Source: Aciditerrimonas ferrireducens (GTDB lineage Bacteria > Actinomycetota > Acidimicrobiia > Acidimicrobiales > UBA8190). From it: 64,000 nucleotides of DNA. The notes beneath the pieces were generated by a model, which saw nothing but the letters and a program-made list of their open reading frames with translations, had not been told where the DNA came from and made no database searches. This document shows positions 1 through 64,000 of this stretch, piece by piece (position 1 is the stretch's first letter; every line of letters begins with the position of its first letter). The position numbers and the translations under genes are program-made. The stretch is taken from assembly GCF_023130475.1 (NCBI RefSeq), contig NZ_JAKHEX010000003.1, forward strand, positions 62,001 to 126,000. The letters run 5' to 3'.

Positions 1-157
1 CCGCGTAGCCGCAGTAGTCGCAGCGGTCCCGGCAGAAGGGCACGTGGACGTAGAGCCCGAAGCCTCCCTGGGCAGAGTCCAGCGCGGCGCCGTCGGGCGC
101 CCCCATGGACAGCGGCTCAGGGCGCACCGGCCCGGGGATCACCGGACCAGGGCTCAC
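1..157 (-). CDS. hemW: HemW-like radical SAM protein, N-terminal part only
   Basis: Only the first ~52 codons are inside the window; the gene runs off the left edge. The minus-strand translation contains LYVHVPFC followed by RDRCDYC, giving a CxxxCxxC radical-SAM iron-sulfur motif in the VHVPFC context typical of HemW / oxygen-independent coproporphyrinogen III oxidase-like proteins. HemW is known as a haem chaperone and HemN as the oxidase; the fragment cannot separate them, but actinobacterial single copies are usually HemW. The GTG at 157 overlaps the photolyase stop (GTGA) and has a GGGGGAG Shine-Dalgarno about 9 bases upstream; an ATG at 106 is a shorter alternative. It is the last gene seen of the uppS-recO-phr operon. 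Confidence 0.75.
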   Translation of the reverse strand, partial: MSPGPVIPGPVRPEPLSMGAPDGAALDSAQGGFGLYVHVPFCRDRCDYCGYA

Positions 158-1644
158 CGGCCCGGGCTCCCCCGCGCCGGGCCCTCGCCGGAGGCCTGGC
201 CCTCCCGGGCGGCGGCCTGGGCGGCCCGCCAGCGGGCCAGGGCGTCGGCCCGCTCGACCCCGTGGTCGACCAGGGGCGGTCGGGCGGGCGCCGAGCCCAG
301 GTAGCGGCGCCGGTAGACCCCCTCGGGGTCGAACCGCTCGGCCTGGCGGTCGGGGTTGAAGACCCGGTAGTAGGGGGCGGCGTCGGTGCCCACCCCGGCC
401 ACCCACTGCCAGCCCTGGTTGTTCGAGGCCAGATCCCCGTCGACCAGGTGCCAGAGGAACCAGCGGGCCCCGAGACGCCAGTCGAGGTGCAGGTCGTTCA
501 CGAGGAAGCTGGCGCAGACCATGCGCACCCGGTTGTGCATCCAGCCCTCCTCGAGGAGCTGGCGCATGCCGGCGTCGACCAGGGGGTAGCCGGTCTCCCC
601 CCGGGCCCAGGCGGCGAAGCGGGCCTCGGCCGCCGGCCCGCGCTCGACCCGCAGGAAGCGGCCCGCCAGCACGAGCGGTGACCAGGCGGCCTCGGGCCGG
701 TGCCAGAGGACGTCCGCGTAGAACTCCCGCCAAGCCAGCTCGGCCACGAACCGCTCCAGGGCCGGGCCCCTGGCCGCGGCCTGGGCCTCGGCCAGGACGG
801 TTCGGGGATGGAGGACGCCGAGGTGGAGGTCGGCCGAGAGCCGCGAGGTGCTCGGCAGGTCGGGCCGGTCCCGCTCGCGGTGGTAGGCGGCCAGGGGCCC
901 GTCGCAGAACGCCCGCAGGCGGGCCCGGGCCGCCTCGCTGCCCGCAGCCGGCAGGCGGGGGGCCGGTCCGAGGGGCAGCCCCGCCCACCAGGCCGGCAGG
1001 CCGAGCGCCCCGAGGGCGGCGGCGTCGTCGTTCGCGGCCGAGAGGACGTCGATGCCGCCGAGCAGGTCGTCGACGGTGACGTCGCTCGCGAGCCCCTCGG
1101 TGCGCAGGTCAGGGGCAGGCCGGGGCGGCTCGACCGGGACCTGGAGCCAGGCCCGGTGGAAGGCGCTGAAGACCGCGAAGGGCTGGCCGTCGGCCCGCCG
1201 GACCCGCCCGGGGGCCACCAGGTAGGGGGTGCCCTGGCGGACCAGCCGGCGCCCGTCGGCGGCCAGTCGCTCGGCCACCGCCCGGTCCCGTCGGCGGCCG
1301 TAGGGGGTGGTCTCGCCGCTCGCCAGCACCACGTCGGCCCCGGCCTCGGCGGCCACCTGGGCTACGACCTCGGCGACCGCCTCGGCGCCCCCCTGACCCG
1401 GGGCCCGGCGGAGGGTCAGGGTCCCCCCGAGCCGGCGGTCCAGGTCGGCCAGGCAGGCCGCCAGGAAGCGCCGGCGGTTCGGGCCAGCCCCGCGGGCGGC
1501 CCGGGGGTCGAGGACGAAGAGGGGGACGACCGGGGCCGACCCGGCCGCCTCGGCCGCTGCCTGGAGGGTGGGGAGGTCGTCGACCCGGAGATCCCGGCGG
1601 AACCAGAAGACGACGGGCCGTCCGGGGGTGCGAGCCGGGCTCAC
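154..1644 (-). CDS. phrB: Deoxyribodipyrimidine photolyase (class I CPD type)
   Basis: A light-driven flavoenzyme that splits cyclobutane pyrimidine dimers in DNA. The protein has 496 residues, normal for class I photolyases. The N-terminal photolyase domain begins VVFWFRRDLRVDDLPTL, and the C-terminal FAD domain carries WMHNRVRM and the GDLASNNQGWQWVAG signature followed by DAAPYYRVFNP. The start is GTG at 1644, overlapping the recO stop by GTGA, so translation is probably coupled to recO. An arginine/proline-rich extension of the frame upstream of 1644 is antisense-like and was left out. Its place after the repair gene recO fits a DNA-repair operon. A cryptochrome role is possible but less likely given the conserved photolyase signature. 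Confidence 0.92.
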   Translation of the reverse strand: MSPARTPGRPVVFWFRRDLRVDDLPTLQAAAEAAGSAPVVPLFVLDPRAARGAGPNRRRFLAACLADLDRRLGGTLTLRRAPGQGGAEAVAEVVAQVAAEAGADVVLASGETTPYGRRRDRAVAERLAADGRRLVRQGTPYLVAPGRVRRADGQPFAVFSAFHRAWLQVPVEPPRPAPDLRTEGLASDVTVDDLLGGIDVLSAANDDAAALGALGLPAWWAGLPLGPAPRLPAAGSEAARARLRAFCDGPLAAYHRERDRPDLPSTSRLSADLHLGVLHPRTVLAEAQAAARGPALERFVAELAWREFYADVLWHRPEAAWSPLVLAGRFLRVERGPAAEARFAAWARGETGYPLVDAGMRQLLEEGWMHNRVRMVCASFLVNDLHLDWRLGARWFLWHLVDGDLASNNQGWQWVAGVGTDAAPYYRVFNPDRQAERFDPEGVYRRRYLGSAPARPPLVDHGVERADALARWRAAQAAAREGQASGEGPARGSPGR

Positions 1645-2357
1645 GGTCGGACCGGGGTCCGCAGACTGCGCAGCCGGCGGTCCAGGTGCTGCTCCATGAG
1701 CTCTCCGGCCAGCTCGGCCACCTCGGCGACCGCCGGGCCGGCCGGCTGAGCCAGGGCCCAACGGAGCTGGCCCCCCAAGACGGCCTGGAGGAGCCCCAGG
1801 GCCTCCCCCGAGAGCCCCCGGCCGCTGGCGTGGGCCCGGCAGCGCACCCCGCCGGCCGGCCCGTCGAAGGCCACCAGCTGGTCGGTCGCCCCGCACTCGT
1901 TGCAGGCGGCCACCTGGGGCGCTGCTCCCTCGAGGGCGAGGGCCCGGAGGAGGAAGGCGGGGACGAGCAGCGGGGGGTCCTCGGCCTCGAGGACCCCGAG
2001 GGCCCCCACCAGGCTGGCCACCAGGGGCGTCGGGTGGCGTTCCTGGACCAGCTGGTCGGCGACCTCCAGGAGCACGAAGGCCTTCGCGGTCCGCTCCAGG
2101 TCGGCTCGGATGCCCAGGTAGGGGTGGAGGACCTGGGCCTGGGTCACCGTGTCCAGCTCGCCTCGGCCCCGCCAGCACTGCACGGCCACGTGCGTCAGGG
2201 GCTCGAGGCGCCCTCCCCAGCGGGACCGGGTCCGCCGGACCCCCTTGGCCACGGCCCGCACCTTGCCCTGCTCGGCCGTGGCCACCACCACCACCCGGTC
2301 GGCCTCCCCCAGGCGGAAGCTCCGCAGCACGACGCCCTCCGCCCGGTAGTGGCTCAT
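1641..2357 (-). CDS. recO: DNA repair protein RecO
   Basis: RecO works with RecR and RecF to load RecA on gapped DNA. The 238-residue protein begins MSHYRAEGVVLRSFRLGEAD, the typical RecO OB-fold start, and has a CNECG motif and a later Cys/His pair (CRAHA) near residue 165-180 that fit the zinc-binding part of the family. The ATG at 2357 overlaps the stop of the small upstream membrane gene (ATGA), and the stop overlaps the photolyase GTG, so three genes are translationally chained. The uppS-recO neighbourhood is common in Actinobacteria. Confidence 0.93.
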   Translation of the reverse strand: MSHYRAEGVVLRSFRLGEADRVVVVATAEQGKVRAVAKGVRRTRSRWGGRLEPLTHVAVQCWRGRGELDTVTQAQVLHPYLGIRADLERTAKAFVLLEVADQLVQERHPTPLVASLVGALGVLEAEDPPLLVPAFLLRALALEGAAPQVAACNECGATDQLVAFDGPAGGVRCRAHASGRGLSGEALGLLQAVLGGQLRWALAQPAGPAVAEVAELAGELMEQHLDRRLRSLRTPVRP

Positions 2358-2641
2358 GGCCCCTCCGGCGCCCCCTCGGGCCCGGCCTCGGCCGCGGGGG
2401 CGGCGCTCCCCGGGGGCACCGGGTGGTCCTGTGGCTCCGACGCCTGGGCCGGGCCTCGGGGCACGGGGATCGGGTCCCGGCGGGGCGTGCCTCGACCCCC
2501 CAGCCGAGTGCCGAGGACGATCATGGCGACGATGCCGACCAGGGTGAGGAGGATGCCGAGAGCACCGGGGGAGCCTGCTGCGGCCATGATCGAGAGGAGG
2601 GCCACGACCGCCAGGCCGAAGAGGATGGCCAAGGTCCGCAT
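2354..2641 (-). CDS. Small two-helix membrane protein, unknown function
   Basis: A 95-residue protein that I do not recognise. Two hydrophobic segments (about residues 4-22 and 27-45) are followed by a short basic stretch and a Pro/Ala/Glu-rich, low-complexity tail. It starts with ATG at 2641, three bases after the uppS stop, and its stop overlaps the recO start (ATGA). This tight packing, together with the membrane profile, argues that it is a real gene and not a shadow. No function can be inferred beyond co-transcription with uppS and recO. Confidence 0.7.
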   Translation of the reverse strand: MRTLAILFGLAVVALLSIMAAAGSPGALGILLTLVGIVAMIVLGTRLGGRGTPRRDPIPVPRGPAQASEPQDHPVPPGSAAPAAEAGPEGAPEGP

Positions 2642-2644
2642 CGC

Positions 2645-3385
2645 CTAGGCCCCTCGGTCGACCCGGACGCCGCCGTAGCGGCGCTCCCGGCGCTGGTACT
2701 CGGCCACCGCCTGGTAGAGGTGCTGGCGACGGAAGTCGGGCCAGAGCACGTCGGAGAAGACCAGTTCGGAGTAGGCCAGCTGCCAGAGGAGGAAGTTCGA
2801 GATCCGGTACTCCCCCGAGGTCCGGATCACCAGGTCCGGATCGGGCTGGTCCGGGTGGTAGAGCCGGGCTCGGATGGCCCGCTCGTCGACCCGTTCGGGC
2901 CGGACGCCGTCGGCCACCAACTGGCGGACCGCGTCGACGATCTCGGCCCGGCCACCGTAGTTGAAGGCCATCGTCAGGGTCATCCGACGGTTCTTCTCCG
3001 TGAGCGCCACCGACTCGTCCATGCGCCGCAGGACCCGCCGGGGCACCCGCCAGTCCCGGCGGCCGGCGAAGCGGATCCGGACCCCCTTCTCGTGCAGCTC
3101 GTCCCGCCGACGCACCAGCAGGTCCTCGTTGAAGTGCATCAGGTAGCGGACCTCGTCGGGAGGCCGCCGCCAGTTCTCGGTCGAGAAGGCGAACATGGTC
3201 AGCCAGCGGATCCCGAGGGCCAGGGCCCCCTCGACGGTGTCCCACAGGGCCGTCTCCCCCGCCGCGTGCCCCTCGGTCCGAGGCAGGCCCCGGCGGGCCG
3301 CCCAGCGCCCGTTGCCGTCCATGACGCAGGCCACGTGCGCAGGGACTCGGCGCGGGTCGATGCCCTCGGGGAACTCCTCGGCCAC
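2645..3385 (-). CDS. uppS: Isoprenyl (polyprenyl) diphosphate synthase, UppS family
   Basis: A cis-prenyltransferase that makes the long-chain polyprenyl diphosphate carrier lipid for cell-wall synthesis. Motifs in order: HVACVMDGNGRWA with the catalytic Asp near residue 23, GHAAG, AFSTENWRRP, and RTSGEYRISNFLLWQ near the C-terminus. Length is 246 residues, normal for the family. The start is taken as GTG at 3385: there is no good Shine-Dalgarno, but TAGCGT lies exactly 7 bases upstream, which suggests a leaderless transcript. Chain length (C50 or C55, or a short cis product) cannot be told from sequence. It is the first gene of the uppS-recO-phrB-hemW operon. Confidence 0.93.
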   Translation of the reverse strand: MAEEFPEGIDPRRVPAHVACVMDGNGRWAARRGLPRTEGHAAGETALWDTVEGALALGIRWLTMFAFSTENWRRPPDEVRYLMHFNEDLLVRRRDELHEKGVRIRFAGRRDWRVPRRVLRRMDESVALTEKNRRMTLTMAFNYGGRAEIVDAVRQLVADGVRPERVDERAIRARLYHPDQPDPDLVIRTSGEYRISNFLLWQLAYSELVFSDVLWPDFRRQHLYQAVAEYQRRERRYGGVRVDRGA

Positions 3386-3392
3386 GGACCCG

Positions 3393-3398
3393 ACGCTA
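3393..3398 (-). promoter_or_regulatory. -10 element of a leaderless uppS promoter
   Basis: TAGCGT on the minus strand ends 7 bases before the uppS GTG. The spacing puts the transcription start on or next to the start codon. No TTGACA-like -35 is visible. Confidence 0.5.
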
Positions 3399-3564
3399 GC
3401 GGCCCCGTCGAGGCCCCACGAGGCACGGTCAGCGCCGAAACCCCAGGACCGAGGGGGCCCGGCCGGGACCGCCAGCCGGGACCGGGACCAGGGGTCCGGA
3501 CGCGCCGGAGGGCCGGGCACCCGCCCGACCCTCCGATCCCGTCTCGGGTTCGTCGCCTGAGCGC

Positions 3565-3768
3565 TCAGAGCGCCTTCACGCGAGTGGCCTGGGGCCCCTT
3601 CTGGCCCTGGGTGGTCTCGAACTCCACCCGCTGGCCCTCGAAGAGCTCCCGGTAGCCCGTGCCCTCGATGGCCGAGAAGTGCACGAACACGTCGGCACTG
3701 CCGTCATCGGGGGTCAAGAACCCGTAGCCCTTCGTGGCGTTGAACCACTTCACCGTACCTTCGGCCAT
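3565..3768 (-). CDS. Cold-shock domain protein (CspA family)
   Basis: A 67-residue single OB-fold protein that binds single-stranded RNA/DNA, a transcription/translation helper. It begins [18 protein letters not shown] and has both RNA-binding motifs: KGYGFLTP (RNP1) and DVFVHFSAI (RNP2). The ATG at 3768 has a GGAAAGG Shine-Dalgarno 7-8 bases upstream; an upstream extension of the frame is not protein-like. It is a monocistronic gene divergent from dinG, with about 130 bases between them, enough for the long 5' leader typical of csp genes. Actinobacterial names vary (CspA, CspD, ScoF), so no symbol is given. Confidence 0.95.
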
Positions 3769-3892
3769 GACGCCTGCCTTTCCACGCACTCCAAGCCTGC
3801 GGGTGACAAGACGCCAGCCGACACAGCAACGTCGGGCAGCGTGTCCATCCCGACGCTGGCGGCACTCTAGCACGGCGCGGGGCCCGGACCGC

Positions 3893-3898
3893 TAGCCT
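3893..3898 (+). promoter_or_regulatory. -10 element of a leaderless dinG promoter
   Basis: TAGCCT ends exactly 7 bases before the dinG ATG at 3906, and no Shine-Dalgarno is present between them. This is the leaderless geometry seen repeatedly in the window. Confidence 0.5.
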
Positions 3899-3905
3899 CC
3901 CGCCG

Positions 3906-5975
3906 ATGGCCCCCGAGGCGCCCACCCCGACGACCGCCGGGTCGGCGGAGGGGCTCCTGCAGGCCCTCCGAGCGACCCTCGGGCGGGTCACCGCCGAGCT
4001 GCCCGGGGGAGCCGAGCCCCGCCCCGGCCAGGAGACCCTGCTCGAGGCGGTGGGACGAGCGGTCCTCGCCAAGCGGCACCTGGTGGCCGAAGCCGGGACC
4101 GGCACCGGCAAGACCCTCGCGTACCTGGTCGGCAGCCTGCTCGCCCCGACCCCCGTGGTGGTGGCGACCGCCACCTTGGCCCTCCAGGACCAGCTGCGCC
4201 ACCAGGACCTGCCGCTCCTCGCCCGGGCCCTGGCCGACCCGGGCCTGCCCGAGGCGACCCGCCGGCCCCGCCTGGCGGTGGCCGTGGTGAAGGGCAGGGC
4301 CAACTACCTCTGCCGGCAGCGGGCCGCCGAACGGCTCGGCTACGCCTCGTGGCCCGAGCTCGAGGCCACCGGCGCCCTGGGCGACGAGGGGCTGCGGCCC
4401 GGGCCGAGCGCCCCGCCCCTCTCCCCGGGACTGGCCCGCCTGCTGGCCTGGGCCGCCGACTCGCCCGACGGGGACCGCAGCAGCCTGCCCGAGGAGCCCG
4501 ACCCGCGGGACTGGGCGGCCCTGAGCATCGAGCAGCAAGCCTGCCCGGGGGGCTTCGCCTGCCCCTCGGGGGGCGCCTGCTTCGCCGAGCTGGCCCGGGC
4601 CCGGGCCCAGACCGCCGACGTCGTGGTCACGAACCACGCCCTCTATGCCAGCCAGCTGGCCGGGGCCGCGGTCCTGCCGGAGCACGGGCTGGTGGTCCTC
4701 GACGAGGCCCACGAGTTCGAGGAAGCCCTCCGCCAAGCCCTCAGCAGGGAGGTCAGCCCGGCTCGGCTCCGCCAGGTCGCGGCCGGGGCACCGGGGGACG
4801 AGCCCGCAGCCCAGGACCTCGAACGGGCCGCCCAGGCCCTCGAGGGCCTGCTGGCCAGCCGGCCCGGGCAGCTGCTCGACGGGCCAGCCACCGAGGCCCT
4901 CGCCGAGCCCCTCACCCGGGCCCAGGGGGCCGCCCTGGCCCTGGCCGAAGCAGCCCGGGGCCGGGCCGAGTCGGCCCGGCGCGCCGGGGCGCTCCAGCGG
5001 GCCGCCGCGGCGGCCAGCCGCCTGGCCGCCGACCTGGCCGCCCTGGTCGACCCCGAAGCCGACCTGGTCCGCTGGGCAGGCAGCGGCCGGACCCCGAGCC
5101 TGCGCGGGGCCCCGGTGGACCTGGCCCCCACCCTGGCCGGCCGGCTCTGGCCCCGGACCATCGGGGTCCTGACCTCGGCCACCGTCCCCCGGGACCTCGT
5201 CGAGCGCCTCGGCCTGCCCCCCGATCGGACCGACCAGCTGACCGTGGCCAGCCCCTTCGACTACCGCCACCAAGGCCTGCTCTACGTGGCCGCCGACCTC
5301 CCCGACCGGCGCCGGCCCCAGGCCGACCCGGCGGCCCTGGCCCGACTCGAAGCCCTCATGGAAGCCGCCGGCGGCCGGACCCTGGCCCTCTTCACCAGCT
5401 GGCGGGCCCTCCAGGACGCCGAAGCCCACCTGGCCGGCCGGTTCCCCTGGCCGCTCCTCGTCCAGGGCCAGCTCCCGAAGGCCGAGCTCCTGCGGCGCTT
5501 CGCCGACGAGGAGACCAGCTGCCTCCTCGCCACCGTCTCCTTCTGGCAGGGGGTCGACGTGCCCGGCCGGGCGGTCAGCCTGGTCGTCCTCGACCGCATC
5601 CCCTTCCCCCGGCCCGACGACCCGGTCCTCAGCGCCCTGCGCCAGCGGGCCGGCACCCAGGGGTTCCGTCGCGTCGACCTGCCCCGGGCCGCCACCTTGC
5701 TAGCCCAGGGCGCCGGTCGGCTCATCCGCCGGGCCTCCGACCGGGGCGTCGTCGCCGTCCTGGACCCCCGGCTGGCCACCGCCAGCTACCGCCGGCTGCT
5801 CCTCGACGCCCTGCCCCCCCTGCGCCGCACCACCGACCTGGCCGAGACCCTGGCCTTCCTCAGCGCCGCGGTCGCCGACCACGACGGGACCGGGCCTTTC
5901 GGGGAGCACGGTGCGGCCCCCGGCGACCGCCCCCGTGGGCCCCGGGCGGCGAGGACAGCGGGCGAGGCTCAGTAG
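3906..5975 (+). CDS. dinG: DinG-family ATP-dependent DNA helicase
   Basis: A Rad3/XPD-like superfamily 2 helicase, 689 residues. Walker A is EAGTGTGKT at about residues 62-70 and the Walker B/DEAH box is VVLDEAHEFEE near 266. Between them lie a cysteine near residue 137 (NYLCRQ) and three more in CPGGFACPSGGAC (about 213-225), consistent with the 4Fe-4S cluster of the XPD/DinG group. C-terminal helicase motifs include SFWQGVDVPG and QGAGRLIRR. Known relatives unwind 5'-3' and resolve R-loops and replication-transcription conflicts. It stands alone, divergent from csp; its last 7 bases overlap the convergent era stop. No LexA-type operator is visible upstream. Confidence 0.9.
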   Translation: MAPEAPTPTTAGSAEGLLQALRATLGRVTAELPGGAEPRPGQETLLEAVGRAVLAKRHLVAEAGTGTGKTLAYLVGSLLAPTPVVVATATLALQDQLRHQDLPLLARALADPGLPEATRRPRLAVAVVKGRANYLCRQRAAERLGYASWPELEATGALGDEGLRPGPSAPPLSPGLARLLAWAADSPDGDRSSLPEEPDPRDWAALSIEQQACPGGFACPSGGACFAELARARAQTADVVVTNHALYASQLAGAAVLPEHGLVVLDEAHEFEEALRQALSREVSPARLRQVAAGAPGDEPAAQDLERAAQALEGLLASRPGQLLDGPATEALAEPLTRAQGAALALAEAARGRAESARRAGALQRAAAAASRLAADLAALVDPEADLVRWAGSGRTPSLRGAPVDLAPTLAGRLWPRTIGVLTSATVPRDLVERLGLPPDRTDQLTVASPFDYRHQGLLYVAADLPDRRRPQADPAALARLEALMEAAGGRTLALFTSWRALQDAEAHLAGRFPWPLLVQGQLPKAELLRRFADEETSCLLATVSFWQGVDVPGRAVSLVVLDRIPFPRPDDPVLSALRQRAGTQGFRRVDLPRAATLLAQGAGRLIRRASDRGVVAVLDPRLATASYRRLLLDALPPLRRTTDLAETLAFLSAAVADHDGTGPFGEHGAAPGDRPRGPRAARTAGEAQ

Positions 5976-6874
5976 CCGAGACGCTCGATGGCGTCGGGGC
6001 GCTGCTGCCAGCGGGGCTCGACCACGACGTGGAGCTCCAGGTAGCAGCCGGGGGGGAGCTGGCGGCGGACCCGCTCGCCGACCCGCCGGAGAACCGCCCC
6101 GCCCCGACCGATGACGATGGCCTTCTGGGAGGGCCGCTCGACCAAGATCTCGACCCGCAGACGGGGCCAGTCCCACTCCACCAGCCGACAGGCGATGGCG
6201 TGGGGCAGCTCGTCCTCGACGACGGCCAGCAGCTGCTCCCGGACCAGCTCGGCCACCCGGACCTCCTCGGGCAGGTCGGTCAGGACCTCCGGGGGGTAGT
6301 AGGGCGGGCCCTCGGGCAGGCGGGCCACGATGGCCTCGGCCAGCTCGGCCACGCCCCGGCCGCTGCGGGCCGAAACGGGGTAGAGCTCGACGCGGTGTCC
6401 CGACCCGGCCAGGTCCCGCAGGGCCTGGTCGGCCTGGGCCAAGCGGGCCAGGACCTCGGCCGGGCGGGCCCGGTCCAGCTTGTTCAGCACCACCAGCATC
6501 CGCTCCTGGCCCCGGCCGTCGCCGACGGCCGCCAGGCTGCGGGCGAGCACCAGGCGGTCCCCGGGCCCGACGTCCCCGGTGGCGTCGAGCACCGCCACCA
6601 CCACGTCGAGGTCCTCGAGGGACTCGGCCACGTGCTCGTTCAGCCGAGCACCCAGGGCGCTGCGGGGCCGGTGGAGGCCGGGGGTGTCGACGAAGACCGC
6701 TTGGCGACCCGGCCGGTGCAGGACCCCACGAACAGGACGACGGGTGGTGTTCGGCCGGGGCGAGGTGATCGACACCTTGCTGCCGACCAGCCGGTTCACC
6801 AAGGTGGACTTGCCGACGTTGGGTCGACCGACCACCGTCACGAACCCCGAGCGGAACCCCTGGTCCTCCCCCAT
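5969..6874 (-). CDS. era: GTPase Era
   Basis: An essential GTPase that binds 16S rRNA and assists 30S assembly. The 301-residue protein has GRPNVGKS (G1, residues 16-23), the PNTTRR switch (G2), DTPG (G3), NKLD (G4) and SARSG (G5). The C-terminal KH domain includes AIVIGRGGAVLRRVG. It starts with ATG at 6874, 12 bases after the corC stop, as the last gene of phoH-ybeY-corC-era, a classic bacterial ribosome-maturation cluster. The stop overlaps the dinG stop region by 7 bases (convergent). Confidence 0.96.
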   Translation of the reverse strand: MGEDQGFRSGFVTVVGRPNVGKSTLVNRLVGSKVSITSPRPNTTRRPVRGVLHRPGRQAVFVDTPGLHRPRSALGARLNEHVAESLEDLDVVVAVLDATGDVGPGDRLVLARSLAAVGDGRGQERMLVVLNKLDRARPAEVLARLAQADQALRDLAGSGHRVELYPVSARSGRGVAELAEAIVARLPEGPPYYPPEVLTDLPEEVRVAELVREQLLAVVEDELPHAIACRLVEWDWPRLRVEILVERPSQKAIVIGRGGAVLRRVGERVRRQLPPGCYLELHVVVEPRWQQRPDAIERLGY

Positions 6875-6886
6875 CGGTCCCCCCGC

Positions 6887-8251
6887 TCAGCCTCGGCCGA
6901 CCGGGGCCGTCGGCGAACCGGCCTGGCCGTCCGCACCGGCCGACGCGGCGCTGTCGAGGGGCGGGCCCCCACGGGTGCCGTCCCCGGGGAGCTCGCCGGC
7001 CACTGGTGGCGGCAAGGGCTCGACCCGCACCCGGCCGACCCGGTTGCCCTGGACCCGTTCGGCCACCAGCCGCCAGCCGGCCACCGCCACGGCGTCGCCC
7101 TGCAGGGGCACCCGACCGAGGAGGTCCGAGAGCAAGCCGCTCACCGTGTCCCAGGTGCCCGTGGGTAGCTCCACGTCGAGCTCCTCGGCCAGAGCGTCGA
7201 CCGTCAAGCGCCCCGAGACCGAGCGGCTGCCGTCGGGCAGGCGCTTGATGGGGGGCTCCTCGACGTCGTACTCGTCGACGATCTCCCCGACCAGCTCCTC
7301 GATGAGATCCTCAAGGGTCACCAGGCCGGCCGTGCCGCCGTACTCGTCGACCACCAGCGCCAGGTGGAACGTCTCGGCCTGCATCTCCCGCATGAGGGCC
7401 GCCACGCGCTTGGTCTCGGGGACGAAGTGGGCGGGCCGCAGGTGCCGGCGGACCTCCTCGCCGCCCTGGCCGGCTCGCTCGGCCCGGACCAGGTCCTTCA
7501 CGTAGGCCACCCCCACGATGTCGTCCACGTTGCCCTCGAAGGCCGGCAGCCGGCTGAAGCCCACCGCCAGGGCCCGCTCCAGGGCCTCGGTGACACTGGC
7601 GCTGGCCTCGACCGCCTGCATCTCGGGCCGGGGCACCATGACCTCGCGGACCACGGTGTCCCCGAACTCGATGATGGAGTGGATCAGGGCCCGCTCCTCG
7701 GTCTCGATGACCTGCTCCTCGACCGCCACGTCGGCCAGGGCGAGCAGTTCCTGTTCGCTGACCTCCGCGGGCCGCCGCCGGCCCCCGCTCAAGGCGGCCG
7801 CCAAGCGGACCAGCCCCTGGGAGAAGACCCGGACCGGCCAGAACTCCACCAGGGCGGCCACGAGCGGCGCCGCCAGGAGGGCCGACCGCTCGGGGTTCTG
7901 CATGGCCCAGTTCTTGGGCAGGGCCTCAGCCAGGACGAAGAGGACCACCACCTCGAAGACCGTGGCCACCGCCACCCCGAGGCCCCCGAAGAGCTGCTCG
8001 GCCAGGATCCCGACCAGCGTGGCCACCACCAGCTGGCAGACCAGGACCAGGAGCAGGACCCCCGAGAGGAACCGCTCGGGCCGCTCGACCAAGGCCAGCA
8101 GCTTGCCGGCCCCCCGCCGGCCCTCCTCGACCAAGGCCAGGGCCTTGGCCCGACTGGTCCGCACCAGGCTCGTCTCGGCCAGCGCCAACAGCGCCGAGAC
8201 CGCCACCAGGAGGCAGACGACCCCCACCAAGGCCCACTGCCCGGCGCTCAC
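6887..8251 (-). CDS. CNNM/CorC-type membrane protein with CBS domains
   Basis: A HlyC/CorC-family protein, 454 residues. An N-terminal CNNM (DUF21) membrane domain with about four helices occupies residues 1-170 (contains LALAETSLVRTSR and LVFVLAEALPKNWA-like segments). Two CBS domains follow (about 200-330; VREVMVPRPEMQAV, LVVDEYGGTAGLVTLEDLIEE), then a CorC/HlyC C-terminal domain (about 345-425) and a low-complexity tail. Relatives act in magnesium/cobalt efflux or ion homeostasis; haemolysin activity is a historical name. The GTG start is 20 bases after ybeY; the gene sits between ybeY and era, a conserved order. Confidence 0.88.
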   Translation of the reverse strand: MSAGQWALVGVVCLLVAVSALLALAETSLVRTSRAKALALVEEGRRGAGKLLALVERPERFLSGVLLLVLVCQLVVATLVGILAEQLFGGLGVAVATVFEVVVLFVLAEALPKNWAMQNPERSALLAAPLVAALVEFWPVRVFSQGLVRLAAALSGGRRRPAEVSEQELLALADVAVEEQVIETEERALIHSIIEFGDTVVREVMVPRPEMQAVEASASVTEALERALAVGFSRLPAFEGNVDDIVGVAYVKDLVRAERAGQGGEEVRRHLRPAHFVPETKRVAALMREMQAETFHLALVVDEYGGTAGLVTLEDLIEELVGEIVDEYDVEEPPIKRLPDGSRSVSGRLTVDALAEELDVELPTGTWDTVSGLLSDLLGRVPLQGDAVAVAGWRLVAERVQGNRVGRVRVEPLPPPVAGELPGDGTRGGPPLDSAASAGADGQAGSPTAPVGRG

Positions 8252-8271
8252 CGCCCCCGCACCGCCCGGCC

Positions 8272-8784
8272 TCAGCCGGGCCGGCGGTAGAGCAGGTCCA
8301 AGAGCTCCTGCTCCCGGCGCTCCATCCGCTCGGCCTCCTCGTCCTGCTCGTGGTCCATGCCCAGCAGGTGCAGCACCCCGTGGACGACCAAGAGGGCCAG
8401 CTCGTCCTCCAAGCTCACCCCGTGCTCGGCAGCGTTCCGCTCGGCCACCGCCGGGCAGACCACGATGTCGCCCAGCAGCACCGGCACTTCCTCGTCGTCC
8501 GGCTCCCCACTGTCACCCGGGCCGGGCCCACCGGCGTCCGGGGAGCGGCCCCGGACCTGGGGCTCGTCGTCGATGGGGAACGCCAGGACGTCCGTCGGCC
8601 CCTCGCGTCCGAGGAAACGGTCGTTCAGCTCGGCGATCGTGGCCTCGTCCACGAACAGCAGCGAGACCTCGGCGTCGGCCACCACCCCCTCGGCGGCCAA
8701 GGCCCCCCGGGCCAGCTCGGCGAAGCGCTCGATGGCTACCGGCCGGTCGGCCTGCTCGTCGGCGCAAAAGACGTCAACCGGCAC
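8272..8784 (-). CDS. ybeY: Endoribonuclease YbeY (rRNA maturation)
   Basis: A zinc metalloendoribonuclease needed for 16S rRNA 3'-end maturation and ribosome quality control. The metal site is HGVLHLLGMDHEQDEE near residues 133-148, matching the family HGxLHLxGxDH motif. The 170-residue protein carries an acidic Gly/Pro-rich insert (about 75-100) before the catalytic domain, a little longer than usual. GTG start at 8784 with GGGAGGGG upstream; the start lies 11 bases inside phoH, so the two are translationally coupled. Confidence 0.92.
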   Translation of the reverse strand: MPVDVFCADEQADRPVAIERFAELARGALAAEGVVADAEVSLLFVDEATIAELNDRFLGREGPTDVLAFPIDDEPQVRGRSPDAGGPGPGDSGEPDDEEVPVLLGDIVVCPAVAERNAAEHGVSLEDELALLVVHGVLHLLGMDHEQDEEAERMERREQELLDLLYRRPG

Positions 8785-9745
8785 GGAACGCGCCCCTCCC
8801 GCCCTGCTCGGCTCGCTCGTAGGCCGCCACGATGTCGGCCACGATCCGGTGCCGCACCACGTCCCGGTTGTCCAGCTCCACGAAGGCGATCCCCTCGACC
8901 CCGCCCAAAACGTCGGCCAGGCCCAGCAGGCCCGAGCGTCCCCCGGGCACGTCCACCTGGGTCACGTCCCCGGTCACCACCGCCTTCGAGCCGAAGCCGA
9001 TCCGGGTCAGGAACATCTTCATCTGCTCCGGCGTCGTGTTCTGGGCCTCGTCCAGGATGATGAAGCTCCGGTTCAAGGTCCGTCCCCGCATGAAGGCCAG
9101 GGGAGCCACCTCGACCGTGCCCCGCTCCAGCAGCCGCTGGGTGCCCTCAGCCCCCACCAGGTCGAAGAGCGCGTCGTAGAGGGGCCGCAGGTACGGGTCG
9201 ACCTTCGCCATGAGGTCCCCCGGCAGGAACCCCAGCCGCTCCCCCGCCTCGACCGCCGGCCGGGTCAGGATGATCCGCTCCACCTCCCGGCCCTGGAGGG
9301 CCTGCACCGCCAGGGCCACCGCCAGGTAGGACTTGCCGGTCCCCGCCGGGCCGATCCCGAAGGTCACCGTGTGCCGGGCGATGGCGTCTGCGTAGCGCTT
9401 CTGCCCGGCGGTCTTCGGCCGCACGCTCCGCCCCCGAGCAGCGCGCAGGAGCTCGGTGGCCAGCACCTCGGAGGGCCGAAGGTCGTCCTTCACCATCCGG
9501 ATGCTCCGGCCCACGTCCGCCGCGTCCAGCCGCTGACCCTTGCCCACCAGGGCGACCAGCTCCTCGAACAGCTGGCCCACCCGCTCGGCCTCCGGCCCGT
9601 CCACGCTGATCTCGTTGCCCCGGACCACGATCCGCGCACCGGGGAAGGCATCCTCGACGACCCGCAGCAGCTCGTCGTGCTGCCCCAGCAGACCCACCAT
9701 GAGGTGGTTGCCCGGGACGAGGATCTTGACCGAGGTGGCGGACAC
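8774..9745 (-). CDS. phoH: PhoH-like ATPase
   Basis: A PhoH/PhoL-family P-loop ATPase, 323 residues, usually found beside ybeY and linked to RNA metabolism. Walker A is GPAGTGKS (residues 132-139) and Walker B is FIILDEAQN near 230; an N-terminal PhoH2-like region (about 1-110) precedes it. Conserved ERLGFLPGDL and MFLTRIGFGSK segments support the family call. GTG start at 9745; TAGCCT at 9760-9765 could be its -10 element. First gene of the phoH-ybeY-corC-era unit. Confidence 0.92.
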   Translation of the reverse strand: MSATSVKILVPGNHLMVGLLGQHDELLRVVEDAFPGARIVVRGNEISVDGPEAERVGQLFEELVALVGKGQRLDAADVGRSIRMVKDDLRPSEVLATELLRAARGRSVRPKTAGQKRYADAIARHTVTFGIGPAGTGKSYLAVALAVQALQGREVERIILTRPAVEAGERLGFLPGDLMAKVDPYLRPLYDALFDLVGAEGTQRLLERGTVEVAPLAFMRGRTLNRSFIILDEAQNTTPEQMKMFLTRIGFGSKAVVTGDVTQVDVPGGRSGLLGLADVLGGVEGIAFVELDNRDVVRHRIVADIVAAYERAEQGGRGAFRAG

Positions 9746-9809
9746 GGGCGCTCGAGCTCAGGCTACCAGCCGACCCGGCGGGCCGTCTCGGGGTCCAGGG
9801 GCACCGGCC

Positions 9810-10181
9810 TCAACCCGGCGGCCAGCCCAACCGTCGGCCACCCAGCACGTGCAGGTGCAGGTGCCCCACCGAGTTCAAGGCGTCCGCCCCGACGTTCGCC
9901 ACCAGCCGATACCCCGAGTCCAAGACCCCCTCCTGCGCCGCCACCTGGCGGGCCAGCACGAACAGGTCGGCCAGCAGCGACCCGTGCTCGGCTTCGAGGG
10001 CCGCCGCGTTCTCCACATGGGCCTTCGGCACCACCAGCACGTGGACCGGCGCCTGCGGGTTGATGTCCCGGAACGCCAGGCCCTGGGCGTTCTCGGCCAC
10101 CACGGCGGCCGGCACCCGGCCGGCCACGATCCCGCAGAACAGGCAGTCGGACGAACCGCCCGAGGACGCCTCGGCGCTCAC
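9810..10181 (-). CDS. HIT family nucleotide-binding hydrolase (HINT type)
   Basis: A histidine-triad protein of 123 residues, like HinT purine-nucleoside phosphoramidases. The N-terminus has DCLFCGIVAG and the active site is GHLHLHVLGG near the C-terminus; PKAHVENAA lies in the middle. The GTG at 10181 is chosen because a strong GGGGAGG lies 7 bases upstream; a TTG further out has no such signal. It lies 64 bases before phoH in the same direction, so they may be co-transcribed. Confidence 0.92.
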   Translation of the reverse strand: MSAEASSGGSSDCLFCGIVAGRVPAAVVAENAQGLAFRDINPQAPVHVLVVPKAHVENAAALEAEHGSLLADLFVLARQVAAQEGVLDSGYRLVANVGADALNSVGHLHLHVLGGRRLGWPPG

Positions 10182-10227
10182 CCGACCACCTCCCCGCAAC
10201 CCCAGTGGCCGGCCCCAGCCGTCCTCG

Positions 10228-10479
10228 TCACGACCGCACCGCCTGGTTCCGGCCCTGCCCCTGGCCCTTCAGCTCCGGGTAGAGGTGCTCCAGGCTGCCC
10301 GGCGCGATCCGGCAGGACTCGATGAAGCGCTCCACGTCCTCCTCCTTCAGCCGGATGACCCGGCCGAACCGGTAGGCCGGCAGCGACCCCTCGTCGATGA
10401 ACCGGTAGAGGCTCCGCAGCGTCACCCCCAGGTGCTCCGCCGCCTCCTTCGTGCTCATCCACTGGATCCGTTCGCTCAT
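10228..10479 (-). CDS. Excisionase/MerR-type HTH DNA-binding protein
   Basis: A small, 83-residue DNA-binding protein. The N-terminus STKEAAEHLGVTLRSLYRFI followed by DEGSLPAYRFGRVIRLKEED is a winged-HTH of the excisionase (HTH_17) type. In actinobacteria such single-domain proteins (including BldC) act as chromosomal regulators and are not necessarily phage-borne; there is no integrase nearby. ATG at 10479 has GGGAG just upstream. TACGAT at 10542-10547 (minus) could be a -10 with a ~55-base leader. Target genes unknown. Confidence 0.75.
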   Translation of the reverse strand: MSERIQWMSTKEAAEHLGVTLRSLYRFIDEGSLPAYRFGRVIRLKEEDVERFIESCRIAPGSLEHLYPELKGQGQGRNQAVRS

Positions 10480-10594
10480 GGTCTCCCAGGGGCCTGCCGA
10501 CTCGCGCCCAGCCGCCCCGCCAGGCACCGCCGCGCCCGGTCATCGTAGCCAGCGGACCCGCTCGACCAGCCGCGTCCAGCGATCCGAAGGAGCC

Positions 10595-11170
10595 TCAGGG
10601 CGCCGAGACCCGCAGGCCCAGCTCGTCGAGCCGACGGCTCATGGCGTCCGGCGTCACCCCGAACAGGCAGGCGATCGCCCGGAGGTCCTCCGAACGGATG
10701 GTGATCATCCGACCGTTGAAGTCCTGCCGCTGGACCTGGATCATGCTCAGGAACCGCCGCAGCAGGTCCCGCTCCGGCCCGCTCACCGTGTTCAGCTTCG
10801 TCAGGTCGATGGTGACCTTCTCCTGGCCGTCCCAAGGCCGTGCCGGCCGCCGCGCCACCGGGCTGGCCTCGGCCCCGCCCCAACGGTCGTCGTCCTCGTC
10901 CTGGGGCAGCAGCTGGTCCACCGGCACGTCGTAGAGCCGCGCCAGCCGCTGCAGCCGGGGCACAGAGATCGCCCGCTCGCCCCGCTCGTAGGCCCCGAGG
11001 ACCGACGCCTTGAACTCCTGCTCCGACATGGCCTCCACGGCCTGCAACGACAACCGCATCTGTTTCCGCACGGCCCGCAGCCGCGAGCCCACCGCCCGGG
11101 CGTAGGCCGCTCGAGCAGCTTCCTCTTCTTGGTCCTCGTCGGCCGACAGCGGCTGGTTCACCATCGTCAT
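10595..11170 (-). CDS. BldD-like c-di-GMP-responsive transcription regulator
   Basis: A 191-residue Xre-family regulator with the two-part plan of BldD. The N-terminal HTH (about residues 25-90) contains SLQAVEAMSEQEFKASVLGA and YERGERAISVPRLQRLARLY. The C-terminal domain carries RQD (148-150), eight residues, then RSED (159-162). This matches RxD-X8-RxxD, the c-di-GMP-binding signature of BldD (RGD-X8-RQDD in Streptomyces). BldD with c-di-GMP represses development genes in Streptomyces; here the target set is unknown. ATG at 11170 has GAGGA six bases upstream. A diguanylate cyclase gene lies 26 kb away in this window. Confidence 0.82.
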   Translation of the reverse strand: MTMVNQPLSADEDQEEEAARAAYARAVGSRLRAVRKQMRLSLQAVEAMSEQEFKASVLGAYERGERAISVPRLQRLARLYDVPVDQLLPQDEDDDRWGGAEASPVARRPARPWDGQEKVTIDLTKLNTVSGPERDLLRRFLSMIQVQRQDFNGRMITIRSEDLRAIACLFGVTPDAMSRRLDELGLRVSAP

Positions 11171-11278
11171 GGCATCCTCGTCTGGTCCGACCGCTCCTGC
11201 GGTCCCTCGCCGTTGCGCACCGTCCCCCCACCGCCCTTACGGCGGCGAACCGCACGGCACCTGCAGTCTTCCCCACGC

Positions 11279-12094
11279 TCAGTGGCCAGCGCAAGCATCG
11301 CGCAGACGAAGCCCGGGTGGCGGCACAGCACCGGTCACGCCTCGCTCCTTCTCGGCTTCGAAGCGCAGCCCGCACAGCCGGCTCGCCACCGCCACCGCCG
11401 CCGTCTCCACCCGGAGGATCGTCGGCCCGAGGTCCAGCGCCGCCCGGGGCTGGCCTCTCGGGCCGAGGAGCTCCTCGACCACGAAGCCGCCCTCGGGCCC
11501 CACCAGCACCGCCGGCTCGGCCAGGCTCGGCACCCCGGCGGCCCCGGGCACGCACACGGCCGCAGGACCTTGCCCCTCGGCCCCCAGCAGCTCGTCCAGC
11601 TCGGCCAGGGACATCGGGCCCAGCACCGCCGGCAACCAGGCCCCCCGGCTCTGGCAGAGGGCCGCCTCGGCCACCCGTCGCAGCCGCGCCACGTACCGCT
11701 CCGCCCGCTGCCCCTCGACCCGCACCACGCCCCGCTGGGTCCGGAGCAGCACGATCCGGTCCACCCCCAGCTCGGTCAGCTTCTGGACCGCCCACTCCGT
11801 CCGCTCCCCTTTCACCGGGGGCAGTCCCACGGTCAGCTCGGGGTGCAGCCGCGGGGCCCACACCATCGGCCCATCGGGCTCCAGCCCGGCCCGGCTTCCC
11901 TCCCCGGCCAGCCGGCAGCGCCGCCAGCCGCCCCGGCCGTCCAGCGCCACCACCGGACTGCCCGGCGCAAGCCGCAGAACCCGCGCCAGGTGGTGCTGCC
12001 CGTCAGGACCCAGCGCAGGCTCTCCCAGATCATCGACCAGGACCGCCGCGCTAGCCCCAGCCGACGCCGGCCAGCGACCCTCGTCGAAGGCCAC
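11279..12094 (-). CDS. rsmE: 16S rRNA m3U1498 methyltransferase RsmE
   Basis: A SPOUT-class methyltransferase that methylates U1498 of 16S rRNA with SAM. The 271-residue protein shows the family's PUA-like N-terminal region (HLARVLRLAPG), then KGERTEWAVQKLTELGVDR, the knotted-fold motif VGPEGGFVVEE, and DLGPTILRVETAAV near the C-terminus. GTG start at 12094, four bases after the dnaJ stop; the hrcA-dnaJ-rsmE order is common. The final residues (about 255-271) are less conserved. Confidence 0.93.
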   Translation of the reverse strand: MAFDEGRWPASAGASAAVLVDDLGEPALGPDGQHHLARVLRLAPGSPVVALDGRGGWRRCRLAGEGSRAGLEPDGPMVWAPRLHPELTVGLPPVKGERTEWAVQKLTELGVDRIVLLRTQRGVVRVEGQRAERYVARLRRVAEAALCQSRGAWLPAVLGPMSLAELDELLGAEGQGPAAVCVPGAAGVPSLAEPAVLVGPEGGFVVEELLGPRGQPRAALDLGPTILRVETAAVAVASRLCGLRFEAEKERGVTGAVPPPGLRLRDACAGH

Positions 12095-12098
12095 CGTC

Positions 12099-13238
12099 TC
12101 AGCCGAAAGCGGCCTTCAGCCGGGCCAGGAACCCCTCGTGCTGCCCCTGGCCGACCGGCTCGCCTCGCTCGGCCGCGAAGCGCCGCAGGAGCTCCTCTTG
12201 GGGCTTGGTCAGGTCGGTCGGCGTGTCCACCACCAGATGCACCAGCAGATCGCCCCGGCCCCGGCCCCGGACGTGGGGCACGCCCTTGCCCCGCAGCCGT
12301 ACCACCGTGCCGGTCTGGGTCCCCGGGGGCACCTGGACCCGCTCGCTGCCGTCGAGCGTCTCGACCTCCACCACCGTCCCCAGGGCAGCCTGGGCCATGG
12401 TCACGTGCAGGTTGGCCACCAGGTCGTCCCCCCGCCGGGCGAAGCGCTCGTCGGGAGCCACCCGCAGGTGCACGTAGAGGTCCCCTGGCGGTCCGCCCCG
12501 CGGCCCGGCCTGCCCCCGTCCGGCCACCCGAAGCGTGGCCCCGTCGTCGACCCCGGCCGGCACCTCCACCGTGATGCTGCTGCTGGCCGCCCGTCGCCCC
12601 TCGCCTTGGCAGCTCGGGCACGGCGTCGTGATGGCCTCCCCAACCCCTCGGCACCGCGGGCAGGTCACTGCGGTCACGACCTGCCCCAGGATCGACTGCC
12701 GGACCCGGTGCAGCTCGCCGCTGCCCCCGCACTCCGGGCAGCGCACCGGGGTCGTCCCCGGCCGAGCCCCCGAGCCCCCGCAGGTCTCGCAGGTCACCAG
12801 GGTCTCCAGGGTCAGCTCCTTGCGGGCCCCAAAGACCGCCTCCTCGAAGCGCAAGTCCAGGACCACCTCGGCATCCGCCCCTCGCACCGGTCCCGACCGG
12901 GCCCGCCCCGGGCGGCCCCCGCCGGCCATGGTGAAGAAGGCGTCGAACAGGTCGCCCAGGCCACCCGAGCCGAAGGGGTCGAAACCCACGCCCCCCGGCC
13001 CCGCCGACCCGTCGGTCCCCTCGGGCCCGTAGCGGTCGTAGCGGGCCCGCCGCTCGGGGTCCCGCAGGACCTCGTAGGCCCGGGTCACCTCCTTGAACCG
13101 CGCCTCGGCCTCGGGGTCTCCGCCGGTGCTGTCGGGGTGCAGCTGCCGGGCCAGCCGGCGGTAGGCCCGCTTGATCTCCTCCTCGCTGGCGTCTGGCCGG
13201 ACGCCCAGGAGCTCGTAGTAGTCCACCGCCTTGGCCAT
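12099..13238 (-). CDS. dnaJ: Chaperone DnaJ
   Basis: An Hsp40 co-chaperone of DnaK, 379 residues. The J-domain (1-70) contains DYYELLGV and LHPD with the HPD triad; a Gly-rich stretch (about 75-100) follows. The zinc-finger domain has four CxxCxGxG-type repeats ([32 protein letters not shown]). The C-terminal substrate-binding domains run from about 205 to 345. The ATG shares a base with the hrcA stop. This is the copy tied to HrcA and probably heat induced through CIRCE. Confidence 0.96.
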
Positions 13239-14389
13239 CAGCTCGACCCTACGCCCCGTCGGCCACCCTGGTCGCCTCGTCCGCCCGACGTGAAGCGCCC
13301 AGGCCCCTCGGCCCCCAGCACCTGGGCGATCCGGCTGCTCAGCTGCTCGCCCACCAGCTGCACCGCCGCCAAGGCCCGCGGGTAGTTCATGCGGGTCGGC
13401 CCAAGGACGCCGATGACCCCCGTCGTCTCCCCTTGGACCTCGACCGGCGACACCACCAGCGCGCAGGAGGCCAGCGGTTCGAAGCCGTGCTCCGCCCCGA
13501 TGGCCACCGACAACCCCCGGTCCAGGACCTCCTCGATGAGCTCGACCACCACCAGCTGCTGCTCCAAGATGGCCAGCACCGAGCGGACCGTCTCCACGGC
13601 GTCGAAGGCCGAGGCCACCCGGGACGAGCCGCCCACGAAGACCTGCTCGGCCTCGGGCCCCTCGGCCAGCGCGGCGATCGCCTCGGCCGCCGCCTTCCCG
13701 ATCCGGTCGACCACGGGGTCCCCGCTCGACCCCACGCCCTCCCGGGCCAGCTGGCCCAGGGTCCGGCCGGTCCAGGACCGGGCCAGGTGGGCGGTGGCCC
13801 CGCCCAGGGCCGCCTCGGAAACCTCCTCGGCGAACTCCAGGGTCCGCTTCTCCACCGCCCCGTCGCCCAGGACCACCACCAGCAGGGCCACCGTCGGCGC
13901 CAGGCCTACCAGCTGCACCGAGCGCACCGGTGCCTGCTCGTGGCGCGGCCCCACCACCACGGTCGCGTAGTTCGTCAGCTCCGTCAGCAGGCCCGAGGTG
14001 CGCGACAGCAGCTCTTCGACCTCGCCGTGGACCTCGGCGAAGAAGCGCCGCACCTCTTGGCGCTGGGACTCGTCGAGGGCCCCCTGGCTGGTCGCCAGGT
14101 GGTCCACGAAGAACCGGTACCCCTTGTCGGTCGGGATCCGGCCGGCCGAGGTGTGGGGCTGCACGAGGAACCCCTCCCGCTCCAGGCTGGCCATCTCGTT
14201 GCGCACCGTGGCGGCCGACACGTCGATCCCTGGCCGACGGGTCACGTGGGCCGAGCCGACTGGCTGGGCCGTCTCGATGTACTCGGCCACCACGGCGTTC
14301 AGGATGGCGGCCTTGCGCTCGTCGAGTTCCGGCCGCGCCTCAGGGCGCTCGGCTCGCCGGCCCGACGGTCGCTCTGCCCGCTCAGCCAT
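13238..14389 (-). CDS. hrcA: Heat-inducible transcription repressor HrcA
   Basis: A repressor that binds CIRCE operators upstream of chaperone genes. The 383-residue protein has the HrcA winged-helix ([58 protein letters not shown]) and the GAF-like central and C-terminal domain ([14 protein letters not shown]). It is somewhat longer than the usual 340, because of an Arg/Glu/Pro-rich N-terminus (1-22) and a Gly/Arg-rich tail. ATG at 14389 lacks a well-spaced Shine-Dalgarno. A CIRCE-like element 110 bases upstream predicts autoregulation of hrcA-dnaJ. Confidence 0.93.
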
Positions 14390-14498
14390 CCTTGCTCACT
14401 GCCCCTGGCTCCTCGCCCGAACCCCGCCCTCGGCCCACCGGCCACGAGCTCCCACGGTCTGGGGTCCGGCACCTGTGGTGCGTGTTGCCCTCGACGTC

Positions 14499-14525
14499 CT
14501 GGCACTCGAGTGTACCGACTGCTAG
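14499..14525 (-). promoter_or_regulatory. CIRCE operator (HrcA-binding), one arm degenerate
   Basis: Read on the minus strand: CTAGCAGTC, nine bases, GAGTGCCAG. The right arm is perfect and the left arm matches 7 of 9 against the high-GC CIRCE form CTGGCACTC-N9-GAGTGCCAG. It lies 110 bases upstream of hrcA, the expected place for autoregulation. Confidence 0.75.
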
Positions 14526-14576
14526 GCGAGGCACGGGAGCCGCCGGAGGAGGCGGGTGCGGGGGTTCGGACGACGA

Positions 14577-14592
14577 TTGTGGAGTTCGTGTG
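14577..14592 (-). repeat. Intergenic 16-base motif, copy A (15/16)
   Basis: On the minus strand CACACGAACTCCACAA, one base different from copies B and C. It lies between hrcA's CIRCE element and copy B, about 190 bases downstream of the lepA stop. Confidence 0.6.
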
Positions 14593-14684
14593 AATCACGC
14601 ATCGTGGGCGTCGATGACCCAGGACGACCGTGTGGCAGGGATGATCCCCCGAGATCACCACTGAACGCGGCGATGAAGCGGCTG

Positions 14685-14700
14685 TTGTGGAGTTTGTGTG
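14685..14700 (-). repeat. Intergenic 16-base motif, copy B
   Basis: On the minus strand CACACAAACTCCACAA, identical to copy C at 23602-23617. It lies about 84 bases downstream of the lepA stop on the sense strand. The motif strand is rich in C and A and nearly free of G. Confidence 0.65.
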
Positions 14701-14783
14701 CAAAGGGTTCGACCGGCCAGGCCCACCCCGCCGGCCACCCCTGCCCTCCGCCCCCGCTCACGCCGGCGCCGCCGCCGCCGGCC

Positions 14784-16571
14784 TTAGTCGTCGATGCGGA
14801 GGGCAGCGACGAAGGCCTCCTGGGGCACCTCGACCCGGCCGATGGTCTTCATGCGCTTCTTCCCCTCCTTCTGGCGCTCGAGGAGCTTGCGCTTGCGGGT
14901 GACGTCACCGCCGTAGCACTTGGCCAGGACGTCCTTGCGCTTGGCCTTCACCGTCTCCCGGGCGATGACCCGCCCCCCGATGGCCGCCTGGATGGGCACG
15001 TCGAAGAGCTGCCTCGGGATGAGCTCCCGGAGCTTCTCGACCATCCGCCGCCCGTAGGCCTCGGCCTGGCTGCGGTGGACGATGGTCGAGAAGGCGTCGA
15101 CGGGGACGTGGTTGATGAGCAGGTCGACCTTGACCAGGTTCGCCACCTGGGTGCCGGCCGGCTCGTAGTCGAGACTGGCGTAGCCCTTGGTGCGGCTCTT
15201 CAGCTGGTCGAAGAAGTCCACGACCACCTCGGCGAGAGGGATGCGGTAGCGGAGCTCGACGCGCTCGGGGGAGAGGTAGTCCATGCCCTCGAGCTCCCCC
15301 CGGCGGGCCTGGCAGAGCTCCATGACCGCCCCGGTGTGCTCGGCCGGGGCGATGATGCTGGCCCGGAGCATGGGCTCCTCGATCTGGGCGATCCGGGAGG
15401 GCTCGGGCATCTCGGAGGGGTTCTCGAAGGTCACGCTGGAGCCGTCGGTCAGCTGGGCCCGGTAGGCCACCGAGGGGGCGGTGGCGATGAGGGAGAGGCC
15501 GAACTCCCGCTCGAGGCGTTCCCGGACGATCTCCATGTGGAGCAGACCGAGGAAGCCGCAGCGGAAGCCGAAGCCGAGGGCCCCGGAGGACTCGGGCTCG
15601 AAGCTGATGGAGGCGTCGTTCAGCTTGAGCTTCTCCAGGGCTTCCCGCAGTTCGGGCAGCTGGTCCCCGTCGATGGGGTAGAGGCCGCAGAAGACCATGG
15701 GCTTGGGGTCCCGGTAGCCGGCCAGGGGCTCGGCGGCCGGCCGCTGGGCGTCGGTGACGGTCTCGCCCGAGCGGGCCCCCCCGACATCCTTGACCCCGGC
15801 GATGAGGTAGCCCACCTCGCCGGGTCCGAGCTCGTCGACCCGCCGGGGCTCGGGGGTCCGGATGCCGAGCTCCTCGACCTCGTGGACCGTGCCGGCCTGG
15901 AAGAACCGGACCCGCTGGCCGGTACGCAGGACCCCGTTGACCACCCGGATGGAGCTGACCACCCCCCGGTACTGGTCGTAGGCCGAGTCGAAGATCAGGG
16001 CCTGCAGGGGGGCCTCGGGGTCCCCGGTCGGGGGAGGCACCCGGGCCACCACCGCGTCGAGCAGCTCCGGCACGCCCTGGCCGGTCTTGGCCGAGATCTG
16101 CAGGACCTGGTCGGCGGGGATGCCGAGGACGCGCTCGAGCTCCTCGGCGCAGCGCTCGGGGTCGGCCGCCGGCAGGTCGATCTTGTTGAGGGCAGCCACG
16201 ATCTCGAGGTCGTGCTCGAGGGCCTGGTAGCAGGTAGCGAGGGTCTGGGCCTGGATCCCCTGGGAGGCGTCGACCAGTAGGACGGCCCCCTCGCAGGCGG
16301 CCAGGGACCGGCTGACCTCGTAGCCGAAGTCGACGTGCCCGGGGGTGTCGATGAGCTGGAGCCAGTGGTCCTTCCAGTGGACCCGGACGTTCTGGGCCTT
16401 GATGGTGATGCCCCGTTCGCGCTCGATCTCCATCGAGTCGAGGAACTGTTCCCGCATCAGCCGGGGGTCCACGGCCTGGGTCAGCTCCAGGATCCGGTCC
16501 GAGAGCGTGGACTTGCCGTGGTCGACGTGGGAGATGATGGAGAAGTTCCGGATCGAGCTGGCGGGGAGCAC
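14784..16571 (-). CDS. lepA: Elongation factor 4 (LepA), ribosome GTPase
   Basis: A translational GTPase that acts on ribosomes and is implicated in 30S biogenesis/back-translocation. The 595-residue protein starts [20 protein letters not shown] (G1 AHVDHGKST type), has DTPGHVDF (G3) and NKIDLP (G4), and ends with the LepA-specific C-terminal domain ([26 protein letters not shown]). GTG start at 16571; there is no Shine-Dalgarno but TACGCT lies 9 bases upstream, so a nearly leaderless transcript is possible. Divergent from rpsT. Confidence 0.96.
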
Positions 16572-16598
16572 GGCGAGGGCAGCGTAGTGGCTGGGGCC

Positions 16599-16607
16599 TG
16601 CTAGTCT
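16599..16607 (+). promoter_or_regulatory. Extended -10 promoter for rpsT
   Basis: TGCTAGTCT, an extended -10 (TGn + TAGTCT), about 70 bases before the rpsT GTG, leaving a leader of roughly 66 bases. No clear -35. Confidence 0.4.
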
Positions 16608-16679
16608 TGCCCCGCCTTCCGGCGAGCCCCGGCACCCGGCCGGTCAGCTCCAGCCAGCCCTTGAGGACGAGGACCTGCC

Positions 16680-16973
16680 GTGGCCAACATTCGGAGCCAG
16701 ATCAAGCGGAACCGTCAGAACGAGCGTCGGCGCCTCCGCAACAAGTCGGTGCGCTCCGAGCTGCGGACCCGGACGAAGCGGGCACTGCAGGCGGCGCAGT
16801 CGGGGGCCGAGCAGACCCCGGAGCTGCTGCGCCTGGCGGTGAAGCGGATCGACAAGGCGGCGGCCAAGGGCATCATCCACAAGAACCAGGCCGCGAACCG
16901 TAAGTCGCGGCTCATGCGGAGGATCACCGCCCTGAGCGCCGCCCAGTCGGGCGAGTCGCCGGCCGGCGACTGA
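16680..16973 (+). CDS. rpsT: 30S ribosomal protein S20
   Basis: A primary 16S rRNA-binding protein. The 97-residue sequence begins MANIRSQIKRNRQNERRRLR and is rich in Lys/Arg, with the S20 segment KRIDKAAAKGIIHKNQAANR near the C-terminus. GTG start with GAGGA about 8 bases upstream. Divergent from lepA; its last 50 bases overlap the 3' end of convergent holA. Confidence 0.95.
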   Translation: MANIRSQIKRNRQNERRRLRNKSVRSELRTRTKRALQAAQSGAEQTPELLRLAVKRIDKAAAKGIIHKNQAANRKSRLMRRITALSAAQSGESPAGD

Positions 16974-17994
16974 GCCGAGCCAGGCGAGCGACCAGCACCT
17001 CGAGGACGACCTCGGGCGGCAGGCCGCTGGCCCCTTTGAGGTCGAGGTCGGCCTGGGCCACCAGGGCGAGAGCCCGGTGGACACCCTCGGGCCTGAGCCG
17101 GCCAGCGTGCCGCAGGGCCTTTTGGACCGGGTAGCTCGAGCGGGCGCCGAGGGCCGTGGCGGCTTCCTCGGGCGTGCCCCACGCCCCCCCCTCGACCGAG
17201 AGCAGCAGGTCGGCCCAGCGTTCGAGGATCTTCAGGACCGCCAGGGGGTGGAGCTGACCACCGTCGAGGAGCCGGTGGAGGGCCCGGAGGGCCCCGGGGA
17301 GGTCCCCGGCCTCCAGGGCATCGGTCAGGGCCCAGGGCTGGGTCCCCCCGGCCGCCCCCAGGTAGGGCAGCAGGTCGTCGGCCCCCACCCGGCTCCCTGG
17401 CCCCAAGGCGGCCGCCGCCCCGGCCAGGATCCCCTCCACCCGGCCCAGTTCGTCGCCCAGGTGCTGCTCGAGGAGGGCTCGGGCGTCAGGGGTCAGCCGG
17501 ACCGGGGAGCGGCCGAGAACCGCGGCCCAGGCCTCCTGCCGAGCGCCCCGGGCCCGCAGGCTCCGCTCCACCACCGAGCCGCCGGCCTCGCGAACCGCGC
17601 GGACGAGGGGCTCGGGGACCGTCCCGCCGCTGCCCTCCAGGACCAGCCAGACCCCCTCGGCCAGGCCGCCCAGGGCCTCGGCGAGCTGGCGGCCCTCGGC
17701 GGTGCTCAGCCGGCCCGCCCCCCGGACGACCAGGATCCGACGGTCGGCGAGGAACGGCGGGGTCCCCAGACCGTCGAGGACCGCTGCGAGGGACAGCTCC
17801 TCTCCGCCCCCGCCCTGCTCCTCGACCACCATCCCTCGGTCCCGGCCCTCCAGGAGCTCCTCGACTACCGCCCGCAGCTCCCCGGCGACCACCGCCGGGT
17901 CCTCGCCGCGCACCAGTACCACCCGGCCGGCGCCAGCCCCAGGGGCAGCTGCGCCCGATCCCCGGCTGCCGGAAGCCCGGCTGCCGGGGCTCAC
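16924..17994 (-). CDS. holA: DNA polymerase III delta subunit (HolA)
   Basis: The clamp-loader subunit that opens the beta sliding clamp. The 356-residue protein has the family pattern: VVLVRGEDPAVVAGELRAVV at the N-terminus, LADRRILVVRGAGRLS, LEQHLGDELGRVEGIL in the middle and PVQKALRHAGRL with DLDLKGASGLPPEVVLEVLV at the C-terminus. GTG at 17994 overlaps the folP stop (GTGA). The C-terminal tail (RRPATRPTGRRSGR) is encoded by DNA that also encodes the end of rpsT, an unusually long 50-base tail-to-tail overlap. holA-rpsT adjacency is common in actinobacteria. Confidence 0.88.
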   Translation of the reverse strand: MSPGSRASGSRGSGAAAPGAGAGRVVLVRGEDPAVVAGELRAVVEELLEGRDRGMVVEEQGGGGEELSLAAVLDGLGTPPFLADRRILVVRGAGRLSTAEGRQLAEALGGLAEGVWLVLEGSGGTVPEPLVRAVREAGGSVVERSLRARGARQEAWAAVLGRSPVRLTPDARALLEQHLGDELGRVEGILAGAAAALGPGSRVGADDLLPYLGAAGGTQPWALTDALEAGDLPGALRALHRLLDGGQLHPLAVLKILERWADLLLSVEGGAWGTPEEAATALGARSSYPVQKALRHAGRLRPEGVHRALALVAQADLDLKGASGLPPEVVLEVLVARLARLSRRPATRPTGRRSGR

Positions 17995-18899
17995 CGGGGC
18001 CGGCCCTCGGCTGCGGTCGGCGAGGACACGGTCTGGGCGTCGAGGAGGGCAGCCAGGCAGTCGCGGACCTGGCGGGTCCGGGCCACGTCGTGGACCCGCA
18101 GGACCCGGCAGCCACGGATGATCCCGAGCGCCGCCGCCGCGAGGGAGGCCTCGCCGCGGCGGTCGACCGGGAGGTCCAGGAGGACCCCGAGGAAGGTCTT
18201 GTTCGAGGCCGAGAGCAGCAGGGGGTAGCCGAGCTGGGCCAGCTGGCCCGAGACCCGGAGCAGGGCCAGGGACTGGCTGGCCGTCTTGCCCAGGTCGAGG
18301 CCGGCATCGAGGACGATCTGGTCGGATCCGAGGCCGGCCCGCTCGGCCCGCTGAGCTCGCTCGAGCAAGAAGGCCCGGACCTCCCCCAGAAGGTCCTCGT
18401 AGTGGGGCTCGGGGTCCGGGACCCGGGGGGCGAGCCGGATGTGGGTGCAGACCACGCTGGCCCCGGCCTTGGCCGCGGCCGGGAGGTAGTCGGGGTCGGC
18501 GAACCCGCTGATGTCGTTGCCGAGGACCGCCCCGGCCTCGAAGCAGGCGGCGGCCACCTCGGCACGCCAGGTGTCCACCGAGACCGGCAGGTCGAAGCGG
18601 GCCACCAGGGCCTCGACCGCCGGCACCACCCGGTCGAGCTCCTCGGCCAGGCTGACCTCGGGCCCCGGCCCGGCCTTCACCCCCCCGACGTCCAGCAGGT
18701 CGGCACCCTCGGCCACCACCTGCTCGGCGCGCCGCAAGAAGGCGTCGAAGGCGAAGGTGGCCCCCTTGTCGTAGAAGGAGTCCGGGGTCCGGTTCAGCAC
18801 GGCCATCACGAGCGCCCGGCTGGTCAGGTCGTAGCGCCGGGTGCCCAGGCGCAGCTGCCCGGTCGGCGCGACCGCCGGGTCCCACCCGTACGCGGCCAC
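17991..18899 (-). CDS. folP2: Dihydropteroate synthase homologue, FolP2 type
   Basis: A TIM-barrel protein of the pterin-binding family, 302 residues. It has LVMAVLNRTPDSFYDKGATF and VSVDTWRAEV, but where catalytic DHPS has DVGGESTRPG it reads DVGGVKAGPG. That replacement is what I recall in mycobacterial FolP2, a paralogue reported not to supply dihydropteroate synthase activity. Other supporting segments are LGNDISGF and DAGLDLGKT. So the fold is certain, but a folate role is not. GTG start at 18899; coupled to holA by GTGA and about 52 bases after the thioredoxin-like gene. Confidence 0.8.
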   Translation of the reverse strand: MAAYGWDPAVAPTGQLRLGTRRYDLTSRALVMAVLNRTPDSFYDKGATFAFDAFLRRAEQVVAEGADLLDVGGVKAGPGPEVSLAEELDRVVPAVEALVARFDLPVSVDTWRAEVAAACFEAGAVLGNDISGFADPDYLPAAAKAGASVVCTHIRLAPRVPDPEPHYEDLLGEVRAFLLERAQRAERAGLGSDQIVLDAGLDLGKTASQSLALLRVSGQLAQLGYPLLLSASNKTFLGVLLDLPVDRRGEASLAAAALGIIRGCRVLRVHDVARTRQVRDCLAALLDAQTVSSPTAAEGRPR

Positions 18900-18951
18900 C
18901 GTTGCGTCCCCGTGTCCTGCCGACCCTCGGCTGGCGCCGACGGCTCAGAGC

Positions 18952-19659
18952 TCAGAAGAGGCGGGCCGCCAGCTGCTTGCGGTAGCTGGCCGTCCGGGGG
19001 TCCTCGGGGCCCAGGGTCTCGAGCAGGTCCAGGAACTCCTGCCGGGCCGCCTCGTCCTCCTTGACCCGCTCCAGGAGCTGCCCGAGGAGCTCCTCGACCC
19101 CACCGGCGGGCACCTCGACGTGGGCCTTGGCCAAGCGGGCCTCGGCCGCCACCTGCTTGGCCTCGGCCGTCTCGGGGATCCGAGCCAAGAGCTCCAGGGC
19201 CTCCTCGGGCTTGCCCTGCTCGACCAGCAGGCGGGCCAGGCCCACCACCGCCCCCGGGTGGTCCGGTTGGAGCTCCAGGGCCCGCCGCAGTGACGCCTCG
19301 TCGCCCTGGGCCGCGAGCCGGTCGGCTTCGCTCGGCTCGGGCCGCAGCCGGGCCACGAACTCCCGGACCTGGGCCTCGGGCAGGGCACCGATGAAGCCGT
19401 CCACCACCTGGCGCTTCACCACGGCGTAGACCGCCGGGATGGACTGGACCTGGAAGCTGGCGGCCACCTGGGGGTTCTCGTCGACGTTCACCTTGGCCAG
19501 CTCGACCGCCCCGTTGGTCTCGGCCACCACCCGCTCCAGGATGGGCCCGAGGACCCGACAGGGCCCGCACCAGGGGGCCCAGAGGTCCACCACGACGGGC
19601 ACCTCCTCCGAACGGGCCAGGACGGCCGTCTCGAAGGTCGCATCGGTCACGTCAGCCAC
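18952..19659 (-). CDS. Thioredoxin-TPR co-chaperone (CnoX/YbbN-like)
   Basis: A 235-residue protein with an N-terminal thioredoxin domain (1-110) containing DLWAPWCGPCRVLGP (active WCGPC) and a cis-proline loop IPAVYAV, and a C-terminal TPR-like region (about 112-235; PDHPGAVVGLARLLVEQGKP). This is the layout of YbbN/CnoX, redox chaperones that hand clients to chaperonins; actinobacterial members usually keep CxxC. GTG start at 19659 is supported by TAGGGT 6 bases upstream (leaderless). It probably heads a unit with folP2 and holA. Confidence 0.85.
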   Translation of the reverse strand: MADVTDATFETAVLARSEEVPVVVDLWAPWCGPCRVLGPILERVVAETNGAVELAKVNVDENPQVAASFQVQSIPAVYAVVKRQVVDGFIGALPEAQVREFVARLRPEPSEADRLAAQGDEASLRRALELQPDHPGAVVGLARLLVEQGKPEEALELLARIPETAEAKQVAAEARLAKAHVEVPAGGVEELLGQLLERVKEDEAARQEFLDLLETLGPEDPRTASYRKQLAARLF

Positions 19660-19665
19660 GCCCCG

Positions 19666-19671
19666 ACCCTA
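19666..19671 (-). promoter_or_regulatory. -10 element of a leaderless promoter (thioredoxin-TPR gene)
   Basis: TAGGGT on the minus strand ends 6 bases before the GTG at 19659. Confidence 0.45.
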
Positions 19672-19778
19672 CCGGCTCGCCAGCTGGCGCCGACAGGGCT
19701 GCCAAGAGGCTTCGCGGCAGCGGCCCCCCGGCAGCGACCGGGCCGCTGCCCTTCGGCGACGGCGCTGGCCAGGGGCGA

Positions 19779-19784
19779 TAGCGT
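19779..19784 (+). promoter_or_regulatory. -10 element of a leaderless promoter (phosphotransferase gene)
   Basis: TAGCGT ends exactly 7 bases before the ATG at 19792. It overlaps a GTG at 19783 that would otherwise be a longer start, and so argues for the ATG. Confidence 0.5.
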
Positions 19785-19791
19785 GCCGGGC

Positions 19792-20874
19792 ATGACCAGC
19801 CAGGAGGCCCCGAAGAGCTCCCCGCCGGCCCAGACCCAGGAGGACGTCGAGGGGATCGACGTGCCCCGGGTCAGCGCCTGGCTGGCCGCCCAGCTGCCCG
19901 ACCTGCAGTTGCCGCTCCGCTTCGAGCTGGTCGCCGGGGGCCGCTCGAACCTGACCTACGTGGTCCGGGACGCTGCCGGTCGCCAGCTGGCCCTCCGGCG
20001 CCCGCCCCTCGGCCATGTGCTGCCCACCGCCCACGACATGGCCCGGGAGCACCGCATCCTCTCGGCCCTGAAGGGCAGCGCCGTGCCCGTCCCGACCCCC
20101 CTGGCCCTCTGCCAGGACCCGGCGGTCAACGGCAGCCCCTTCTACGTCATGGCCTTCGTCGAGGGCTACGTCCTCCGGGACGCCGAGAGCGCCGTCCGCT
20201 GGCTGCCCGAGGCAGCCCGCCACCGGGCCGGCCTGCGCCTGGCCGAGGTCCTGGCCGAGCTCCACGCCATCGACGTCGACGCCGTCGGCCTCGGCGACCT
20301 GGGTCGCCGGGAGGGCTACGTGGAACGCCAGCTCCGCCGCTGGATCACCCAGTTCCGCCAGTCCGAGGTGCCCGGCGAGTCCCTGCCGGCCGTGGTCGAG
20401 GAGGTCCACGAGCGCCTGGCCGCCCGGGTGCCCGAGCAGCGGGCCACGGCCATCGTCCACGGCGACTACCGCCTGGACAACGCCATCCTGGGTCCCGACG
20501 GCGAGGTCCGGGCCGTCTTGGACTGGGAGATCTGCACCCTCGGGGACCCCCGGGCCGACCTGGGCCTCCTCATGGTCTACTGGGCCGAGCCCGGCGAACC
20601 CCCGGCCCTCGTCGGGGTCTCGCCCACCACCGCCCCCGGCTTCCCCAGCCGCCAGGAGCTCCTGGCCCGCTACGCGGCCACCAGCGGCACCGAACCCGAG
20701 GACCTGCCCTACTTCATGGCCTTCGGCTACTGGAAGCTGGCCTGCATCCTCCAGGGGGTCCACGCCCGCTACGCCGCCGGGGCGGCGGCCGGTGACCGCA
20801 GCAACGTCAGCAGCCTGGGCCCGGCCGTCGGCCACCTGGCCGAGCGGGCCCTCGAGGTCCTCAAGCGCCCGTGA
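19792..20874 (+). CDS. APH/ACAD10-like aminoglycoside-phosphotransferase-fold kinase
   Basis: A kinase-fold protein of about 360 residues. Motifs: GGRSNLTYVVRD (nucleotide loop), AIVHGDYRLDNAIL (catalytic HGDxxxxN) and VLDWEICTLGDPRADLGLL (metal-binding D). This pattern is that of the ACAD10/11 N-terminal kinase family (PF01636), which phosphorylates hydroxy-acyl-CoA or similar small molecules; true antibiotic resistance is unlikely. The ATG at 19792 is preferred over GTG 19783 because of the promoter position. Its stop overlaps the PAC2 gene start (GTGA). Confidence 0.85.
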   Translation: MTSQEAPKSSPPAQTQEDVEGIDVPRVSAWLAAQLPDLQLPLRFELVAGGRSNLTYVVRDAAGRQLALRRPPLGHVLPTAHDMAREHRILSALKGSAVPVPTPLALCQDPAVNGSPFYVMAFVEGYVLRDAESAVRWLPEAARHRAGLRLAEVLAELHAIDVDAVGLGDLGRREGYVERQLRRWITQFRQSEVPGESLPAVVEEVHERLAARVPEQRATAIVHGDYRLDNAILGPDGEVRAVLDWEICTLGDPRADLGLLMVYWAEPGEPPALVGVSPTTAPGFPSRQELLARYAATSGTEPEDLPYFMAFGYWKLACILQGVHARYAAGAAAGDRSNVSSLGPAVGHLAERALEVLKRP

Positions 20875-21815
20875 CCCCCGAGCCCACCCCCGCCGAGCTG
20901 ATCCACTGGCACCAGCGGCCGACCCTCGACCAGCCGGTTCTCGTCGTGGCCCTCGAGGGCTGGGTCGACGCCGGCCTCGGGGCCGAGGGTGCCATCCAGG
21001 CCCTCCTCCGGGCCGCCCCCAGCCAGCTCCTGGCCAGCTTCCCCGGCGATCCCCTTCTGGACTGGCGGGCCCGGCGGCCCACCGTCCGGCTCCTCGACGG
21101 GCTCGTCCAGGGACTCAGCTGGCCGACCATCGAGCTCCGAGCCACCCACGACGCCGCCGGTCGGGACGTCCTGATCCTCCACGGCCCCGAGCCGGACTTC
21201 GCCTGGCAACCCTTCGCCGCCAGCATCGTCCAGCTGGCCCAGGAGCTCGGGGTCGAGCTGACCGTGGGCCTCGGGGCCTTCCCCGCGCCGGCCCCCCACA
21301 CCCGCCCGATCCGCCTGGCGGCCACGGCGCCGCCCGCCTCCGCCGAGCTGGTCCGCCAGGTCGGCACCGTCCCTGGCCTCCTCGAGGTCCCGGCCGGCAT
21401 CTGGCACGTCCTCGAACTGGCCCTCGGCGACGCCGGGATCCCGGCGGTCGGCCTCTGGGCCCGGGTCCCCCACTACGTGGCCGGCATGGCCTTCCCCGCC
21501 GCCTCGGCAGCCCTCCTCGACGGCCTGGCCCAGCTGGCCCAGCTCGACCTCGACACCACCGAGCTCCACGCGGCCGCCGACGTCGCCGTCCAGCGGGTCG
21601 ACGAGCTCATCGCCAAGAGCCCCGAGCACACCGCCATGGTCCGGACCCTCGAACGGAACCTCGACGCCCTCGAGGGCAACCCCCTCGACCTGCCCCGGGT
21701 CCCCACCGGCGACGAGCTCGCCGAGGAGCTCGAGCGCTACCTCCGCCAGCTCCCCGGGACCGGGCCCGGCGAGTCCGACGACCAGGACCCCGAGGGGCCC
21801 TCGCCACCGCTTTGA
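20871..21815 (+). CDS. PAC2 family protein
   Basis: A 314-residue protein of the PAC2 (proteasome assembly chaperone 2-like) family, common in actinobacteria and archaea. Supporting segments are PVLVVALEGWVDAGLGAEGA at the N-terminus, DVLILHGPEPDFAW and PAVGLWARVPHYVAG. The C-terminus is acidic and low in complexity. The GTG overlaps the upstream kinase stop, so the two form an operon. Function in bacteria with or without a proteasome is unresolved. Confidence 0.85.
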   Translation: MTPEPTPAELIHWHQRPTLDQPVLVVALEGWVDAGLGAEGAIQALLRAAPSQLLASFPGDPLLDWRARRPTVRLLDGLVQGLSWPTIELRATHDAAGRDVLILHGPEPDFAWQPFAASIVQLAQELGVELTVGLGAFPAPAPHTRPIRLAATAPPASAELVRQVGTVPGLLEVPAGIWHVLELALGDAGIPAVGLWARVPHYVAGMAFPAASAALLDGLAQLAQLDLDTTELHAAADVAVQRVDELIAKSPEHTAMVRTLERNLDALEGNPLDLPRVPTGDELAEELERYLRQLPGTGPGESDDQDPEGPSPPL

Positions 21816-21835
21816 CCCTCGGCGAGGACTGGCGG

Positions 21836-22321
21836 CTAACGCCCCCTGCCGGGCCGACGGGCCAGGACAGGCCGCAGGCCGAGGGCTGTCGGGTGGCCGT
21901 GCTGGACGACCAGGGCCAGCACCACCCCCAGGAGCACCAGGACCAGCACGAGGATCAGGACTGCCACCAGGGCGACCAGCCGTGGGTCCAGCGGGCCCTG
22001 GCGCACCCGGTGGGCCTGGCGGGCCCGGGCCAGGTCGACCGGGTCGAGCAGCCGTCGTCCCCCCGCCGGTGGCCGTGTCGGGCCGTCCCCGGGCGGCCCG
22101 GTCTCCGTCGCTTCCGGTCGGGCCGAGCCGGCGGCCCGAAGGGCCCGTCTGGGGTCCCAGGCGGGCCACCCGGCCAGCTGCCGGGCCAGGGCGTCGAGCA
22201 TGGCCGGTTCTCGCGCCTGGCCGATGAGGTCCAGCAGCTCCAGGTAGTCGCTCTCGGCCAGGGCGCCCCGCTGGAAGGCCTCCAGGGCGGCCGTCGTCGC
22301 CCGATCGCGTGCCGCCGTCAT
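21836..22321 (-). CDS. Single-pass membrane protein, unknown function
   Basis: A 161-residue protein that I do not recognise. The N-terminal half (1-50) is helical and soluble (MTAARDRATTAALEAFQRGA...), the middle is Pro/Gly/Arg-rich, and one strong hydrophobic helix lies at about 117-142 (LVALVAVLILVLVLVLLGVV). ATG at 22321 has a weak GGGGTG signal; the frame upstream of it overlaps the LLM gene's leader and is probably not translated. Convergent with the PAC2 gene. Confidence 0.55.
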   Translation of the reverse strand: MTAARDRATTAALEAFQRGALAESDYLELLDLIGQAREPAMLDALARQLAGWPAWDPRRALRAAGSARPEATETGPPGDGPTRPPAGGRRLLDPVDLARARQAHRVRQGPLDPRLVALVAVLILVLVLVLLGVVLALVVQHGHPTALGLRPVLARRPGRGR

Positions 22322-22496
22322 CCGCACCCCGCCGGCCCCGACCTCCACCCCACCACGATAACTACTCTTCGAGTCCTTGTCACTACTTTTCGTGCCTGAA
22401 GGGGAGCGGGGCTCAGGGTGCCGGGGGAAGCGACCTGTGCTAGGCAGTGCGCCCACAGCCCCCCGGACCTCGGGGCCTGAGAGAGGAGCGTGGACC

Positions 22497-23531
22497 ATGC
22501 TGGTCGACAGCGGCATCGGTTTCGACCCCAAGGACCCCGCCAGCGTGGCGAAGCGGGCCGAGGCCGACGGCTACGCCGGGGTCTGGTGCCCCGAGACCGG
22601 CCACGACCCCTTCCTGCCCCTGGCCCTCGCGGCCCAGCACACCGAGCGCATCCAGCTCGGCACCGGCATCGCCGTGGCCTTCGCCCGCAACCCCATGACC
22701 ATGGCCATGGTGGCCAACGACGTCCAGCTCTACGCCAAGGGCCGGCTCCTCCTCGGCCTGGGCTCCCAGATCAAGCCCCACATCGAGAAGCGCTTCTCCA
22801 TGCCCTGGTCCCACCCCGCCCCCCGCATGCGGGAGTTCGTCCAGGCCATGCGGGCCATCTGGGCCTGCTGGAACGAGGACGCCCCCCTGGACTTCCGGGG
22901 CGAGTTCTACACCCACCGCCTCATGACCCCGTTCTTCAACCCCGGCCCGAACCCCTACGGCCCCCCGAAGGTGTTCCTGGCGGCCGTCGGCTCCCTCATG
23001 ACCGAGGTCGCCGGCGAGGTCGCCGACGGGCTCCTCGTCCACGGCTTCACCACCGAGCGCTACCTCCGGGAGGTCACCCTGCCGGCCTTCGAGCGCGGCC
23101 TGGCCCGCTCCGGCCGCACCCGCCAGGACGTCCAGGTCTCCTACCCCGCCATGGTCGTGACCGGCCAGGACGAGCAGCAGATGGCCGCGGCGGCCAGCGC
23201 AGTGCGGAACCAGATCGCCTTCTACGGCTCCACCCCGGCCTACCTGCCGGTCCTCGAGCTCCACGGCTGGGGGGAGCTCCACCGGGAGCTCAACCGGCTC
23301 TCCAAGCAGGGCAAGTGGCAGGAGATGGGCCAGGCCGTCGACGACGAGGTCCTGCGGACCTTCGCCGTGGTGGCCGAACCCGACAAGGTGGCAGGGGAGC
23401 TCCTGCGGCGCTTCGGCGACGTCATCGACCGCATGAGCTTCTACGCGCCCTACGCCTTCTCCGACGAGGGCTGGCGGCGGATCGTGGCCGAGCTGCGGGC
23501 CGCACCGGGCCGGGACTCGGGGAGCGCCTGA
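22497..23531 (+). CDS. LLM-class F420-dependent oxidoreductase
   Basis: A luciferase-like TIM-barrel oxidoreductase, 344 residues. Supporting segments: GYAGVWCPETGHDPFLPLAL, IQLGTGIAVAFARNPMTMAM, GRLLLGLGSQIKPHIEKRFS and VFLAAVGSLMTEVAGEVADG. These fit the F420-using branch (MSMEG_2256-like) rather than FMN monooxygenases; the cofactor is inferred from family and host. The ATG at 22497 follows GAGAGGAG by 8-9 bases; the upstream frame is discarded. Substrate unknown. Monocistronic, convergent with leuS. Confidence 0.88.
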   Translation: MLVDSGIGFDPKDPASVAKRAEADGYAGVWCPETGHDPFLPLALAAQHTERIQLGTGIAVAFARNPMTMAMVANDVQLYAKGRLLLGLGSQIKPHIEKRFSMPWSHPAPRMREFVQAMRAIWACWNEDAPLDFRGEFYTHRLMTPFFNPGPNPYGPPKVFLAAVGSLMTEVAGEVADGLLVHGFTTERYLREVTLPAFERGLARSGRTRQDVQVSYPAMVVTGQDEQQMAAAASAVRNQIAFYGSTPAYLPVLELHGWGELHRELNRLSKQGKWQEMGQAVDDEVLRTFAVVAEPDKVAGELLRRFGDVIDRMSFYAPYAFSDEGWRRIVAELRAAPGRDSGSA

Positions 23532-23548
23532 GCCGCCGAGCCGGGCTC

Positions 23549-23577
23549 AGGGCCCGAGGCCCGGGGCCCGGGGCCCT
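23549..23577. terminator. GC-rich hairpin between LLM gene and leuS
   Basis: AGGGCCC and GGGCCCT form a 7-bp inverted repeat around a G/C-rich loop, between two convergent genes. There is no T-run, so the terminator call is tentative. Confidence 0.35.
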
Positions 23578-23601
23578 CGTGGTCCGGCTTTCTCAACGAA
23601 A

Positions 23602-23617
23602 CACACAAACTCCACAA
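23602..23617 (+). repeat. Intergenic 16-base motif, copy C
   Basis: CACACAAACTCCACAA, identical to copy B at 14685-14700; both are followed by C, one base, then GCC. It lies 71 bases downstream of the LLM gene stop, on its sense strand, and 31 bases beyond the leuS stop. Confidence 0.65.
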
Positions 23618-23647
23618 CGGCCGGCGGAGACCCGAGGGCCGTCCGCC

Positions 23648-26131
23648 TCAGCCCACCACCAGGTTCACCAGACGCGGTGGCCGGGCCACGATGCGCTTGG
23701 GCTGCTGGCCGTCGAGGGCCGCGAGCACCTTGGGCGAGCCCAGGGCCAGCGCCACCACCTGGTCCTCGTCGGCGTCCGCCGGGACCGCCAGGCGGTCCCG
23801 GAGCTTGCCGTTGACCTGGACCACCAAGGTGACCGTGTCCTGCCGGACCAGTTCGGGGTCGGCACTCGGCCAGGGCATGCGGTGGATGTCGGCACCAGGG
23901 CCGTGGCGCCGCTCCCAGGCCTCGGCCGCCACGTGGGGGGTCATGGGGGCGAGCACCAGGAGCAGCCGGTCGAGGGTTTCGTCCAGGGTGGCCCGGTGGG
24001 GCCCACCGGGGGCGGTGCGGAGGTAGCGGGCGCAGTCGTTGCTGAACTGCATGCAGGCGGCCACCGCAGTGTTGAAGGACCAGCGCTCGATGTCTTCGGT
24101 GACCTTGGCCACCAGGCGGTGGGCACCGCGGAGGAGCTCCCGGTCGTGCTCCTCGGGGTCCCCCTCCCGCCAGCTGGCCACCTCGGGCTCGACGCAGAGG
24201 CGCCAGACCCGCTCGAGGAAGCCCCCGCAGCCGTGCTCGATGACCTCGTCGGTCTGCTCGGTCCAGTCCACGTCGTCGGTGGGCGGCCCGACGAAGAGGT
24301 GGAAGAGGCGCAGGGCGTCGGCCCCGACGGTCTCGAAGTACTTCTGGGGCGCCACGAGGTTGCCCTTGGACTTGGACATCTTCGTGCCGTCCATCCGGAT
24401 CATGCCCTGGGTGAAGAGCCGGGCGAAGGGCTCCCGGGGCACGCCGGGCGCCAGGCCCACGTCGACGAGGGCCTTGGTGAAGAAGCGGGCGTAGAGCAGG
24501 TGGAGGATGGCGTGCTCGATGCCGCCGATGTAGTTGTCGACCGGCATGTAGCGGGCTGCGAGAGCCGGGTCGAAGGGTCGGTCCTCGGCCCAGGGGTCGC
24601 AGAAGCGCAGGAAGTACCAGGAGGAGTCGACGAAGGTGTCCATGGTGTCGGTCTCACGCTCCGCCGGCCCGCCGCAGCGGGGACAGGTGGTGTGGCGGAA
24701 ACCGGCGTGGCGGGCGAGGGGGGACTCCCCTGTGGGCCGGAACTCGACGTCGTCGGGGGCCAGGACCGGCAGCTGGTCCTCGGGGACCCCCACGATGCCG
24801 TCCGTCGGGCAGTGGACCACGGGGATGGGGCAGCCCCAGTAGCGCTGGCGGGAGACCAGCCAGTCCCGGAGCCGGTAGTGGACGACCCGCCGGCCCTTGC
24901 CCTCGGCTTCGAGCCACTCGATGGCCCGGGCCTTGGCTGCGGCGACGTCGAGGCCGTCGAGGAAGCCCGAGTTGATCTTCGGCCCGTCCCCGGTCCAGGC
25001 CCCGCCCTCGAACCCCTCGGGGGGCTTCGTGGTGCGGACCACCGGCAGGCCGTGCGCCTGCGCGAAGGCCCAGTCCCGCTCGTCCTCGGCCGGCACCGCC
25101 ATGATCGCCCCGGTGCCGTAGCCCATGAGGACGTAGTCGGCGACGTAGACCGGGATGGGCTGGCCGGTGAAGGGGTTGAGGACCGAGCTGCCCGTCGGCG
25201 CGCCCCGCTTCTCCAGGCTCGCCGGGTCCCCGGCCGCGGTCCGTTCCAGCTGGGAGGAGCGCTGGGCCAGGGCCCGGATCTCCTCGACCGCCGCCCGCTG
25301 CGCCGGCTGGGTCAGGCGGTCCAGCAGGGGATGCTCGGGGGCCACGACGGCGAAGGTCATGCCGAAGGCGGTGTCGGGCCGGGTGGTGAAGACCCGCAGG
25401 GCGGCCCCGTCGGCGGCCCCGACCACCGGCAGGTCGATCTCGGCCCCCTCGGAGCGGCCGATCCAGTTCCGCTGCATGGTCTTGACCCGCTCGGGCCACT
25501 CCAGGTGGTCCAGCTCAGCGAGCAGCTCGTCGGCGTAGGCCGTGATGCGGAAGAACCACTGCTCGAGGTCCCGCTGGACCACCAGGTCGCCCGAGCGCTC
25601 GCAGGTCCCGTCGGCGAGGACCTGCTCGTTGGCGAGGACCGTCTGGCAGCCCGGGCACCAGTTCACCGGGGCCGAGGCCCGGTAGGCGAGGCCGTGCTCC
25701 AAGAAGCGCAGGAAGATGAGCTGGTTCCAGCGCATGTAGCGGGGATCGTGGCTGCGGATCTCCCGGCGCCAGTCGTAGACCGCGCCGAGGGCCAGGACGC
25801 TGGCCTTCAGCTCAGCGATCCGGGCGTCGGTGAAGGACCGGGGGTGCTCGCCGGTCTTGATGGCAGCGTTCTCGGCCGGCAGGCCGAAGGAGTCGAAGCC
25901 GAAGGGGCTCAGGACCCCGTAGCCCTGCATGGTCCGGTAGCGGACCAGGAGGTCCCCGAAGGTGTAGTTCCGCACGTGGCCCTGGTGGGCCGGGCCGCTG
26001 GGGTAGGGGTACATGCAGAGCACGTACCACGGCGGCCGGGGGTCGTCGGGGTCCAGCTGGTAGGTCCCCTGCTGCGCCCAGCGTTCCTGCCACTTCCGCT
26101 CGATCGCTTGCACGTCGTAGGCCCGGGCCAT
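23648..26131 (-). CDS. leuS: Leucine-tRNA ligase
   Basis: A class I aminoacyl-tRNA synthetase, 827 residues. The HIGH signature is PSGPAHQGHVRNYTFGDL near residues 44-61 and the KMSKS loop is DGTKMSKSKGNLV near 588. The CP1 editing domain lies between (MGYGTGAIMAVPAEDERDW). Zinc-type CxxC pairs are seen at NWCPGCQ and TTCPRCGG. ATG at 26131 has no Shine-Dalgarno, but TAGACT lies 7 bases upstream, so the mRNA is probably leaderless, which also excludes a T-box leader. Confidence 0.97.
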   Translation of the reverse strand: MARAYDVQAIERKWQERWAQQGTYQLDPDDPRPPWYVLCMYPYPSGPAHQGHVRNYTFGDLLVRYRTMQGYGVLSPFGFDSFGLPAENAAIKTGEHPRSFTDARIAELKASVLALGAVYDWRREIRSHDPRYMRWNQLIFLRFLEHGLAYRASAPVNWCPGCQTVLANEQVLADGTCERSGDLVVQRDLEQWFFRITAYADELLAELDHLEWPERVKTMQRNWIGRSEGAEIDLPVVGAADGAALRVFTTRPDTAFGMTFAVVAPEHPLLDRLTQPAQRAAVEEIRALAQRSSQLERTAAGDPASLEKRGAPTGSSVLNPFTGQPIPVYVADYVLMGYGTGAIMAVPAEDERDWAFAQAHGLPVVRTTKPPEGFEGGAWTGDGPKINSGFLDGLDVAAAKARAIEWLEAEGKGRRVVHYRLRDWLVSRQRYWGCPIPVVHCPTDGIVGVPEDQLPVLAPDDVEFRPTGESPLARHAGFRHTTCPRCGGPAERETDTMDTFVDSSWYFLRFCDPWAEDRPFDPALAARYMPVDNYIGGIEHAILHLLYARFFTKALVDVGLAPGVPREPFARLFTQGMIRMDGTKMSKSKGNLVAPQKYFETVGADALRLFHLFVGPPTDDVDWTEQTDEVIEHGCGGFLERVWRLCVEPEVASWREGDPEEHDRELLRGAHRLVAKVTEDIERWSFNTAVAACMQFSNDCARYLRTAPGGPHRATLDETLDRLLLVLAPMTPHVAAEAWERRHGPGADIHRMPWPSADPELVRQDTVTLVVQVNGKLRDRLAVPADADEDQVVALALGSPKVLAALDGQQPKRIVARPPRLVNLVVG

Positions 26132-26138
26132 CGGAGGA

Positions 26139-26144
26139 AGTCTA
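26139..26144 (-). promoter_or_regulatory. -10 element of a leaderless leuS promoter
   Basis: TAGACT on the minus strand ends 7 bases before the leuS ATG. Confidence 0.5.
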
Positions 26145-26202
26145 CGAGCCGTCGGTCACCGGCCCCCGCCCGGGGCGCCGCGGGCGGCCGGCGACCGGTG
26201 CC

Positions 26203-26604
26203 TCAGGGCCCGACCGGAGTGGCCTGGGCCAGCTGGGCGGCCGCGGCCCGCCAGGCCTCGGCGAGCTGCTGCACCATGGCCCTGACCGGGGCCAGCCGCT
26301 CGGCGTCCTTCTGGAGGTTGACGGCCACGAGCTCGTCGTGCCAGAAGCGGTAGAGGGCTTTCAGCTGCTCCCCCGCCGCCCACTGGGCCGGGTCCAAGGT
26401 GTCGTGGAGCACCAGCAGGATCTCCTGGGCGTGGACCAGGCGCTGGTTCGCCTCGAACCAGTCCCGCTTGGCCAGGGCGGCGGCGGCCCGGTCCAGATCG
26501 ACGCAGAGCCGGTCCACGATCATGAGGAGCCGCTCGGCGGGCGTGGCGGTCTCGACCGCCTCCCGGAGGTAGCGGATCCGAAGCGCCTCGGCCGCCTCGC
26601 TCAT
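26203..26604 (-). CDS. fliS: Flagellar export chaperone FliS-like protein
   Basis: A 133-residue helical protein of the FliS family, which binds flagellin before export. Segments such as IRYLREAVETATPAERLLMI, VHAQEILLVLHDTLD and LYRFWHDELVAVNLQKDAER match the family pattern of a four-helix bundle. ATG at 26604 has an AGGGGA signal upstream; the longer upstream frame is Arg/Pro/Gly-rich and antisense-like. No flagellin, FliD or other flagellar gene lies in this window, so this is an isolated copy. It could serve a flagellar locus elsewhere or have another secretion-chaperone role. Confidence 0.72.
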   Translation of the reverse strand: MSEAAEALRIRYLREAVETATPAERLLMIVDRLCVDLDRAAAALAKRDWFEANQRLVHAQEILLVLHDTLDPAQWAAGEQLKALYRFWHDELVAVNLQKDAERLAPVRAMVQQLAEAWRAAAAQLAQATPVGP

Positions 26605-26862
26605 GCCGGACCGTCCCCTGGCGGGCTGGCCTGGACGGCACGAGCACTGCGCTGGGCTGCCGACACGCGTCCTCCTCACTCCTGTCTTCTTCGGGGGGAG
26701 CCCTGCGCTTGGGGATCCCTCCGCCCCGGGCTCCCGCACCAGGCAGGCGCCCGCCCCGGACCACCGAGATGATCGGCCCGAGCGCCGCCCCACTTGACCC
26801 CCACTGCTCGTGGCCGCTCCGGGGCCCAAGGGTGGACCGTCAGCGGTCGACGACGGGGCTGG

Positions 26863-26868
26863 TAAGGT
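26863..26868 (+). promoter_or_regulatory. -10 element upstream of tRNA-Ala
   Basis: TAAGGT in the context GGTAAGGTAC, ending 11 bases before the tRNA 5' end; no clear -35. Confidence 0.4.
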
Positions 26869-26879
26869 ACGGCCCACCC

Positions 26880-26953
26880 GGGGGCGTAGCTCAGCTGGTA
26901 GAGCGCTTGACTGGCAGTCAAGAGGTTCGGGGGTTCGAGTCCCCTCGCCTCCA
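26880..26953 (+). tRNA. tRNA-Ala, anticodon GGC
   Basis: A full cloverleaf. The acceptor stem is GGGGGCG paired with CGCCTCC, including the G3:U70 wobble pair that marks alanine tRNAs. The D arm is GCTC-agctggta-GAGC. The anticodon stem CTTGA/TCAAG holds the loop CTGGCAG, giving anticodon GGC (26913-26915). The T arm is GGGGG-TTCGAGT-CCCCT. The discriminator is A at 26953; CCA is not encoded. The variable loop is 6 bases. Confidence 0.97.
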
Positions 26954-26964
26954 CCCGGTCGAAC

Positions 26965-26981
26965 ACGCCGAGGAGCGGCGT
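26965..26981 (+). terminator. Short hairpin after tRNA-Ala
   Basis: ACGCCG-aggag-CGGCGT, a perfect 6-bp stem 11 bases after the tRNA; no T-run follows. It could be a weak terminator or a processing signal. Confidence 0.3.
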
Positions 26982-27084
26982 CGAAGCCGTGCGGGGCGGA
27001 CCAGCCCGCGGTCGAGAACGTCGGGGCTCAGAGGGCGACCGTGAGGTCCCGCCAGTGCTCCGGCGTCGGCCGGTCCCAGAGGAG

Positions 27085-27378
27085 TCAAGCGACGCCACTG
27101 GCGGTCGCGTGGAACTGGTTGTGGACGAGCGTCCAGATCAAGATGCAGCCGGCGTGATGACGATTTCCTTCGGCCGATTCCCGCAGCAACGGTGCGAAGT
27201 CCCGAGCGTTGCGCGTGACAAGGACTCGCTCCTGTTCCGCTGCCAGTGCCAGGACCTCGGGATCGTCGAGGGCCCCGAGGACGGGATCGGCAGCGAGGCA
27301 CAGGACGTCGTGGCCCTGGCGACCAAGGACGCTGCCAATCCGCTTGGGTGAGCGTTGGGCGTCGAGCACGAGACGCAT
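27085..27378 (-). CDS. PIN-like toxin (DUF5615-type), ended early by an in-frame TGA
   Basis: A 97-residue protein resembling the DUF5615 PIN-like family, putative RNase toxins of toxin-antitoxin pairs. Acidic positions are in MRLVLDAQ, DDPEVLALAAEQERVLVTRN and ARDFAPLL, followed by GCILIWTL. It starts 4 bases after its partner's stop. Oddly, the frame after the TGA at 27085-27087 stays open for 18 codons to a second TGA at 27028-27030 and reads LLWDRPTPEHWRDLTVAL, which looks like the natural C-terminus of such proteins. The gene is therefore probably truncated by a nonsense change (for example CGA to TGA) and may be inactive. Confidence 0.7.
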   Translation of the reverse strand: MRLVLDAQRSPKRIGSVLGRQGHDVLCLAADPVLGALDDPEVLALAAEQERVLVTRNARDFAPLLRESAEGNRHHAGCILIWTLVHNQFHATASGVA

Positions 27379-27382
27379 TCCG

Positions 27383-27796
27383 CTAGCCAGCCGCGAACTC
27401 CACCCACGGATACAGTTCCCTTCCTTCGCTGACCGACCGGCGGTTCTCGGCGATAGCCTCCTTGATCTCCTCGGGATAGGCCGTGCGGTACGCGACGGCG
27501 AGACGAACCTGATGTGGAGTCACCGGCGTCTCGGCCACCAGTGCCTCCGCTGAACCGAAGTCCTCCAGCATCTGGCACAGTTCCCACACGTCCAGGCCGG
27601 AGCCGATCACCCAGGCCCGTCTGCGGGCGTCGTCCCCCCGGAACGCGATCCCCGGGAAGCGGCGACATCGGGCTGCCTCCTCGGCAAGGACCTCGGCCAC
27701 CTTGCTCTTTGAGCGCCGAGTGCGACGTGCCTCAGCCTCGACCAGCCGCTCGGTTGCCTCCTCGAGACGGACGCTGAATGGCCGCCCTTTCGCCAT
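27383..27796 (-). CDS. Putative antitoxin with ribbon-helix-helix start
   Basis: A 137-residue protein. The N-terminus (MAKGRPFSVRLEEATERLVE through SKVAEVLAEEAARC) resembles a ribbon-helix-helix DNA-binding segment, and the C-terminal half (SGLDVWELCQMLEDFGSAEA; LAVAYRTAYPEEIKEAI) resembles the DUF433-type region that accompanies DUF5615 toxins. ATG at 27796 is fixed by GAAGGGG six bases upstream; a longer GTG version would overlap the upstream membrane gene but lacks that signal. It is followed directly by the toxin gene, the usual antitoxin-first order. Confidence 0.72.
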   Translation of the reverse strand: MAKGRPFSVRLEEATERLVEAEARRTRRSKSKVAEVLAEEAARCRRFPGIAFRGDDARRRAWVIGSGLDVWELCQMLEDFGSAEALVAETPVTPHQVRLAVAYRTAYPEEIKEAIAENRRSVSEGRELYPWVEFAAG

Positions 27797-27809
27797 CGTC
27801 ACCCCTTCA

Positions 27810-27824
27810 CTACAGCTTCTACAG
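27810..27824. promoter_or_regulatory. Direct-repeat operator candidate upstream of the antitoxin
   Basis: On the plus strand CTACAG-CTT-CTACAG, two 6-base direct repeats three bases apart, starting 14 bases upstream of the antitoxin ATG. The position suits autoregulation by the ribbon-helix-helix protein; this is inference. Confidence 0.35.
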
Positions 27825-27876
27825 CGCAGTCGAACGAGACCAGCCTGGGGCTGCGCCCCGACGGTCCGCTCGACCG

Positions 27877-28323
27877 TCACCGTGTCCCCTGCCGGCGCTG
27901 CTGGACCCCCACGCCGATGGCCGTCCCGATCCCGACGAGCAGGGCTGCGCCGTGGGCTGTCTCAATCGCCACCAGCGCGCCGGCGCCCAACAACGCCAGC
28001 GCCACGGCGGCCACCACCAGCCCCACCACCAGGAGGCGGGCCAGGCCCTCTCGCAGCACGACGGCAGCGCCCAGGACCGACCGGGCCAGGCGCTGCTCCC
28101 AGGCATCTGCGTGCTGCCCGCCCGGGTCAGCCCGCCACCGTCGACGCAGGACCAGCACTTCAAGGAGCACCAAGCCGGGACCGGCCCCGGCGAGGGAACC
28201 GGCCAGGAGCGCCACCAGGCAGTAGGCCCCGACCCCGGCCTCGGCCGGGCGTACCCGCTGCCACCATGGCCGGGATCCCGACGCCTGCGGCGGGGGTGAT
28301 CGAAGAGGGGTGACGCTTGCCAT
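27877..28323 (-). CDS. Membrane protein, unknown function
   Basis: A 148-residue protein that I do not recognise. It has a basic N-terminus, hydrophobic segments at about 32-58 (VGAYCLVALLAGSLAGAGPG), 96-120 (LLVVGLVVAAVALALLGAGA) and 125-140, and a charged middle. ATG at 28323 follows GGGAGG by 6 bases. It lies upstream of the antitoxin in the same direction with 80 bases between, so it may or may not be part of that unit. Confidence 0.6.
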   Translation of the reverse strand: MASVTPLRSPPPQASGSRPWWQRVRPAEAGVGAYCLVALLAGSLAGAGPGLVLLEVLVLRRRWRADPGGQHADAWEQRLARSVLGAAVVLREGLARLLVVGLVVAAVALALLGAGALVAIETAHGAALLVGIGTAIGVGVQQRRQGTR

Positions 28324-28406
28324 GGGACACCTCCCGAGCGCCTGAGCGCCCGAGCGCCCTGCTCGGACCAGCGCAGTCTGGCAGAGGGGTATCGCGGTCA
28401 CCCCGC

Positions 28407-28412
28407 TACGGT
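28407..28412 (+). promoter_or_regulatory. -10 element of a leaderless dtd promoter
   Basis: TACGGT ends exactly 7 bases before the dtd GTG at 28420; there is no Shine-Dalgarno. Confidence 0.5.
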
Positions 28413-28419
28413 CGGCCCC

Positions 28420-28857
28420 GTGCGCGCCGTGGTCCAACGGGTCAGCCGAGCATCGGTCAGCGTCGAGGGCCAGGTCCTCGGGGCCATCGGCCCGGGCCTC
28501 CTCGTGCTGGTCGGGGTGGGGCGCCGCGACGGCCCTGCCCAGGCTGACCGCCTGGCCGAGCGGCTCTGGCAGCTCCGGATCTTCGAGGACCACGAGGGCC
28601 GGCCGAACCTCTCGGCGGCCGACCTCGGCCTCCCCCTCCTCGTCGTCAGCCAGTTCACCCTCTACGCCGACACCTCCCGGGGCCGGCGCCCGTCCTTCGC
28701 GCCGGCCGCGCCCGCCGAGGAGGCCGAGCCGCTCGTCGAGCGGGTGGTGGCCCAGCTCCGGGACCATGGGGCCGAGGTCGCCACCGGCCGGTTCGGGGCC
28801 ACCATGACCGTCGCCCTCGTGAACGAGGGACCCTTCACCGTGCTCCTCGAGACCTGA
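28420..28857 (+). CDS. dtd: D-aminoacyl-tRNA deacylase
   Basis: An enzyme that removes D-amino acids (and glycine from tRNA-Ala) from mischarged tRNAs. The 145-residue protein begins MRAVVQRVSRASVSVEG and has both active-site motifs: VVSQFTLYADTSRGRRPSF (SQxTLYA) and VALVNEGPFTVLLET (NxGPxT; Phe in place of the usual Val). GTG start supported by the leaderless promoter. Monocistronic, with a hairpin after the stop. Confidence 0.94.
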   Translation: MRAVVQRVSRASVSVEGQVLGAIGPGLLVLVGVGRRDGPAQADRLAERLWQLRIFEDHEGRPNLSAADLGLPLLVVSQFTLYADTSRGRRPSFAPAAPAEEAEPLVERVVAQLRDHGAEVATGRFGATMTVALVNEGPFTVLLET

Positions 28858-28858
28858 A

Positions 28859-28882
28859 GGCTCCTCGGGACCTGAAGGAGCC
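28859..28882 (+). terminator. Hairpin after dtd
   Basis: GGCTCCT and AGGAGCC form a 7-bp stem with a 10-base loop two bases after the stop codon; no T-run. Confidence 0.35.
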
Positions 28883-28963
28883 CGCACGCCCCCGGAACCG
28901 GACGAGAGCGGACCGTGGTCGTGCGGACCGACCGCCCGAGGCGACCGAGCAGAACGCCGGGTC

Positions 28964-29890
28964 TCAGCCGGCCACTTGGGTCGCCACGAGCCCGACCGGC
29001 CAGGGCAAGGGACCGGCCGAACCAGCCAGGCGCAGCAGGGCGCCGACCGCCCGGGCGGTCGCCTGGACCTCGGGCCCGAGCTGGGCCACCCGCTCGTCGT
29101 CCAGCCGGTAGAGCGGTACGCAGACGGAGACGGCGGCCACCGGCCTGCCCCGGGCGTCGAGAACCGGCGCCCCCACCCCACCGACGTCGCTTCGCCGCCG
29201 TCCCAGGTTCACGGCGTAGCCCCGCGTCCGGATGGCCTCCAGCTCAGCCCGCAACTCGGCCGGGTCGCTCACCGTCTCCGGGGTGAGCCGGGCCAGCGGC
29301 CCCTGCAGCAGCTGGGCCTGGGTCCCGGGGTCCTCGAAGGCCAAGATCGCCAGCCCACCCGAGACGCTGTGGACCGGGACCCGCTCCCCCACCCGTCCGA
29401 GCGAGAGCACCGGCCGGGGCGAACTGAGCTGCTCGAGGTAGACCAGCTCCTGACCGATCCGGGCGGTCAGCTGGACCGTCTCCTCGGTCCGGTCCCGCAG
29501 GTCCCCGAGGAGCCCGAGGATCTCCTCCCGGACCTCCAGCCGACCCAGGGCGGTGCAGATGGCGAAGGCCCGGGCGCCGAGACGGAACCGGCTGTCGGCC
29601 CCCTGGGTCAGCCAGCCGCAGGCCAGCAGCTCCCGCCCAAGGCGGTGCGCCGTGGCTCGGGTCGTCCCGATCCGCCGGGCCAGCTCGGCAGCTCCCATGG
29701 GTCCCTGCTCGGCCACGGCCTCGACGATGCGCAGGGCCTTGCGGACCGACGTCCCGACCGCAGCCGTGCCCGAACCGTCGCCGCTCCCCCCCAGCCCGTC
29801 TGCCGGGTCCTCTCTCGCCTCGTCGCTCGCCGCGCCGACAGGCCCTGCGGCGACCGGCTCCGGCTTGCCGACCTTCCGCTGGGCGACCAT
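28964..29890 (-). CDS. IclR-family transcription regulator
   Basis: A 308-residue regulator. A disordered N-terminus (1-45) precedes the winged HTH (about 47-110; VRKALRIVEAVAEQGPMGAA, ARRIGTTRATAHRLGREL) and the IclR effector domain (about 120-300; ETVQLTARIGQELVYLEQ, LARLTPETVSDPAELRAELE, RRRSDVGGVGAPVLDARGRP). ATG at 29890 has TACGAT 6 bases upstream (leaderless). It is divergent from the transporter/molybdenum-hydroxylase operon, so it most likely controls that operon and itself. The effector is unknown; IclR proteins commonly bind aromatic or small organic acids. Confidence 0.9.
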   Translation of the reverse strand: MVAQRKVGKPEPVAAGPVGAASDEAREDPADGLGGSGDGSGTAAVGTSVRKALRIVEAVAEQGPMGAAELARRIGTTRATAHRLGRELLACGWLTQGADSRFRLGARAFAICTALGRLEVREEILGLLGDLRDRTEETVQLTARIGQELVYLEQLSSPRPVLSLGRVGERVPVHSVSGGLAILAFEDPGTQAQLLQGPLARLTPETVSDPAELRAELEAIRTRGYAVNLGRRRSDVGGVGAPVLDARGRPVAAVSVCVPLYRLDDERVAQLGPEVQATARAVGALLRLAGSAGPLPWPVGLVATQVAG

Positions 29891-29896
29891 CTCCCT

Positions 29897-29902
29897 ATCG
29901 TA
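29897..29902 (-). promoter_or_regulatory. -10 element of a leaderless iclR-type gene promoter
   Basis: TACGAT on the minus strand ends 6 bases before the ATG at 29890. Confidence 0.45.
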
Positions 29903-29936
29903 GGCCGCGCCGTCCCGAACGCCACGGAACGACACG

Positions 29937-29957
29937 ATGTCTTGCGCTACATGACAT
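29937..29957. promoter_or_regulatory. Inverted repeat, candidate IclR operator
   Basis: ATGTC at 29937-29941 and GACAT at 29953-29957 face each other across 11 bases, overlapping the -35 and spacer of the divergent operon promoter; the core CATGACATG is itself nearly symmetric. Confidence 0.4.
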
Positions 29958-29971
29958 GACTCGTTTACGAT
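29942..29971 (+). promoter_or_regulatory. Promoter of the transporter/Mo-hydroxylase operon
   Basis: TTGCGC (29942-29947), 18 bases, TACGAT (29966-29971); predicted start near 29978, giving a leader of about 68 bases. Confidence 0.5.
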
Positions 29972-29982
29972 GACGATATCGG

Positions 29983-30007
29983 GTCTGGACTGGCGTCGGC
30001 TCCAGAC
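29983..30007 (+). promoter_or_regulatory. Inverted repeat in the operon leader
   Basis: GTCTGGA (29983-29989) and TCCAGAC (30001-30007), a perfect 7-bp inverted repeat with an 11-base centre, just downstream of the predicted start. It could be a second operator or an RNA hairpin. Confidence 0.4.
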
Positions 30008-30045
30008 GGACGTCGAGCCCGACGACGGCTGAAAGGAGGCCGCTG

Positions 30046-30714
30046 ATGGCACCGTCCCCGGAGTCCTCGGGCAGCCCGCCCCGCGCGGTGCCGCGAAGCG
30101 ATTCGTCCAGCAACAGCGTCGGCTCGTCCGGCCAGCGGGTCAGTCCCGCCCCCATCGCATTCGGGGCGTTCGCCGGCACGACCTTCTTGCTCAGCTGGGT
30201 CAACACCGGCCGGTTCAGCGCCCCGGGGATCGAGACGGCCGTGGCCACCGCCTGGGCATTCGGAGGCCTGGTCCAGCTGGTCGTCGGCTTCTGGCACCTT
30301 CGCAACGACGAGCTCTTCCCGGCGGTGACCTTCGGGTCCTTCGGGGCCTTCTGGATCTCCTTCGCCCTCTTCGCCACCCTCTACCTCGACCAGATCCCCG
30401 CAGCGTCCCGCGGCAGCGCCACCGCTCTCTTCCTGGTGCCCTGGGCCGTCTTCAGCTTGTACATGCTCGTCGGGGCGGTTCGGGTCAACCTTGCCGTCTT
30501 CGTGGCCTACGTCCTGGTGGAGGCCACCGTGATCGCTTTGATCGTGGGGGACGCCACGGGCCACCAGAGCGCCGTCCACGTGGGAGGCTGGCTCGGGGTC
30601 GTCCTGGCCGCCGAGGTCTGGTACATCGCCGCTGCCGAGGTCCTCAACCACCAGTTCGGCCGCCAGCTCCTGCCCTTGGGCACCCGGCGGCGGGCGACCC
30701 TCCCCTCGTCGTGA
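30046..30714 (+). CDS. Acetate/succinate uptake transporter family protein (GPR1/SatP)
   Basis: A 222-residue, six-helix membrane protein of the AceTr (GPR1/FUN34/SatP) family. Family segments: PAPIAFGAFAGTTFLLSWVN (cf. NPAPLGL) at the first helix, FPAVTFGSFGAFWISFALFA and LVPWAVFSLYMLVGA. A disordered 30-residue N-terminus precedes helix 1. ATG at 30046 has the best Shine-Dalgarno in the window (AAAGGAGG, 6 bases). It is first in an operon with a molybdenum hydroxylase and CoA ligase, so it probably imports the small carboxylic acid that the operon degrades; acetate itself would not need these enzymes. Confidence 0.85.
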   Translation: MAPSPESSGSPPRAVPRSDSSSNSVGSSGQRVSPAPIAFGAFAGTTFLLSWVNTGRFSAPGIETAVATAWAFGGLVQLVVGFWHLRNDELFPAVTFGSFGAFWISFALFATLYLDQIPAASRGSATALFLVPWAVFSLYMLVGAVRVNLAVFVAYVLVEATVIALIVGDATGHQSAVHVGGWLGVVLAAEVWYIAAAEVLNHQFGRQLLPLGTRRRATLPSS

Positions 30715-33164
30715 CCACGCTGCCCCCCGTCAGCGTCCCCGAGGAGCGGCTCGACGAGGGGCCGCCGGGCCGCTGGCTCGGCCGGCCCACGCCGCGGCTC
30801 GACGACGAGCCCCTGCTGCGAGGATCGGCCTGGTTCGTCGACGACCTGGCCCCCTGGCCAGGCCTGGCCGAGGTGGCGATCGTCCGCGCCCCCCTGGCCC
30901 ACGCCCGGCTCCTCGGCGTCGAGACCGCCGCAGCCCGCCAGATGCCCGGTGTCCTCGGTGTCCTCACCGGCTCGGACCTCGAGCGGTTCCTCCGGCCGCT
31001 GCCCTCGGTGCTCTCCGAGGCCATCCCCTACCGGCCCATCGCCCTCGACCGGGTCCGCTACGTCGGGGAACCGGTCGCCGTGGTCGTGGCCACCGACCGC
31101 TACCGGGCCGAGGACGCCGCCGAGGCGGTCGAGCTCGACCTTGACCCCCTCCCGGCGGTGCCCAGCGCGCACGCCGCCCTCGACCCGACCCTGCCGCCCC
31201 TCCACGAGGGCCTGCCCAACAACGTGGCCTCGGACCGCACCCTGCGCTACGGGGACCCCGATGCCGCCTTCGCCCAGGCCGAGCTGGTCGTCCGAGCCCG
31301 GTTCCAGCAGCCCCGGTCGATCTGCACCCCCCTCGAGTGCTTCGGGGTCCTCTGCCGCACCGATCCCGTGAGCGGCGACGTCGAGGCCTGGTCGAACTTC
31401 CAGGGACCCTTCAGCCTCCAGGTCGTGGCCGCCCAGGCGCTGGGCATCCCGCCGGCGAAGCTCCACCTCCGGACCCCCGAGCACTCAGGGGGGTCCTTCG
31501 GGACGAAGGCCGCGGTCTACCCCCTCGTAGTCCTCCTCGCCGCTTGCTCCCGGGCCCTCGGCGGCCGACCCCTCAAGTACCTGGAGGACCGCCGGGAGCA
31601 CCTCATGGCAGCGACCGCCGCCGGGGAGCGCCTGAGCGAGGTCCAGGCGGCCTTCAGCGCCGAGGGCCGCCTCCTGGCCCTCCGGCTGGACCTGGTGGAC
31701 GACGTCGGGGCCTACGTCCGGGCCCCCGAGCCCGCCACCCTCTACCGCATGCACCCCTGCCTGACCGGCGCGTACCAGGTCGCCCACCTCGAGGCCCGCT
31801 GCCGGGTGGTCCTCACCAACCGCTGCCCCACCGGCCTCAACCGCGGCTACGGCGGCCCCCAGCTCTACCTGGCCCTCGAGCGGACCATGGCCATCGCCGC
31901 CCGCCGGCTCGGCCTCGACCCGGCGGAGCTCGCCCGCCGCAACCTCGTCCCCCCCGCCGCCATGCCCTACACGACGGCCAGCGGCGGCCGCTACGACAGC
32001 GGGGACTACCCGGCGGTCCTGGCCCTGGCCCTCGAGCGCTTCGACTGGGCCGGCAAGCGGGCCCGGGCCCGGGCCGCCCGGGCGGAAGGACGCCTGGTCG
32101 GCGTCGGGTTGGCCTGCGTGGTGGAGCCCTCGGTCTCGAACATGGGCTACGTCGACCTGGCCAGCCCGCCCGAGGTCCGGGCCCGCCGACCGGCGAAGTC
32201 CGGCAACGTCGAGGGGGTCAGCCTGGCCATGCTGCCCGACGGCACCGTCCAGCTGCGGACCACCACCACCCCCCAGGGCCAGGCCCACGCCACGGTCCTG
32301 GCCCTGGTGGTCGCCGAGGCCCTCGGGGTCGACCCACGGCAGGTCCAGGTCCGAGCCGGTGCCGACACCGCCGTGGGGCCCTGGTCCATCTCCTCGGGCA
32401 ACTACTCCAGCCGCTTCGCCGCGGTGGCTGCCGGGGCGGCCTGGCAGGCCGCTTCGGCCCTCGCCGACCAGCTCCGCCGCCTGGCCGCCCAGGACCTCGG
32501 CTGCCACCCCGAGCAGGTCCTCCTGGCCGACGGCCATGCCCGCCTGGTCGACGACCCCGAACGCGACGTCCCCCTGCGGCGCCTCGCCGGCCGGGCCCAC
32601 TGGGACCCCGCCAGCCTGCCCCCCGGGGTCCGGCCCGGCCTCAGCCTGACCCACCACCTGGCGATCCCCGACCTCCCGGCCCCCGACGCCCAGGACCGCG
32701 CCAACGGCTCGGCCACCTACGGCTTCCTCTGCGACCTCTGCGAGGTCGAGGTCGACCGGGGGACCGGCCGCCTTGAGATCCTCGACTACCTGAGCGTCCA
32801 CGACGCCGGCCGCATCCTTCATCCTGTCCTCGCCGAGGGCCAGGTCCACGGCGGTCTCGCCCAGGGGATCGGCATGGCCTGCTTCGAGCAGCTGGCCTTC
32901 GACCCCGACGGTCAGCCCCTCTCGACCACTTTCCTCGACTACCTCTGCCCCACGGCCCCCGAGGTGCCCGAGGCCCGCACGGTCTTCGTCGAGTCCCCCT
33001 CGCCCCTCACCCCCCTCGGGGCCAAGGGCCTCGGGGAGGGCACCACCATGAGCGCCCCCGCCGCCCTCGCCAACGCCGTGGCCGACGCACTCGAGGTCGA
33101 GGAGGTTCCCTTCCCCCTCACCCCCGAGGCCCTCTGGCGGGTCGTCCACGGAGCGGAGGGATGA
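30711..33164 (+). CDS. Molybdenum hydroxylase large (Mo-binding) subunit, xanthine dehydrogenase family
   Basis: A molybdopterin-cytosine-dinucleotide subunit, 817 residues, full length for CoxL/HcrA/XdhA-like proteins. The N-terminal a/b hammerhead domain (about 20-140; RYVGEPVAVVVATDRYRAED) is followed by Mo-binding regions with HSGGSFGTKAAVYP, LNRGYGGPQ (about 376-384) and a C-terminal GAKGLGEGTT carrying the catalytic Glu near 775. The CO-dehydrogenase loop AYxCSFR is absent, so it is not form I CODH. The substrate is probably an aromatic or heteroaromatic acid or its CoA ester, inferred from the CoA ligase and hydratase downstream. GTG overlaps the transporter stop. Confidence 0.88.
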   Translation: MTTLPPVSVPEERLDEGPPGRWLGRPTPRLDDEPLLRGSAWFVDDLAPWPGLAEVAIVRAPLAHARLLGVETAAARQMPGVLGVLTGSDLERFLRPLPSVLSEAIPYRPIALDRVRYVGEPVAVVVATDRYRAEDAAEAVELDLDPLPAVPSAHAALDPTLPPLHEGLPNNVASDRTLRYGDPDAAFAQAELVVRARFQQPRSICTPLECFGVLCRTDPVSGDVEAWSNFQGPFSLQVVAAQALGIPPAKLHLRTPEHSGGSFGTKAAVYPLVVLLAACSRALGGRPLKYLEDRREHLMAATAAGERLSEVQAAFSAEGRLLALRLDLVDDVGAYVRAPEPATLYRMHPCLTGAYQVAHLEARCRVVLTNRCPTGLNRGYGGPQLYLALERTMAIAARRLGLDPAELARRNLVPPAAMPYTTASGGRYDSGDYPAVLALALERFDWAGKRARARAARAEGRLVGVGLACVVEPSVSNMGYVDLASPPEVRARRPAKSGNVEGVSLAMLPDGTVQLRTTTTPQGQAHATVLALVVAEALGVDPRQVQVRAGADTAVGPWSISSGNYSSRFAAVAAGAAWQAASALADQLRRLAAQDLGCHPEQVLLADGHARLVDDPERDVPLRRLAGRAHWDPASLPPGVRPGLSLTHHLAIPDLPAPDAQDRANGSATYGFLCDLCEVEVDRGTGRLEILDYLSVHDAGRILHPVLAEGQVHGGLAQGIGMACFEQLAFDPDGQPLSTTFLDYLCPTAPEVPEARTVFVESPSPLTPLGAKGLGEGTTMSAPAALANAVADALEVEEVPFPLTPEALWRVVHGAEG

Positions 33165-34090
33165 AGCCGCCGCCGCTTCGTCTCCTCCGACCGGCCAGCC
33201 CCACCGAGGCCTGCGCCCTGCTCGCCGAGGCCGGGGACGCCGGCCGGGCCCTGGCCGGGGGCCAGAGCCTGGTGCCGCTCTTGAACCTCCGCCTGGCCGC
33301 GCCCGAGGTCCTCGTCGACCTGAACCCCTTGACCGAGCTGGCCACCCTCGCCTGCGGGACCGGGGCGCTCCGGGTGGGGGCCATGGTCCGCCAGCGCACC
33401 CTCGAGCGCGACCCCCTGGTCCGCCGGCGCCTCCCGGCCCTGCCCGCGGCGCTCGCCCACGTCGGGCACCTCGCCACCCGCAACCGTGGCACCATCGGCG
33501 GCTCCCTGGCCCACGCCGACCCGGCGGCCGAGCTGCCCCTCGTGGCCGTGGCCCTCGGCGCCACCGTGGAGCTCCTCGGCCCCAAGGGCCCCCGGGAGGT
33601 GCCGGCGGCCGAGCTGGCAACCGGCTTCCTCAGCACCTGCCTGGAGCCCGGCGAGCTCCTCGTCGCCTGCACCTTCCCCCTCCTCGGTCCCACCGAGGGG
33701 GCCGGCTTCGCCGAGGCTGCCCCCCGGGCCGGCGACTTTGCCCTGGCCGCCGCCTGCTGCCGGCTGGGCCTCGACCCCGAGGGTCGAGTGGCAGCGGCCA
33801 CCGTGGCCGTCGGGGCCCTCGGCCCGACCGTCCAGGTCGTCCCCGAGGCCGCCCAGGTCCTCCTCGGGTCGCCACCCGGCCCGGCCCGCTTCGCCGAAGC
33901 CGGGGCGCTGGTCGGCGCGAGCGACCGCCTCGACCCCCCGGCCTCCCTCCACGCCAGCCCCCCCTACCGCCGTCACCTGGCCCGACTCGTGGTCGAGGAG
34001 GCCCTGGCAGAAGCGGCCCGGGCCGCCCAGGCGGCCCGCAACGGGTCCCCCTCGCGTGAGGACCGCCGGGAAGAGGAGCACGGGGCATGA
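33161..34090 (+). CDS. Molybdenum hydroxylase FAD-binding (medium) subunit
   Basis: A CoxM-type subunit, 309 residues, of the vanillyl-alcohol-oxidase FAD fold. FAD motifs: ALAGGQSLVPLLNLRLA (AGGQSL) near residue 30 and TRNRGTIGGSLAHADPAAEL (TIGGS) near 110. The C-terminal CO_deh_flav domain runs from about 175 to 290. It passes electrons from the iron-sulfur subunit to an acceptor. ATG overlaps the large-subunit stop (ATGA). Confidence 0.9.
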   Translation: MKPPPLRLLRPASPTEACALLAEAGDAGRALAGGQSLVPLLNLRLAAPEVLVDLNPLTELATLACGTGALRVGAMVRQRTLERDPLVRRRLPALPAALAHVGHLATRNRGTIGGSLAHADPAAELPLVAVALGATVELLGPKGPREVPAAELATGFLSTCLEPGELLVACTFPLLGPTEGAGFAEAAPRAGDFALAAACCRLGLDPEGRVAAATVAVGALGPTVQVVPEAAQVLLGSPPGPARFAEAGALVGASDRLDPPASLHASPPYRRHLARLVVEEALAEAARAAQAARNGSPSREDRREEEHGA

Positions 34091-34614
34091 CCCGGTCGAT
34101 CGAGCTGCGAGTCAACGGGACGACCCACCGGGTCGAGGTCGAGGACCGCCGGCTCCTCTCGGACTGCCTCCGCCACGACCTCGGCCTGCGGGGCACCCGG
34201 GTGGGCTGCGAGCACGGGGTCTGCGGCGCCTGCACCGTCCGCCTGGACGGCCAGGCGGTCCGCTCCTGCCTGCTCTTCGCCGTCCAGGTCGAGGGCCAGG
34301 AGATCCAGACCGTCGAGGGCCTGGCCGACCCCGAGGGACCCCTCCACCCCCTTCAGGAGGCCTTCCACCGCCACGGGGCCCTCCAGTGCGGATACTGCAC
34401 CCCCGGCTTCCTGCTCACCGCGGCCCAGCTCCTCGACGAGCTCCGGGCCGAGCCCAACCCCGAACCGCCCAGCGAGGAGGAGATCCGCGTGCTGCTCGCC
34501 GGCAACCTCTGCCGCTGCACCGGCTACGGGCCCATCGTCCGGGCCGTCCTCGAGCAGGCCACCTGCGCCGCCGGCGCCGACCCGACCGAACCGAGCGGGG
34601 AGGACCGGCGATGA
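34087..34614 (+). CDS. Molybdenum hydroxylase 2Fe-2S (small) subunit
   Basis: A CoxS-type subunit, 175 residues, with two iron-sulfur domains. The plant-ferredoxin cluster is VGCEHGVCGACTV with a fourth Cys in RSC; the helical-domain cluster uses LQCGYCTPGF and NLCRCTGY. All eight cysteines are present. It relays electrons between the Mo centre and FAD. ATG overlaps the FAD-subunit stop (ATGA); its stop overlaps the ligase start. Confidence 0.93.
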   Translation: MTRSIELRVNGTTHRVEVEDRRLLSDCLRHDLGLRGTRVGCEHGVCGACTVRLDGQAVRSCLLFAVQVEGQEIQTVEGLADPEGPLHPLQEAFHRHGALQCGYCTPGFLLTAAQLLDELRAEPNPEPPSEEEIRVLLAGNLCRCTGYGPIVRAVLEQATCAAGADPTEPSGEDRR

Positions 34615-36182
34615 CCCTGGCCCGGCAGCTCCTGGCCGCCGCCGAGCGCCGACCCGAGGCCGAGGCCCTCGTGGACGGCCCGGAGCGCCGCCGGGCGGGC
34701 GAGCTGGTCGAGGGGGTCCAGGCCGTGGCCGGCGGTCTCGCCGAGCTCGGCGTCGGGCCGGGGGACCGGGTCATGGTCTGCGCCCGCAACCGGCTGGAGA
34801 CCTGGCTGCTCTCCTGGGCCACCTGGTGGCTCGGAGCCTGCCTCGCCCCGGTGAACTGGCGCCTGCCCCCGGCCGTCGTCGGCCAGCTGGCAGCCGACGC
34901 CGAGGCGAGGGTCTTCGCGGCCTGCGACGCCGGCGCCCCCTCGGCCCGAGCCCTCGAGGGCCGCCTGCCCCTCGTCGCCCTCGACGAGGCCGCCCCGGGC
35001 CTGCCCCTGGCCCAGCTCCGCCTGGCCGCCGGGCCGGCCGAGCCGGTGGGGGTGGACGACCGGGCGCCGGCGCTGCTGCTCTACACCTCCGGGACCACCG
35101 GCCTCCCCAAGGGGGTGATCCGCAGCCACCGGGCCGAGTGGCTGGCCGCCCTGGCCCACGTGATCCAGACCCGCATGGTCCCCGGCGAGCGCACCCTCGG
35201 GGTCATGCCCTGGTGCCACACCATGGGCCAGCGCTCCCTGCTGGCCACCGTGGCCCTCGACGGCTGCCTGGTCGTCCAGCGGAGCTTCGACCCGGCGACC
35301 ACCCTGGCGCTCGTGGCCGAGGAGCGCATCGGCGCCCTCTACCTCGCCCCGACCCTCTACCACGACCTGGTCGTCGAGGCCGAGCGCCAGGACCGTCGCC
35401 TCCCGGTCCCCCGCCTGGCGGCCGCCGGCGCCCCTCTCTCCCCGAGCCTGGTCCGCCGGCTCGTCGACCGCTTCGCCCCCGAGGTCGTGGTCAACCACTA
35501 CGGCTCCTCGGAGGTCTACACGGTCAGCATCGGCCCCGACCAGGTGGCCAAGCCCGGGTCGGCCGGCCGGGCCGGGCTCCACGCTCGGATCCGCCTGGTC
35601 GAGCCCCGGGAGGACGCCCAGCCCGAGGACCTGGTCCCCCCGGGCCACACGGGCCTCATCCTCGTCGGCCTCGACAGCCCCGAGGCCTTCGACGGCTACT
35701 GGCGCCGCCCCGACGCCGACCAGCGGAGCCGCCGGGACGGCTGGTACGTCACGGGGGACCTGGGCCGCGTCGACGAGGACGGGGACCTCTGGATCGTGGG
35801 CCGTCTCGACGACATGATCGTGACCGGCGGGGAGAACGTCCACCCCACCGAGGTGGAGGAGGTTCTCCTCGGCCACCCCAAGGTCCAGGCCGCCGCCGTC
35901 GTCGGCCTGCCCGACGAGCGCCTCGGCCAAGTGGTCACGGCCTGTCTCGTGGCCCCCGGCGAGGACCCCGAGGCCCTGGCCGCCGAGCTCGACGCCTACT
36001 GCCGGGCCTCGCCCACCCTGGCCGGCTTCCAACGGCCTCGCCGCTTCGTCGTCCTCGACGACGTCCCCCGCACGGCGTCGGGCAAGCTGCAGCGGGCCGA
36101 GCTGCGCCGGCTGCTCCTCGAGGGGCCGGCCACCACCCCGGGGGGATCGGCGACCACACCATCCAGCGAGGAGGCGACATGA
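34611..36182 (+). CDS. Acyl-CoA synthetase (AMP-forming), aromatic-acid-ligase-like
   Basis: An ANL-superfamily ligase, 523 residues, that activates a carboxylic acid to its CoA thioester. The P-loop is LLYTSGTTGLPKG (about 157-169), followed by NHYGSSEVYT, GWYVTGDLGRVDEDGDLWIV, the hinge GRLDDMIVTGGENVHP and the catalytic Lys in RTASGKLQRAE. The pattern is like 4-chlorobenzoate or cyclohexanecarboxylate CoA ligases; substrate is not certain. ATG overlaps the small-subunit stop (ATGA). Its place implies that the hydroxylase acts just before or just after CoA activation. Confidence 0.88.
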   Translation: MTLARQLLAAAERRPEAEALVDGPERRRAGELVEGVQAVAGGLAELGVGPGDRVMVCARNRLETWLLSWATWWLGACLAPVNWRLPPAVVGQLAADAEARVFAACDAGAPSARALEGRLPLVALDEAAPGLPLAQLRLAAGPAEPVGVDDRAPALLLYTSGTTGLPKGVIRSHRAEWLAALAHVIQTRMVPGERTLGVMPWCHTMGQRSLLATVALDGCLVVQRSFDPATTLALVAEERIGALYLAPTLYHDLVVEAERQDRRLPVPRLAAAGAPLSPSLVRRLVDRFAPEVVVNHYGSSEVYTVSIGPDQVAKPGSAGRAGLHARIRLVEPREDAQPEDLVPPGHTGLILVGLDSPEAFDGYWRRPDADQRSRRDGWYVTGDLGRVDEDGDLWIVGRLDDMIVTGGENVHPTEVEEVLLGHPKVQAAAVVGLPDERLGQVVTACLVAPGEDPEALAAELDAYCRASPTLAGFQRPRRFVVLDDVPRTASGKLQRAELRRLLLEGPATTPGGSATTPSSEEAT

Positions 36183-36997
36183 GCCAGCAGACCACCGACG
36201 GGCAGGGGGCCACGGCGGCCGGGACCTACGACGGCTTCCGGGTCGAGCTCGACGAGGCCCGCAAGGTGGCCACCATCACCCTGGACCGCCCCGAGAAGCT
36301 CAACCGGGTCTCCATGCCTGCCCGGGCCCAGCTCGCCCAGGTCTTCGACCGCCTCGGCGAGGACCCCCGGGTCCGCTGCGTCGTCCTGGCCGGAGCCGGG
36401 GACCGGGCCTTCACCGCCGGCGGCGACGTGGCCGGCTTCCTCCAGCGCAGCCCCGAGGAGCTCAGCCACCTGGCCAAGAACGTGGCCGCCCCTGAACGCT
36501 GCCCCCTGCCGGTCGTCTGCGCCCTCCACGGCTTCGTCCTCGGGGTCGGCCTCGAGATCGCCCTGGCCTGCGACCTCCGGGTAGCCGCCGAGGACGCCCA
36601 GCTGGGCCTGCCCGAGGTGAACCTCGGCATGGTGCCCGGCTCCGGCGGCACCCAGCGCCTCACCCGGCTGGTCGGGGTGGGCCGGGCCAAGGACATGATC
36701 CTCCGAGGGCGCCGCATCTCGGCCGACGAAGCCCTGGCCTGGGGCCTGGTCAACGAGGTCGTGCCCCGGGACCGGCTCGACCAGCGGGTCGCCGAGCTGG
36801 CCGACGAGCTGACCGCCAAGGCCGGCCTGGCCCTCCGCATGGCCAAGCGCCTCGTCAACCTCGCCGAGGAAGGGCCCCTGGCCATGGGCCTCGAGCTCGA
36901 GGGCCTGGCCTACGGCCTGCTCCGCAGCACCCACGACTTCACCGAGGGGGTCCAGGCCTTCGTCGAGAAACGCCCTCCGGCCTTCGAGGACCGCTAG
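36179..36997 (+). CDS. Enoyl-CoA hydratase/isomerase (crotonase) family protein
   Basis: A crotonase-fold enzyme, 272 residues. Oxyanion-hole segments are FTAGGDVAGF and LHGFVLGVGLEIALACD; the two catalytic glutamates of true hydratases appear to be kept (GLEIALACD and LGLPEVNLGMVPG). GTQRLTRLVG and RISADEALAWGLVNEV follow. ATG at 36179 has GGAGG at 4 bases and overlaps the ligase stop. It is the last gene of the operon, adding water to, or isomerising, an unsaturated CoA ester made by the upstream enzymes. Confidence 0.88.
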   Translation: MSQQTTDGQGATAAGTYDGFRVELDEARKVATITLDRPEKLNRVSMPARAQLAQVFDRLGEDPRVRCVVLAGAGDRAFTAGGDVAGFLQRSPEELSHLAKNVAAPERCPLPVVCALHGFVLGVGLEIALACDLRVAAEDAQLGLPEVNLGMVPGSGGTQRLTRLVGVGRAKDMILRGRRISADEALAWGLVNEVVPRDRLDQRVAELADELTAKAGLALRMAKRLVNLAEEGPLAMGLELEGLAYGLLRSTHDFTEGVQAFVEKRPPAFEDR

Positions 36998-37038
36998 ACC
37001 TCGGCCACGAGCTGCCCGGCGGCCAGAGCTCGGCGGCA

Positions 37039-37054
37039 CTGACCGGCCGGTCAG
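37039..37054. promoter_or_regulatory. Perfect 16-base palindrome upstream of the diguanylate cyclase
   Basis: CTGACCGGCCGGTCAG, fully self-complementary, 42 bases after the crotonase stop and 90 bases before the cyclase ATG. Size and symmetry suit a TetR-type operator; with no loop it is a poor terminator. Confidence 0.45.
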
Positions 37055-37143
37055 GACACGCTCCAGGGAGGCGCCGCTCGCGCCGAGAACCATGGGGGGC
37101 GGCACCCCGGCCGCCCCCTCGGCCGCCCGGGGACGGCCCGCCC

Positions 37144-38811
37144 ATGCAGCTCGACTGGTACCTCGCACCCTTCGCCCTCGCCACCCTCCTCGCCTGGGGG
37201 GTGGCGGTCGTGGCCTGGCGCCGCCGGCAAACGCCGGGGGCCCTGGCCCTGGCCGTTGTCATGCTCGGGGTCGGGCTCTGGTCGGCCATGGACTTCGGCC
37301 AGTGGGCCGTCACCGAGCCGGCCCTCCTCCGGGGTTTCGACCGGGCCCTCTACCTCGGCGTGGTCCTCGCCCCACCCGGACTCGTCGCCCTGGCCCAAGA
37401 CCTCACCGGCCACGGCGAGCGCCTCACCGGGCGCCTGCTCGCCCTCTTTGCGATCGAGCCGCTGGCCGTCCAACTGGTCCTCTGGACCCCCGAGCTCGGC
37501 CACCTCTTCCTCGCCCGCCTCCAGGTCCAGCCGGGCTCCCCGGTCGAGCTGGCCGTCACCTACGGCCCCCTGTTCTGGGTCCACTCCCTCTACAGCTACG
37601 CCCTCATCCTCTGGGCGCTCGTCACCGTGGCCCGGGCCCGCCGCCACGCCTCGCCCCTCCTCCGCCGCCAGCTCGGCACCGTGCTGGCCGCCGCTCTACC
37701 ACCGGTCCTGGCCAACGGCCTGACCCTCTTCGAGGCCCGGACCCAGCTGGCCCTGCTCCGCAACCTCGACCTCACGCCCCTGGGTTTCGCCCTGACCGGC
37801 CCGATCCTCGCCTGGGCCCTCTTCGGTCAGGGCATGTTCGACCTCGTCCCCGTCGCCCGCGATCGGGTCCTCGAACTGGTGCGGGACGCCGTCCTGGTCG
37901 TCGACCGCCAGGGCCGCCTCACCGACGCCAACCCTGCCGCCGACGAGCTCCTCCGTCTCGTCGACCCTGGCCTGCCGCCCCGTCTGGCCGGTCAACGCCT
38001 CGAGACCCTCCTCGCCACCTGGCCACCCGGAGCCCGACGAAGCCTCGCCACGCTGCGCCAGGCTCCCGCCGCCGACGAGCTCCGGCTGCCCACCCCCAGC
38101 GGCCTTCGCCGCTTCGAGCTCCGCCGCTCCCCGCTCAGCGACCGTCGGGGACGGGTCCTCGGCGAGCTCCTGGTTCTTCACGACGAGACCGAACGCCTGG
38201 CCGCCCAGGAGGCCCTCGCGCAAGCCAACGCCGACCTCCAGCGGCAGCTCGCCACCGTGGCCGAGCTCCAGGCCCGCCTGGCCGAGCAGGCCATCCGAGA
38301 CCCCCTGACCAACGCCTACAACCGCCGCTTCCTCGACCGGGCCCTCGAGGAGCACCTGGCCGAGGCTCAGGAACGGGGTACCGGCCTCAGCCTGGTCTTC
38401 GTCGACCTCGACCACTTCAAGGCCCTGAACGACACCTGCGGCCACGCCACCGGCGACCAGGTCCTCGTCGCCGTAACCCGCCTCCTCGACCGCGGGGCCC
38501 GGTCCGGGGACCTCGTCTGCCGCTACGGCGGCGAGGAGCTCGTGGTCCTCTTGCCGGGGACCCCGAAGGCGACGGCCCTGGCCCGGGCCGAGCAGTGGCG
38601 CCGCCAGCTCCACCAGCTCCGGGTCCCCACCACCGGCCCCAACAGTGGCCCCCAGGTCACCGCGTCCTTCGGGGTGGCCAGCCTGCCCGAGGACGCCTGC
38701 TCGGCCAGCGCCCTCCTGGCCGCCGCCGACGCCGCCCTCTACGCCGCCAAGCGGGCCGGCCGGGACCGGGTGGTCGCTGCTGGCCTCACGGCCACCAACG
38801 CCGCCCCTTGA
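37144..38811 (+). CDS. Membrane diguanylate cyclase with PAS domain
   Basis: A 555-residue sensor that should make c-di-GMP. The N-terminal ~230 residues form about seven membrane helices of the histidine-kinase 7TM-sensor type (LGVGLWSAMDFGQWAVT). A PAS domain (about 236-350; VRDAVLVVDRQGRLTDANPA) and a short coiled coil lead into the GGDEF domain (about 385-540). The active site is RYGGEELVVLLP (GGEEL, 462-466), and the I-site RSGD (453-456) lies exactly five residues upstream, so the enzyme looks active and product-inhibited. No EAL domain. ATG at 37144 has only a weak ribosome signal. Confidence 0.9.
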   Translation: MQLDWYLAPFALATLLAWGVAVVAWRRRQTPGALALAVVMLGVGLWSAMDFGQWAVTEPALLRGFDRALYLGVVLAPPGLVALAQDLTGHGERLTGRLLALFAIEPLAVQLVLWTPELGHLFLARLQVQPGSPVELAVTYGPLFWVHSLYSYALILWALVTVARARRHASPLLRRQLGTVLAAALPPVLANGLTLFEARTQLALLRNLDLTPLGFALTGPILAWALFGQGMFDLVPVARDRVLELVRDAVLVVDRQGRLTDANPAADELLRLVDPGLPPRLAGQRLETLLATWPPGARRSLATLRQAPAADELRLPTPSGLRRFELRRSPLSDRRGRVLGELLVLHDETERLAAQEALAQANADLQRQLATVAELQARLAEQAIRDPLTNAYNRRFLDRALEEHLAEAQERGTGLSLVFVDLDHFKALNDTCGHATGDQVLVAVTRLLDRGARSGDLVCRYGGEELVVLLPGTPKATALARAEQWRRQLHQLRVPTTGPNSGPQVTASFGVASLPEDACSASALLAAADAALYAAKRAGRDRVVAAGLTATNAAP

Positions 38812-38813
38812 GG

Positions 38814-38829
38814 GAGCGACCCGTCGCTC
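38814..38829. terminator. Hairpin between diguanylate cyclase and VOC gene
   Basis: GAGCGA-cccg-TCGCTC directly after the cyclase stop, between convergent genes; could end transcription both ways. No T-run. Confidence 0.4.
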
Positions 38830-38856
38830 GGCGAGGCCCCGAAACCTCCGGTACCC

Positions 38857-39225
38857 TCAAGGAAAATCGACCGTGCACAGACAGAACGGGTGGCCGGCTG
38901 GGTCGGCGTACACCCGGAAGTGGTCGTTCGGCACCGAGTCCAGCTTCACCGCTCCCGCAGCGAGCACCCGAGCTTCAGCGCCGTCCGGGTCGTCGACCCG
39001 GAAATCCAGGTGCACCTGCATGGGCACGGCCGGATCGGGCCACGTCGGACGCACGTAGGTCGATGACTGTTGAAAGTCGATCCGGCCACCGGGACCGTCG
39101 ACCGTCGCCCATGCACCGTCGTCATAGATCACGGCCCCATCGGTGATCTCCGCATAGAACGCTGCGAGGGCGCTGACGTCAGGACAATCAAGCACCGCCG
39201 AGATGAGCCTGACCATCTGCGGCAT
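38857..39225 (-). CDS. VOC-family protein (glyoxalase/bleomycin-resistance fold)
   Basis: A 122-residue vicinal-oxygen-chelate protein with the paired babbabbb fold: ISAVLDCPDVSALAAFYAEI at the N-terminus, MQVHLDFRVDDPDGAEARVL in the middle and VYADPAGHPFCLC at the C-terminus. This is the actinobacterial 'VOC family protein' group of unknown substrate. ATG at 39225 follows GGGAG by 8 bases. Stand-alone gene. Confidence 0.88.
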   Translation of the reverse strand: MPQMVRLISAVLDCPDVSALAAFYAEITDGAVIYDDGAWATVDGPGGRIDFQQSSTYVRPTWPDPAVPMQVHLDFRVDDPDGAEARVLAAGAVKLDSVPNDHFRVYADPAGHPFCLCTVDFP

Positions 39226-39337
39226 GACGCGGCTCCCTTACCGGAGGGGACAGAGCCCTCGAATGGTAGCCAGGCCCACGTGTCTTCGTGCTTGCCCCTC
39301 GACCGGCTCCCCGAGACGCCGAAGCGGACCCGGGCGC

Positions 39338-40300
39338 TCAGACGTTGCCGATCAGCGGTCCCACGAAGCTGCAGACCGGCTGGAACGTCGGGCTGTCGGG
39401 TCCCAGCGCGTTCACCACGTCCTGGAGAGCGTTGGAGTCGTAGGGGATCGAGAGATGGTCGCTGTGGTCCTGCGGGCACTGCTGCTGGAGCAGGACGTTC
39501 TGCACGTTCGGACCGGGCGGCAAGAAGGCGCTCGTGTAGGGCGTCACCACCTCGTCGTACTCCGTCTCGATCACCACGTAGCGCACCCCTGGTGCCACCC
39601 CGCCGCCGGCGTTCAGCTGGGAAAGGAAGCTCGAACCAGCCAGCTGCTGCACGCAGGCCTCGCAGAGCGGCGAGACGAGCGCCGTGGCCAGGCCCAGGCC
39701 CCCGAGGTCCGAGACCAGGGTCTCGAGGCCGTCCAGGGTGGTGCCGTGGTTCGACGGCGCCAGCGCCACCAGCTCGTGCACGTAGCGGGCCCCGCCGAGG
39801 TCCGAGATGTAGTAGCGGGGCATCATGCCCCCCTGGGACCAGCCCACGATGTCCACTTGCTTCGCCCCGGTCTCGGCCAGCACCTGCTGCACGAACTGGC
39901 CGAGTTCGGCTGCCGACTGCTCGATGTTGCCCATGGCATCGAAGGCCGACGGGGTGATGGTCTGCCCGTAGTTGAAGGCGTAGACGCAGTAGCCGGCGTT
40001 CGCCAGCCAGGGTGACAGCGCCCCGAAGCTGTCCAGCATGTTGGCGAAGGTGCCTTCCGAGAGGACCACTGGGTAGGGGTGGGCCGCGTCCGGGATGCAG
40101 CCGGTGTTCGCCCCGGGCGGCGCCGCGTACCAGTTCCAGGGCAGGGCTGCTTCGAGGTAGGAGCCAGCCTCGCCTTGGACCGGGAAGGTCCCGGCCCCGG
40201 CCACCTGGCCACCCCCGATCAGCACCGCCACGACGCTCACCACCGCTGCCATGCCGGCAGCCACCGCGCGCCACCACCTGCCAAGAACCCGTGCTCGCAC
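39338..40300 (-). CDS. Secreted triacylglycerol lipase / alpha-beta hydrolase
   Basis: A 320-residue exported hydrolase of the class 2 lipase (EstA/EstB) group. A signal peptide with a basic start and a hydrophobic core (about 11-35, AVAAGMAAVVSVVAVLIGGG) ends near AGAGTF. The nucleophile elbow is GWSQGG; DIVGWSQGGMMPRYY and ALAPSNHGTTLDGL match bacterial lipases that act on triglycerides after an oxyanion loop VVLSEGTFAN. Several cysteines may form disulfides outside the cell. GTG start with AGGAGAGGGG just upstream and a good promoter further up. Confidence 0.88.
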   Translation of the reverse strand: MRARVLGRWWRAVAAGMAAVVSVVAVLIGGGQVAGAGTFPVQGEAGSYLEAALPWNWYAAPPGANTGCIPDAAHPYPVVLSEGTFANMLDSFGALSPWLANAGYCVYAFNYGQTITPSAFDAMGNIEQSAAELGQFVQQVLAETGAKQVDIVGWSQGGMMPRYYISDLGGARYVHELVALAPSNHGTTLDGLETLVSDLGGLGLATALVSPLCEACVQQLAGSSFLSQLNAGGGVAPGVRYVVIETEYDEVVTPYTSAFLPPGPNVQNVLLQQQCPQDHSDHLSIPYDSNALQDVVNALGPDSPTFQPVCSFVGPLIGNV

Positions 40301-40390
40301 GGTCCCCTCTCCTGGTCGTCACACTCCCCGCCTGGCCCTCGCCGGGCGGTCCCCCCGAGCGCGACCCGTGGGGTGCGCCGGACGTCGATC

Positions 40391-40419
40391 ATTCTGCGGG
40401 AAGCGGCGGTGTCTGTCAA
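40391..40419 (-). promoter_or_regulatory. Promoter of the secreted lipase gene
   Basis: On the minus strand TTGACA (40414-40419), 17 bases, CAGAAT (40391-40396). This is the best sigma-70-type promoter in the window; it gives a leader of about 84 bases to the GTG at 40300. Confidence 0.6.
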
Positions 40420-40438
40420 CGAACGCCGACCCGCCGGG

Positions 40439-41737
40439 TCAGTCGTTCGCGGTGGCCAGCTCCAGCAGCTCGGCGAACTTCCGCTTCGCCGCTTCCCGGC
40501 GCGTCGGCACGTGCTCGGAGGGCACCTCGTGGGGCTGGTAGCGCTTCAGGACCTGCCGGGCCACCGTCACCTTGTGGACCTCGTCCGGCCCGTCGTAGAT
40601 GCGGGCCGCCCGGGCCGCCCGGTACATGCGCTCGAGGGGCAAGTCGGTGGAGAACCCCAGGCTCCCGTGGGCCTGGATGGCCCGGTCGATGACGTTGTAG
40701 AGCACCGCCGCCCCGTAGTACTTGATCATGGCGATCTCCACCCGGGCGGCCGGCGCGCCCTCCTGGTCCATCTTCCAGGCCGCGTAGAGGGTCATGAGCC
40801 GAGCCGCGGTCATCTCGGCCATGGAGTCGGCCACCCACTGCTGGACCATCTGCTTCTCGGCCAGCAGCGAACCGTGCAGCCGCCGCGACACGGCCCGCTC
40901 GCAGAGCATGTCGAAGGCCCGCTGGGACTGGCCCAGCCAGCGCATGCAGTGGTGGATGCGGCCCGGGCCCAGCCGGAGCTGCGCCAGCTTGAAGCCCTCG
41001 CCCTCTCGGCCCACCAGGTTCTCGACCGGCACCCGCACGTCCCGGTAGATCACCTCCGAGTGCCCGCCGATCCGCCCGAAGTGCTCGACGGGGTGCTCCA
41101 TGGTCGGGATGTCCCGCAGCACCTCGACCCCCGGGGTGTCCCGGGGCACGATGATCATCGAGCAGCCCTGGTAGGGGTGCACGTCGGGGTTCGTCACGCA
41201 CATGACGATCAGGAAGTCGGCCACCGACCCGTTCGACGTGAACCACTTGTGGCCGTTGATCACCCACTCGTCGCCGTCCCGGACCGCCCGGGTCTGGATC
41301 ATGGTCGGGTCCGCCCCCGCCCCCGGCTCCGTCATGGAGAAGGCGCTCCGCAGCTTGCCGTCCAGGAGCGGCTGGAGCCACTGCTCCCGCTGGTCCTCCC
41401 GCCCGGTCTGCTCGATCCCCACCGCCAGCAGCTCGGCATTGCCCGAGTCCGGCGCGTTGTTCCCGAAGACCACCGGCGCGTACATGCAGCGCCCCAGGAT
41501 CTCGTGCAGCAAGCCCAGCTTCACCTGCCCGAACCCCATGCCGCCGAGCTCGGGCGGCAGGTGCGCGGCCCACAGGCCCTGGCGCTTCACCTCCTCCTGC
41601 AGCGGCCGGATCGCCCGGTCCAGCTGCTCCTGGCTGAGCTCCAGGGTCTCCAAGGGGAGGATCTCCTCGTCCACGAACTCCCGGGCCCAGGCCAGCTTCG
41701 CCTCGTACTCCGGCTCCGTCGAGAAGTCCCAGGCCAT
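40439..41737 (-). CDS. Acyl-CoA dehydrogenase (ACAD10/11-like)
   Basis: A flavoprotein oxidising acyl-CoA esters, 432 residues. Signature segments: RSAFSMTEPGAGADPTMIQT, WVINGHKWFTSNGS, and IQAHGSLGFSTDLPLERMYR near the C-terminus. This pattern belongs to the ACAD10/11 branch, which may handle long or 4-hydroxy acyl chains. ATG at 41737 follows AGGAGG by about 9 bases. Divergent from bioB with only 43 bases between. No close metabolic neighbour in the operon sense. Confidence 0.9.
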   Translation of the reverse strand: MAWDFSTEPEYEAKLAWAREFVDEEILPLETLELSQEQLDRAIRPLQEEVKRQGLWAAHLPPELGGMGFGQVKLGLLHEILGRCMYAPVVFGNNAPDSGNAELLAVGIEQTGREDQREQWLQPLLDGKLRSAFSMTEPGAGADPTMIQTRAVRDGDEWVINGHKWFTSNGSVADFLIVMCVTNPDVHPYQGCSMIIVPRDTPGVEVLRDIPTMEHPVEHFGRIGGHSEVIYRDVRVPVENLVGREGEGFKLAQLRLGPGRIHHCMRWLGQSQRAFDMLCERAVSRRLHGSLLAEKQMVQQWVADSMAEMTAARLMTLYAAWKMDQEGAPAARVEIAMIKYYGAAVLYNVIDRAIQAHGSLGFSTDLPLERMYRAARAARIYDGPDEVHKVTVARQVLKRYQPHEVPSEHVPTRREAAKRKFAELLELATAND

Positions 41738-41767
41738 CTCGTCTCCCCTCCTTCGCGGCCGGCCCGC

Positions 41768-41773
41768 TACCGT
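41768..41773 (+). promoter_or_regulatory. -10 element of a leaderless bioB promoter
   Basis: TACCGT ends exactly 7 bases before the bioB ATG at 41781, with no Shine-Dalgarno. Confidence 0.5.
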
Positions 41774-41780
41774 GGCAGCC

Positions 41781-42968
41781 ATGCCCGACCAGCCTTCGTC
41801 GAGCCCAAGCTGTAGCACCCCGAGCGGCCGTTCCACCACTACGCCCCGGACCGACGCCGCCGCGGGGTCGGCCCCGGGCGGCTCAGCGCCGGTCGCCCTC
41901 CTGCGCCGTCCCAGCGGGGAGGCGGCAGCGTCCTGTCCGGTCAGCCTGCCGCCCACCTTGAGCCCGCAGGAGGCCCAGGAGGCCCTGGCGGACGCCCGGG
42001 AGGCCCTCCTGGGGGAACGCCGTCTCCTTCGGGTCGAGGAGCTCGCCCGCTTGGCCGCCCTCCCCGACGACCAGGTGGCGGCCCTCGGTGCCCTGGCCCA
42101 CGAGGTCCGCCTGGACCGCCTGGGCCCGACGGTGGAGGTCGAGGGGATCCTGTCGGCGAAGACCGGGGGCTGCCCCGAGGACTGCCACTTCTGCGCCCAG
42201 TCCGCCCGCTTCGACTCCCCCCTTCTCGCCACCCCGATGCTCGACGACCAGGAGGTCCTCCAGGCAGCCTGGGAGACCAAGGCCAGCGGGGCCAGCGAGT
42301 TCTGCATCGTCCTCGCCATCCGGGGACCCGACGAGCGGGTCATGGCCCGTCTGCTCGAGCTCGTTCCCCTGGTGCAGCGGACCACCGGCCTCCAGGTGGC
42401 CGTCTCGGCCGGCATCCTCACCGAGAACCAGGCCCGCCGCCTAGCCGAGGCCGGCGTACACCGCTACAACCACAACCTCGAGACCGCCCGGTCGTTCTTC
42501 CCCCAGGTGGTCACCACCCACTCCTGGGAGGAGCGGGCCGAGACCTGCCGGCTGGTGCAGCGCCACGGCATGGAGCTCTGCTGCGGGGTCCTCTTCGGCA
42601 TGGGCGAGACCCCGGCCCAGCGCGTCGAGCTGCTCGGCCAGCTCCAGGAGCTCCGGCCGGCCGAGGTGCCCATCAACTTCCTCAACCCCCGTCCCGGCAC
42701 GCCCCTCGCCGAGCGGCCCCTGGTCGGGGCCTGGGAGGCCATCCGCTGGGTAGCCCTCGCCCGCCTGGCCCTCCCCGGGGTCCTGCTCCGCTACGCCGGG
42801 GGCCGCGAGGTGACCTTGCGGGACCTCCAGGCCCTGGGGCTCACCGCCGGCATCAACGCCCTCATCGTCGGCAACTACCTGACCACCCTGGGCCGTTCCC
42901 CGGAGGAGGACCTGCGGATGCTCGAGGACCTCGCCATGCCCGTCGGGGCCCTGAGCGCCGCCTGGTGA
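41781..42968 (+). CDS. bioB: Biotin synthase
   Basis: A radical-SAM enzyme inserting sulfur into dethiobiotin. The 395-residue protein has AKTGGCPEDCHFCAQSARF (CxxxCxxC cluster), HRYNHNLETARSFFP, GMELCCGVLFGMGE and VPINFLNPRPGTPL, all typical of BioB. The first ~55 residues are an added Ser/Thr/Pro/Ala-rich segment not seen in most BioB; the start is fixed by the promoter 7 bases upstream. Its stop overlaps bsaP (GTGA). Convergent with bioD and the BioA/BioF fusion. Confidence 0.95.
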   Translation: MPDQPSSSPSCSTPSGRSTTTPRTDAAAGSAPGGSAPVALLRRPSGEAAASCPVSLPPTLSPQEAQEALADAREALLGERRLLRVEELARLAALPDDQVAALGALAHEVRLDRLGPTVEVEGILSAKTGGCPEDCHFCAQSARFDSPLLATPMLDDQEVLQAAWETKASGASEFCIVLAIRGPDERVMARLLELVPLVQRTTGLQVAVSAGILTENQARRLAEAGVHRYNHNLETARSFFPQVVTTHSWEERAETCRLVQRHGMELCCGVLFGMGETPAQRVELLGQLQELRPAEVPINFLNPRPGTPLAERPLVGAWEAIRWVALARLALPGVLLRYAGGREVTLRDLQALGLTAGINALIVGNYLTTLGRSPEEDLRMLEDLAMPVGALSAAW

Positions 42969-43207
42969 CCGCCGTGGCCCCCGAACCCGGACCCGGGGAC
43001 GGCGGGGCTAGCCACTGCCCGGGCTGCGGCCGGCCCCTCGCCCCGGGGCCTGGGGGCGCCGACGCCGGGCACTGCCCGGGCTGCCTGCCCCCGCTCGACC
43101 CGCCCCGGTTCTGCCCGGCCTGCGGCCGGCGCCTCCGGGTGCTCGTGAGCCCCCGAGGCTGGCGGGCCACCTGCAGGACCCACGGTCCCCTCGGACCCGA
43201 CTTCTAG
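42965..43207 (+). CDS. bsaP: Biotin synthase auxiliary protein (BsaP-like)
   Basis: An 80-residue cysteine-rich protein directly coupled to bioB. It has CPGC, CPGC and CPAC pairs and ends with CGRRLRVLVSPRGWRATC followed by THGP, the pattern I recognise from actinobacterial BsaP, a small protein reported to support BioB cluster assembly/activity in mycobacteria. The N-terminal half is Pro/Gly-rich. GTG overlaps the bioB stop. Its last 4 bases overlap the bioD stop on the other strand. Confidence 0.8.
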   Translation: MTAVAPEPGPGDGGASHCPGCGRPLAPGPGGADAGHCPGCLPPLDPPRFCPACGRRLRVLVSPRGWRATCRTHGPLGPDF

Positions 43208-43902
43208 TCCGGGACCAACGAGTCGTCCGGCTGCTGGGCCAGCTCGCTGGCCAGCTGGTCGAGACCGGCCGGGTCGCCGACCCGCACCGCCAGCCGGTCC
43301 CGTTCGACCAGCCACCGCCGGTTCAGCTCGTGGAGCTGGACCTGGGGGTCGAAGCGGTTCAACACCACCCGCACCCCGAAGGCCAGCCCGTCGCCCCGGG
43401 CCCCGTCGAGCGCGTCGAGGGAGAGCCGGACGTGGTTGATGGTCCCGAGGCCCGCGTCGGCCACCAGCAGGACCCAGTCGGGCCGCAGGAGCCGGGCCAG
43501 GTCCAGGACGTCGCCGTCGTGGCCCTGGGGGGCCCGCAGCCCCCCGGCCGTCTCCACCAGCCCGACCTCAACCCCGGCGGGCCAGTCGAGCGCGGCGAGC
43601 TCGCCGACCCCGAGGGGCGGGACCCCCAGGACCTCGGCGGCCATCGGCGGCGCCATGGGCACGGCCAGCCAACGCTCCCGCGGGCACACCTCGCCGGGGT
43701 CCTCGCCGCTCGCGGCCGCCAGGACCTCGGCGTCGGTGGGGCCCTCACCGGGGCCGAAGGACTGGGCCGGTTTCCGGGCCGCCACCGCGAGGCCCCAGGC
43801 CCGCCAGCGGGCCAGCAGCTGGGCCGACGTCCAGGTCTTGCCCACCTCGGTCCCGGTCCCGCACACCAGCACCACCACCCTCGGCCACCCCGGGCCCCTC
43901 AT
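43204..43902 (-). CDS. bioD: Dethiobiotin synthetase
   Basis: An ATP-dependent carboxylase closing the ureido ring of dethiobiotin. The 232-residue protein has VCGTGTEVGKTWTSAQLL (P-loop GTxTxVGKT), RKPAQSFGPGEGPTDAE, LVETAGGLRAP and LVADAGLGTINHV. ATG at 43902 overlaps the stop of the upstream fusion gene (ATGA), so it is translationally coupled to it. Confidence 0.94.
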   Translation of the reverse strand: MRGPGWPRVVVLVCGTGTEVGKTWTSAQLLARWRAWGLAVAARKPAQSFGPGEGPTDAEVLAAASGEDPGEVCPRERWLAVPMAPPMAAEVLGVPPLGVGELAALDWPAGVEVGLVETAGGLRAPQGHDGDVLDLARLLRPDWVLLVADAGLGTINHVRLSLDALDGARGDGLAFGVRVVLNRFDPQVQLHELNRRWLVERDRLAVRVGDPAGLDQLASELAQQPDDSLVPD

Positions 43903-46496
43903 GCTCGCCCTCCGCCGGGCAGCACCGCGGCCAGGGCGCCGAGGAGGCCCTCGACCTCCTCGGGCCGATGCTCGGCCGACAGGGTGACCCGCAGCCGGGA
44001 CGTGCCCGGCGGCACGGTCGGGGGCCGGATGGCCGGGACCAGGAACCCCCGGGCCTCGAGGTCCTCGGCCACCGCCAGGGCCGCCCGCTCCTCGCCCAGG
44101 ACGACCGGCACGATCGGGGACCGGCCCACCGCCGCCGGCAGCTCGAGGCCGAGGGCTCGCAGACCGGCCACCAGCTGCCCGGTCCGTTCGGCCAGGGCGG
44201 CCCGGCGGGCCTGGCCCTCCGCCGAACCGAGGACCTCCAGGGCGGCCAGGGCGGCCGCCGCGTCCGCAGGGCTCAAGGCGGTGGTGAAGATCCAGGACCT
44301 CCCCAGGTTCCGCACCAGGTCGACCAGGGGCCGGCTGCCGGCCACGAAACCCCCTTGGCTGCCCAGGTGCTTCGAGAGGGTCCCCACCCGGGCGTGGGCC
44401 ACCCCCTCCAGGGCCGCCCCGGGGTCGGGGCCGAGCACCCCGTGGGCCTCGTCGAGGACCAGCAGGGCCCCGTGGCGCCGGCAGCATTCGGCCAGGTCCT
44501 CGACCGGGGCCCAGTCCCCGTCCATCGAGAAGACCGTGTCGCTCACCACCACCGCCGGGCCCCCGTGCCCGCCCAGCCGGGCCTCGAGCGCCTCGAGGTC
44601 CCCGTGCGGGTAGACGGCCACCTGGGCCCGGGAGAGCCGGCAGCCGTCCACGATCGACGCGTGGTTCCGCTCGTCCGAGCAGATCAGCACGTCCTCGCCG
44701 CCCAGCGCCCCGAGCACCGCCAGGTTGGCGGCGAAACCGCTTGGGAACACCACGGTGTCCTCCTCGCCCGCCCACCGGGCCAGGGCCTCTTCGAGGGCCT
44801 CGTGGACCGGCCGGGTCCCGGTGACCAGCCGGGACGCCCCCGCCCCGCTGCCCCAGCGGGCCAGGGCGGCGCTGGCGGCCGCTCGGACCGCCGGGTGGGT
44901 GCTGAGCCCCAGGTAGTCGTTGCCGGCGAACGACACCACTCGGCCCCGCCCAGCCAGCCGCCCCCGGACCCCGAAGGCGTCGAACACCCGGGGCGCCCGC
45001 CACCGCCCAGCCGCCACCAGCGCCTCGCGCCGCGCTGCCAACCGGTCCGCCCAGCGCGCCCCGGCCGGCCCCCAGGCTCGCGGCCCGAGGGGGACCGGGG
45101 CCGCTTGGGTCGAGCCGGCCTCACCGAGCGACGCGCTGGCGGCCGCCAGGTCCGGTTCGCAGACCTCGGCCAGGGCGCCGGCCAGCACCTCGACGAGCTC
45201 CTCGGCCTCCGCCGCCGTGGTGGTGAGCGGCGGCATGAGCACGATCACGTCGCCCAGGGGCCGAAGCAGCACCCCTCGGCGGACCGCAGCGGCGCAGACC
45301 CGCCGCCCCCAGCGCAGCCCGGGTCGGGGCGGGACCAGCTCGACCCCGGTCATGAGGCCCCGCTGGCGCACCTCCCGCACCGCCGGGTGCTTCGCGACCC
45401 GACGGGCCAGCAGGTCGGCCAGCTGCTCGGCCAGGGCCGCGACGCCGGCGAGCACCCAGGGCTGCCGGACGAGGCGCAGGTGCGCCAGCGCCACGGCCGC
45501 CGCCAGGGCGTTGCCCCCGAAGGAGTGGCCGTGCGCCAGGGTCCTCGGCCCGAGGTCCTCGCCGAGGAACGCCTCGTAGACCCGCTCGGCGCAGACCGTG
45601 GCGGACATCGGCAGGTAGCCACCGGTCAGGCCCTTGCCCAGGCAGAGCACCTCGGGCCGGATCCCGCAGACCTCCGAGGCGAAGAGGGCCCCGGTGCGGC
45701 CGAAGCCGGTGGCCACCTCGTCGGCCACCACCAACACCCCCCGCTCCTGGGCGGCCCGCACCACCCGGGCCACGTCCTCGGGCTCGGCCACGAGCATCCC
45801 CGAGGCCCCCTGGACCAACGGCTCCAGGACGAGGGCAGCCAGCCGCTCGTGCTGGGCATCGAGCACGGCCAGGGCCGCCTCGGCCCACCCGGGGTGGTCG
45901 TAGCCGGGGGTCCGCAGCACCGGGAACCGCAGGGGATCGAAGACTGCGGTCTCGAAACCCCCCGCCCCGAGGGACAGCGAACCCACGCTGTCCCCGTGGT
46001 AGGCGGCGCCCAGGCAGAGGAACAGGTTCCGCTCCCCCGCCCCCTGGTTGGCCCAGAACTGGAAGCAGATCTTCAGGGCCTGCTCGACGGCCGACGCCCC
46101 GTCGGAGGCGAAGAGCACGTGGGGCCGCTCCACCGGCACCACCTCGGCCAGGGCCTCGGCCAGCTCCACCACCACCCGGTTGCCGTTGCCCAGCAGCGTG
46201 CTGTGGGCCACCTTGTCGAGCTGCTCCCGCACCGCGGCGTCCAGGGCTGGCACCCGGTGGCCGAGGGTGGTCACCCACAACGAGGAGATGCCGTCGAAGT
46301 AGCGCCGGCCGGCCACGTCCACCAGGTGCCGGCCCTCGGCCCGCTCCACGATCACCGGGGCGTTCTCGGCGAAGCACGCCATCTGGGTGAAGCCGTGCCA
46401 CACCACCGCCTGGTCCCGAGCCACCCACCTCGCGTGCCGCGCCTCCGGCCCTTCGCTCCCCTGCCCGGGGGACCCGGGCCCACTCCTCGTCTCCAT
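43899..46496 (-). CDS. BioA/BioK-BioF fusion: DAPA aminotransferase plus 8-amino-7-oxononanoate synthase
   Basis: One open frame of 865 residues with two full PLP enzymes. Residues ~1-440 are a DAPA aminotransferase: VVWHGFTQMACF, VADEVATGFGRTG, LCLGKGLTGGYLPMSAT (PLP Lys near 287) and RPLGDVIVLMPP. AHSTLLG, KGLTGGYLP and Phe in place of E. coli BioA Tyr17 resemble the lysine-using BioK of Bacillus more than SAM-using BioA. A ~40-residue linker follows. Residues ~480-865 are BioF: SFAGNDYLGLSTHPAV, LDEAHGVLGPD and TLSKHLGSQGGFV (PLP Lys near 709). The two reactions are consecutive in biotin synthesis, BioF first. ATG at 46496; the upstream frame is not protein-like. Confidence 0.9.
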   Translation of the reverse strand: METRSGPGSPGQGSEGPEARHARWVARDQAVVWHGFTQMACFAENAPVIVERAEGRHLVDVAGRRYFDGISSLWVTTLGHRVPALDAAVREQLDKVAHSTLLGNGNRVVVELAEALAEVVPVERPHVLFASDGASAVEQALKICFQFWANQGAGERNLFLCLGAAYHGDSVGSLSLGAGGFETAVFDPLRFPVLRTPGYDHPGWAEAALAVLDAQHERLAALVLEPLVQGASGMLVAEPEDVARVVRAAQERGVLVVADEVATGFGRTGALFASEVCGIRPEVLCLGKGLTGGYLPMSATVCAERVYEAFLGEDLGPRTLAHGHSFGGNALAAAVALAHLRLVRQPWVLAGVAALAEQLADLLARRVAKHPAVREVRQRGLMTGVELVPPRPGLRWGRRVCAAAVRRGVLLRPLGDVIVLMPPLTTTAAEAEELVEVLAGALAEVCEPDLAAASASLGEAGSTQAAPVPLGPRAWGPAGARWADRLAARREALVAAGRWRAPRVFDAFGVRGRLAGRGRVVSFAGNDYLGLSTHPAVRAAASAALARWGSGAGASRLVTGTRPVHEALEEALARWAGEEDTVVFPSGFAANLAVLGALGGEDVLICSDERNHASIVDGCRLSRAQVAVYPHGDLEALEARLGGHGGPAVVVSDTVFSMDGDWAPVEDLAECCRRHGALLVLDEAHGVLGPDPGAALEGVAHARVGTLSKHLGSQGGFVAGSRPLVDLVRNLGRSWIFTTALSPADAAAALAALEVLGSAEGQARRAALAERTGQLVAGLRALGLELPAAVGRSPIVPVVLGEERAALAVAEDLEARGFLVPAIRPPTVPPGTSRLRVTLSAEHRPEEVEGLLGALAAVLPGGGRA

Positions 46497-46680
46497 CGCC
46501 CCGAGTCTCCAGAGCGACGCCCAGGCTCGTCCAGTTGGGTCCCCTCCCGGTGCCCGGCCGGCACCGTCGGCGCCCGTGCCATGATCCGACCCGGGAGGGA
46601 CCCGGCGCGGGTCCCTGCGCGCACCCCGGCGGTCGCGGCCGACTCGGTCCCGACCGCCCCGGACGAACCTGGAGGGACCC

Positions 46681-47166
46681 ATGGACCGCATCGGCGTCGT
46701 CGACACCATGTTCGCCCGCTACGACATGGGCGCCGAAGCGGTCGACGAGCTCCGCCACTGCCCCGGTCACGGCACCCGCTTCGAGATCCTCCGCCGGACG
46801 GTGCCCGGCTTCAAGGACCTCGGCGTGGCCTGCAAGAAGCTCATCCAGGAGGAGGGCTGCCGGATCGTCGTGGCCCTCGGCATGCCCGGTCGGGCCCCCA
46901 TCGACCAGGTCTGCGCCCACGAGGCCTCCCAAGGCATCATGCTCGCCCAGCTCCTCACCAACACCCACATCCTGGAGGTCTTCGTCCACGAAACCGAGGA
47001 GGAGGACCCGGCGAAGCTGGCGGCGGTCTGCGTCGACCGGGCCCGCAAGCACGCCCGCAACGCCTACTGGCTGCTCTACGAGCCCGAGCAGCTCACCCGG
47101 CGGGCCGGCCAGGGGGTCCGCCAGGGCTACACCGACGCCGGCCCCCTTCTCCCCCCCGCCGACTAG
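46681..47166 (+). CDS. ribC: Riboflavin synthase, archaeal type
   Basis: A 161-residue protein of the lumazine-synthase-like riboflavin synthases known from methanogens. It has IGVVDTMFARYDMGAEAVDE, VPGFKDLGVACKKLIQEEGC, VALGMPGRAPIDQVCAHEAS, LMLAQL-like IMLAQLLTNTHILEVFVHE and a C-terminal GVRQGYTDAGP, all matching Methanocaldococcus RibC as I recall it, and is unlike the duplicated RibE of most bacteria. ATG at 46681 has GGAGGG at 4 bases. Divergent from the biotin fusion gene; no other rib gene nearby. A transfer from archaea at some point is inferred. Confidence 0.88.
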   Translation: MDRIGVVDTMFARYDMGAEAVDELRHCPGHGTRFEILRRTVPGFKDLGVACKKLIQEEGCRIVVALGMPGRAPIDQVCAHEASQGIMLAQLLTNTHILEVFVHETEEEDPAKLAAVCVDRARKHARNAYWLLYEPEQLTRRAGQGVRQGYTDAGPLLPPAD

Positions 47167-47195
47167 CCCCGGCCGACCCGAGGCACCGGCCCTGC

Positions 47196-48458
47196 TCATC
47201 CGAGGGCCAGACCCCAGTCGGTCCCCCGCTCTCGTGACGGGCCCCGATCCCGCCAGGCCTCGATCCGCGGGGTGGTCAGCTCGACCCTGACTTCGGCCAC
47301 CCCGGGTCCCCCAACCCCCCGCCCGACGTCCGGGGGGGCCAGGCGCGCCCAGAGCCCTTCCGCGCTGGCCCGCAGCCAGGTCGCGCCCCCCGGTTCGTTC
47401 GGGGCCAGCTCGCCGAGCACCCAGCCGACCGCCGCCACGACGTGCCGCGGCGCCACCGGGCGGCCCCGCTCCCGCAGCAGCCGCCCGGCCCGGGCCGACA
47501 CCTGGGCGGCGAGCTGCCCAGGTTCCATCCCTGCCCCGTGGTCCCGCTGCCGGTCGGCCCGGCCGGCCTCGAGCACCGCGCTGAGCCAGTCGCCGGTCAA
47601 TCCGACGGCTGCCGCCCGGGCCTGCCAGCCCGGGAGCAGGTCGGCCAGCTGGACGCCAGGGTCCTTGGCCGCCCGGGTCCGCCGGGCCGCCACCTCGGGG
47701 GAGGCACCCGGCCCGGCTCGGGCCAGCTCCTCGGCGATCTGGCGGCTGCGCTGCGAGAAGCACGCCAGCGCCCGGGGCTCGAAGCCGACCAGGTCGGCCC
47801 GGCCCCGCCGTCCGGGCTCGAACCCCACCCCCAGGGCGGCCACCAGGCCGGCTCGCAGCTCGGCGTGGTAGAGGGCGTCGGCAGCCGCTCGATGGGCGTA
47901 GAACCCCCGGCCGTCCAGCGACCGCCAGGGCCCCTCGACCCCCTCGAGCGGTCGGCCCAGGTTGGCCACGACGACGTGACAGTGCAGGTGCGGGTCGAGG
48001 GCCCGGCTGGTCCGGTGCACCATGGCCGCCCCCACCAGGCCGCCGACCGCCTCGACCCGGCGGACCCCGCCGTCGGCCACCCGCAGCCCCGCGGCCCGCT
48101 CCTCGAGGTAGCCGAGGGCGCGGGCAACGGCCCGCTGGTGGCACGCCAGCACCACCGACCCGACCTCCGCCCCGGCCAGGGTGGCCAGCAGGCTGACCGA
48201 CTTCGGCGCAGCGAAGGTCAGGTCGTAGGCGCCGACCCGTCGGGCCGAAAGGGAGGGCCCGAGGGGTTCGCCGCTCTCGGGGTGGCACCCGGCCAACAGC
48301 CGCTCGAACGGCTCCCGGGCGACCGTCCCCGCCAGCCCGAGCGCGCCGACGCCGCGACCCAGCCACTGTCCGGCCGGCTCGGCTCCGGTCCCGGTGCCCT
48401 CGGCTGGCGCCAGGTAGTAGGCCCCACCCGCCGGACCCACCTTGCCGAGCCGCAGCAC
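47196..48458 (-). CDS. Stand-alone MobF/TrwC-type relaxase domain
   Basis: A 420-residue protein with the relaxase half of conjugative TraI/TrwC proteins. Two adjacent tyrosines (GGAYYL, Y14-Y15) are at the N-terminus, EPAGQWLGRGVGALGL follows, and the metal-binding three-His motif is DPHLHCHVVVANL (about 157-161). There is no helicase part: the protein ends after an unassigned C-terminal half (about 250-420). GTG at 48458 follows GGGAGG by 5 bases. No other conjugation gene is in the window, so it is either an element remnant or a domesticated rolling-circle nickase. Confidence 0.82.
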   Translation of the reverse strand: MLRLGKVGPAGGAYYLAPAEGTGTGAEPAGQWLGRGVGALGLAGTVAREPFERLLAGCHPESGEPLGPSLSARRVGAYDLTFAAPKSVSLLATLAGAEVGSVVLACHQRAVARALGYLEERAAGLRVADGGVRRVEAVGGLVGAAMVHRTSRALDPHLHCHVVVANLGRPLEGVEGPWRSLDGRGFYAHRAAADALYHAELRAGLVAALGVGFEPGRRGRADLVGFEPRALACFSQRSRQIAEELARAGPGASPEVAARRTRAAKDPGVQLADLLPGWQARAAAVGLTGDWLSAVLEAGRADRQRDHGAGMEPGQLAAQVSARAGRLLRERGRPVAPRHVVAAVGWVLGELAPNEPGGATWLRASAEGLWARLAPPDVGRGVGGPGVAEVRVELTTPRIEAWRDRGPSRERGTDWGLALG

Positions 48459-48561
48459 CTGCCTCCCGCCGCCGGTGGGTCCGGGGGCACTGCGGTGCCG
48501 AGCAGACCGACCGGGCGGAAGCCCGGGGCCGACCTCAGGCTAGACGGTCACCAAGGTACTT

Positions 48562-50607
48562 TCAAGTGCTTTTACTCTTTTCCGCGTTTTTTCCGTAACG
48601 CTGGAGGATCCGGCGCGCGGTCGTCGGCCCGAGGGACGCCAGGCTGGCCGGGGCGAGCAGGCGACCATGGGGGCCGAGGCGGACCAGCAGCCGTCCCAGC
48701 CAGGCTTCTCCGCTGACCGCCAAGGTGGCCACCGCCCCGCCGCCGGGCCGCTCCTCGACCTCGAGGGCTGGCACCCCTTCGAGCAGCCGCCGGCCCTCGG
48801 CGTCCACCGCCAGCTGGACCACCGTGGCCTCCGCCTCGACGGCCCCCTCGGTCAGGTCCCCAGCCGCCGATGCCTCGGCGGGTCGGCCCGTGGGCTCGGC
48901 GGCCAGGATCCGGTCCACCCGGTAGCGCCGCAGATCGCCCGTCCCGGGCGTTTGGGCCACCAGATACCAGTGCCCCCGAGCGCTGGTCAGGGCCACCGGG
49001 TCGACCTCGCGCGCCACCTCCTCGTCCCGGCCGGCCACCCAGTAGCGCACCGCCAGGCGCTGCCTCTCTTCGAGAGCCCGCCGGACCGTCGGCAGGTACG
49101 CCGGCTCGTCGAGGTCCACGCTCAGCACTCCCCGGGCCCCGAGGGACGCCTCCAGCTTCGCCAGCGCCTGGGCCAGGGCGGCCCCGTCCTCGGCCAGGCC
49201 CGGCACCCCGGCCACGGCCCGACCGGCGGCCACCAGGGCGAGGCCCTCGGCCGGGGTCAGACGCCGGGGTCGCGCCAGGGCCGGGTCCAGGTGCGCCTCG
49301 ACCTCCTCGTCCCCGACGATGATCTCCATGAGCTGGTCCGGGGTGTAGGGCGGCAGGCCGCAGCAGGCGGCCAGCTCCAGGTCGGCTTGCAGCTCCTCGG
49401 GGCTCGTCCCGAACCGATCGGCCAGGGCCCGAAGCGGCATCCGGCCCTGGCGGGCCAAGACGGTCAGCACCGCCAGCAGCCGAAGGAGCCGACTGCCGGC
49501 GTCCCGACTGCCCCGGTCCGTCCGGGGGGCTGTCCGCCCTCCCGTCCCCAGCCCGGGGCGCCTTTCGGACCCCGCGAGGCCCGGCGGCGCTCCGTCGTCC
49601 TCGGGCTCGGCACCCGTCGGCCCTTCGGCCTGGCCCTCCAGCCAGCGGATCAGCTCCTCGCGCAGTGCCGGGGGACCGAGCAGCTCGGCGTGCTCCCCGA
49701 AGTCCAGCAGCCAGCTGCGCAGCGCCGCCCGGTTGGTCACCTCGAGGGTGAGCACGACGCTGCCGTCGGGCTCCTCGGCCACCGTAGCGCTCGGCCCCAC
49801 GTCCTCGAGGGCGCTCGGGGCCAGCGGGGCAGCCACTCTCAGCTGGGCCACCACCGCCTCCTCCTGCCCGGCCCGCCAGGGCAGCCCCGTCCAGGCGGCC
49901 TCGGGGTCGAACCCCTCGGGCGGGGGACCCAGGGCCTCCTCGAGGCGGGGCTGGTCCTCGATGCGGTCCACGCGGTAGGTCCGGCCGGCCCGCCGGTCGA
50001 CGTCCCACCCCACCAGGTACCACCAGCCCCGGTGGAACCGCAGCTGCGCCGGGACCACCCGCCGCTCCTGGCCCCCGTGACGGAACCGCACCCCCTGGCG
50101 GCGGCTCAAGGCGCTGAAGAGCACCGGCAGGGCGGGCAGGAGCGGCACCTCGGCCACCGTCGGCCCGGCGCTCCCCGGGCCGGACCCGCCCGGACCCGGG
50201 CCCTCTTGGACCGGGCCCTCGGGGAGCGGGCCCTCGGGGAGCGGGCCCTCGGGGAGCGGGGCGCCCAGGCGCCACAGGCCCAGGCGACCACTAGCATCCC
50301 CGCCATGGACGGCCGCGACCGCCAGGTTGAGGGCCACCTGCTCCTCGGGGGTGAGGTCCAGGTCCTGCAGGTAGAAGTCCTCCGGTCGGATCCGGTACCC
50401 GACCTGCTCAGGCCCGGGCACCGGCAGAGTGCTCACCACGATCCCCTGCTCCCGCAAGGTCCGCTTGTCCCGTTCGAACGCCTGCCGTCGGGCCTCTCCC
50501 GGCGGGGGGTAGCCGGGCACGGCGTCGGCGATCTCCTGCAAGGTCTTCGGCGGTCCCTCCTGGAGCAGGGTCAGGACGAGGTTGGTCAAGCGCTCCAGCC
50601 GGTCCAC
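48562..50607 (-). CDS. pafBC: Fused PafBC, WYL-domain DNA-damage-response activator
   Basis: A 681-residue protein holding two consecutive HTH-WYL units, PafB (about 1-310) and PafC (about 365-681). PafB starts VDRLERLTNLVLTLLQEGPP and has GWWYLVGWDVDRRAGRTYRV; PafC has LLRLLAVLTVLARQGRMPLR and GHWYLVAQTPGTGDLRRYRV. PafB and PafC are separate neighbours in mycobacteria and activate LexA-independent DNA-damage promoters; natural fusions are known in a few actinobacteria. A PLPEG repeat lies in the PafB half. GTG at 50607 is chosen because TAACCT lies 7 bases upstream; a GTG at 50643 would add 12 residues. Confidence 0.87.
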   Translation of the reverse strand: MDRLERLTNLVLTLLQEGPPKTLQEIADAVPGYPPPGEARRQAFERDKRTLREQGIVVSTLPVPGPEQVGYRIRPEDFYLQDLDLTPEEQVALNLAVAAVHGGDASGRLGLWRLGAPLPEGPLPEGPLPEGPVQEGPGPGGSGPGSAGPTVAEVPLLPALPVLFSALSRRQGVRFRHGGQERRVVPAQLRFHRGWWYLVGWDVDRRAGRTYRVDRIEDQPRLEEALGPPPEGFDPEAAWTGLPWRAGQEEAVVAQLRVAAPLAPSALEDVGPSATVAEEPDGSVVLTLEVTNRAALRSWLLDFGEHAELLGPPALREELIRWLEGQAEGPTGAEPEDDGAPPGLAGSERRPGLGTGGRTAPRTDRGSRDAGSRLLRLLAVLTVLARQGRMPLRALADRFGTSPEELQADLELAACCGLPPYTPDQLMEIIVGDEEVEAHLDPALARPRRLTPAEGLALVAAGRAVAGVPGLAEDGAALAQALAKLEASLGARGVLSVDLDEPAYLPTVRRALEERQRLAVRYWVAGRDEEVAREVDPVALTSARGHWYLVAQTPGTGDLRRYRVDRILAAEPTGRPAEASAAGDLTEGAVEAEATVVQLAVDAEGRRLLEGVPALEVEERPGGGAVATLAVSGEAWLGRLLVRLGPHGRLLAPASLASLGPTTARRILQRYGKNAEKSKST
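50213..50257. repeat. Three tandem 15-base repeats inside pafBC
   Basis: GGGCCCTCGGGGAGC repeated three times without change, encoding PLPEG x3 in the linker before the first WYL core. A length-variable site is likely. Confidence 0.8.
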
Positions 50608-50614
50608 CCCGTCC

Positions 50615-50620
50615 AGGTTA
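50615..50620 (-). promoter_or_regulatory. -10 element of a leaderless pafBC promoter
   Basis: TAACCT on the minus strand ends 7 bases before the GTG at 50607. Confidence 0.5.
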
Positions 50621-50648
50621 GGCGTGGACTCGCGGGAGGCCACGGACC

Positions 50649-51677
50649 GTGAGACCCCGGGGCGATCCCTGGGCTTTCCATCCCCACCCCTTGGCGCTCC
50701 TGGCCGTCGCCCTGGTCACCGCCGGGGTCCTCTGGGCCCAGCAGGCCACCGAGGGGGACCCGGTCCGCCGCCGTCAGCGCCGACTCCTGGCCGGCGGTGC
50801 CCTGGCGCTCCTGGTCGCCGTCTGGTGGCCGCTCGCCGACCTGGCCGCCCACTGGTCGTTGCTGGCCCTGGTCGTCCAGCGGCTCCTCCTGACCCTCGTG
50901 GCTGCACCCTTGCTCCTCGCAGCCCTGCCCGCCGAGGCCCTGGCCCGTCTCACCCGGCCCTTCCTCGCCGACCTGGCCCTCGAGGTCCTGACCCTCCCCG
51001 CCGTGGCCGTCGCGCTCTTCACCCTCGTGGCCGTCGGCACCCTGCTGCCCCCGGCCGTGGCCTTCGACTCGGCCGGCGGCTGGCACGCCGGGCTCTTCGA
51101 CGCTCTCCTGCTCGGCGCGGGCTTCGTCCTGTGGGGACCGGTCCTCGAGCACGTCCCGGGGGCCAGTCGACCCGGACCCCTCGGGGTCGCCGTCTACCTC
51201 GTGGTCCAGTCCCTCGTGCCCACCTTCTTGGCCCTGGTCTTCGTCTTCGCCCGCCACCCCCTCTACCCCGCCTACGCCCGGGCCGGTGGCGCCATCGGCC
51301 TCTCCCCGCTGGCTGACCAGGAGATCGCCGGGATCGTCGGCAAGGTCGGCACCTTGCCGATCCTCTGGACCGTGGCCTGGCGGGAGCTGGCCCGGGCCCG
51401 ACGAGCCGAGGAGACCGGCCAGGACGCCCGGCCGCTGCGGTGGCTCGACGTCGAGCGGCGCCTCGCCCGGGCCGAGCGACGCGAAGGGCGTGCCCTGGCA
51501 AGGAACCGCCGGGCTGCTCGTCGACCGCCTCGCCAGCGCCGACGGGTGCTCGCCCGCCCCCAGCTCGTCGCCTACTTCCCCACCGTCGACGCCCCTGGGC
51601 CGGAGCACCCGGACGGGGAGCCCCCGGCGGAGGGCACCAACCCCGAGGCACCCGGCCCGGACCCCCGCCAGAAGTGA
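50649..51677 (+). CDS. CtaG-type cytochrome c oxidase assembly membrane protein
   Basis: A 342-residue polytopic protein of the caa3_CtaG family. About seven hydrophobic helices span residues 14-245, with HPHPLALLAVALVTAGVLWA at the start, LLLTLVAAPLLLAALPAE and YLVVQSLVPTFLALVFVFAR. The C-terminal 100 residues are basic, then acidic and soluble. The family assists copper delivery/assembly of haem-copper oxidases. GTG at 50649 has GGGAGG about 9 bases upstream. Divergent from pafBC. Confidence 0.83.
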   Translation: MRPRGDPWAFHPHPLALLAVALVTAGVLWAQQATEGDPVRRRQRRLLAGGALALLVAVWWPLADLAAHWSLLALVVQRLLLTLVAAPLLLAALPAEALARLTRPFLADLALEVLTLPAVAVALFTLVAVGTLLPPAVAFDSAGGWHAGLFDALLLGAGFVLWGPVLEHVPGASRPGPLGVAVYLVVQSLVPTFLALVFVFARHPLYPAYARAGGAIGLSPLADQEIAGIVGKVGTLPILWTVAWRELARARRAEETGQDARPLRWLDVERRLARAERREGRALARNRRAARRPPRQRRRVLARPQLVAYFPTVDAPGPEHPDGEPPAEGTNPEAPGPDPRQK

Positions 51678-51712
51678 CCGGCGGGTCACTGGAGCGGCCC
51701 CGGGCGCACTCC

Positions 51713-51718
51713 TAACCT
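51713..51718 (+). promoter_or_regulatory. -10 element of a leaderless accD-like promoter
   Basis: TAACCT ends exactly 7 bases before the GTG at 51726. Confidence 0.5.
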
Positions 51719-51725
51719 GCCGAGC

Positions 51726-53222
51726 GTGGCCGCCGTCCCCCCGCTGCCCGAGCCTCCTGCCCAGCCGGCGCGCCCCACCCCCCTGGGCCCACCGCTCGGA
51801 GCCGGGGGCCGGGCGAGCGCCGAACGCACGAGCCGCTGGCGGCGGGGCGTCCCGGCGATCCCCGCACCCCAGGGGCAGGCCAACGCCCTGCGTCACCGGG
51901 TCCCTGGGGCCCTTCGCGCCGCCTTTCGGCCCGTGCCGCCCCGGGGCGAGCGCATGGCCGTCGTGGTCCGCAGCCGGTCCCGCCGACGCCGCGGGGCGCT
52001 GACCCCCGAGGACGGCGAGACCCTGGCCGAGGCCGCCGAGCTGGCCCTCCGGCTCCGGCGCCCCCTGGTCCTCGAGTTGGCCACCGCCGGCTCCGACGTC
52101 GGCCACGGCGTGGCCTCCCTGGTCGGCTGGGGCCAGGGTGCGAGGGCGGTGGCGGCGTGCTCGGGGGTCGTGCCGATCCTCTGCCTGGTCCGCGGACCGG
52201 CCGTCTCCGGCCCCGCCCTCCTCCTCGGCCTGGCCGACGTCTGCGTGGCGACCGCCGACAGCTTCGCCTTCCTGTCGGGGCCCGACATGGTGGCCTCCTA
52301 CACCGGGATCCACCTCGACATCGCTGCCCTCGGAGGCCTCGCCCACCTCGAGCGCAACGGCGTCGCCGCCCTCGCAGCCGCCGACGCCAGCGAGGGCTGG
52401 GACCGCATCGACGAGCTCCTCGGCTACCTGCCCGACCACCACGACGCCCTCCCCCCGACCCGGCCGACCGAGGATCCCCCCGACCGGGCCACCCCCGAGC
52501 TCGCCGAGCTGGTCCCGAGCGACCCCCACGCCTCCTACGACGTCCGGCGGGTCATCGCCAGCCTCGTCGACGACGGCTCCCTGCTCGAGCTCCGAGCCCG
52601 CTTCGCCCCCCAGGTGGTCACCGCCCTCGCCAGCCTCGGCGGCCAGCCGATCGGCGTCGTCGCCAACCAGCCCCAGGCCCTCGCCGGCACCCTCGACATC
52701 GGCGCCTCCCAGAAGGCCGCCCGCTTCGTCCGGTTCTGCGACGCCTTCAACGTGCCGCTGCTCACCCTGGTCGACACCCCGGGCTTCCTGCCCGGCAAGG
52801 ACCTCGAGTGGCGGGGCATGATCCGCCACGGGGCCGAACTCGCCTTCGCCTACGCCGAGGCCACCGTCCCCCGCCTCTGCCTCGTCCTCCGCAAGGCCTA
52901 CGGCGGTGCCTACATCGTCATGGACTCCAAGGGCATGGGCAACGACCTCTGCTACGCCTGGCCCACCGCCGAGATCGCCGTCATGGGGGCCCAAGGGGCG
53001 GTCTCCGTCCTCCACCGCCGGGCCACCCCCGAGGAGCGGGCCCGGGCCCAAGCCCGCTACGAAGCCGAGGTCTGCACCCCCTGGCTGGCCGCCGAACGAG
53101 GCTACGTCGACCACGTCATCGAACCGGCCGAGACCCGCTCGGCGCTCAGCGCCGGTCTCGCCCTCCTCGCCACCCGCCGGGAGCACCTCGTCGGCCGCAA
53201 GCACGACACCGGGCCGCTCTGA
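51726..53222 (+). CDS. Acyl-CoA carboxylase carboxyltransferase (beta) subunit
   Basis: A biotin-dependent carboxyltransferase of the AccD/PccB family, 498 residues, moving CO2 from carboxybiotin to acetyl- or propionyl-CoA. The N-terminal crotonase-like half is divergent (about 50-235). The C-terminal half is well conserved: GVVANQPQALAGTLDIGASQ, LVDTPGFLPGKDLEWRGMIR, RKAYGGAYIVMDSKGMGNDL and AWPTAEIAVMGAQGAVSVLH. The N-terminal half lacks the usual glycine-rich acyl-CoA loop as I know it, so substrate choice is uncertain. GTG start supported by the promoter position. The biotinylated partner is not in the window. Confidence 0.87.
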   Translation: MAAVPPLPEPPAQPARPTPLGPPLGAGGRASAERTSRWRRGVPAIPAPQGQANALRHRVPGALRAAFRPVPPRGERMAVVVRSRSRRRRGALTPEDGETLAEAAELALRLRRPLVLELATAGSDVGHGVASLVGWGQGARAVAACSGVVPILCLVRGPAVSGPALLLGLADVCVATADSFAFLSGPDMVASYTGIHLDIAALGGLAHLERNGVAALAAADASEGWDRIDELLGYLPDHHDALPPTRPTEDPPDRATPELAELVPSDPHASYDVRRVIASLVDDGSLLELRARFAPQVVTALASLGGQPIGVVANQPQALAGTLDIGASQKAARFVRFCDAFNVPLLTLVDTPGFLPGKDLEWRGMIRHGAELAFAYAEATVPRLCLVLRKAYGGAYIVMDSKGMGNDLCYAWPTAEIAVMGAQGAVSVLHRRATPEERARAQARYEAEVCTPWLAAERGYVDHVIEPAETRSALSAGLALLATRREHLVGRKHDTGPL

Positions 53223-53294
53223 GCCACGGGCCCCTCGGCAGGGTCGGGCGAGGGGACGGGAAAGGCTGGAAGGTTCGGAGGGGCCTGGACGCGT

Positions 53295-53322
53295 TGGGGC
53301 CCCCGCAGAGGCGGGGGCCCCA
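53295..53322. terminator. Strong hairpin between the carboxyltransferase and pilin genes
   Basis: A perfect 12-bp stem (TGGGGCCCCCGC / GCGGGGGCCCCA) with loop AGAG, between two convergent genes. No T-run, but its stability and place suggest a bidirectional terminator. Confidence 0.65.
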
Positions 53323-53350
53323 GTTCGTCAGAGGATGGCTTCGGGGAAGC

Positions 53351-53998
53351 TCAGGCCTTCTTCACCTGGCCGAAACTCGCGGCCCAGTTGGTCACCGAGG
53401 TTCCCGAGCTCGCGTTGCAGCCGGTCGACCCGGTGGTGGTGGTCTCGCCGAAGTAGGTCCCGGCCGTGCCGGGCAGGCCACCGCTACTCGTCGTGCTCGT
53501 CGTCGTGCTCGACGACGTTCCGAACGCCGTCGCCGGCGGCTCCGCCGGGGAGTAGAGCACGAACCAGCACTCGTTCGTCTTCGAGTAGGCCGCCAGGATC
53601 ACCGCGTTCCCGTCACCCGAGGGGTCCACGCTGATGCAGTTCGTGTTCGACGAGGTGCAGGCCGCGCCGGCCGTCCAGGAGAACGTGGGCTCCGAGCTCT
53701 GGAGGCTGCTCTGCAAGGAAGTCGGAAGAGAGGACCCTCCGATGTCGAACGACTGGTTGTTGGACTGGTAGAAGCTCTCCGCCGCCGTCAGGGCGTTGGT
53801 GAGATTCGACTGGGCGGCCCGGTTGTTCGCTGAGCCGGTCACCCCGAGGAACGTCGGGATGGCGATCGCCATCAAGATGGCCAGGATCAGCAGCACCACC
53901 ATGAGCTCGATGAGGGTGAAGCCGGCCTCGGCCGCCTCCTCCCCCTCGATCTCGGGGGCCCGAGCCTGCCTGGCTCGGTCGAGCACCTGCTTGAGCAT
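53351..53998 (-). CDS. Type IV prepilin (major-pilin-like)
   Basis: A 215-residue type IV pilin precursor. The leader is 26 residues, charged, ending EEAAEAG, with cleavage before FTLIELMVVLLILAILMAIA (Glu at +5). The helix is followed by a variable head with Ser/Thr-rich tracts near 160-185 and four or more cysteines (AACTSSNTNC, NECW, STGCN) that may pair. ATG at 53998 has AGGAGG 6 bases upstream. Gap of 212 bases to pilO suggests its own promoter. It forms the pilus with the PilB/T/C/M/N/O genes upstream. Confidence 0.93.
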   Translation of the reverse strand: MLKQVLDRARQARAPEIEGEEAAEAGFTLIELMVVLLILAILMAIAIPTFLGVTGSANNRAAQSNLTNALTAAESFYQSNNQSFDIGGSSLPTSLQSSLQSSEPTFSWTAGAACTSSNTNCISVDPSGDGNAVILAAYSKTNECWFVLYSPAEPPATAFGTSSSTTTSTTSSGGLPGTAGTYFGETTTTGSTGCNASSGTSVTNWAASFGQVKKA

Positions 53999-54210
53999 GG
54001 GTTCCCTCCTTTGGGTCATCAGATGGCAATGCACCTGGTGGCAGCCCATCGGCAATTCCGAAACGCCGCTTGATCTACGGATGCCCACCGATGCGCGGGA
54101 CGATCCCGATCCTGAGAGCCACCGGACGCGCCACCGCCCCACGGGCAACCGATTGCTCGCCCGGTGGGGACCCGCCCGTGCGCGGCGTCGACCAGGACGG
54201 CTGGAGGGCT

Positions 54211-54915
54211 TCAGCCCGCAGCGGCGGCCCCCGCCGTCCCGCCGCTCGCCGTCGTGCTGGCCGAGCACGGGTCTTGCTCGCCGGGGTCGTCGTAGATCTG
54301 GCCGGTCACCTTCACCTCGTAGCCCGGGGACGAGGCCGGAGCCAGGGAGGTCCCGACCACCACGGCGCCGGCGCTCGACCCGCCCGAGGAGCTCGACGGG
54401 GTGCCTTGGCCCTGGCCCGCCAGGTTCACGGCGAAGGACGAGACGGTGAACAGCCGGGGGAAGGCCGAGCCGTCGAGCCCCTTCACGAAGTTCATGACCT
54501 GGCCGAAGGTGCCCACCAGGGTCAAGGTCACCTGGACGGTCTGCAAGCCGTCCTGGGTGGAAGCCGAGCCCCAGGTCAGGCTCGGGATGCTCGGTGCGCC
54601 CGAGGCGCTCGCCAGGGCCCCGACGTCCAGGACGAACTGGCTCTCGTCGAGGGCCGGGGGGATCTCGGCCACGAACCGGGAGTAGGACTGGCAGTTCAGG
54701 ACCTGCTGGTGCTGGTCGTGCTCCAAGGCGAGCAGTTCCGCCTGGAGAGCTTGCTCCTGAGCGCTCAGCTCCTGGCGGGTGGCCTGCAGCTGGGCGGCGT
54801 GGCGACCCTCGGGCAGCACCCAGGCGAGCAGCGCCGCCACGAGCACCACGACGGCCACCAGGGTCACGAGAAGCACATGGCGGTAAGGGTGGAGATGGGC
54901 TCGCAGCTCGGTCAT
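54211..54915 (-). CDS. pilO: PilO-like inner-membrane assembly protein
   Basis: A 234-residue bitopic protein in the PilO position. A short cytoplasmic start, one helix (about 13-35, VLLVTLVAVVVLVAALLAWV), a coiled-coil (about 40-75) and a ferredoxin-like domain (VQVTLTLVGTFGQVMNFVKG) match PilO. The Ser/Gly-rich linker near 175-190 and a C-terminal tail with one Cys are extra. ATG at 54915 is one base beyond the stop of the PilM-PilN gene. PilO and PilN pair to link the cytoplasmic PilM ring to the pilus. Confidence 0.82.
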   Translation of the reverse strand: MTELRAHLHPYRHVLLVTLVAVVVLVAALLAWVLPEGRHAAQLQATRQELSAQEQALQAELLALEHDQHQQVLNCQSYSRFVAEIPPALDESQFVLDVGALASASGAPSIPSLTWGSASTQDGLQTVQVTLTLVGTFGQVMNFVKGLDGSAFPRLFTVSSFAVNLAGQGQGTPSSSSGGSSAGAVVVGTSLAPASSPGYEVKVTGQIYDDPGEQDPCSASTTASGGTAGAAAAG

Positions 54916-54916
54916 C

Positions 54917-57900
54917 TCAGCCGTTCCCCTTCGTGGCGGTGTCAGTCGGGCAGCCGGCGGCTGGGTGCAGCACGTCGTAGCAGCCGTTGGTCGACAGGCT
55001 CGCTGGGCGCAGCACCGGGATGCTTGCCGAGAACGTCACGACCGTCTGGCCGCCACTCGAGGGGCAGGTCGGCCCGGCGGAGGCCGGTGCCCCGAAGAAC
55101 GGCTTGCCGACGTCGCCAATGAAGTCGGCGTAGGGGTTGCACGAGACGTTGCCCTGGTAGGTCCCGGTGACCGTCGCCTGGATGGTGGCGATCTGGCCGG
55201 GGAGGGTGCTCGTGGTGGTGGCGCCGGGGGCCGCGCTGGACTGGGTGGCGGCGGCACTCCCCGAGGCGTCGAGGGCGGTGCCGGTGAAGTCGGTGACCGC
55301 CAGGTTGTCCGGGTTCTGCGCCGCCAGGGCCTGCACCACCGCGTACCAGTCCGGCACGTGGGTGGTCAGGCCCTCCACCTCCCGCTGGGCCACGGCCAGT
55401 CCGTCGGCCACCGCCTGCGCCTTCGAGTACCGGGGCTTCTCGGCGTTCAGCTGGGCGATCTCGCTCCGCAGGGCGGCGACCTGCTCGCTGGTGCGGTGGG
55501 CCTCGTAGGTGCGCCAGCCTCCGAGCCCGAGCACCACGACGGCCGCCGCCACCGCGCCGAGGCTCACCGCCCGAGTCACCCGCCGGATCCGGGCCCGGGC
55601 CAGGACCTCCCCCGGCAGGAGGTTGAACGCCCCGATGGTCCCCGGGGGGGGCGGCAGGGCCAGCCCGATGGGGGCGGCGAGGACCGGGTCGACGCTCCAG
55701 GCCTGCTCCGGGCTCAGCTCCAGGGCCGAGACGTCCAGGCGGGCCAAGGCCGAGACCGGCTGCACGGGCACGCCGAGCGCCAGGTGGAGCCGCTCCTGAA
55801 GGCCTCGAAGCCGAGACCCTCCGCCGGTCAGCACGACCCGGGCCACGGGCTGCCGCCCAGGCAGCGACGCCGCGTACTCCAGCGAACTGCGGACCTCTTG
55901 GACCAGGTCGCCCAGGGCTCCCTGCACCGCCTGCTCGGCGGCCAGGGCCTGCGGCCAGGGCTCCCCCAGGCGCCGCTTCACCGCCTCGGCGTCCGCCATC
56001 GGCAGGTCGAGGGCGCTGGCGATGGCCGCGGTGGCCTGATTGCCGCCGAGGGGAACGGTCCGGACGAACTGGGGGACCCCGGCGTCGTGGACCACCACGA
56101 GGGTCAGCCCCGCCCCGACGGACACCACCGCTTCGGGTTGCCCCAGGGGGTGCGTCGAGTCGACCAGGGCTCGGAGCAAGGCGGCGGGGACGAGGTCCAC
56201 GCTGCTAACCCGCAGCCCGGCCTCCTCGGCCGGTCCGACCACTCCGTTCACCAGCTCCCGGTGGCAGGCCGCGACCAGGACCCGCCGCACCCGACTCCCG
56301 TCCTCGGCTTTCGCCTCGCCCACCACCTTGGCCGAGAGGACCGTCTGCTCGGCCGGGAACGGCACGATCTCCTCGGCCTGGAACCGGATCGCCGCCTCCA
56401 CCTCGCCGTCGGGCACCCAGGGCAGCTCCAGCTCCCGGGTGATCGCCCGCAGCCCCGCCACCCCGAGCACCACGGTGGTGCTGCTCAGCTCGGCGCTCTT
56501 CCAGAGCCGACGCAGCGCGTCGGCCACCGCGGCCCGGTCGACCACCTCGCCGTCGACCACGACCCCCGGCGGGAGGCCGACTTGCCCGAAGCGCAGCAGG
56601 GTCGGCGTGCCCCCTCCGATCTCCACCTCGGCAGCCCGGACCGCTGAGGTGCCGATGTCCACACCCACGACCTGCGCCATGGCCGAACCTCTCGTCCTGC
56701 TCCCTCGCCCTCGACGCGCCCGAGACCTCAGGGGCCCGGCCAGGCCCTCGGCCCGACCGGCACCGGCTGCGGCAGCCCTGCGACCAGTCGTCGCCTCGGA
56801 CCAGCGCCAGATCGCCCCGACGCCGAACCCGACCACCACGGCACTGCCTCCCACCGCGACCAGCCACCAGGTCAGCCACCAGAAGTGCAGCTCGGCCACG
56901 GCCGAGACGGCCAGGGCACCGACGGCGACCGCGCCGAGCGCCAGCCGACCGGCCCGGCCCGCCGCCACGAGCCCCACGGCCAGGGCCGGCCAGAGGTAGT
57001 AGGGGTCCATGACCGACTCCGTCAGGCACCGCAGCTCCAGCCCGACGGCCACCAGCGCCACGACCAGGGCTGGCCGGTCCCGGACGCGCCGGGCCACGGG
57101 CGCGAGGCCAAGGGCCCCGAGCAGGGCGACGACTCGGCCCGGCCCGCCGGCCACCACCTCGTCTCGACCCCGTCCACCGAGGTGCGGGGCCAGCGCGGTC
57201 CAGGGCGTGGGGTGGTCCACCCCCGGGAAGTTCGGCTGGTCGACCACCGCCCGCCAGGTCGCCTGGGGCGCAGCGGCGAAGACCGGCACGAGGAGCACCG
57301 CAGCGGGCAGCGCGGCCCGCACCAGGAACGGGACGAGCCGTTCGACGCCGAGCACCCCGAGGAGGACCGGCACGGCCAGCACCACCAGGGGCTGCACCGC
57401 GATGGCCGCCCCGGTCAGCCAGCCGGCGGCCACCACTCGACCGTCGAGCGCCGCCCCGAGGGCGTAGAGCACCAGGCCGACCGCCACGGCGTCCTCGGGA
57501 TGCCCCCACCAGGCCACCACTGGGAACAGGACTGCCGCCCCGACGACGCCTAGAAAGGCTCGCGTCGCTGACCCGACGTTGAGACGCTCGGCGAGCGCGT
57601 CGAGCGCGACGAGCGCGACGCCCGAGACGGCGACCGCGTACGGCCCGAGCACGAGCCACGCCGTCGGGTGGGGGACCACCAGCGGGAAGTCCGTCGAGAG
57701 CCCGAAGGCGTTCACCACCGCGGCGACCGGCGCGAACAGCAGGGCGGTGCCCGGCAAGGTGACCATGGCGGTCCCCGCCTGGTAGAGGTGGCCGAAGTCG
57801 AGCCAGGCGATCATCTGGCCGTCGCGCAAGGTGCCCCAGATGTCCCCTGGCACCCACCAGACGGTCAGCAGCCGGTGGTGCCTTCCCCGGACGACCAGCG

Positions 57901-58045
57901 GGAACACGAAGGACCGCACGGCCGTGCCCCCGAGGACCAAGGCGGTGCCCAGCCAGGCGAAGCGCCGTTCGAGGGCCCGTCGAACCAGTCCCCGAGCGAC
58001 AGACGCGCTCCCCCGCCGAAGCGACGCCAGCACCCCAGACCCCAC
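54917..58045 (-). CDS. Fusion: polytopic membrane domain (GT-C-like) + PilM + PilN
   Basis: One 1042-residue open frame with three parts. Residues ~1-425 have about ten hydrophobic helices and LRCLTESVMDPYYLWPALAV, which resembles GT-C/GT87-type glycosyltransferases, though this is tentative. Residues ~456-800 are PilM, an actin-like ATPase (VVGVDIGTSAVRAAEVEIG; LTGGGSRLRGLQERL). Residues ~806-1042 are PilN (FNLLPGEVLARARIRRVTRA, one helix, then coiled coil). GTG at 58045 has GAGAGG 6 bases upstream and lies 10 bases after pilC. No stop codon separates the parts, but an ATG at 56680 with GAGAGG 8 bases upstream could also start PilM-PilN alone. Confidence 0.78.
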   Translation of the reverse strand: MGSGVLASLRRGSASVARGLVRRALERRFAWLGTALVLGGTAVRSFVFPLVVRGRHHRLLTVWWVPGDIWGTLRDGQMIAWLDFGHLYQAGTAMVTLPGTALLFAPVAAVVNAFGLSTDFPLVVPHPTAWLVLGPYAVAVSGVALVALDALAERLNVGSATRAFLGVVGAAVLFPVVAWWGHPEDAVAVGLVLYALGAALDGRVVAAGWLTGAAIAVQPLVVLAVPVLLGVLGVERLVPFLVRAALPAAVLLVPVFAAAPQATWRAVVDQPNFPGVDHPTPWTALAPHLGGRGRDEVVAGGPGRVVALLGALGLAPVARRVRDRPALVVALVAVGLELRCLTESVMDPYYLWPALAVGLVAAGRAGRLALGAVAVGALAVSAVAELHFWWLTWWLVAVGGSAVVVGFGVGAIWRWSEATTGRRAAAAGAGRAEGLAGPLRSRARRGRGSRTRGSAMAQVVGVDIGTSAVRAAEVEIGGGTPTLLRFGQVGLPPGVVVDGEVVDRAAVADALRRLWKSAELSSTTVVLGVAGLRAITRELELPWVPDGEVEAAIRFQAEEIVPFPAEQTVLSAKVVGEAKAEDGSRVRRVLVAACHRELVNGVVGPAEEAGLRVSSVDLVPAALLRALVDSTHPLGQPEAVVSVGAGLTLVVVHDAGVPQFVRTVPLGGNQATAAIASALDLPMADAEAVKRRLGEPWPQALAAEQAVQGALGDLVQEVRSSLEYAASLPGRQPVARVVLTGGGSRLRGLQERLHLALGVPVQPVSALARLDVSALELSPEQAWSVDPVLAAPIGLALPPPPGTIGAFNLLPGEVLARARIRRVTRAVSLGAVAAAVVVLGLGGWRTYEAHRTSEQVAALRSEIAQLNAEKPRYSKAQAVADGLAVAQREVEGLTTHVPDWYAVVQALAAQNPDNLAVTDFTGTALDASGSAAATQSSAAPGATTTSTLPGQIATIQATVTGTYQGNVSCNPYADFIGDVGKPFFGAPASAGPTCPSSGGQTVVTFSASIPVLRPASLSTNGCYDVLHPAAGCPTDTATKGNG

Positions 58046-58055
58046 GCCTCGCCTC

Positions 58056-59288
58056 TCAGCTCGTCGGGACGTGCTTGATGTAGTCGAACATGGGCAGGTA
58101 CATGCAGATCACCATGGTCCCGACCCCCGCACCCATGATGACGGTCAGCATCGGCTCGAGCAGCTGGGTCAGGTTGGCCACCGTGGTCTCGACCTCCTGG
58201 TCGTAGAAGTCGGCGGCCTTGCGCAGCATGGCGTCGAGGGCACCGGTCTGCTCCCCAACCTCGACCATCTGGGTCACCAAGCTCGGCACCACCGCCTCGT
58301 GCTCCTTGAGGCAGTCCGCCAGGCTCCGGCCCTCGCGCACCCCGTTCTTCGCCGCCTGGAGCGCGTCGGCCACCACCTGGTTCCCCGAGGTGTCCGAGCA
58401 GATGTCCAAGGACTCCAGGATCGGGACGCCGGCCGCGACCAGCGAGGAGAGGGTCCCGGCGAAGCGAGCCAGGGCCACCTTGTGCAGCAGGGGTCCGAAC
58501 ACCGGGGGCTTGAGCTTGAACCCGTCGAAGGCTCGCCGTCCCCGGTCGGTGCCGATCCAGCGCTTGAAGACCACCAGGGCGAGCGCCAGCACCGCGAGGA
58601 CCACGAGCACCCAGGGGCTCGTCACGATGGCCGAGATCTTCAGCACCGCTTGGGTCGGCCCGGGCAAGGTGGCGTGCAGCTGGGTGAAGATCCGCTTGAA
58701 GATCGGCACCACGAAGACCAAAAGGGCGGTGAAGATGACGATCATCACGCTCAGCACCACCGCCGGGTAGGTCATGGCCGAGCGGATCTTGCGGTTCAGG
58801 GCCGCCTGCTTCTCCATGGTGGTGGCCAGCTGCTGGAGCACCGCGTCCAGGCTCCCCCCGGCCTCCCCGGCCTGGACCATGGTCACGAACAGGTGGCTGA
58901 ACACCTTGGGGTGCTGGGCGCAGGCCGCCGAGAGCGACGAGCCCCGCTCGACCTCGAGCCGGACCTCGCCGAGGACCCGGGCGAGCTCCTTGCTCTCCAC
59001 CTGCGTGGCCAGGATCGCCAGCGACCGGACCACCGAGAGGCCCGAGTCGATCATGGTGGCCAGCTGCCGGGTGGCCACCGCCAGCTCGGCGAGCTTCACC
59101 CGGTTCGTGAGCCCCGGGATGGTGATCTCGGTGCGGGCCGAGAGCCGGGATCGGGGCTTCACCGAGATCGGCAGGTAGCCCATCTCCCGCAGCTTGCCCA
59201 CCACCAGGGACATGGAGTCGGCCTCCAGCTGGCCCTCCACCAGGTTCCCTTGGCGGTCCCGGACCTTGTACTCGAAGGTCAGCGCCAC
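58056..59288 (-). CDS. pilC: Type IV pilus inner-membrane platform protein PilC
   Basis: A GspF-family platform protein, 410 residues, with two repeated GspF domains (about 73-195 and 275-400): LAELAVATRQLATMIDSGLS, LFVTMVQAGEAGGSLDAVLQ, and VALARFAGTLSSLVAAGVPI, MVEVGEQTGALDAML. Three membrane helices lie near 172-195, 222-242 and 378-400. GTG at 59288, 34 bases after pilT. It anchors the PilB/PilT motors. Confidence 0.93.
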   Translation of the reverse strand: MALTFEYKVRDRQGNLVEGQLEADSMSLVVGKLREMGYLPISVKPRSRLSARTEITIPGLTNRVKLAELAVATRQLATMIDSGLSVVRSLAILATQVESKELARVLGEVRLEVERGSSLSAACAQHPKVFSHLFVTMVQAGEAGGSLDAVLQQLATTMEKQAALNRKIRSAMTYPAVVLSVMIVIFTALLVFVVPIFKRIFTQLHATLPGPTQAVLKISAIVTSPWVLVVLAVLALALVVFKRWIGTDRGRRAFDGFKLKPPVFGPLLHKVALARFAGTLSSLVAAGVPILESLDICSDTSGNQVVADALQAAKNGVREGRSLADCLKEHEAVVPSLVTQMVEVGEQTGALDAMLRKAADFYDQEVETTVANLTQLLEPMLTVIMGAGVGTMVICMYLPMFDYIKHVPTS

Positions 59289-59322
59289 TTCGCCCGTTCC
59301 TCTCCCCGTCTCGGCGGCCGCT

Positions 59323-61047
59323 TCAGGACCGCAGGTGGTTCCGCAGGTCCTCCTCGCTGCGGCAGCGGTCGAAGGCCATGGCCTCGCTCACCCGCTGCTC
59401 CTTCACCAGCCGGGCCAGGGCCTGGTCCATGGTCTGCATGCCGTGCTGCGCCCCGGTCTGCATCAGCGAGTAGATCTGGTGGGTCTTGTTCTGCCGGATC
59501 AGGTTCCGGACCGCCGAGGTGCACACCATGACCTCGGCGGCCACCACCCGCCCCGTGCCATCCGCGGCCGGGACCAGCTGCTGGGTGACGACCCCTTCGA
59601 GGGAGGCCGCCAGCTGGGTCCGGACCTGCTCCTGCTGACTGGTCGGGAACACGTCGACGATCCGGTCGATGGTCTGGGGCGCGTCCTGGGTGTGCAGGGT
59701 GCCGAACACCAGGTGACCGGTCTCGGCGGCGGTCAGAGCCATCGAGATGGTCTCGAGGTCCCGCAGCTCGCCGACCAGGATCACGTCCGGGTCCTCCCGC
59801 AGGACCCGCCGGAGGGCCTCGGCGAAGGACTGCGTGTCCTGGCCCACCTCCCGCTGGTTCACGATGGAGCGCTGGTGCTGGTGCAGGAACTCGATGGGGT
59901 CCTCGACGGTCACGATGTGCAGCGGCTTGCTCTTGTTGATGATGTCGACCAGCGCCGCCAGGGTGGTCGACTTCCCTGAACCCGTCGGGCCGGTCACCAG
60001 CACCAGGCCCCTGCGCAGCTCGGCGAACCGGGCCACCGAGGCCGGCAGACCCAGGGAGTCGAACGGCGGGATCTCATGGGGGATGGTCCGCAGCACCGCA
60101 GCCACCGTGCCCCGCTGCTGGAAGACGTTGAGCCGGAACCGCCCGACCCCTGGGATGGCGTGCGAGGTGTCCAGCTCCTTTTGCGCTTCGAACTGTTCCC
60201 GCTTCGCCTGCGGCAGGATCCCGAACACCATGTCCCGGATCTGCTGGTGGGTGAGTGGCGGGCACCCCTCGACGGGCCGGATGGCCCCGTGCAGCCGCAT
60301 GCAGGCCGGCATCGTCGCCGTGAGGTGCAGGTCCGACGCGCCGAGGGCCACCACCTGCCGCAGCAGGTCGTCGATGTGCAGCGGCAGGCCCTCGTCGGCC
60401 GGCGCCGGGTCTACTGCGAGCCCCCTGTCGGCCTGGAGCTCGGCGGTCTGGACCTCCGCAGTCCGCACCTCTGCGCCGGTGTGCCCGTTCCCGGGATGCT
60501 CGTTGCCCGCGTGCCCGTTCCCGTTGGCCGGCACCCCGACCCCGACCGGCGCTGCCACCACTCCGGCCAGCGCCGGGACCGGGGCGGCGCTCGGAGCCGG
60601 CTCGTCGTGTCGCAGGGCTGCCCGCAGGACCCGGGGGTCGGCGAGGGCAGGGACCACGCTGGCCCCGGCGAGGGCCGCCAAGGCCCGCAGGTCGTCGGGG
60701 TCGGGCGGCTCCCCGAAGGCGACGAGCAGCTGCCCCCCGGCGACCCGACACGCCAGGGCACCGAACTGCCCGGAGAGCCCTGGGGGAAGCTGGGCCAGCG
60801 CCTCGGGCTCGGGCGGGGCCTGGGTCAGGTCCACCACCGGCAGCTGGGCCAACTGTCCGAGGGCCCCGAGGACCACCGGCACGGGGAGCCGTCCCCGGTC
60901 CAAGAGGACCTCGACCAGCGGCAGGCCACTGGCCAGGGCCTCCTCGAGGGCGCTTCGCAGCTCCTCCTCGGGCAGGACGGCCGAGCGGCCGAGCAGGCCG
61001 GCGAGCTGCCGGCTCCAGCGCTCCCGGGCTGAGGGGCTCGGGCTCAT
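59323..61047 (-). CDS. pilT: Pilus retraction ATPase PilT with extra N-terminal domain
   Basis: A PilT-type motor, 574 residues, about 200 longer than usual. The first ~150 residues resemble a GspE/MshEN N-domain (EELRSALEEALASGLPLVEV; LPVVDLTQAP), then an Ala/Gly-rich linker with Asn-Gly-His repeats (about 170-195). The PilT core has ASDLHLTATMPACMRLHG, Walker A GPTGSGKS, an Asp box (VEDPIEF), Walker B VILVGELRDLET and AIRNLIR-like SAVRNLIRQ. ATG overlaps the pilB stop (ATGA). It should disassemble pili for twitching. Confidence 0.9.
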   Translation of the reverse strand: MSPSPSARERWSRQLAGLLGRSAVLPEEELRSALEEALASGLPLVEVLLDRGRLPVPVVLGALGQLAQLPVVDLTQAPPEPEALAQLPPGLSGQFGALACRVAGGQLLVAFGEPPDPDDLRALAALAGASVVPALADPRVLRAALRHDEPAPSAAPVPALAGVVAAPVGVGVPANGNGHAGNEHPGNGHTGAEVRTAEVQTAELQADRGLAVDPAPADEGLPLHIDDLLRQVVALGASDLHLTATMPACMRLHGAIRPVEGCPPLTHQQIRDMVFGILPQAKREQFEAQKELDTSHAIPGVGRFRLNVFQQRGTVAAVLRTIPHEIPPFDSLGLPASVARFAELRRGLVLVTGPTGSGKSTTLAALVDIINKSKPLHIVTVEDPIEFLHQHQRSIVNQREVGQDTQSFAEALRRVLREDPDVILVGELRDLETISMALTAAETGHLVFGTLHTQDAPQTIDRIVDVFPTSQQEQVRTQLAASLEGVVTQQLVPAADGTGRVVAAEVMVCTSAVRNLIRQNKTHQIYSLMQTGAQHGMQTMDQALARLVKEQRVSEAMAFDRCRSEEDLRNHLRS

Positions 61048-63299
61048 GCCACCACCCGCAGGACTTCCTCGAGGGTGGTCTCCCCTTCGAGGGCCCGGCG
61101 CAGGCCGTGCTCCCGGAGCGGCACCATGCCCTGTTCGACGGCCAGCCGATGGATCTGCTCGGCAGGGGCGCCGGCCACGATCATCTGCTCCACCTCCTCG
61201 GTGACCACCAGCAGCTCCGCCAGGGCCCGGCGCCCGCGGTACCCGGTGTGGGCGCAGGCCCCACAACCCTTGGCCCGGTACAAGGTGGGCACCGAGCTGC
61301 TGGCGAAGACCTGGGCCGGGTCCCACCCGAGAGCCGCCACCTCGGCCTCGGTCGGCTCGAAGGGTTCCCGGCAGTGCCGGCAGAGGCGCCGGGCGAGGCG
61401 CTGGGCGACGATGGCCGAGGCGGCCGAGCCGACCAGGTACGGCTCGACCCCCATCTCGACCAGCCGCATCGGGGTGCTGGCCGCGTCGTTGGTGTGCAAG
61501 GTGGCGAGCACCAGGTGCCCGGTCAGGGCGGCCTCCACCGAGATCATCGCCGTCTCTTTGTCCCGGACCTCCCCGACCAGCACGATGTCGGGGTCGGCCC
61601 GCAGGATCGAGCGCAGCGCCGCGGCGAAGGTCAGCCCGGCCTTCACGTTCAGCTGCACCTGGTTGATCCCCGGGATGCGCAGCTCCACGGGGTCCTCCAC
61701 GGTGATGATGTTCTTCTCCGGGCTGTTCAGCACCGACAAGGTGGCGTACAGCGTGGTGGTCTTGCCCGAGCCGGTCGGCCCGGTCACCAGCACCGTCCCG
61801 TAGGGCTTCGTGTAGATCTCCCGGTAGCGGGCCAGCAGGTCCTCGTCGAAGCCCAGCTCGTCGAAGGAGAGCACCACGTTCGACTTGTCCAGGACCCGCA
61901 TGACGATCTTCTCGCCGTGGATGGTCGGCAAGGTGGCGATGCGCAGGTCCACCGTCCGGTTCCCCACGTTCAGCGAGATCCGGCCGTCCTGGGGCAGGCG
62001 GTGCTCGGCGATGTCCAGCTCCGCCATGACCTTGAGCCGGGTGGTCACCGCCGGGGCGATGGACTTCGGGGCGGGGGCCATGTCGTGGAGCACCCCGTCG
62101 ATCCGGTACCGGATGCGCAGCTGGCCGGCGGTGGGCTCCACGTGGATGTCCGAGGCCCGCTCGTTCAGGGCCTGGAGGACCAGCAGGTTCACGTAGCGGA
62201 CCACCGGCGCGTCCTCGGCCACCACCTGCAGGGTCTCCAGGTCCTCGCTGACCGGGACCCCCATCTGGTCGGCCGCGGAGCTCGCGGCCTCGGCGGCCGA
62301 GATCCCCTGGCTGTAGGCCCGGTCCAGGTAGGTGGCGATCTGGGTGCGGGTGGCCACCACCATGACGAAGCGCTTGCCGAGCACCGTCCGCAGGTCGTCC
62401 GCGGCCAGGACGTTCGTCGGGTTCGAGGTGGCCACCACCGGCACCCCGTCACGGTCCTGCACCACCAGTACCCCGTGGTGCCGGGCCGTGGTCTCCGGCA
62501 GGCGCAGCGCCTGGGTGAGGTCCACCCCGAAGACGTCGAGGTCCACGAACTCCAGGCCCAGCTCGTGGGCCACCCCCCAGAGCAGGTCGGCTTCGGAGAC
62601 CAGGCCCAGCCGGGCCAGGCAGCGGGCCAGGCTCTCCCCGCTCCGGGTCTGCTCGTAGAGGGCGTCCCGCATGGCGGCGAGGGGCACCCGGCCGCTCTCG
62701 ACGAGGGCCCGGGCCAGGGGCGGGAAGCTGGCCAGATCGTCCTCCAAGCCCGTTCCCCCCACGATTCCCGCCGGGGGCGGCACCCCCTCGGGGGCACGGG
62801 CCAGGGGCGGGGGCGGCATCGCCGGGGGGGGGGCCGAGGCTGGTGGCTCGGCGGGGAGGGGGGTCGGGGACGGTTCGGCCAGCCCTGGGGGAACCGGGGG
62901 GAGCCGCCTGGCCGGCTGCTGGAGGGCCTCGACCAGAGCGGCGGTCACCGGGTCGGTCGGCGGCCCCTGGTCGGGATCCCCCGGCGCAGCCAGCGGACCG
63001 GGAGCGCCGTGGTAGAGGCGGTCGATGAACCGCTCGATCTGCTCCCGGCTGGCCACGACCGGCAGGAAGTCCCGGCCGAGCGAGGCCCGCAGGCTGTCCA
63101 TGGCGACGAGGTCGCCGGGGTCGGCCACCGCCACGACCGGCGCGCCGTAGCGCCGGCCGACCGGCACCGCCGCGTAGGCCTGAGCCAACCGTTCGGGCAG
63201 CAGCTCGGCGACCGTCGGGTCCACCGGGTGGCGGTCCAGGTCGACGACCTGCAGCCGATGCTCGCGTGCGAGCAGCCGGACGCCGTCGTCGACGCTCAT
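61044..63299 (-). CDS. pilB: Pilus extension ATPase PilB
   Basis: A PilB/GspE motor, 751 residues. Two MshEN-like N-domains are present (about 1-95 and 195-315; VVDLDRHPVDPTVAELLPER and FVDLDVFGVDLTQALRLPE), separated by a Pro/Ala-rich linker. The ATPase core has ASDIHVEP, RYRIDGVLHDM, Walker A GPTGSGKT, Walker B IVLVGEVRDKET and the zinc-type pair CRHC...CGAC. MshEN domains in relatives bind c-di-GMP; whether these do is not shown. ATG at 63299. First gene of the minus-strand pil operon. Confidence 0.93.
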   Translation of the reverse strand: MSVDDGVRLLAREHRLQVVDLDRHPVDPTVAELLPERLAQAYAAVPVGRRYGAPVVAVADPGDLVAMDSLRASLGRDFLPVVASREQIERFIDRLYHGAPGPLAAPGDPDQGPPTDPVTAALVEALQQPARRLPPVPPGLAEPSPTPLPAEPPASAPPPAMPPPPLARAPEGVPPPAGIVGGTGLEDDLASFPPLARALVESGRVPLAAMRDALYEQTRSGESLARCLARLGLVSEADLLWGVAHELGLEFVDLDVFGVDLTQALRLPETTARHHGVLVVQDRDGVPVVATSNPTNVLAADDLRTVLGKRFVMVVATRTQIATYLDRAYSQGISAAEAASSAADQMGVPVSEDLETLQVVAEDAPVVRYVNLLVLQALNERASDIHVEPTAGQLRIRYRIDGVLHDMAPAPKSIAPAVTTRLKVMAELDIAEHRLPQDGRISLNVGNRTVDLRIATLPTIHGEKIVMRVLDKSNVVLSFDELGFDEDLLARYREIYTKPYGTVLVTGPTGSGKTTTLYATLSVLNSPEKNIITVEDPVELRIPGINQVQLNVKAGLTFAAALRSILRADPDIVLVGEVRDKETAMISVEAALTGHLVLATLHTNDAASTPMRLVEMGVEPYLVGSAASAIVAQRLARRLCRHCREPFEPTEAEVAALGWDPAQVFASSSVPTLYRAKGCGACAHTGYRGRRALAELLVVTEEVEQMIVAGAPAEQIHRLAVEQGMVPLREHGLRRALEGETTLEEVLRVVA

Positions 63300-63379
63300 G
63301 CCCGATCCATCGGCACGCCACCCCCGGCAGCTGAAGGGGATCCCGTGGCCGTCCGCCAACCGCTTGCTACCCTCCGTCG

Positions 63380-63415
63380 GTGCCCCGCGGCGCGCCGGGT
63401 CGCAACCGGCCGTGA
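63380..63415 (+). CDS. Possible 11-codon leader peptide before the prepilin peptidase
   Basis: GTG at 63380 begins an 11-residue frame (VPRGAPGRNRP) whose stop overlaps the peptidase start (GTGA at 63412-63415). TACCCT lies 6 bases upstream of it, so a leaderless mRNA could begin here and couple translation to the main gene. This is a pattern match only. Confidence 0.25.
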   Translation: MPRGAPGRNRP

Positions 63416-64000
63416 AGCTCGCCTTGGCCCTGCTCCTGGCGTTCGTCCTCGGCGGGTCCCTAGGCTCGTTCCTCGAGCTGGTCGCCGCCCGCCGGCCCGC
63501 GGGCCGCTCGGTCGTGCACCCCGGCTCCCACTGCCCGGGGTGCGGCCGGCCGCTGGCCTGGTTCGAGAACCTGCCGATCGTCGCCTGGCTGGCCCTCCGG
63601 GGCCGCTGCCGGACCTGCGGCGCGCCCATCCCGGTCTCGGCGTTCCTCGCCGAGATCGGCGGGGCAGCCCTCGCCACGCTGGCTCTCGGCAGCGCCTGGG
63701 GCAGCGGCACCGCGGGCCTCGCTGGCGCCGCGGTCCTCGCCCTGGCCGCTCTGCTCCTCGCCGTGGCCCCCCTCGAGCACCTCCCGGGTCTCGCCGGGCT
63801 TCTCCTCGTGCTCGGCCTGGTCGGCTTCGCCCTCGCCGCGGCCCAGGGCCATGCCGGCCCGGCACGGGCCCTCGCAGCGTGGCTCGCCGGCCTCGGGGTC
63901 GCCGGCCTCGGCTGGGGCCTGCTCGGGCCCACCAAGGACGGCGAGGCCGAGCCCCGCCGTCCCCACCCCGGCGCCCTCGGCCCGCTGGCCGCCCTCGTGG
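63412..64000 (+). CDS. pilD: Prepilin peptidase-like protein, 5' part, aspartate motif missing
   Basis: Starts at GTG 63412 and runs open off the right edge (196 residues seen). The N-terminal domain is typical of PilD/TFPP: GGSLGSFLELVAARRPAGRS, then SHCPGCGRPLAWFENLPIVA and RGRCRTCGAPIPVS with both CxxC pairs. About seven hydrophobic stretches follow. The first protease motif, normally IDLE(H), reads APLEH (Asp replaced by Pro near residue 120), and no GxGD motif appears where the second Asp is expected (about 180). It may be a methylase-only or inactive copy. Divergent from pilB. Confidence 0.75.
   Translation, partial: MKLALALLLAFVLGGSLGSFLELVAARRPAGRSVVHPGSHCPGCGRPLAWFENLPIVAWLALRGRCRTCGAPIPVSAFLAEIGGAALATLALGSAWGSGTAGLAGAAVLALAALLLAVAPLEHLPGLAGLLLVLGLVGFALAAAQGHAGPARALAAWLAGLGVAGLGWGLLGPTKDGEAEPRRPHPGALGPLAALV

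Follow-up and report, generated by a model that had tools for sequence, protein, structure and literature searches.

On the minus strand of the window, by which we mean the whole analysed stretch of 64,000 nucleotides from Aciditerrimonas ferrireducens, one reading frame of a type IV pilus cluster comprises a polytopic membrane protein, PilM and PilN without an intervening stop codon. This raises the question whether the three parts are one working protein or whether two neighbouring genes have run together. We consider it fairly likely that the membrane protein, here called MEM, is a pilus-linked GT-C-like protein which usually has its own gene, and that the join reflects a recent loss of the stop codon and not a selected tether. 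The window belongs to a single draft assembly (2.65 Mb, 43 contigs, 85% complete) of a genus that is otherwise unsampled.

Gene organization of the pilus locus

The sequence-only reading had claimed an uninterrupted frame separated from pilC by 10 bases, and both statements hold: the frame at 54917–58045(−) leads from a GTG to its stop over 1042 codons with no internal stop, encoding 1042 amino acids, and pilC ends at 58056. The latter gene (58056–59288, minus strand) encodes the platform protein (T2SSF, 7e-65; NF052607, 6e-119). All further features lie on the same strand. Within the long frame we distinguish MEM with ∼12 transmembrane helices (residues 1–410, 56816–58045), a linker (residues 411–455, 56681–56815), the PilM domain (residues 456–797, 55655–56680, starting with the ATG at 56680) and a PilN-like part (residues 798–1042, 54917–55654). 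Downstream follow pilO (54211–54915; PilO, 1.2e-5, above the cut-off) and the gene of the major pilin (53351–54001), the mature part of which consists past the N-terminal helix of 34% Ser/Thr and includes GTSSSTTTSTTSSGG. In the window, pilMN and pilO are thus located between MEM and the pilin gene.

The assignment of PilM is above the curated cut-offs, as residues 461–797 match PF11104 (PilM_2) with 143.5 bits (1e-41, cut-off 27) and TIGR01175 with 183.1 bits (7e-54, cut-off 133). The domain also matches the structures PDB 3jc8, 2ych and 5eou and resembles over its full length the actin-like PilM of Thermus and Myxococcus (PDB 2ych, 3jc8), which in those systems is a standalone protein. A Pfam search gave no PilN match for residues 798–1042. 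We assign them as a predicted PilN from their anatomy and position, namely an FNLLP motif at the start, one transmembrane helix at 823–841 followed by an extracytoplasmic part, and pilO downstream. In the relatives, too, PilM and PilN share one stop-free frame, and a single PilM–PilN polypeptide is reported for the monoderm type IVa pilus system of Clostridioides difficile in a passage of PMC6916266 (citing Melville and Craig 2013). Thus, PilM and PilN are indeed joined, as had been read from the sequence, but the arrangement is not unusual, since it is common to the relatives and reported in C. difficile. That passage does not report a membrane enzyme ahead of PilM–PilN, whereas in the window an upstream gene lacking its stop runs into them.

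The junction between MEM and PilM

We compared the gene boundaries in 17 genomes of the same family. In eight relatives (L032–L038, L040) MEM is located between pilC and pilM and the junction can be read, and in every one of them a stop codon separates MEM from PilM; in seven the two genes are also in different frames. The eighth, G015, which has 58% identity across the whole span, has both genes in the same frame with a TGA 12 bases before the ATG of pilM. Not counted among the eight is G013, where MEM adjoins pilC and the contig ends ahead of the junction. In four family members (G006, G008, G012, G014) pilC is directly followed by pilM with no MEM between them. The comparison had been set beforehand as the test that could refute the fusion, and with stops in all eight relatives a conserved three-part fusion is rejected. 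The position of the pilM ATG is identical in all relatives and is kept in the window, and pilC, MEM, PilM, PilN and pilO each align to their counterparts in a single frame.

The linker itself is open in frame and carries no coding signature. Its position-specific G+C content (∼0.74/0.91/0.66 at residues ∼410–452) departs from that of the MEM core (∼0.81/0.53/0.92), and its in-frame log-likelihood is 18.6 under that of the best other frame, compared to +4.9 to −8.6 for the MEM tails of the relatives. By coding statistics none of the three frames of the linker scores as coding, and a frameshift is therefore not supported by this measure. The closest stop in another frame is a TGA at 56728–56730 (frame +1), which would be the end of MEM if one indel were located upstream. 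With its G+C content of 77.5%, the linker has a composition at which 66% of random sequences of 37 codons would contain no stop, and hence the open frame is only weak evidence for a fusion. As the relatives have a stop at the junction and the linker is without coding signature, a working tether of the three parts, as had been proposed, is not borne out. Long basic tails occur in some MEM paralogues, and the linker, being basic and low in complexity, could be a real MEM tail.

In four relatives an element CTCAAG-N15/16-GCCG is present inside or just past the end of MEM and before pilM (L032:3737(−), L033:2258(−), L034:3799(+), L036:3315(+)), and may be a separate promoter of pilMN in these genomes. 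This element was sought in the linker of the window and is absent there.

An internal ATG with a good ribosome site, allowing PilM–PilN to be made alone, had also been proposed. The ATG at 56680 is in fact preceded by GAGAGG (56688–56693) at a distance of 7 bases, a possible ribosome site for PilM–PilN with a duplex energy of −7.0, and an internal start is plausible. The strength of the site is ordinary, as a duplex energy as good is reached by 22% of the in-frame ATG and GTG codons of the frame, and we rejected it as a strong sign of a second product. The position of the ATG and the Shine-Dalgarno-like sequence are kept as in the relatives, and PilM–PilN is probably still also initiated at its own start codon.

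Nature of the membrane protein

For the MEM of the window, neither Pfam nor NCBIfam gave a match. In the alignment of 29 family members the residues W63, D68, Y88, P98, P135, H182, D185, Q218, R243, Q270, P271, T280, P281, W282 and Y350 are invariant. Hydropathy averaged over the same 29 sequences gives ∼12 helices with basic N- and C-termini, from which both ends of the protein are probably cytoplasmic. The number of helices is within the 8–13 of the GT-C superfamily and, in the predicted topology, the invariant D68 is located in the long first outside loop after the first transmembrane helix; in GT-C enzymes the first extracytoplasmic loop harbors the catalytic acidic residue, for which D68 would be a candidate.

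Two AlphaFold models of MEM built from four sequences are poor (mean pLDDT 53–54). The three best matches to solved structures are GT-C proteins in both models, namely yeast ALG6, GPI mannosyltransferase and ALG12, with probabilities up to 1.00 but E values of at least 0.09 and none at 0.001. PimE (PDB 9dm5) is also among the structural matches, with TM-scores of 0.45/0.52 for a low-confidence model. In profile comparisons with hhalign the probabilities were 43–66% for GT87 and 7–79% for PMT_2, varying with the direction of the comparison, and shuffled or reversed controls remained at or below 1%. MEM is similar to GT87 (PF09594; PimE) in its weak profile similarity, comparable size and topology and the low-confidence structural match to PimE, but it is under the cut-off of that family: the window MEM has no match to PF09594 and one paralogue reaches 20.3 bits versus a cut-off of 25. 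Taking together the conserved residues, the topology, the weak profile matches and the best structural matches, MEM is likely a member of the GT-C glycosyltransferase superfamily. The earlier proposal of a GT-C-like membrane domain within the pilus operon is thereby supported, with the superfamily membership being likely but not established.

Association with type IV pili

MEM occurs in 35 of 298 Acidimicrobiales genomes. A PilM match is also present in 32 of the 35, and 24 of these 32 carry a MEM copy within 20 kb of pilM. Counted by copies, 27 of 56 are within 20 kb of pilM versus ∼2% expected, though the binomial comparison overstates the significance as it counts related genomes as independent; the remaining 29 copies are away from pil genes. 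Beyond the order, a sample of 198 genomes of the phylum gave two further genomes with MEM, one of which matched weakly, and judging from these searches the family appears nearly restricted to Acidimicrobiales. In other families of the order MEM adjoins pilin genes in varied orientation (L116, L118, L120, L121, L122, L123, L124) or is located between pilC and pilM (L112). Since the association recurs in different arrangements, it suggests a working link between MEM and pili and not an inherited gene order. In one genome (G103) three MEM copies stand in a row adjacent to a pilin gene (L121:5024–8931), and the source genome has a second paralogue away from the pilus genes (C1:274113–275327, L002:1384–2757(−)).

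A modification of pilins by MEM, in the manner of TfpW, is plausible by analogy. TfpW of Pseudomonas aeruginosa group IV is described in PMC11841053, where Kus 2008 is cited, as a GT-C enzyme that adds D-arabinofuranose to pilins. TfpW is encoded with pilin genes, as MEM is in several other families of the order, and MEM would likewise be a GT-C-type membrane protein; following that account, arabinosylation of pilin has been demonstrated for TfpW, whereas the role of MEM is a proposed one. The Ser/Thr content of the pilins was rejected as a marker for MEM, as the pilins are rich in these residues whether or not MEM is present at the locus. In the open-access literature we found no publication describing a glycosyltransferase linked to pili in Acidimicrobiia.

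Further observations concern the pilin genes. Upstream of the pilin gene of the window, ATCAAG-N15-GCCGATGGG (54045–54074(−)) resembles a flagellar or WhiG-type promoter, and TAAAG..GCCGAT is in the matching position in L032, L035, L037, L038, L040 and L042. The source genome encodes a FliA/WhiG sigma factor (C9:47070–47741, 270.8 bits) as well as flagellin, and in Rubrobacter and Actinoplanes type IV pili are known to be under WhiG-type control (PMC8325347). In two other Acidimicrobiales families, Rfam models identify c-di-GMP-I riboswitches upstream of pilin genes (L049:817–908(+), L050:6236–6327(−), L050:7082–7173(−)) in the loci searched. Three relatives have two tandem pilin genes downstream of pilO (L035, L040, L041).

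Origin of the joined frame

We suggest that MEM is a GT-C-type protein that is normally encoded by a separate gene in the type IV pilus clusters of Acidimicrobiales and that most likely would take a lipid-linked sugar outside the membrane and modify pilins or another component of the pilus. From its sequence, the single product of pilMN directly downstream is the cytoplasmic PilM ring protein joined to its membrane partner PilN, as in the relatives. In the source genome alone the stop of MEM would have been lost, its former tail and the spacer now being read through into PilM. Given a correct assembly, translation from the MEM start would yield some three-part protein, and PilM–PilN would probably also be made from the ATG at 56680. 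Such an accidental join may be tolerated because the C-terminus of MEM and PilM are both predicted to be cytoplasmic. We prefer a recent stop loss because of the stops in the relatives, the lack of a coding signature in the linker, the frequency at which random sequence of its composition is open, and the conserved pilM ATG.

The same stops in the relatives, in seven of eight cases in a different frame, would be expected if the genes are in reality separate and an indel of 1–2 bases near the end of MEM, arising from a sequencing or assembly error, hides the stop, for example the TGA at 56730. The in-frame coding score of the linker is the worst of its three frames, and an indel within the ∼50 codons that cannot be aligned would escape notice. 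However, with all its frames scoring as non-coding the linker gives no positive indication of a frameshift, the flanking genes from pilC to pilO align to the relatives in single frames, and in G015 MEM and PilM likewise share a frame with only a TGA between them. We regard an indel as less likely than a recent stop loss, and as unlikely overall. The opposite explanation, in which the three-part protein was selected and the GT-like domain is tethered to the PilM–PilN base and thereby modifies pilins where they are assembled, would make use of the 1042-codon frame, of a MEM C-terminus that hydropathy places in the compartment of PilM, of the basic and low-complexity linker and of the fact that MEM and pilM are neighbours across the family. 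It appears improbable to us, as the fusion is absent from all relatives compared, the linker is not an adapted coding sequence, the start codon of pilM was retained and G006, G008, G012 and G014 have no MEM at this site. It is likewise improbable that a pilin-modifying membrane enzyme is covalently part of the PilM–PilN base and couples modification to assembly at one site.

Compatible with the loss of the stop codon is a role of MEM in the synthesis or export of another envelope glycan, with MEM near the pil genes for shared regulation. The 29 of 56 copies that are away from pil genes, one of them in the source genome, would fit this role. Yet nearly as many (27) are within 20 kb of pilM, and in several families MEM is beside pilin genes in differing positions and orientations; we find this role rather doubtful.

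With recent stop loss as the preferred explanation, the fusion is probably incidental, and it is the undescribed MEM family and not the fusion that is worth following. If MEM modifies pilins, the family would represent an actinobacterial route of pilin glycosylation parallel to that of TfpW in Pseudomonas.
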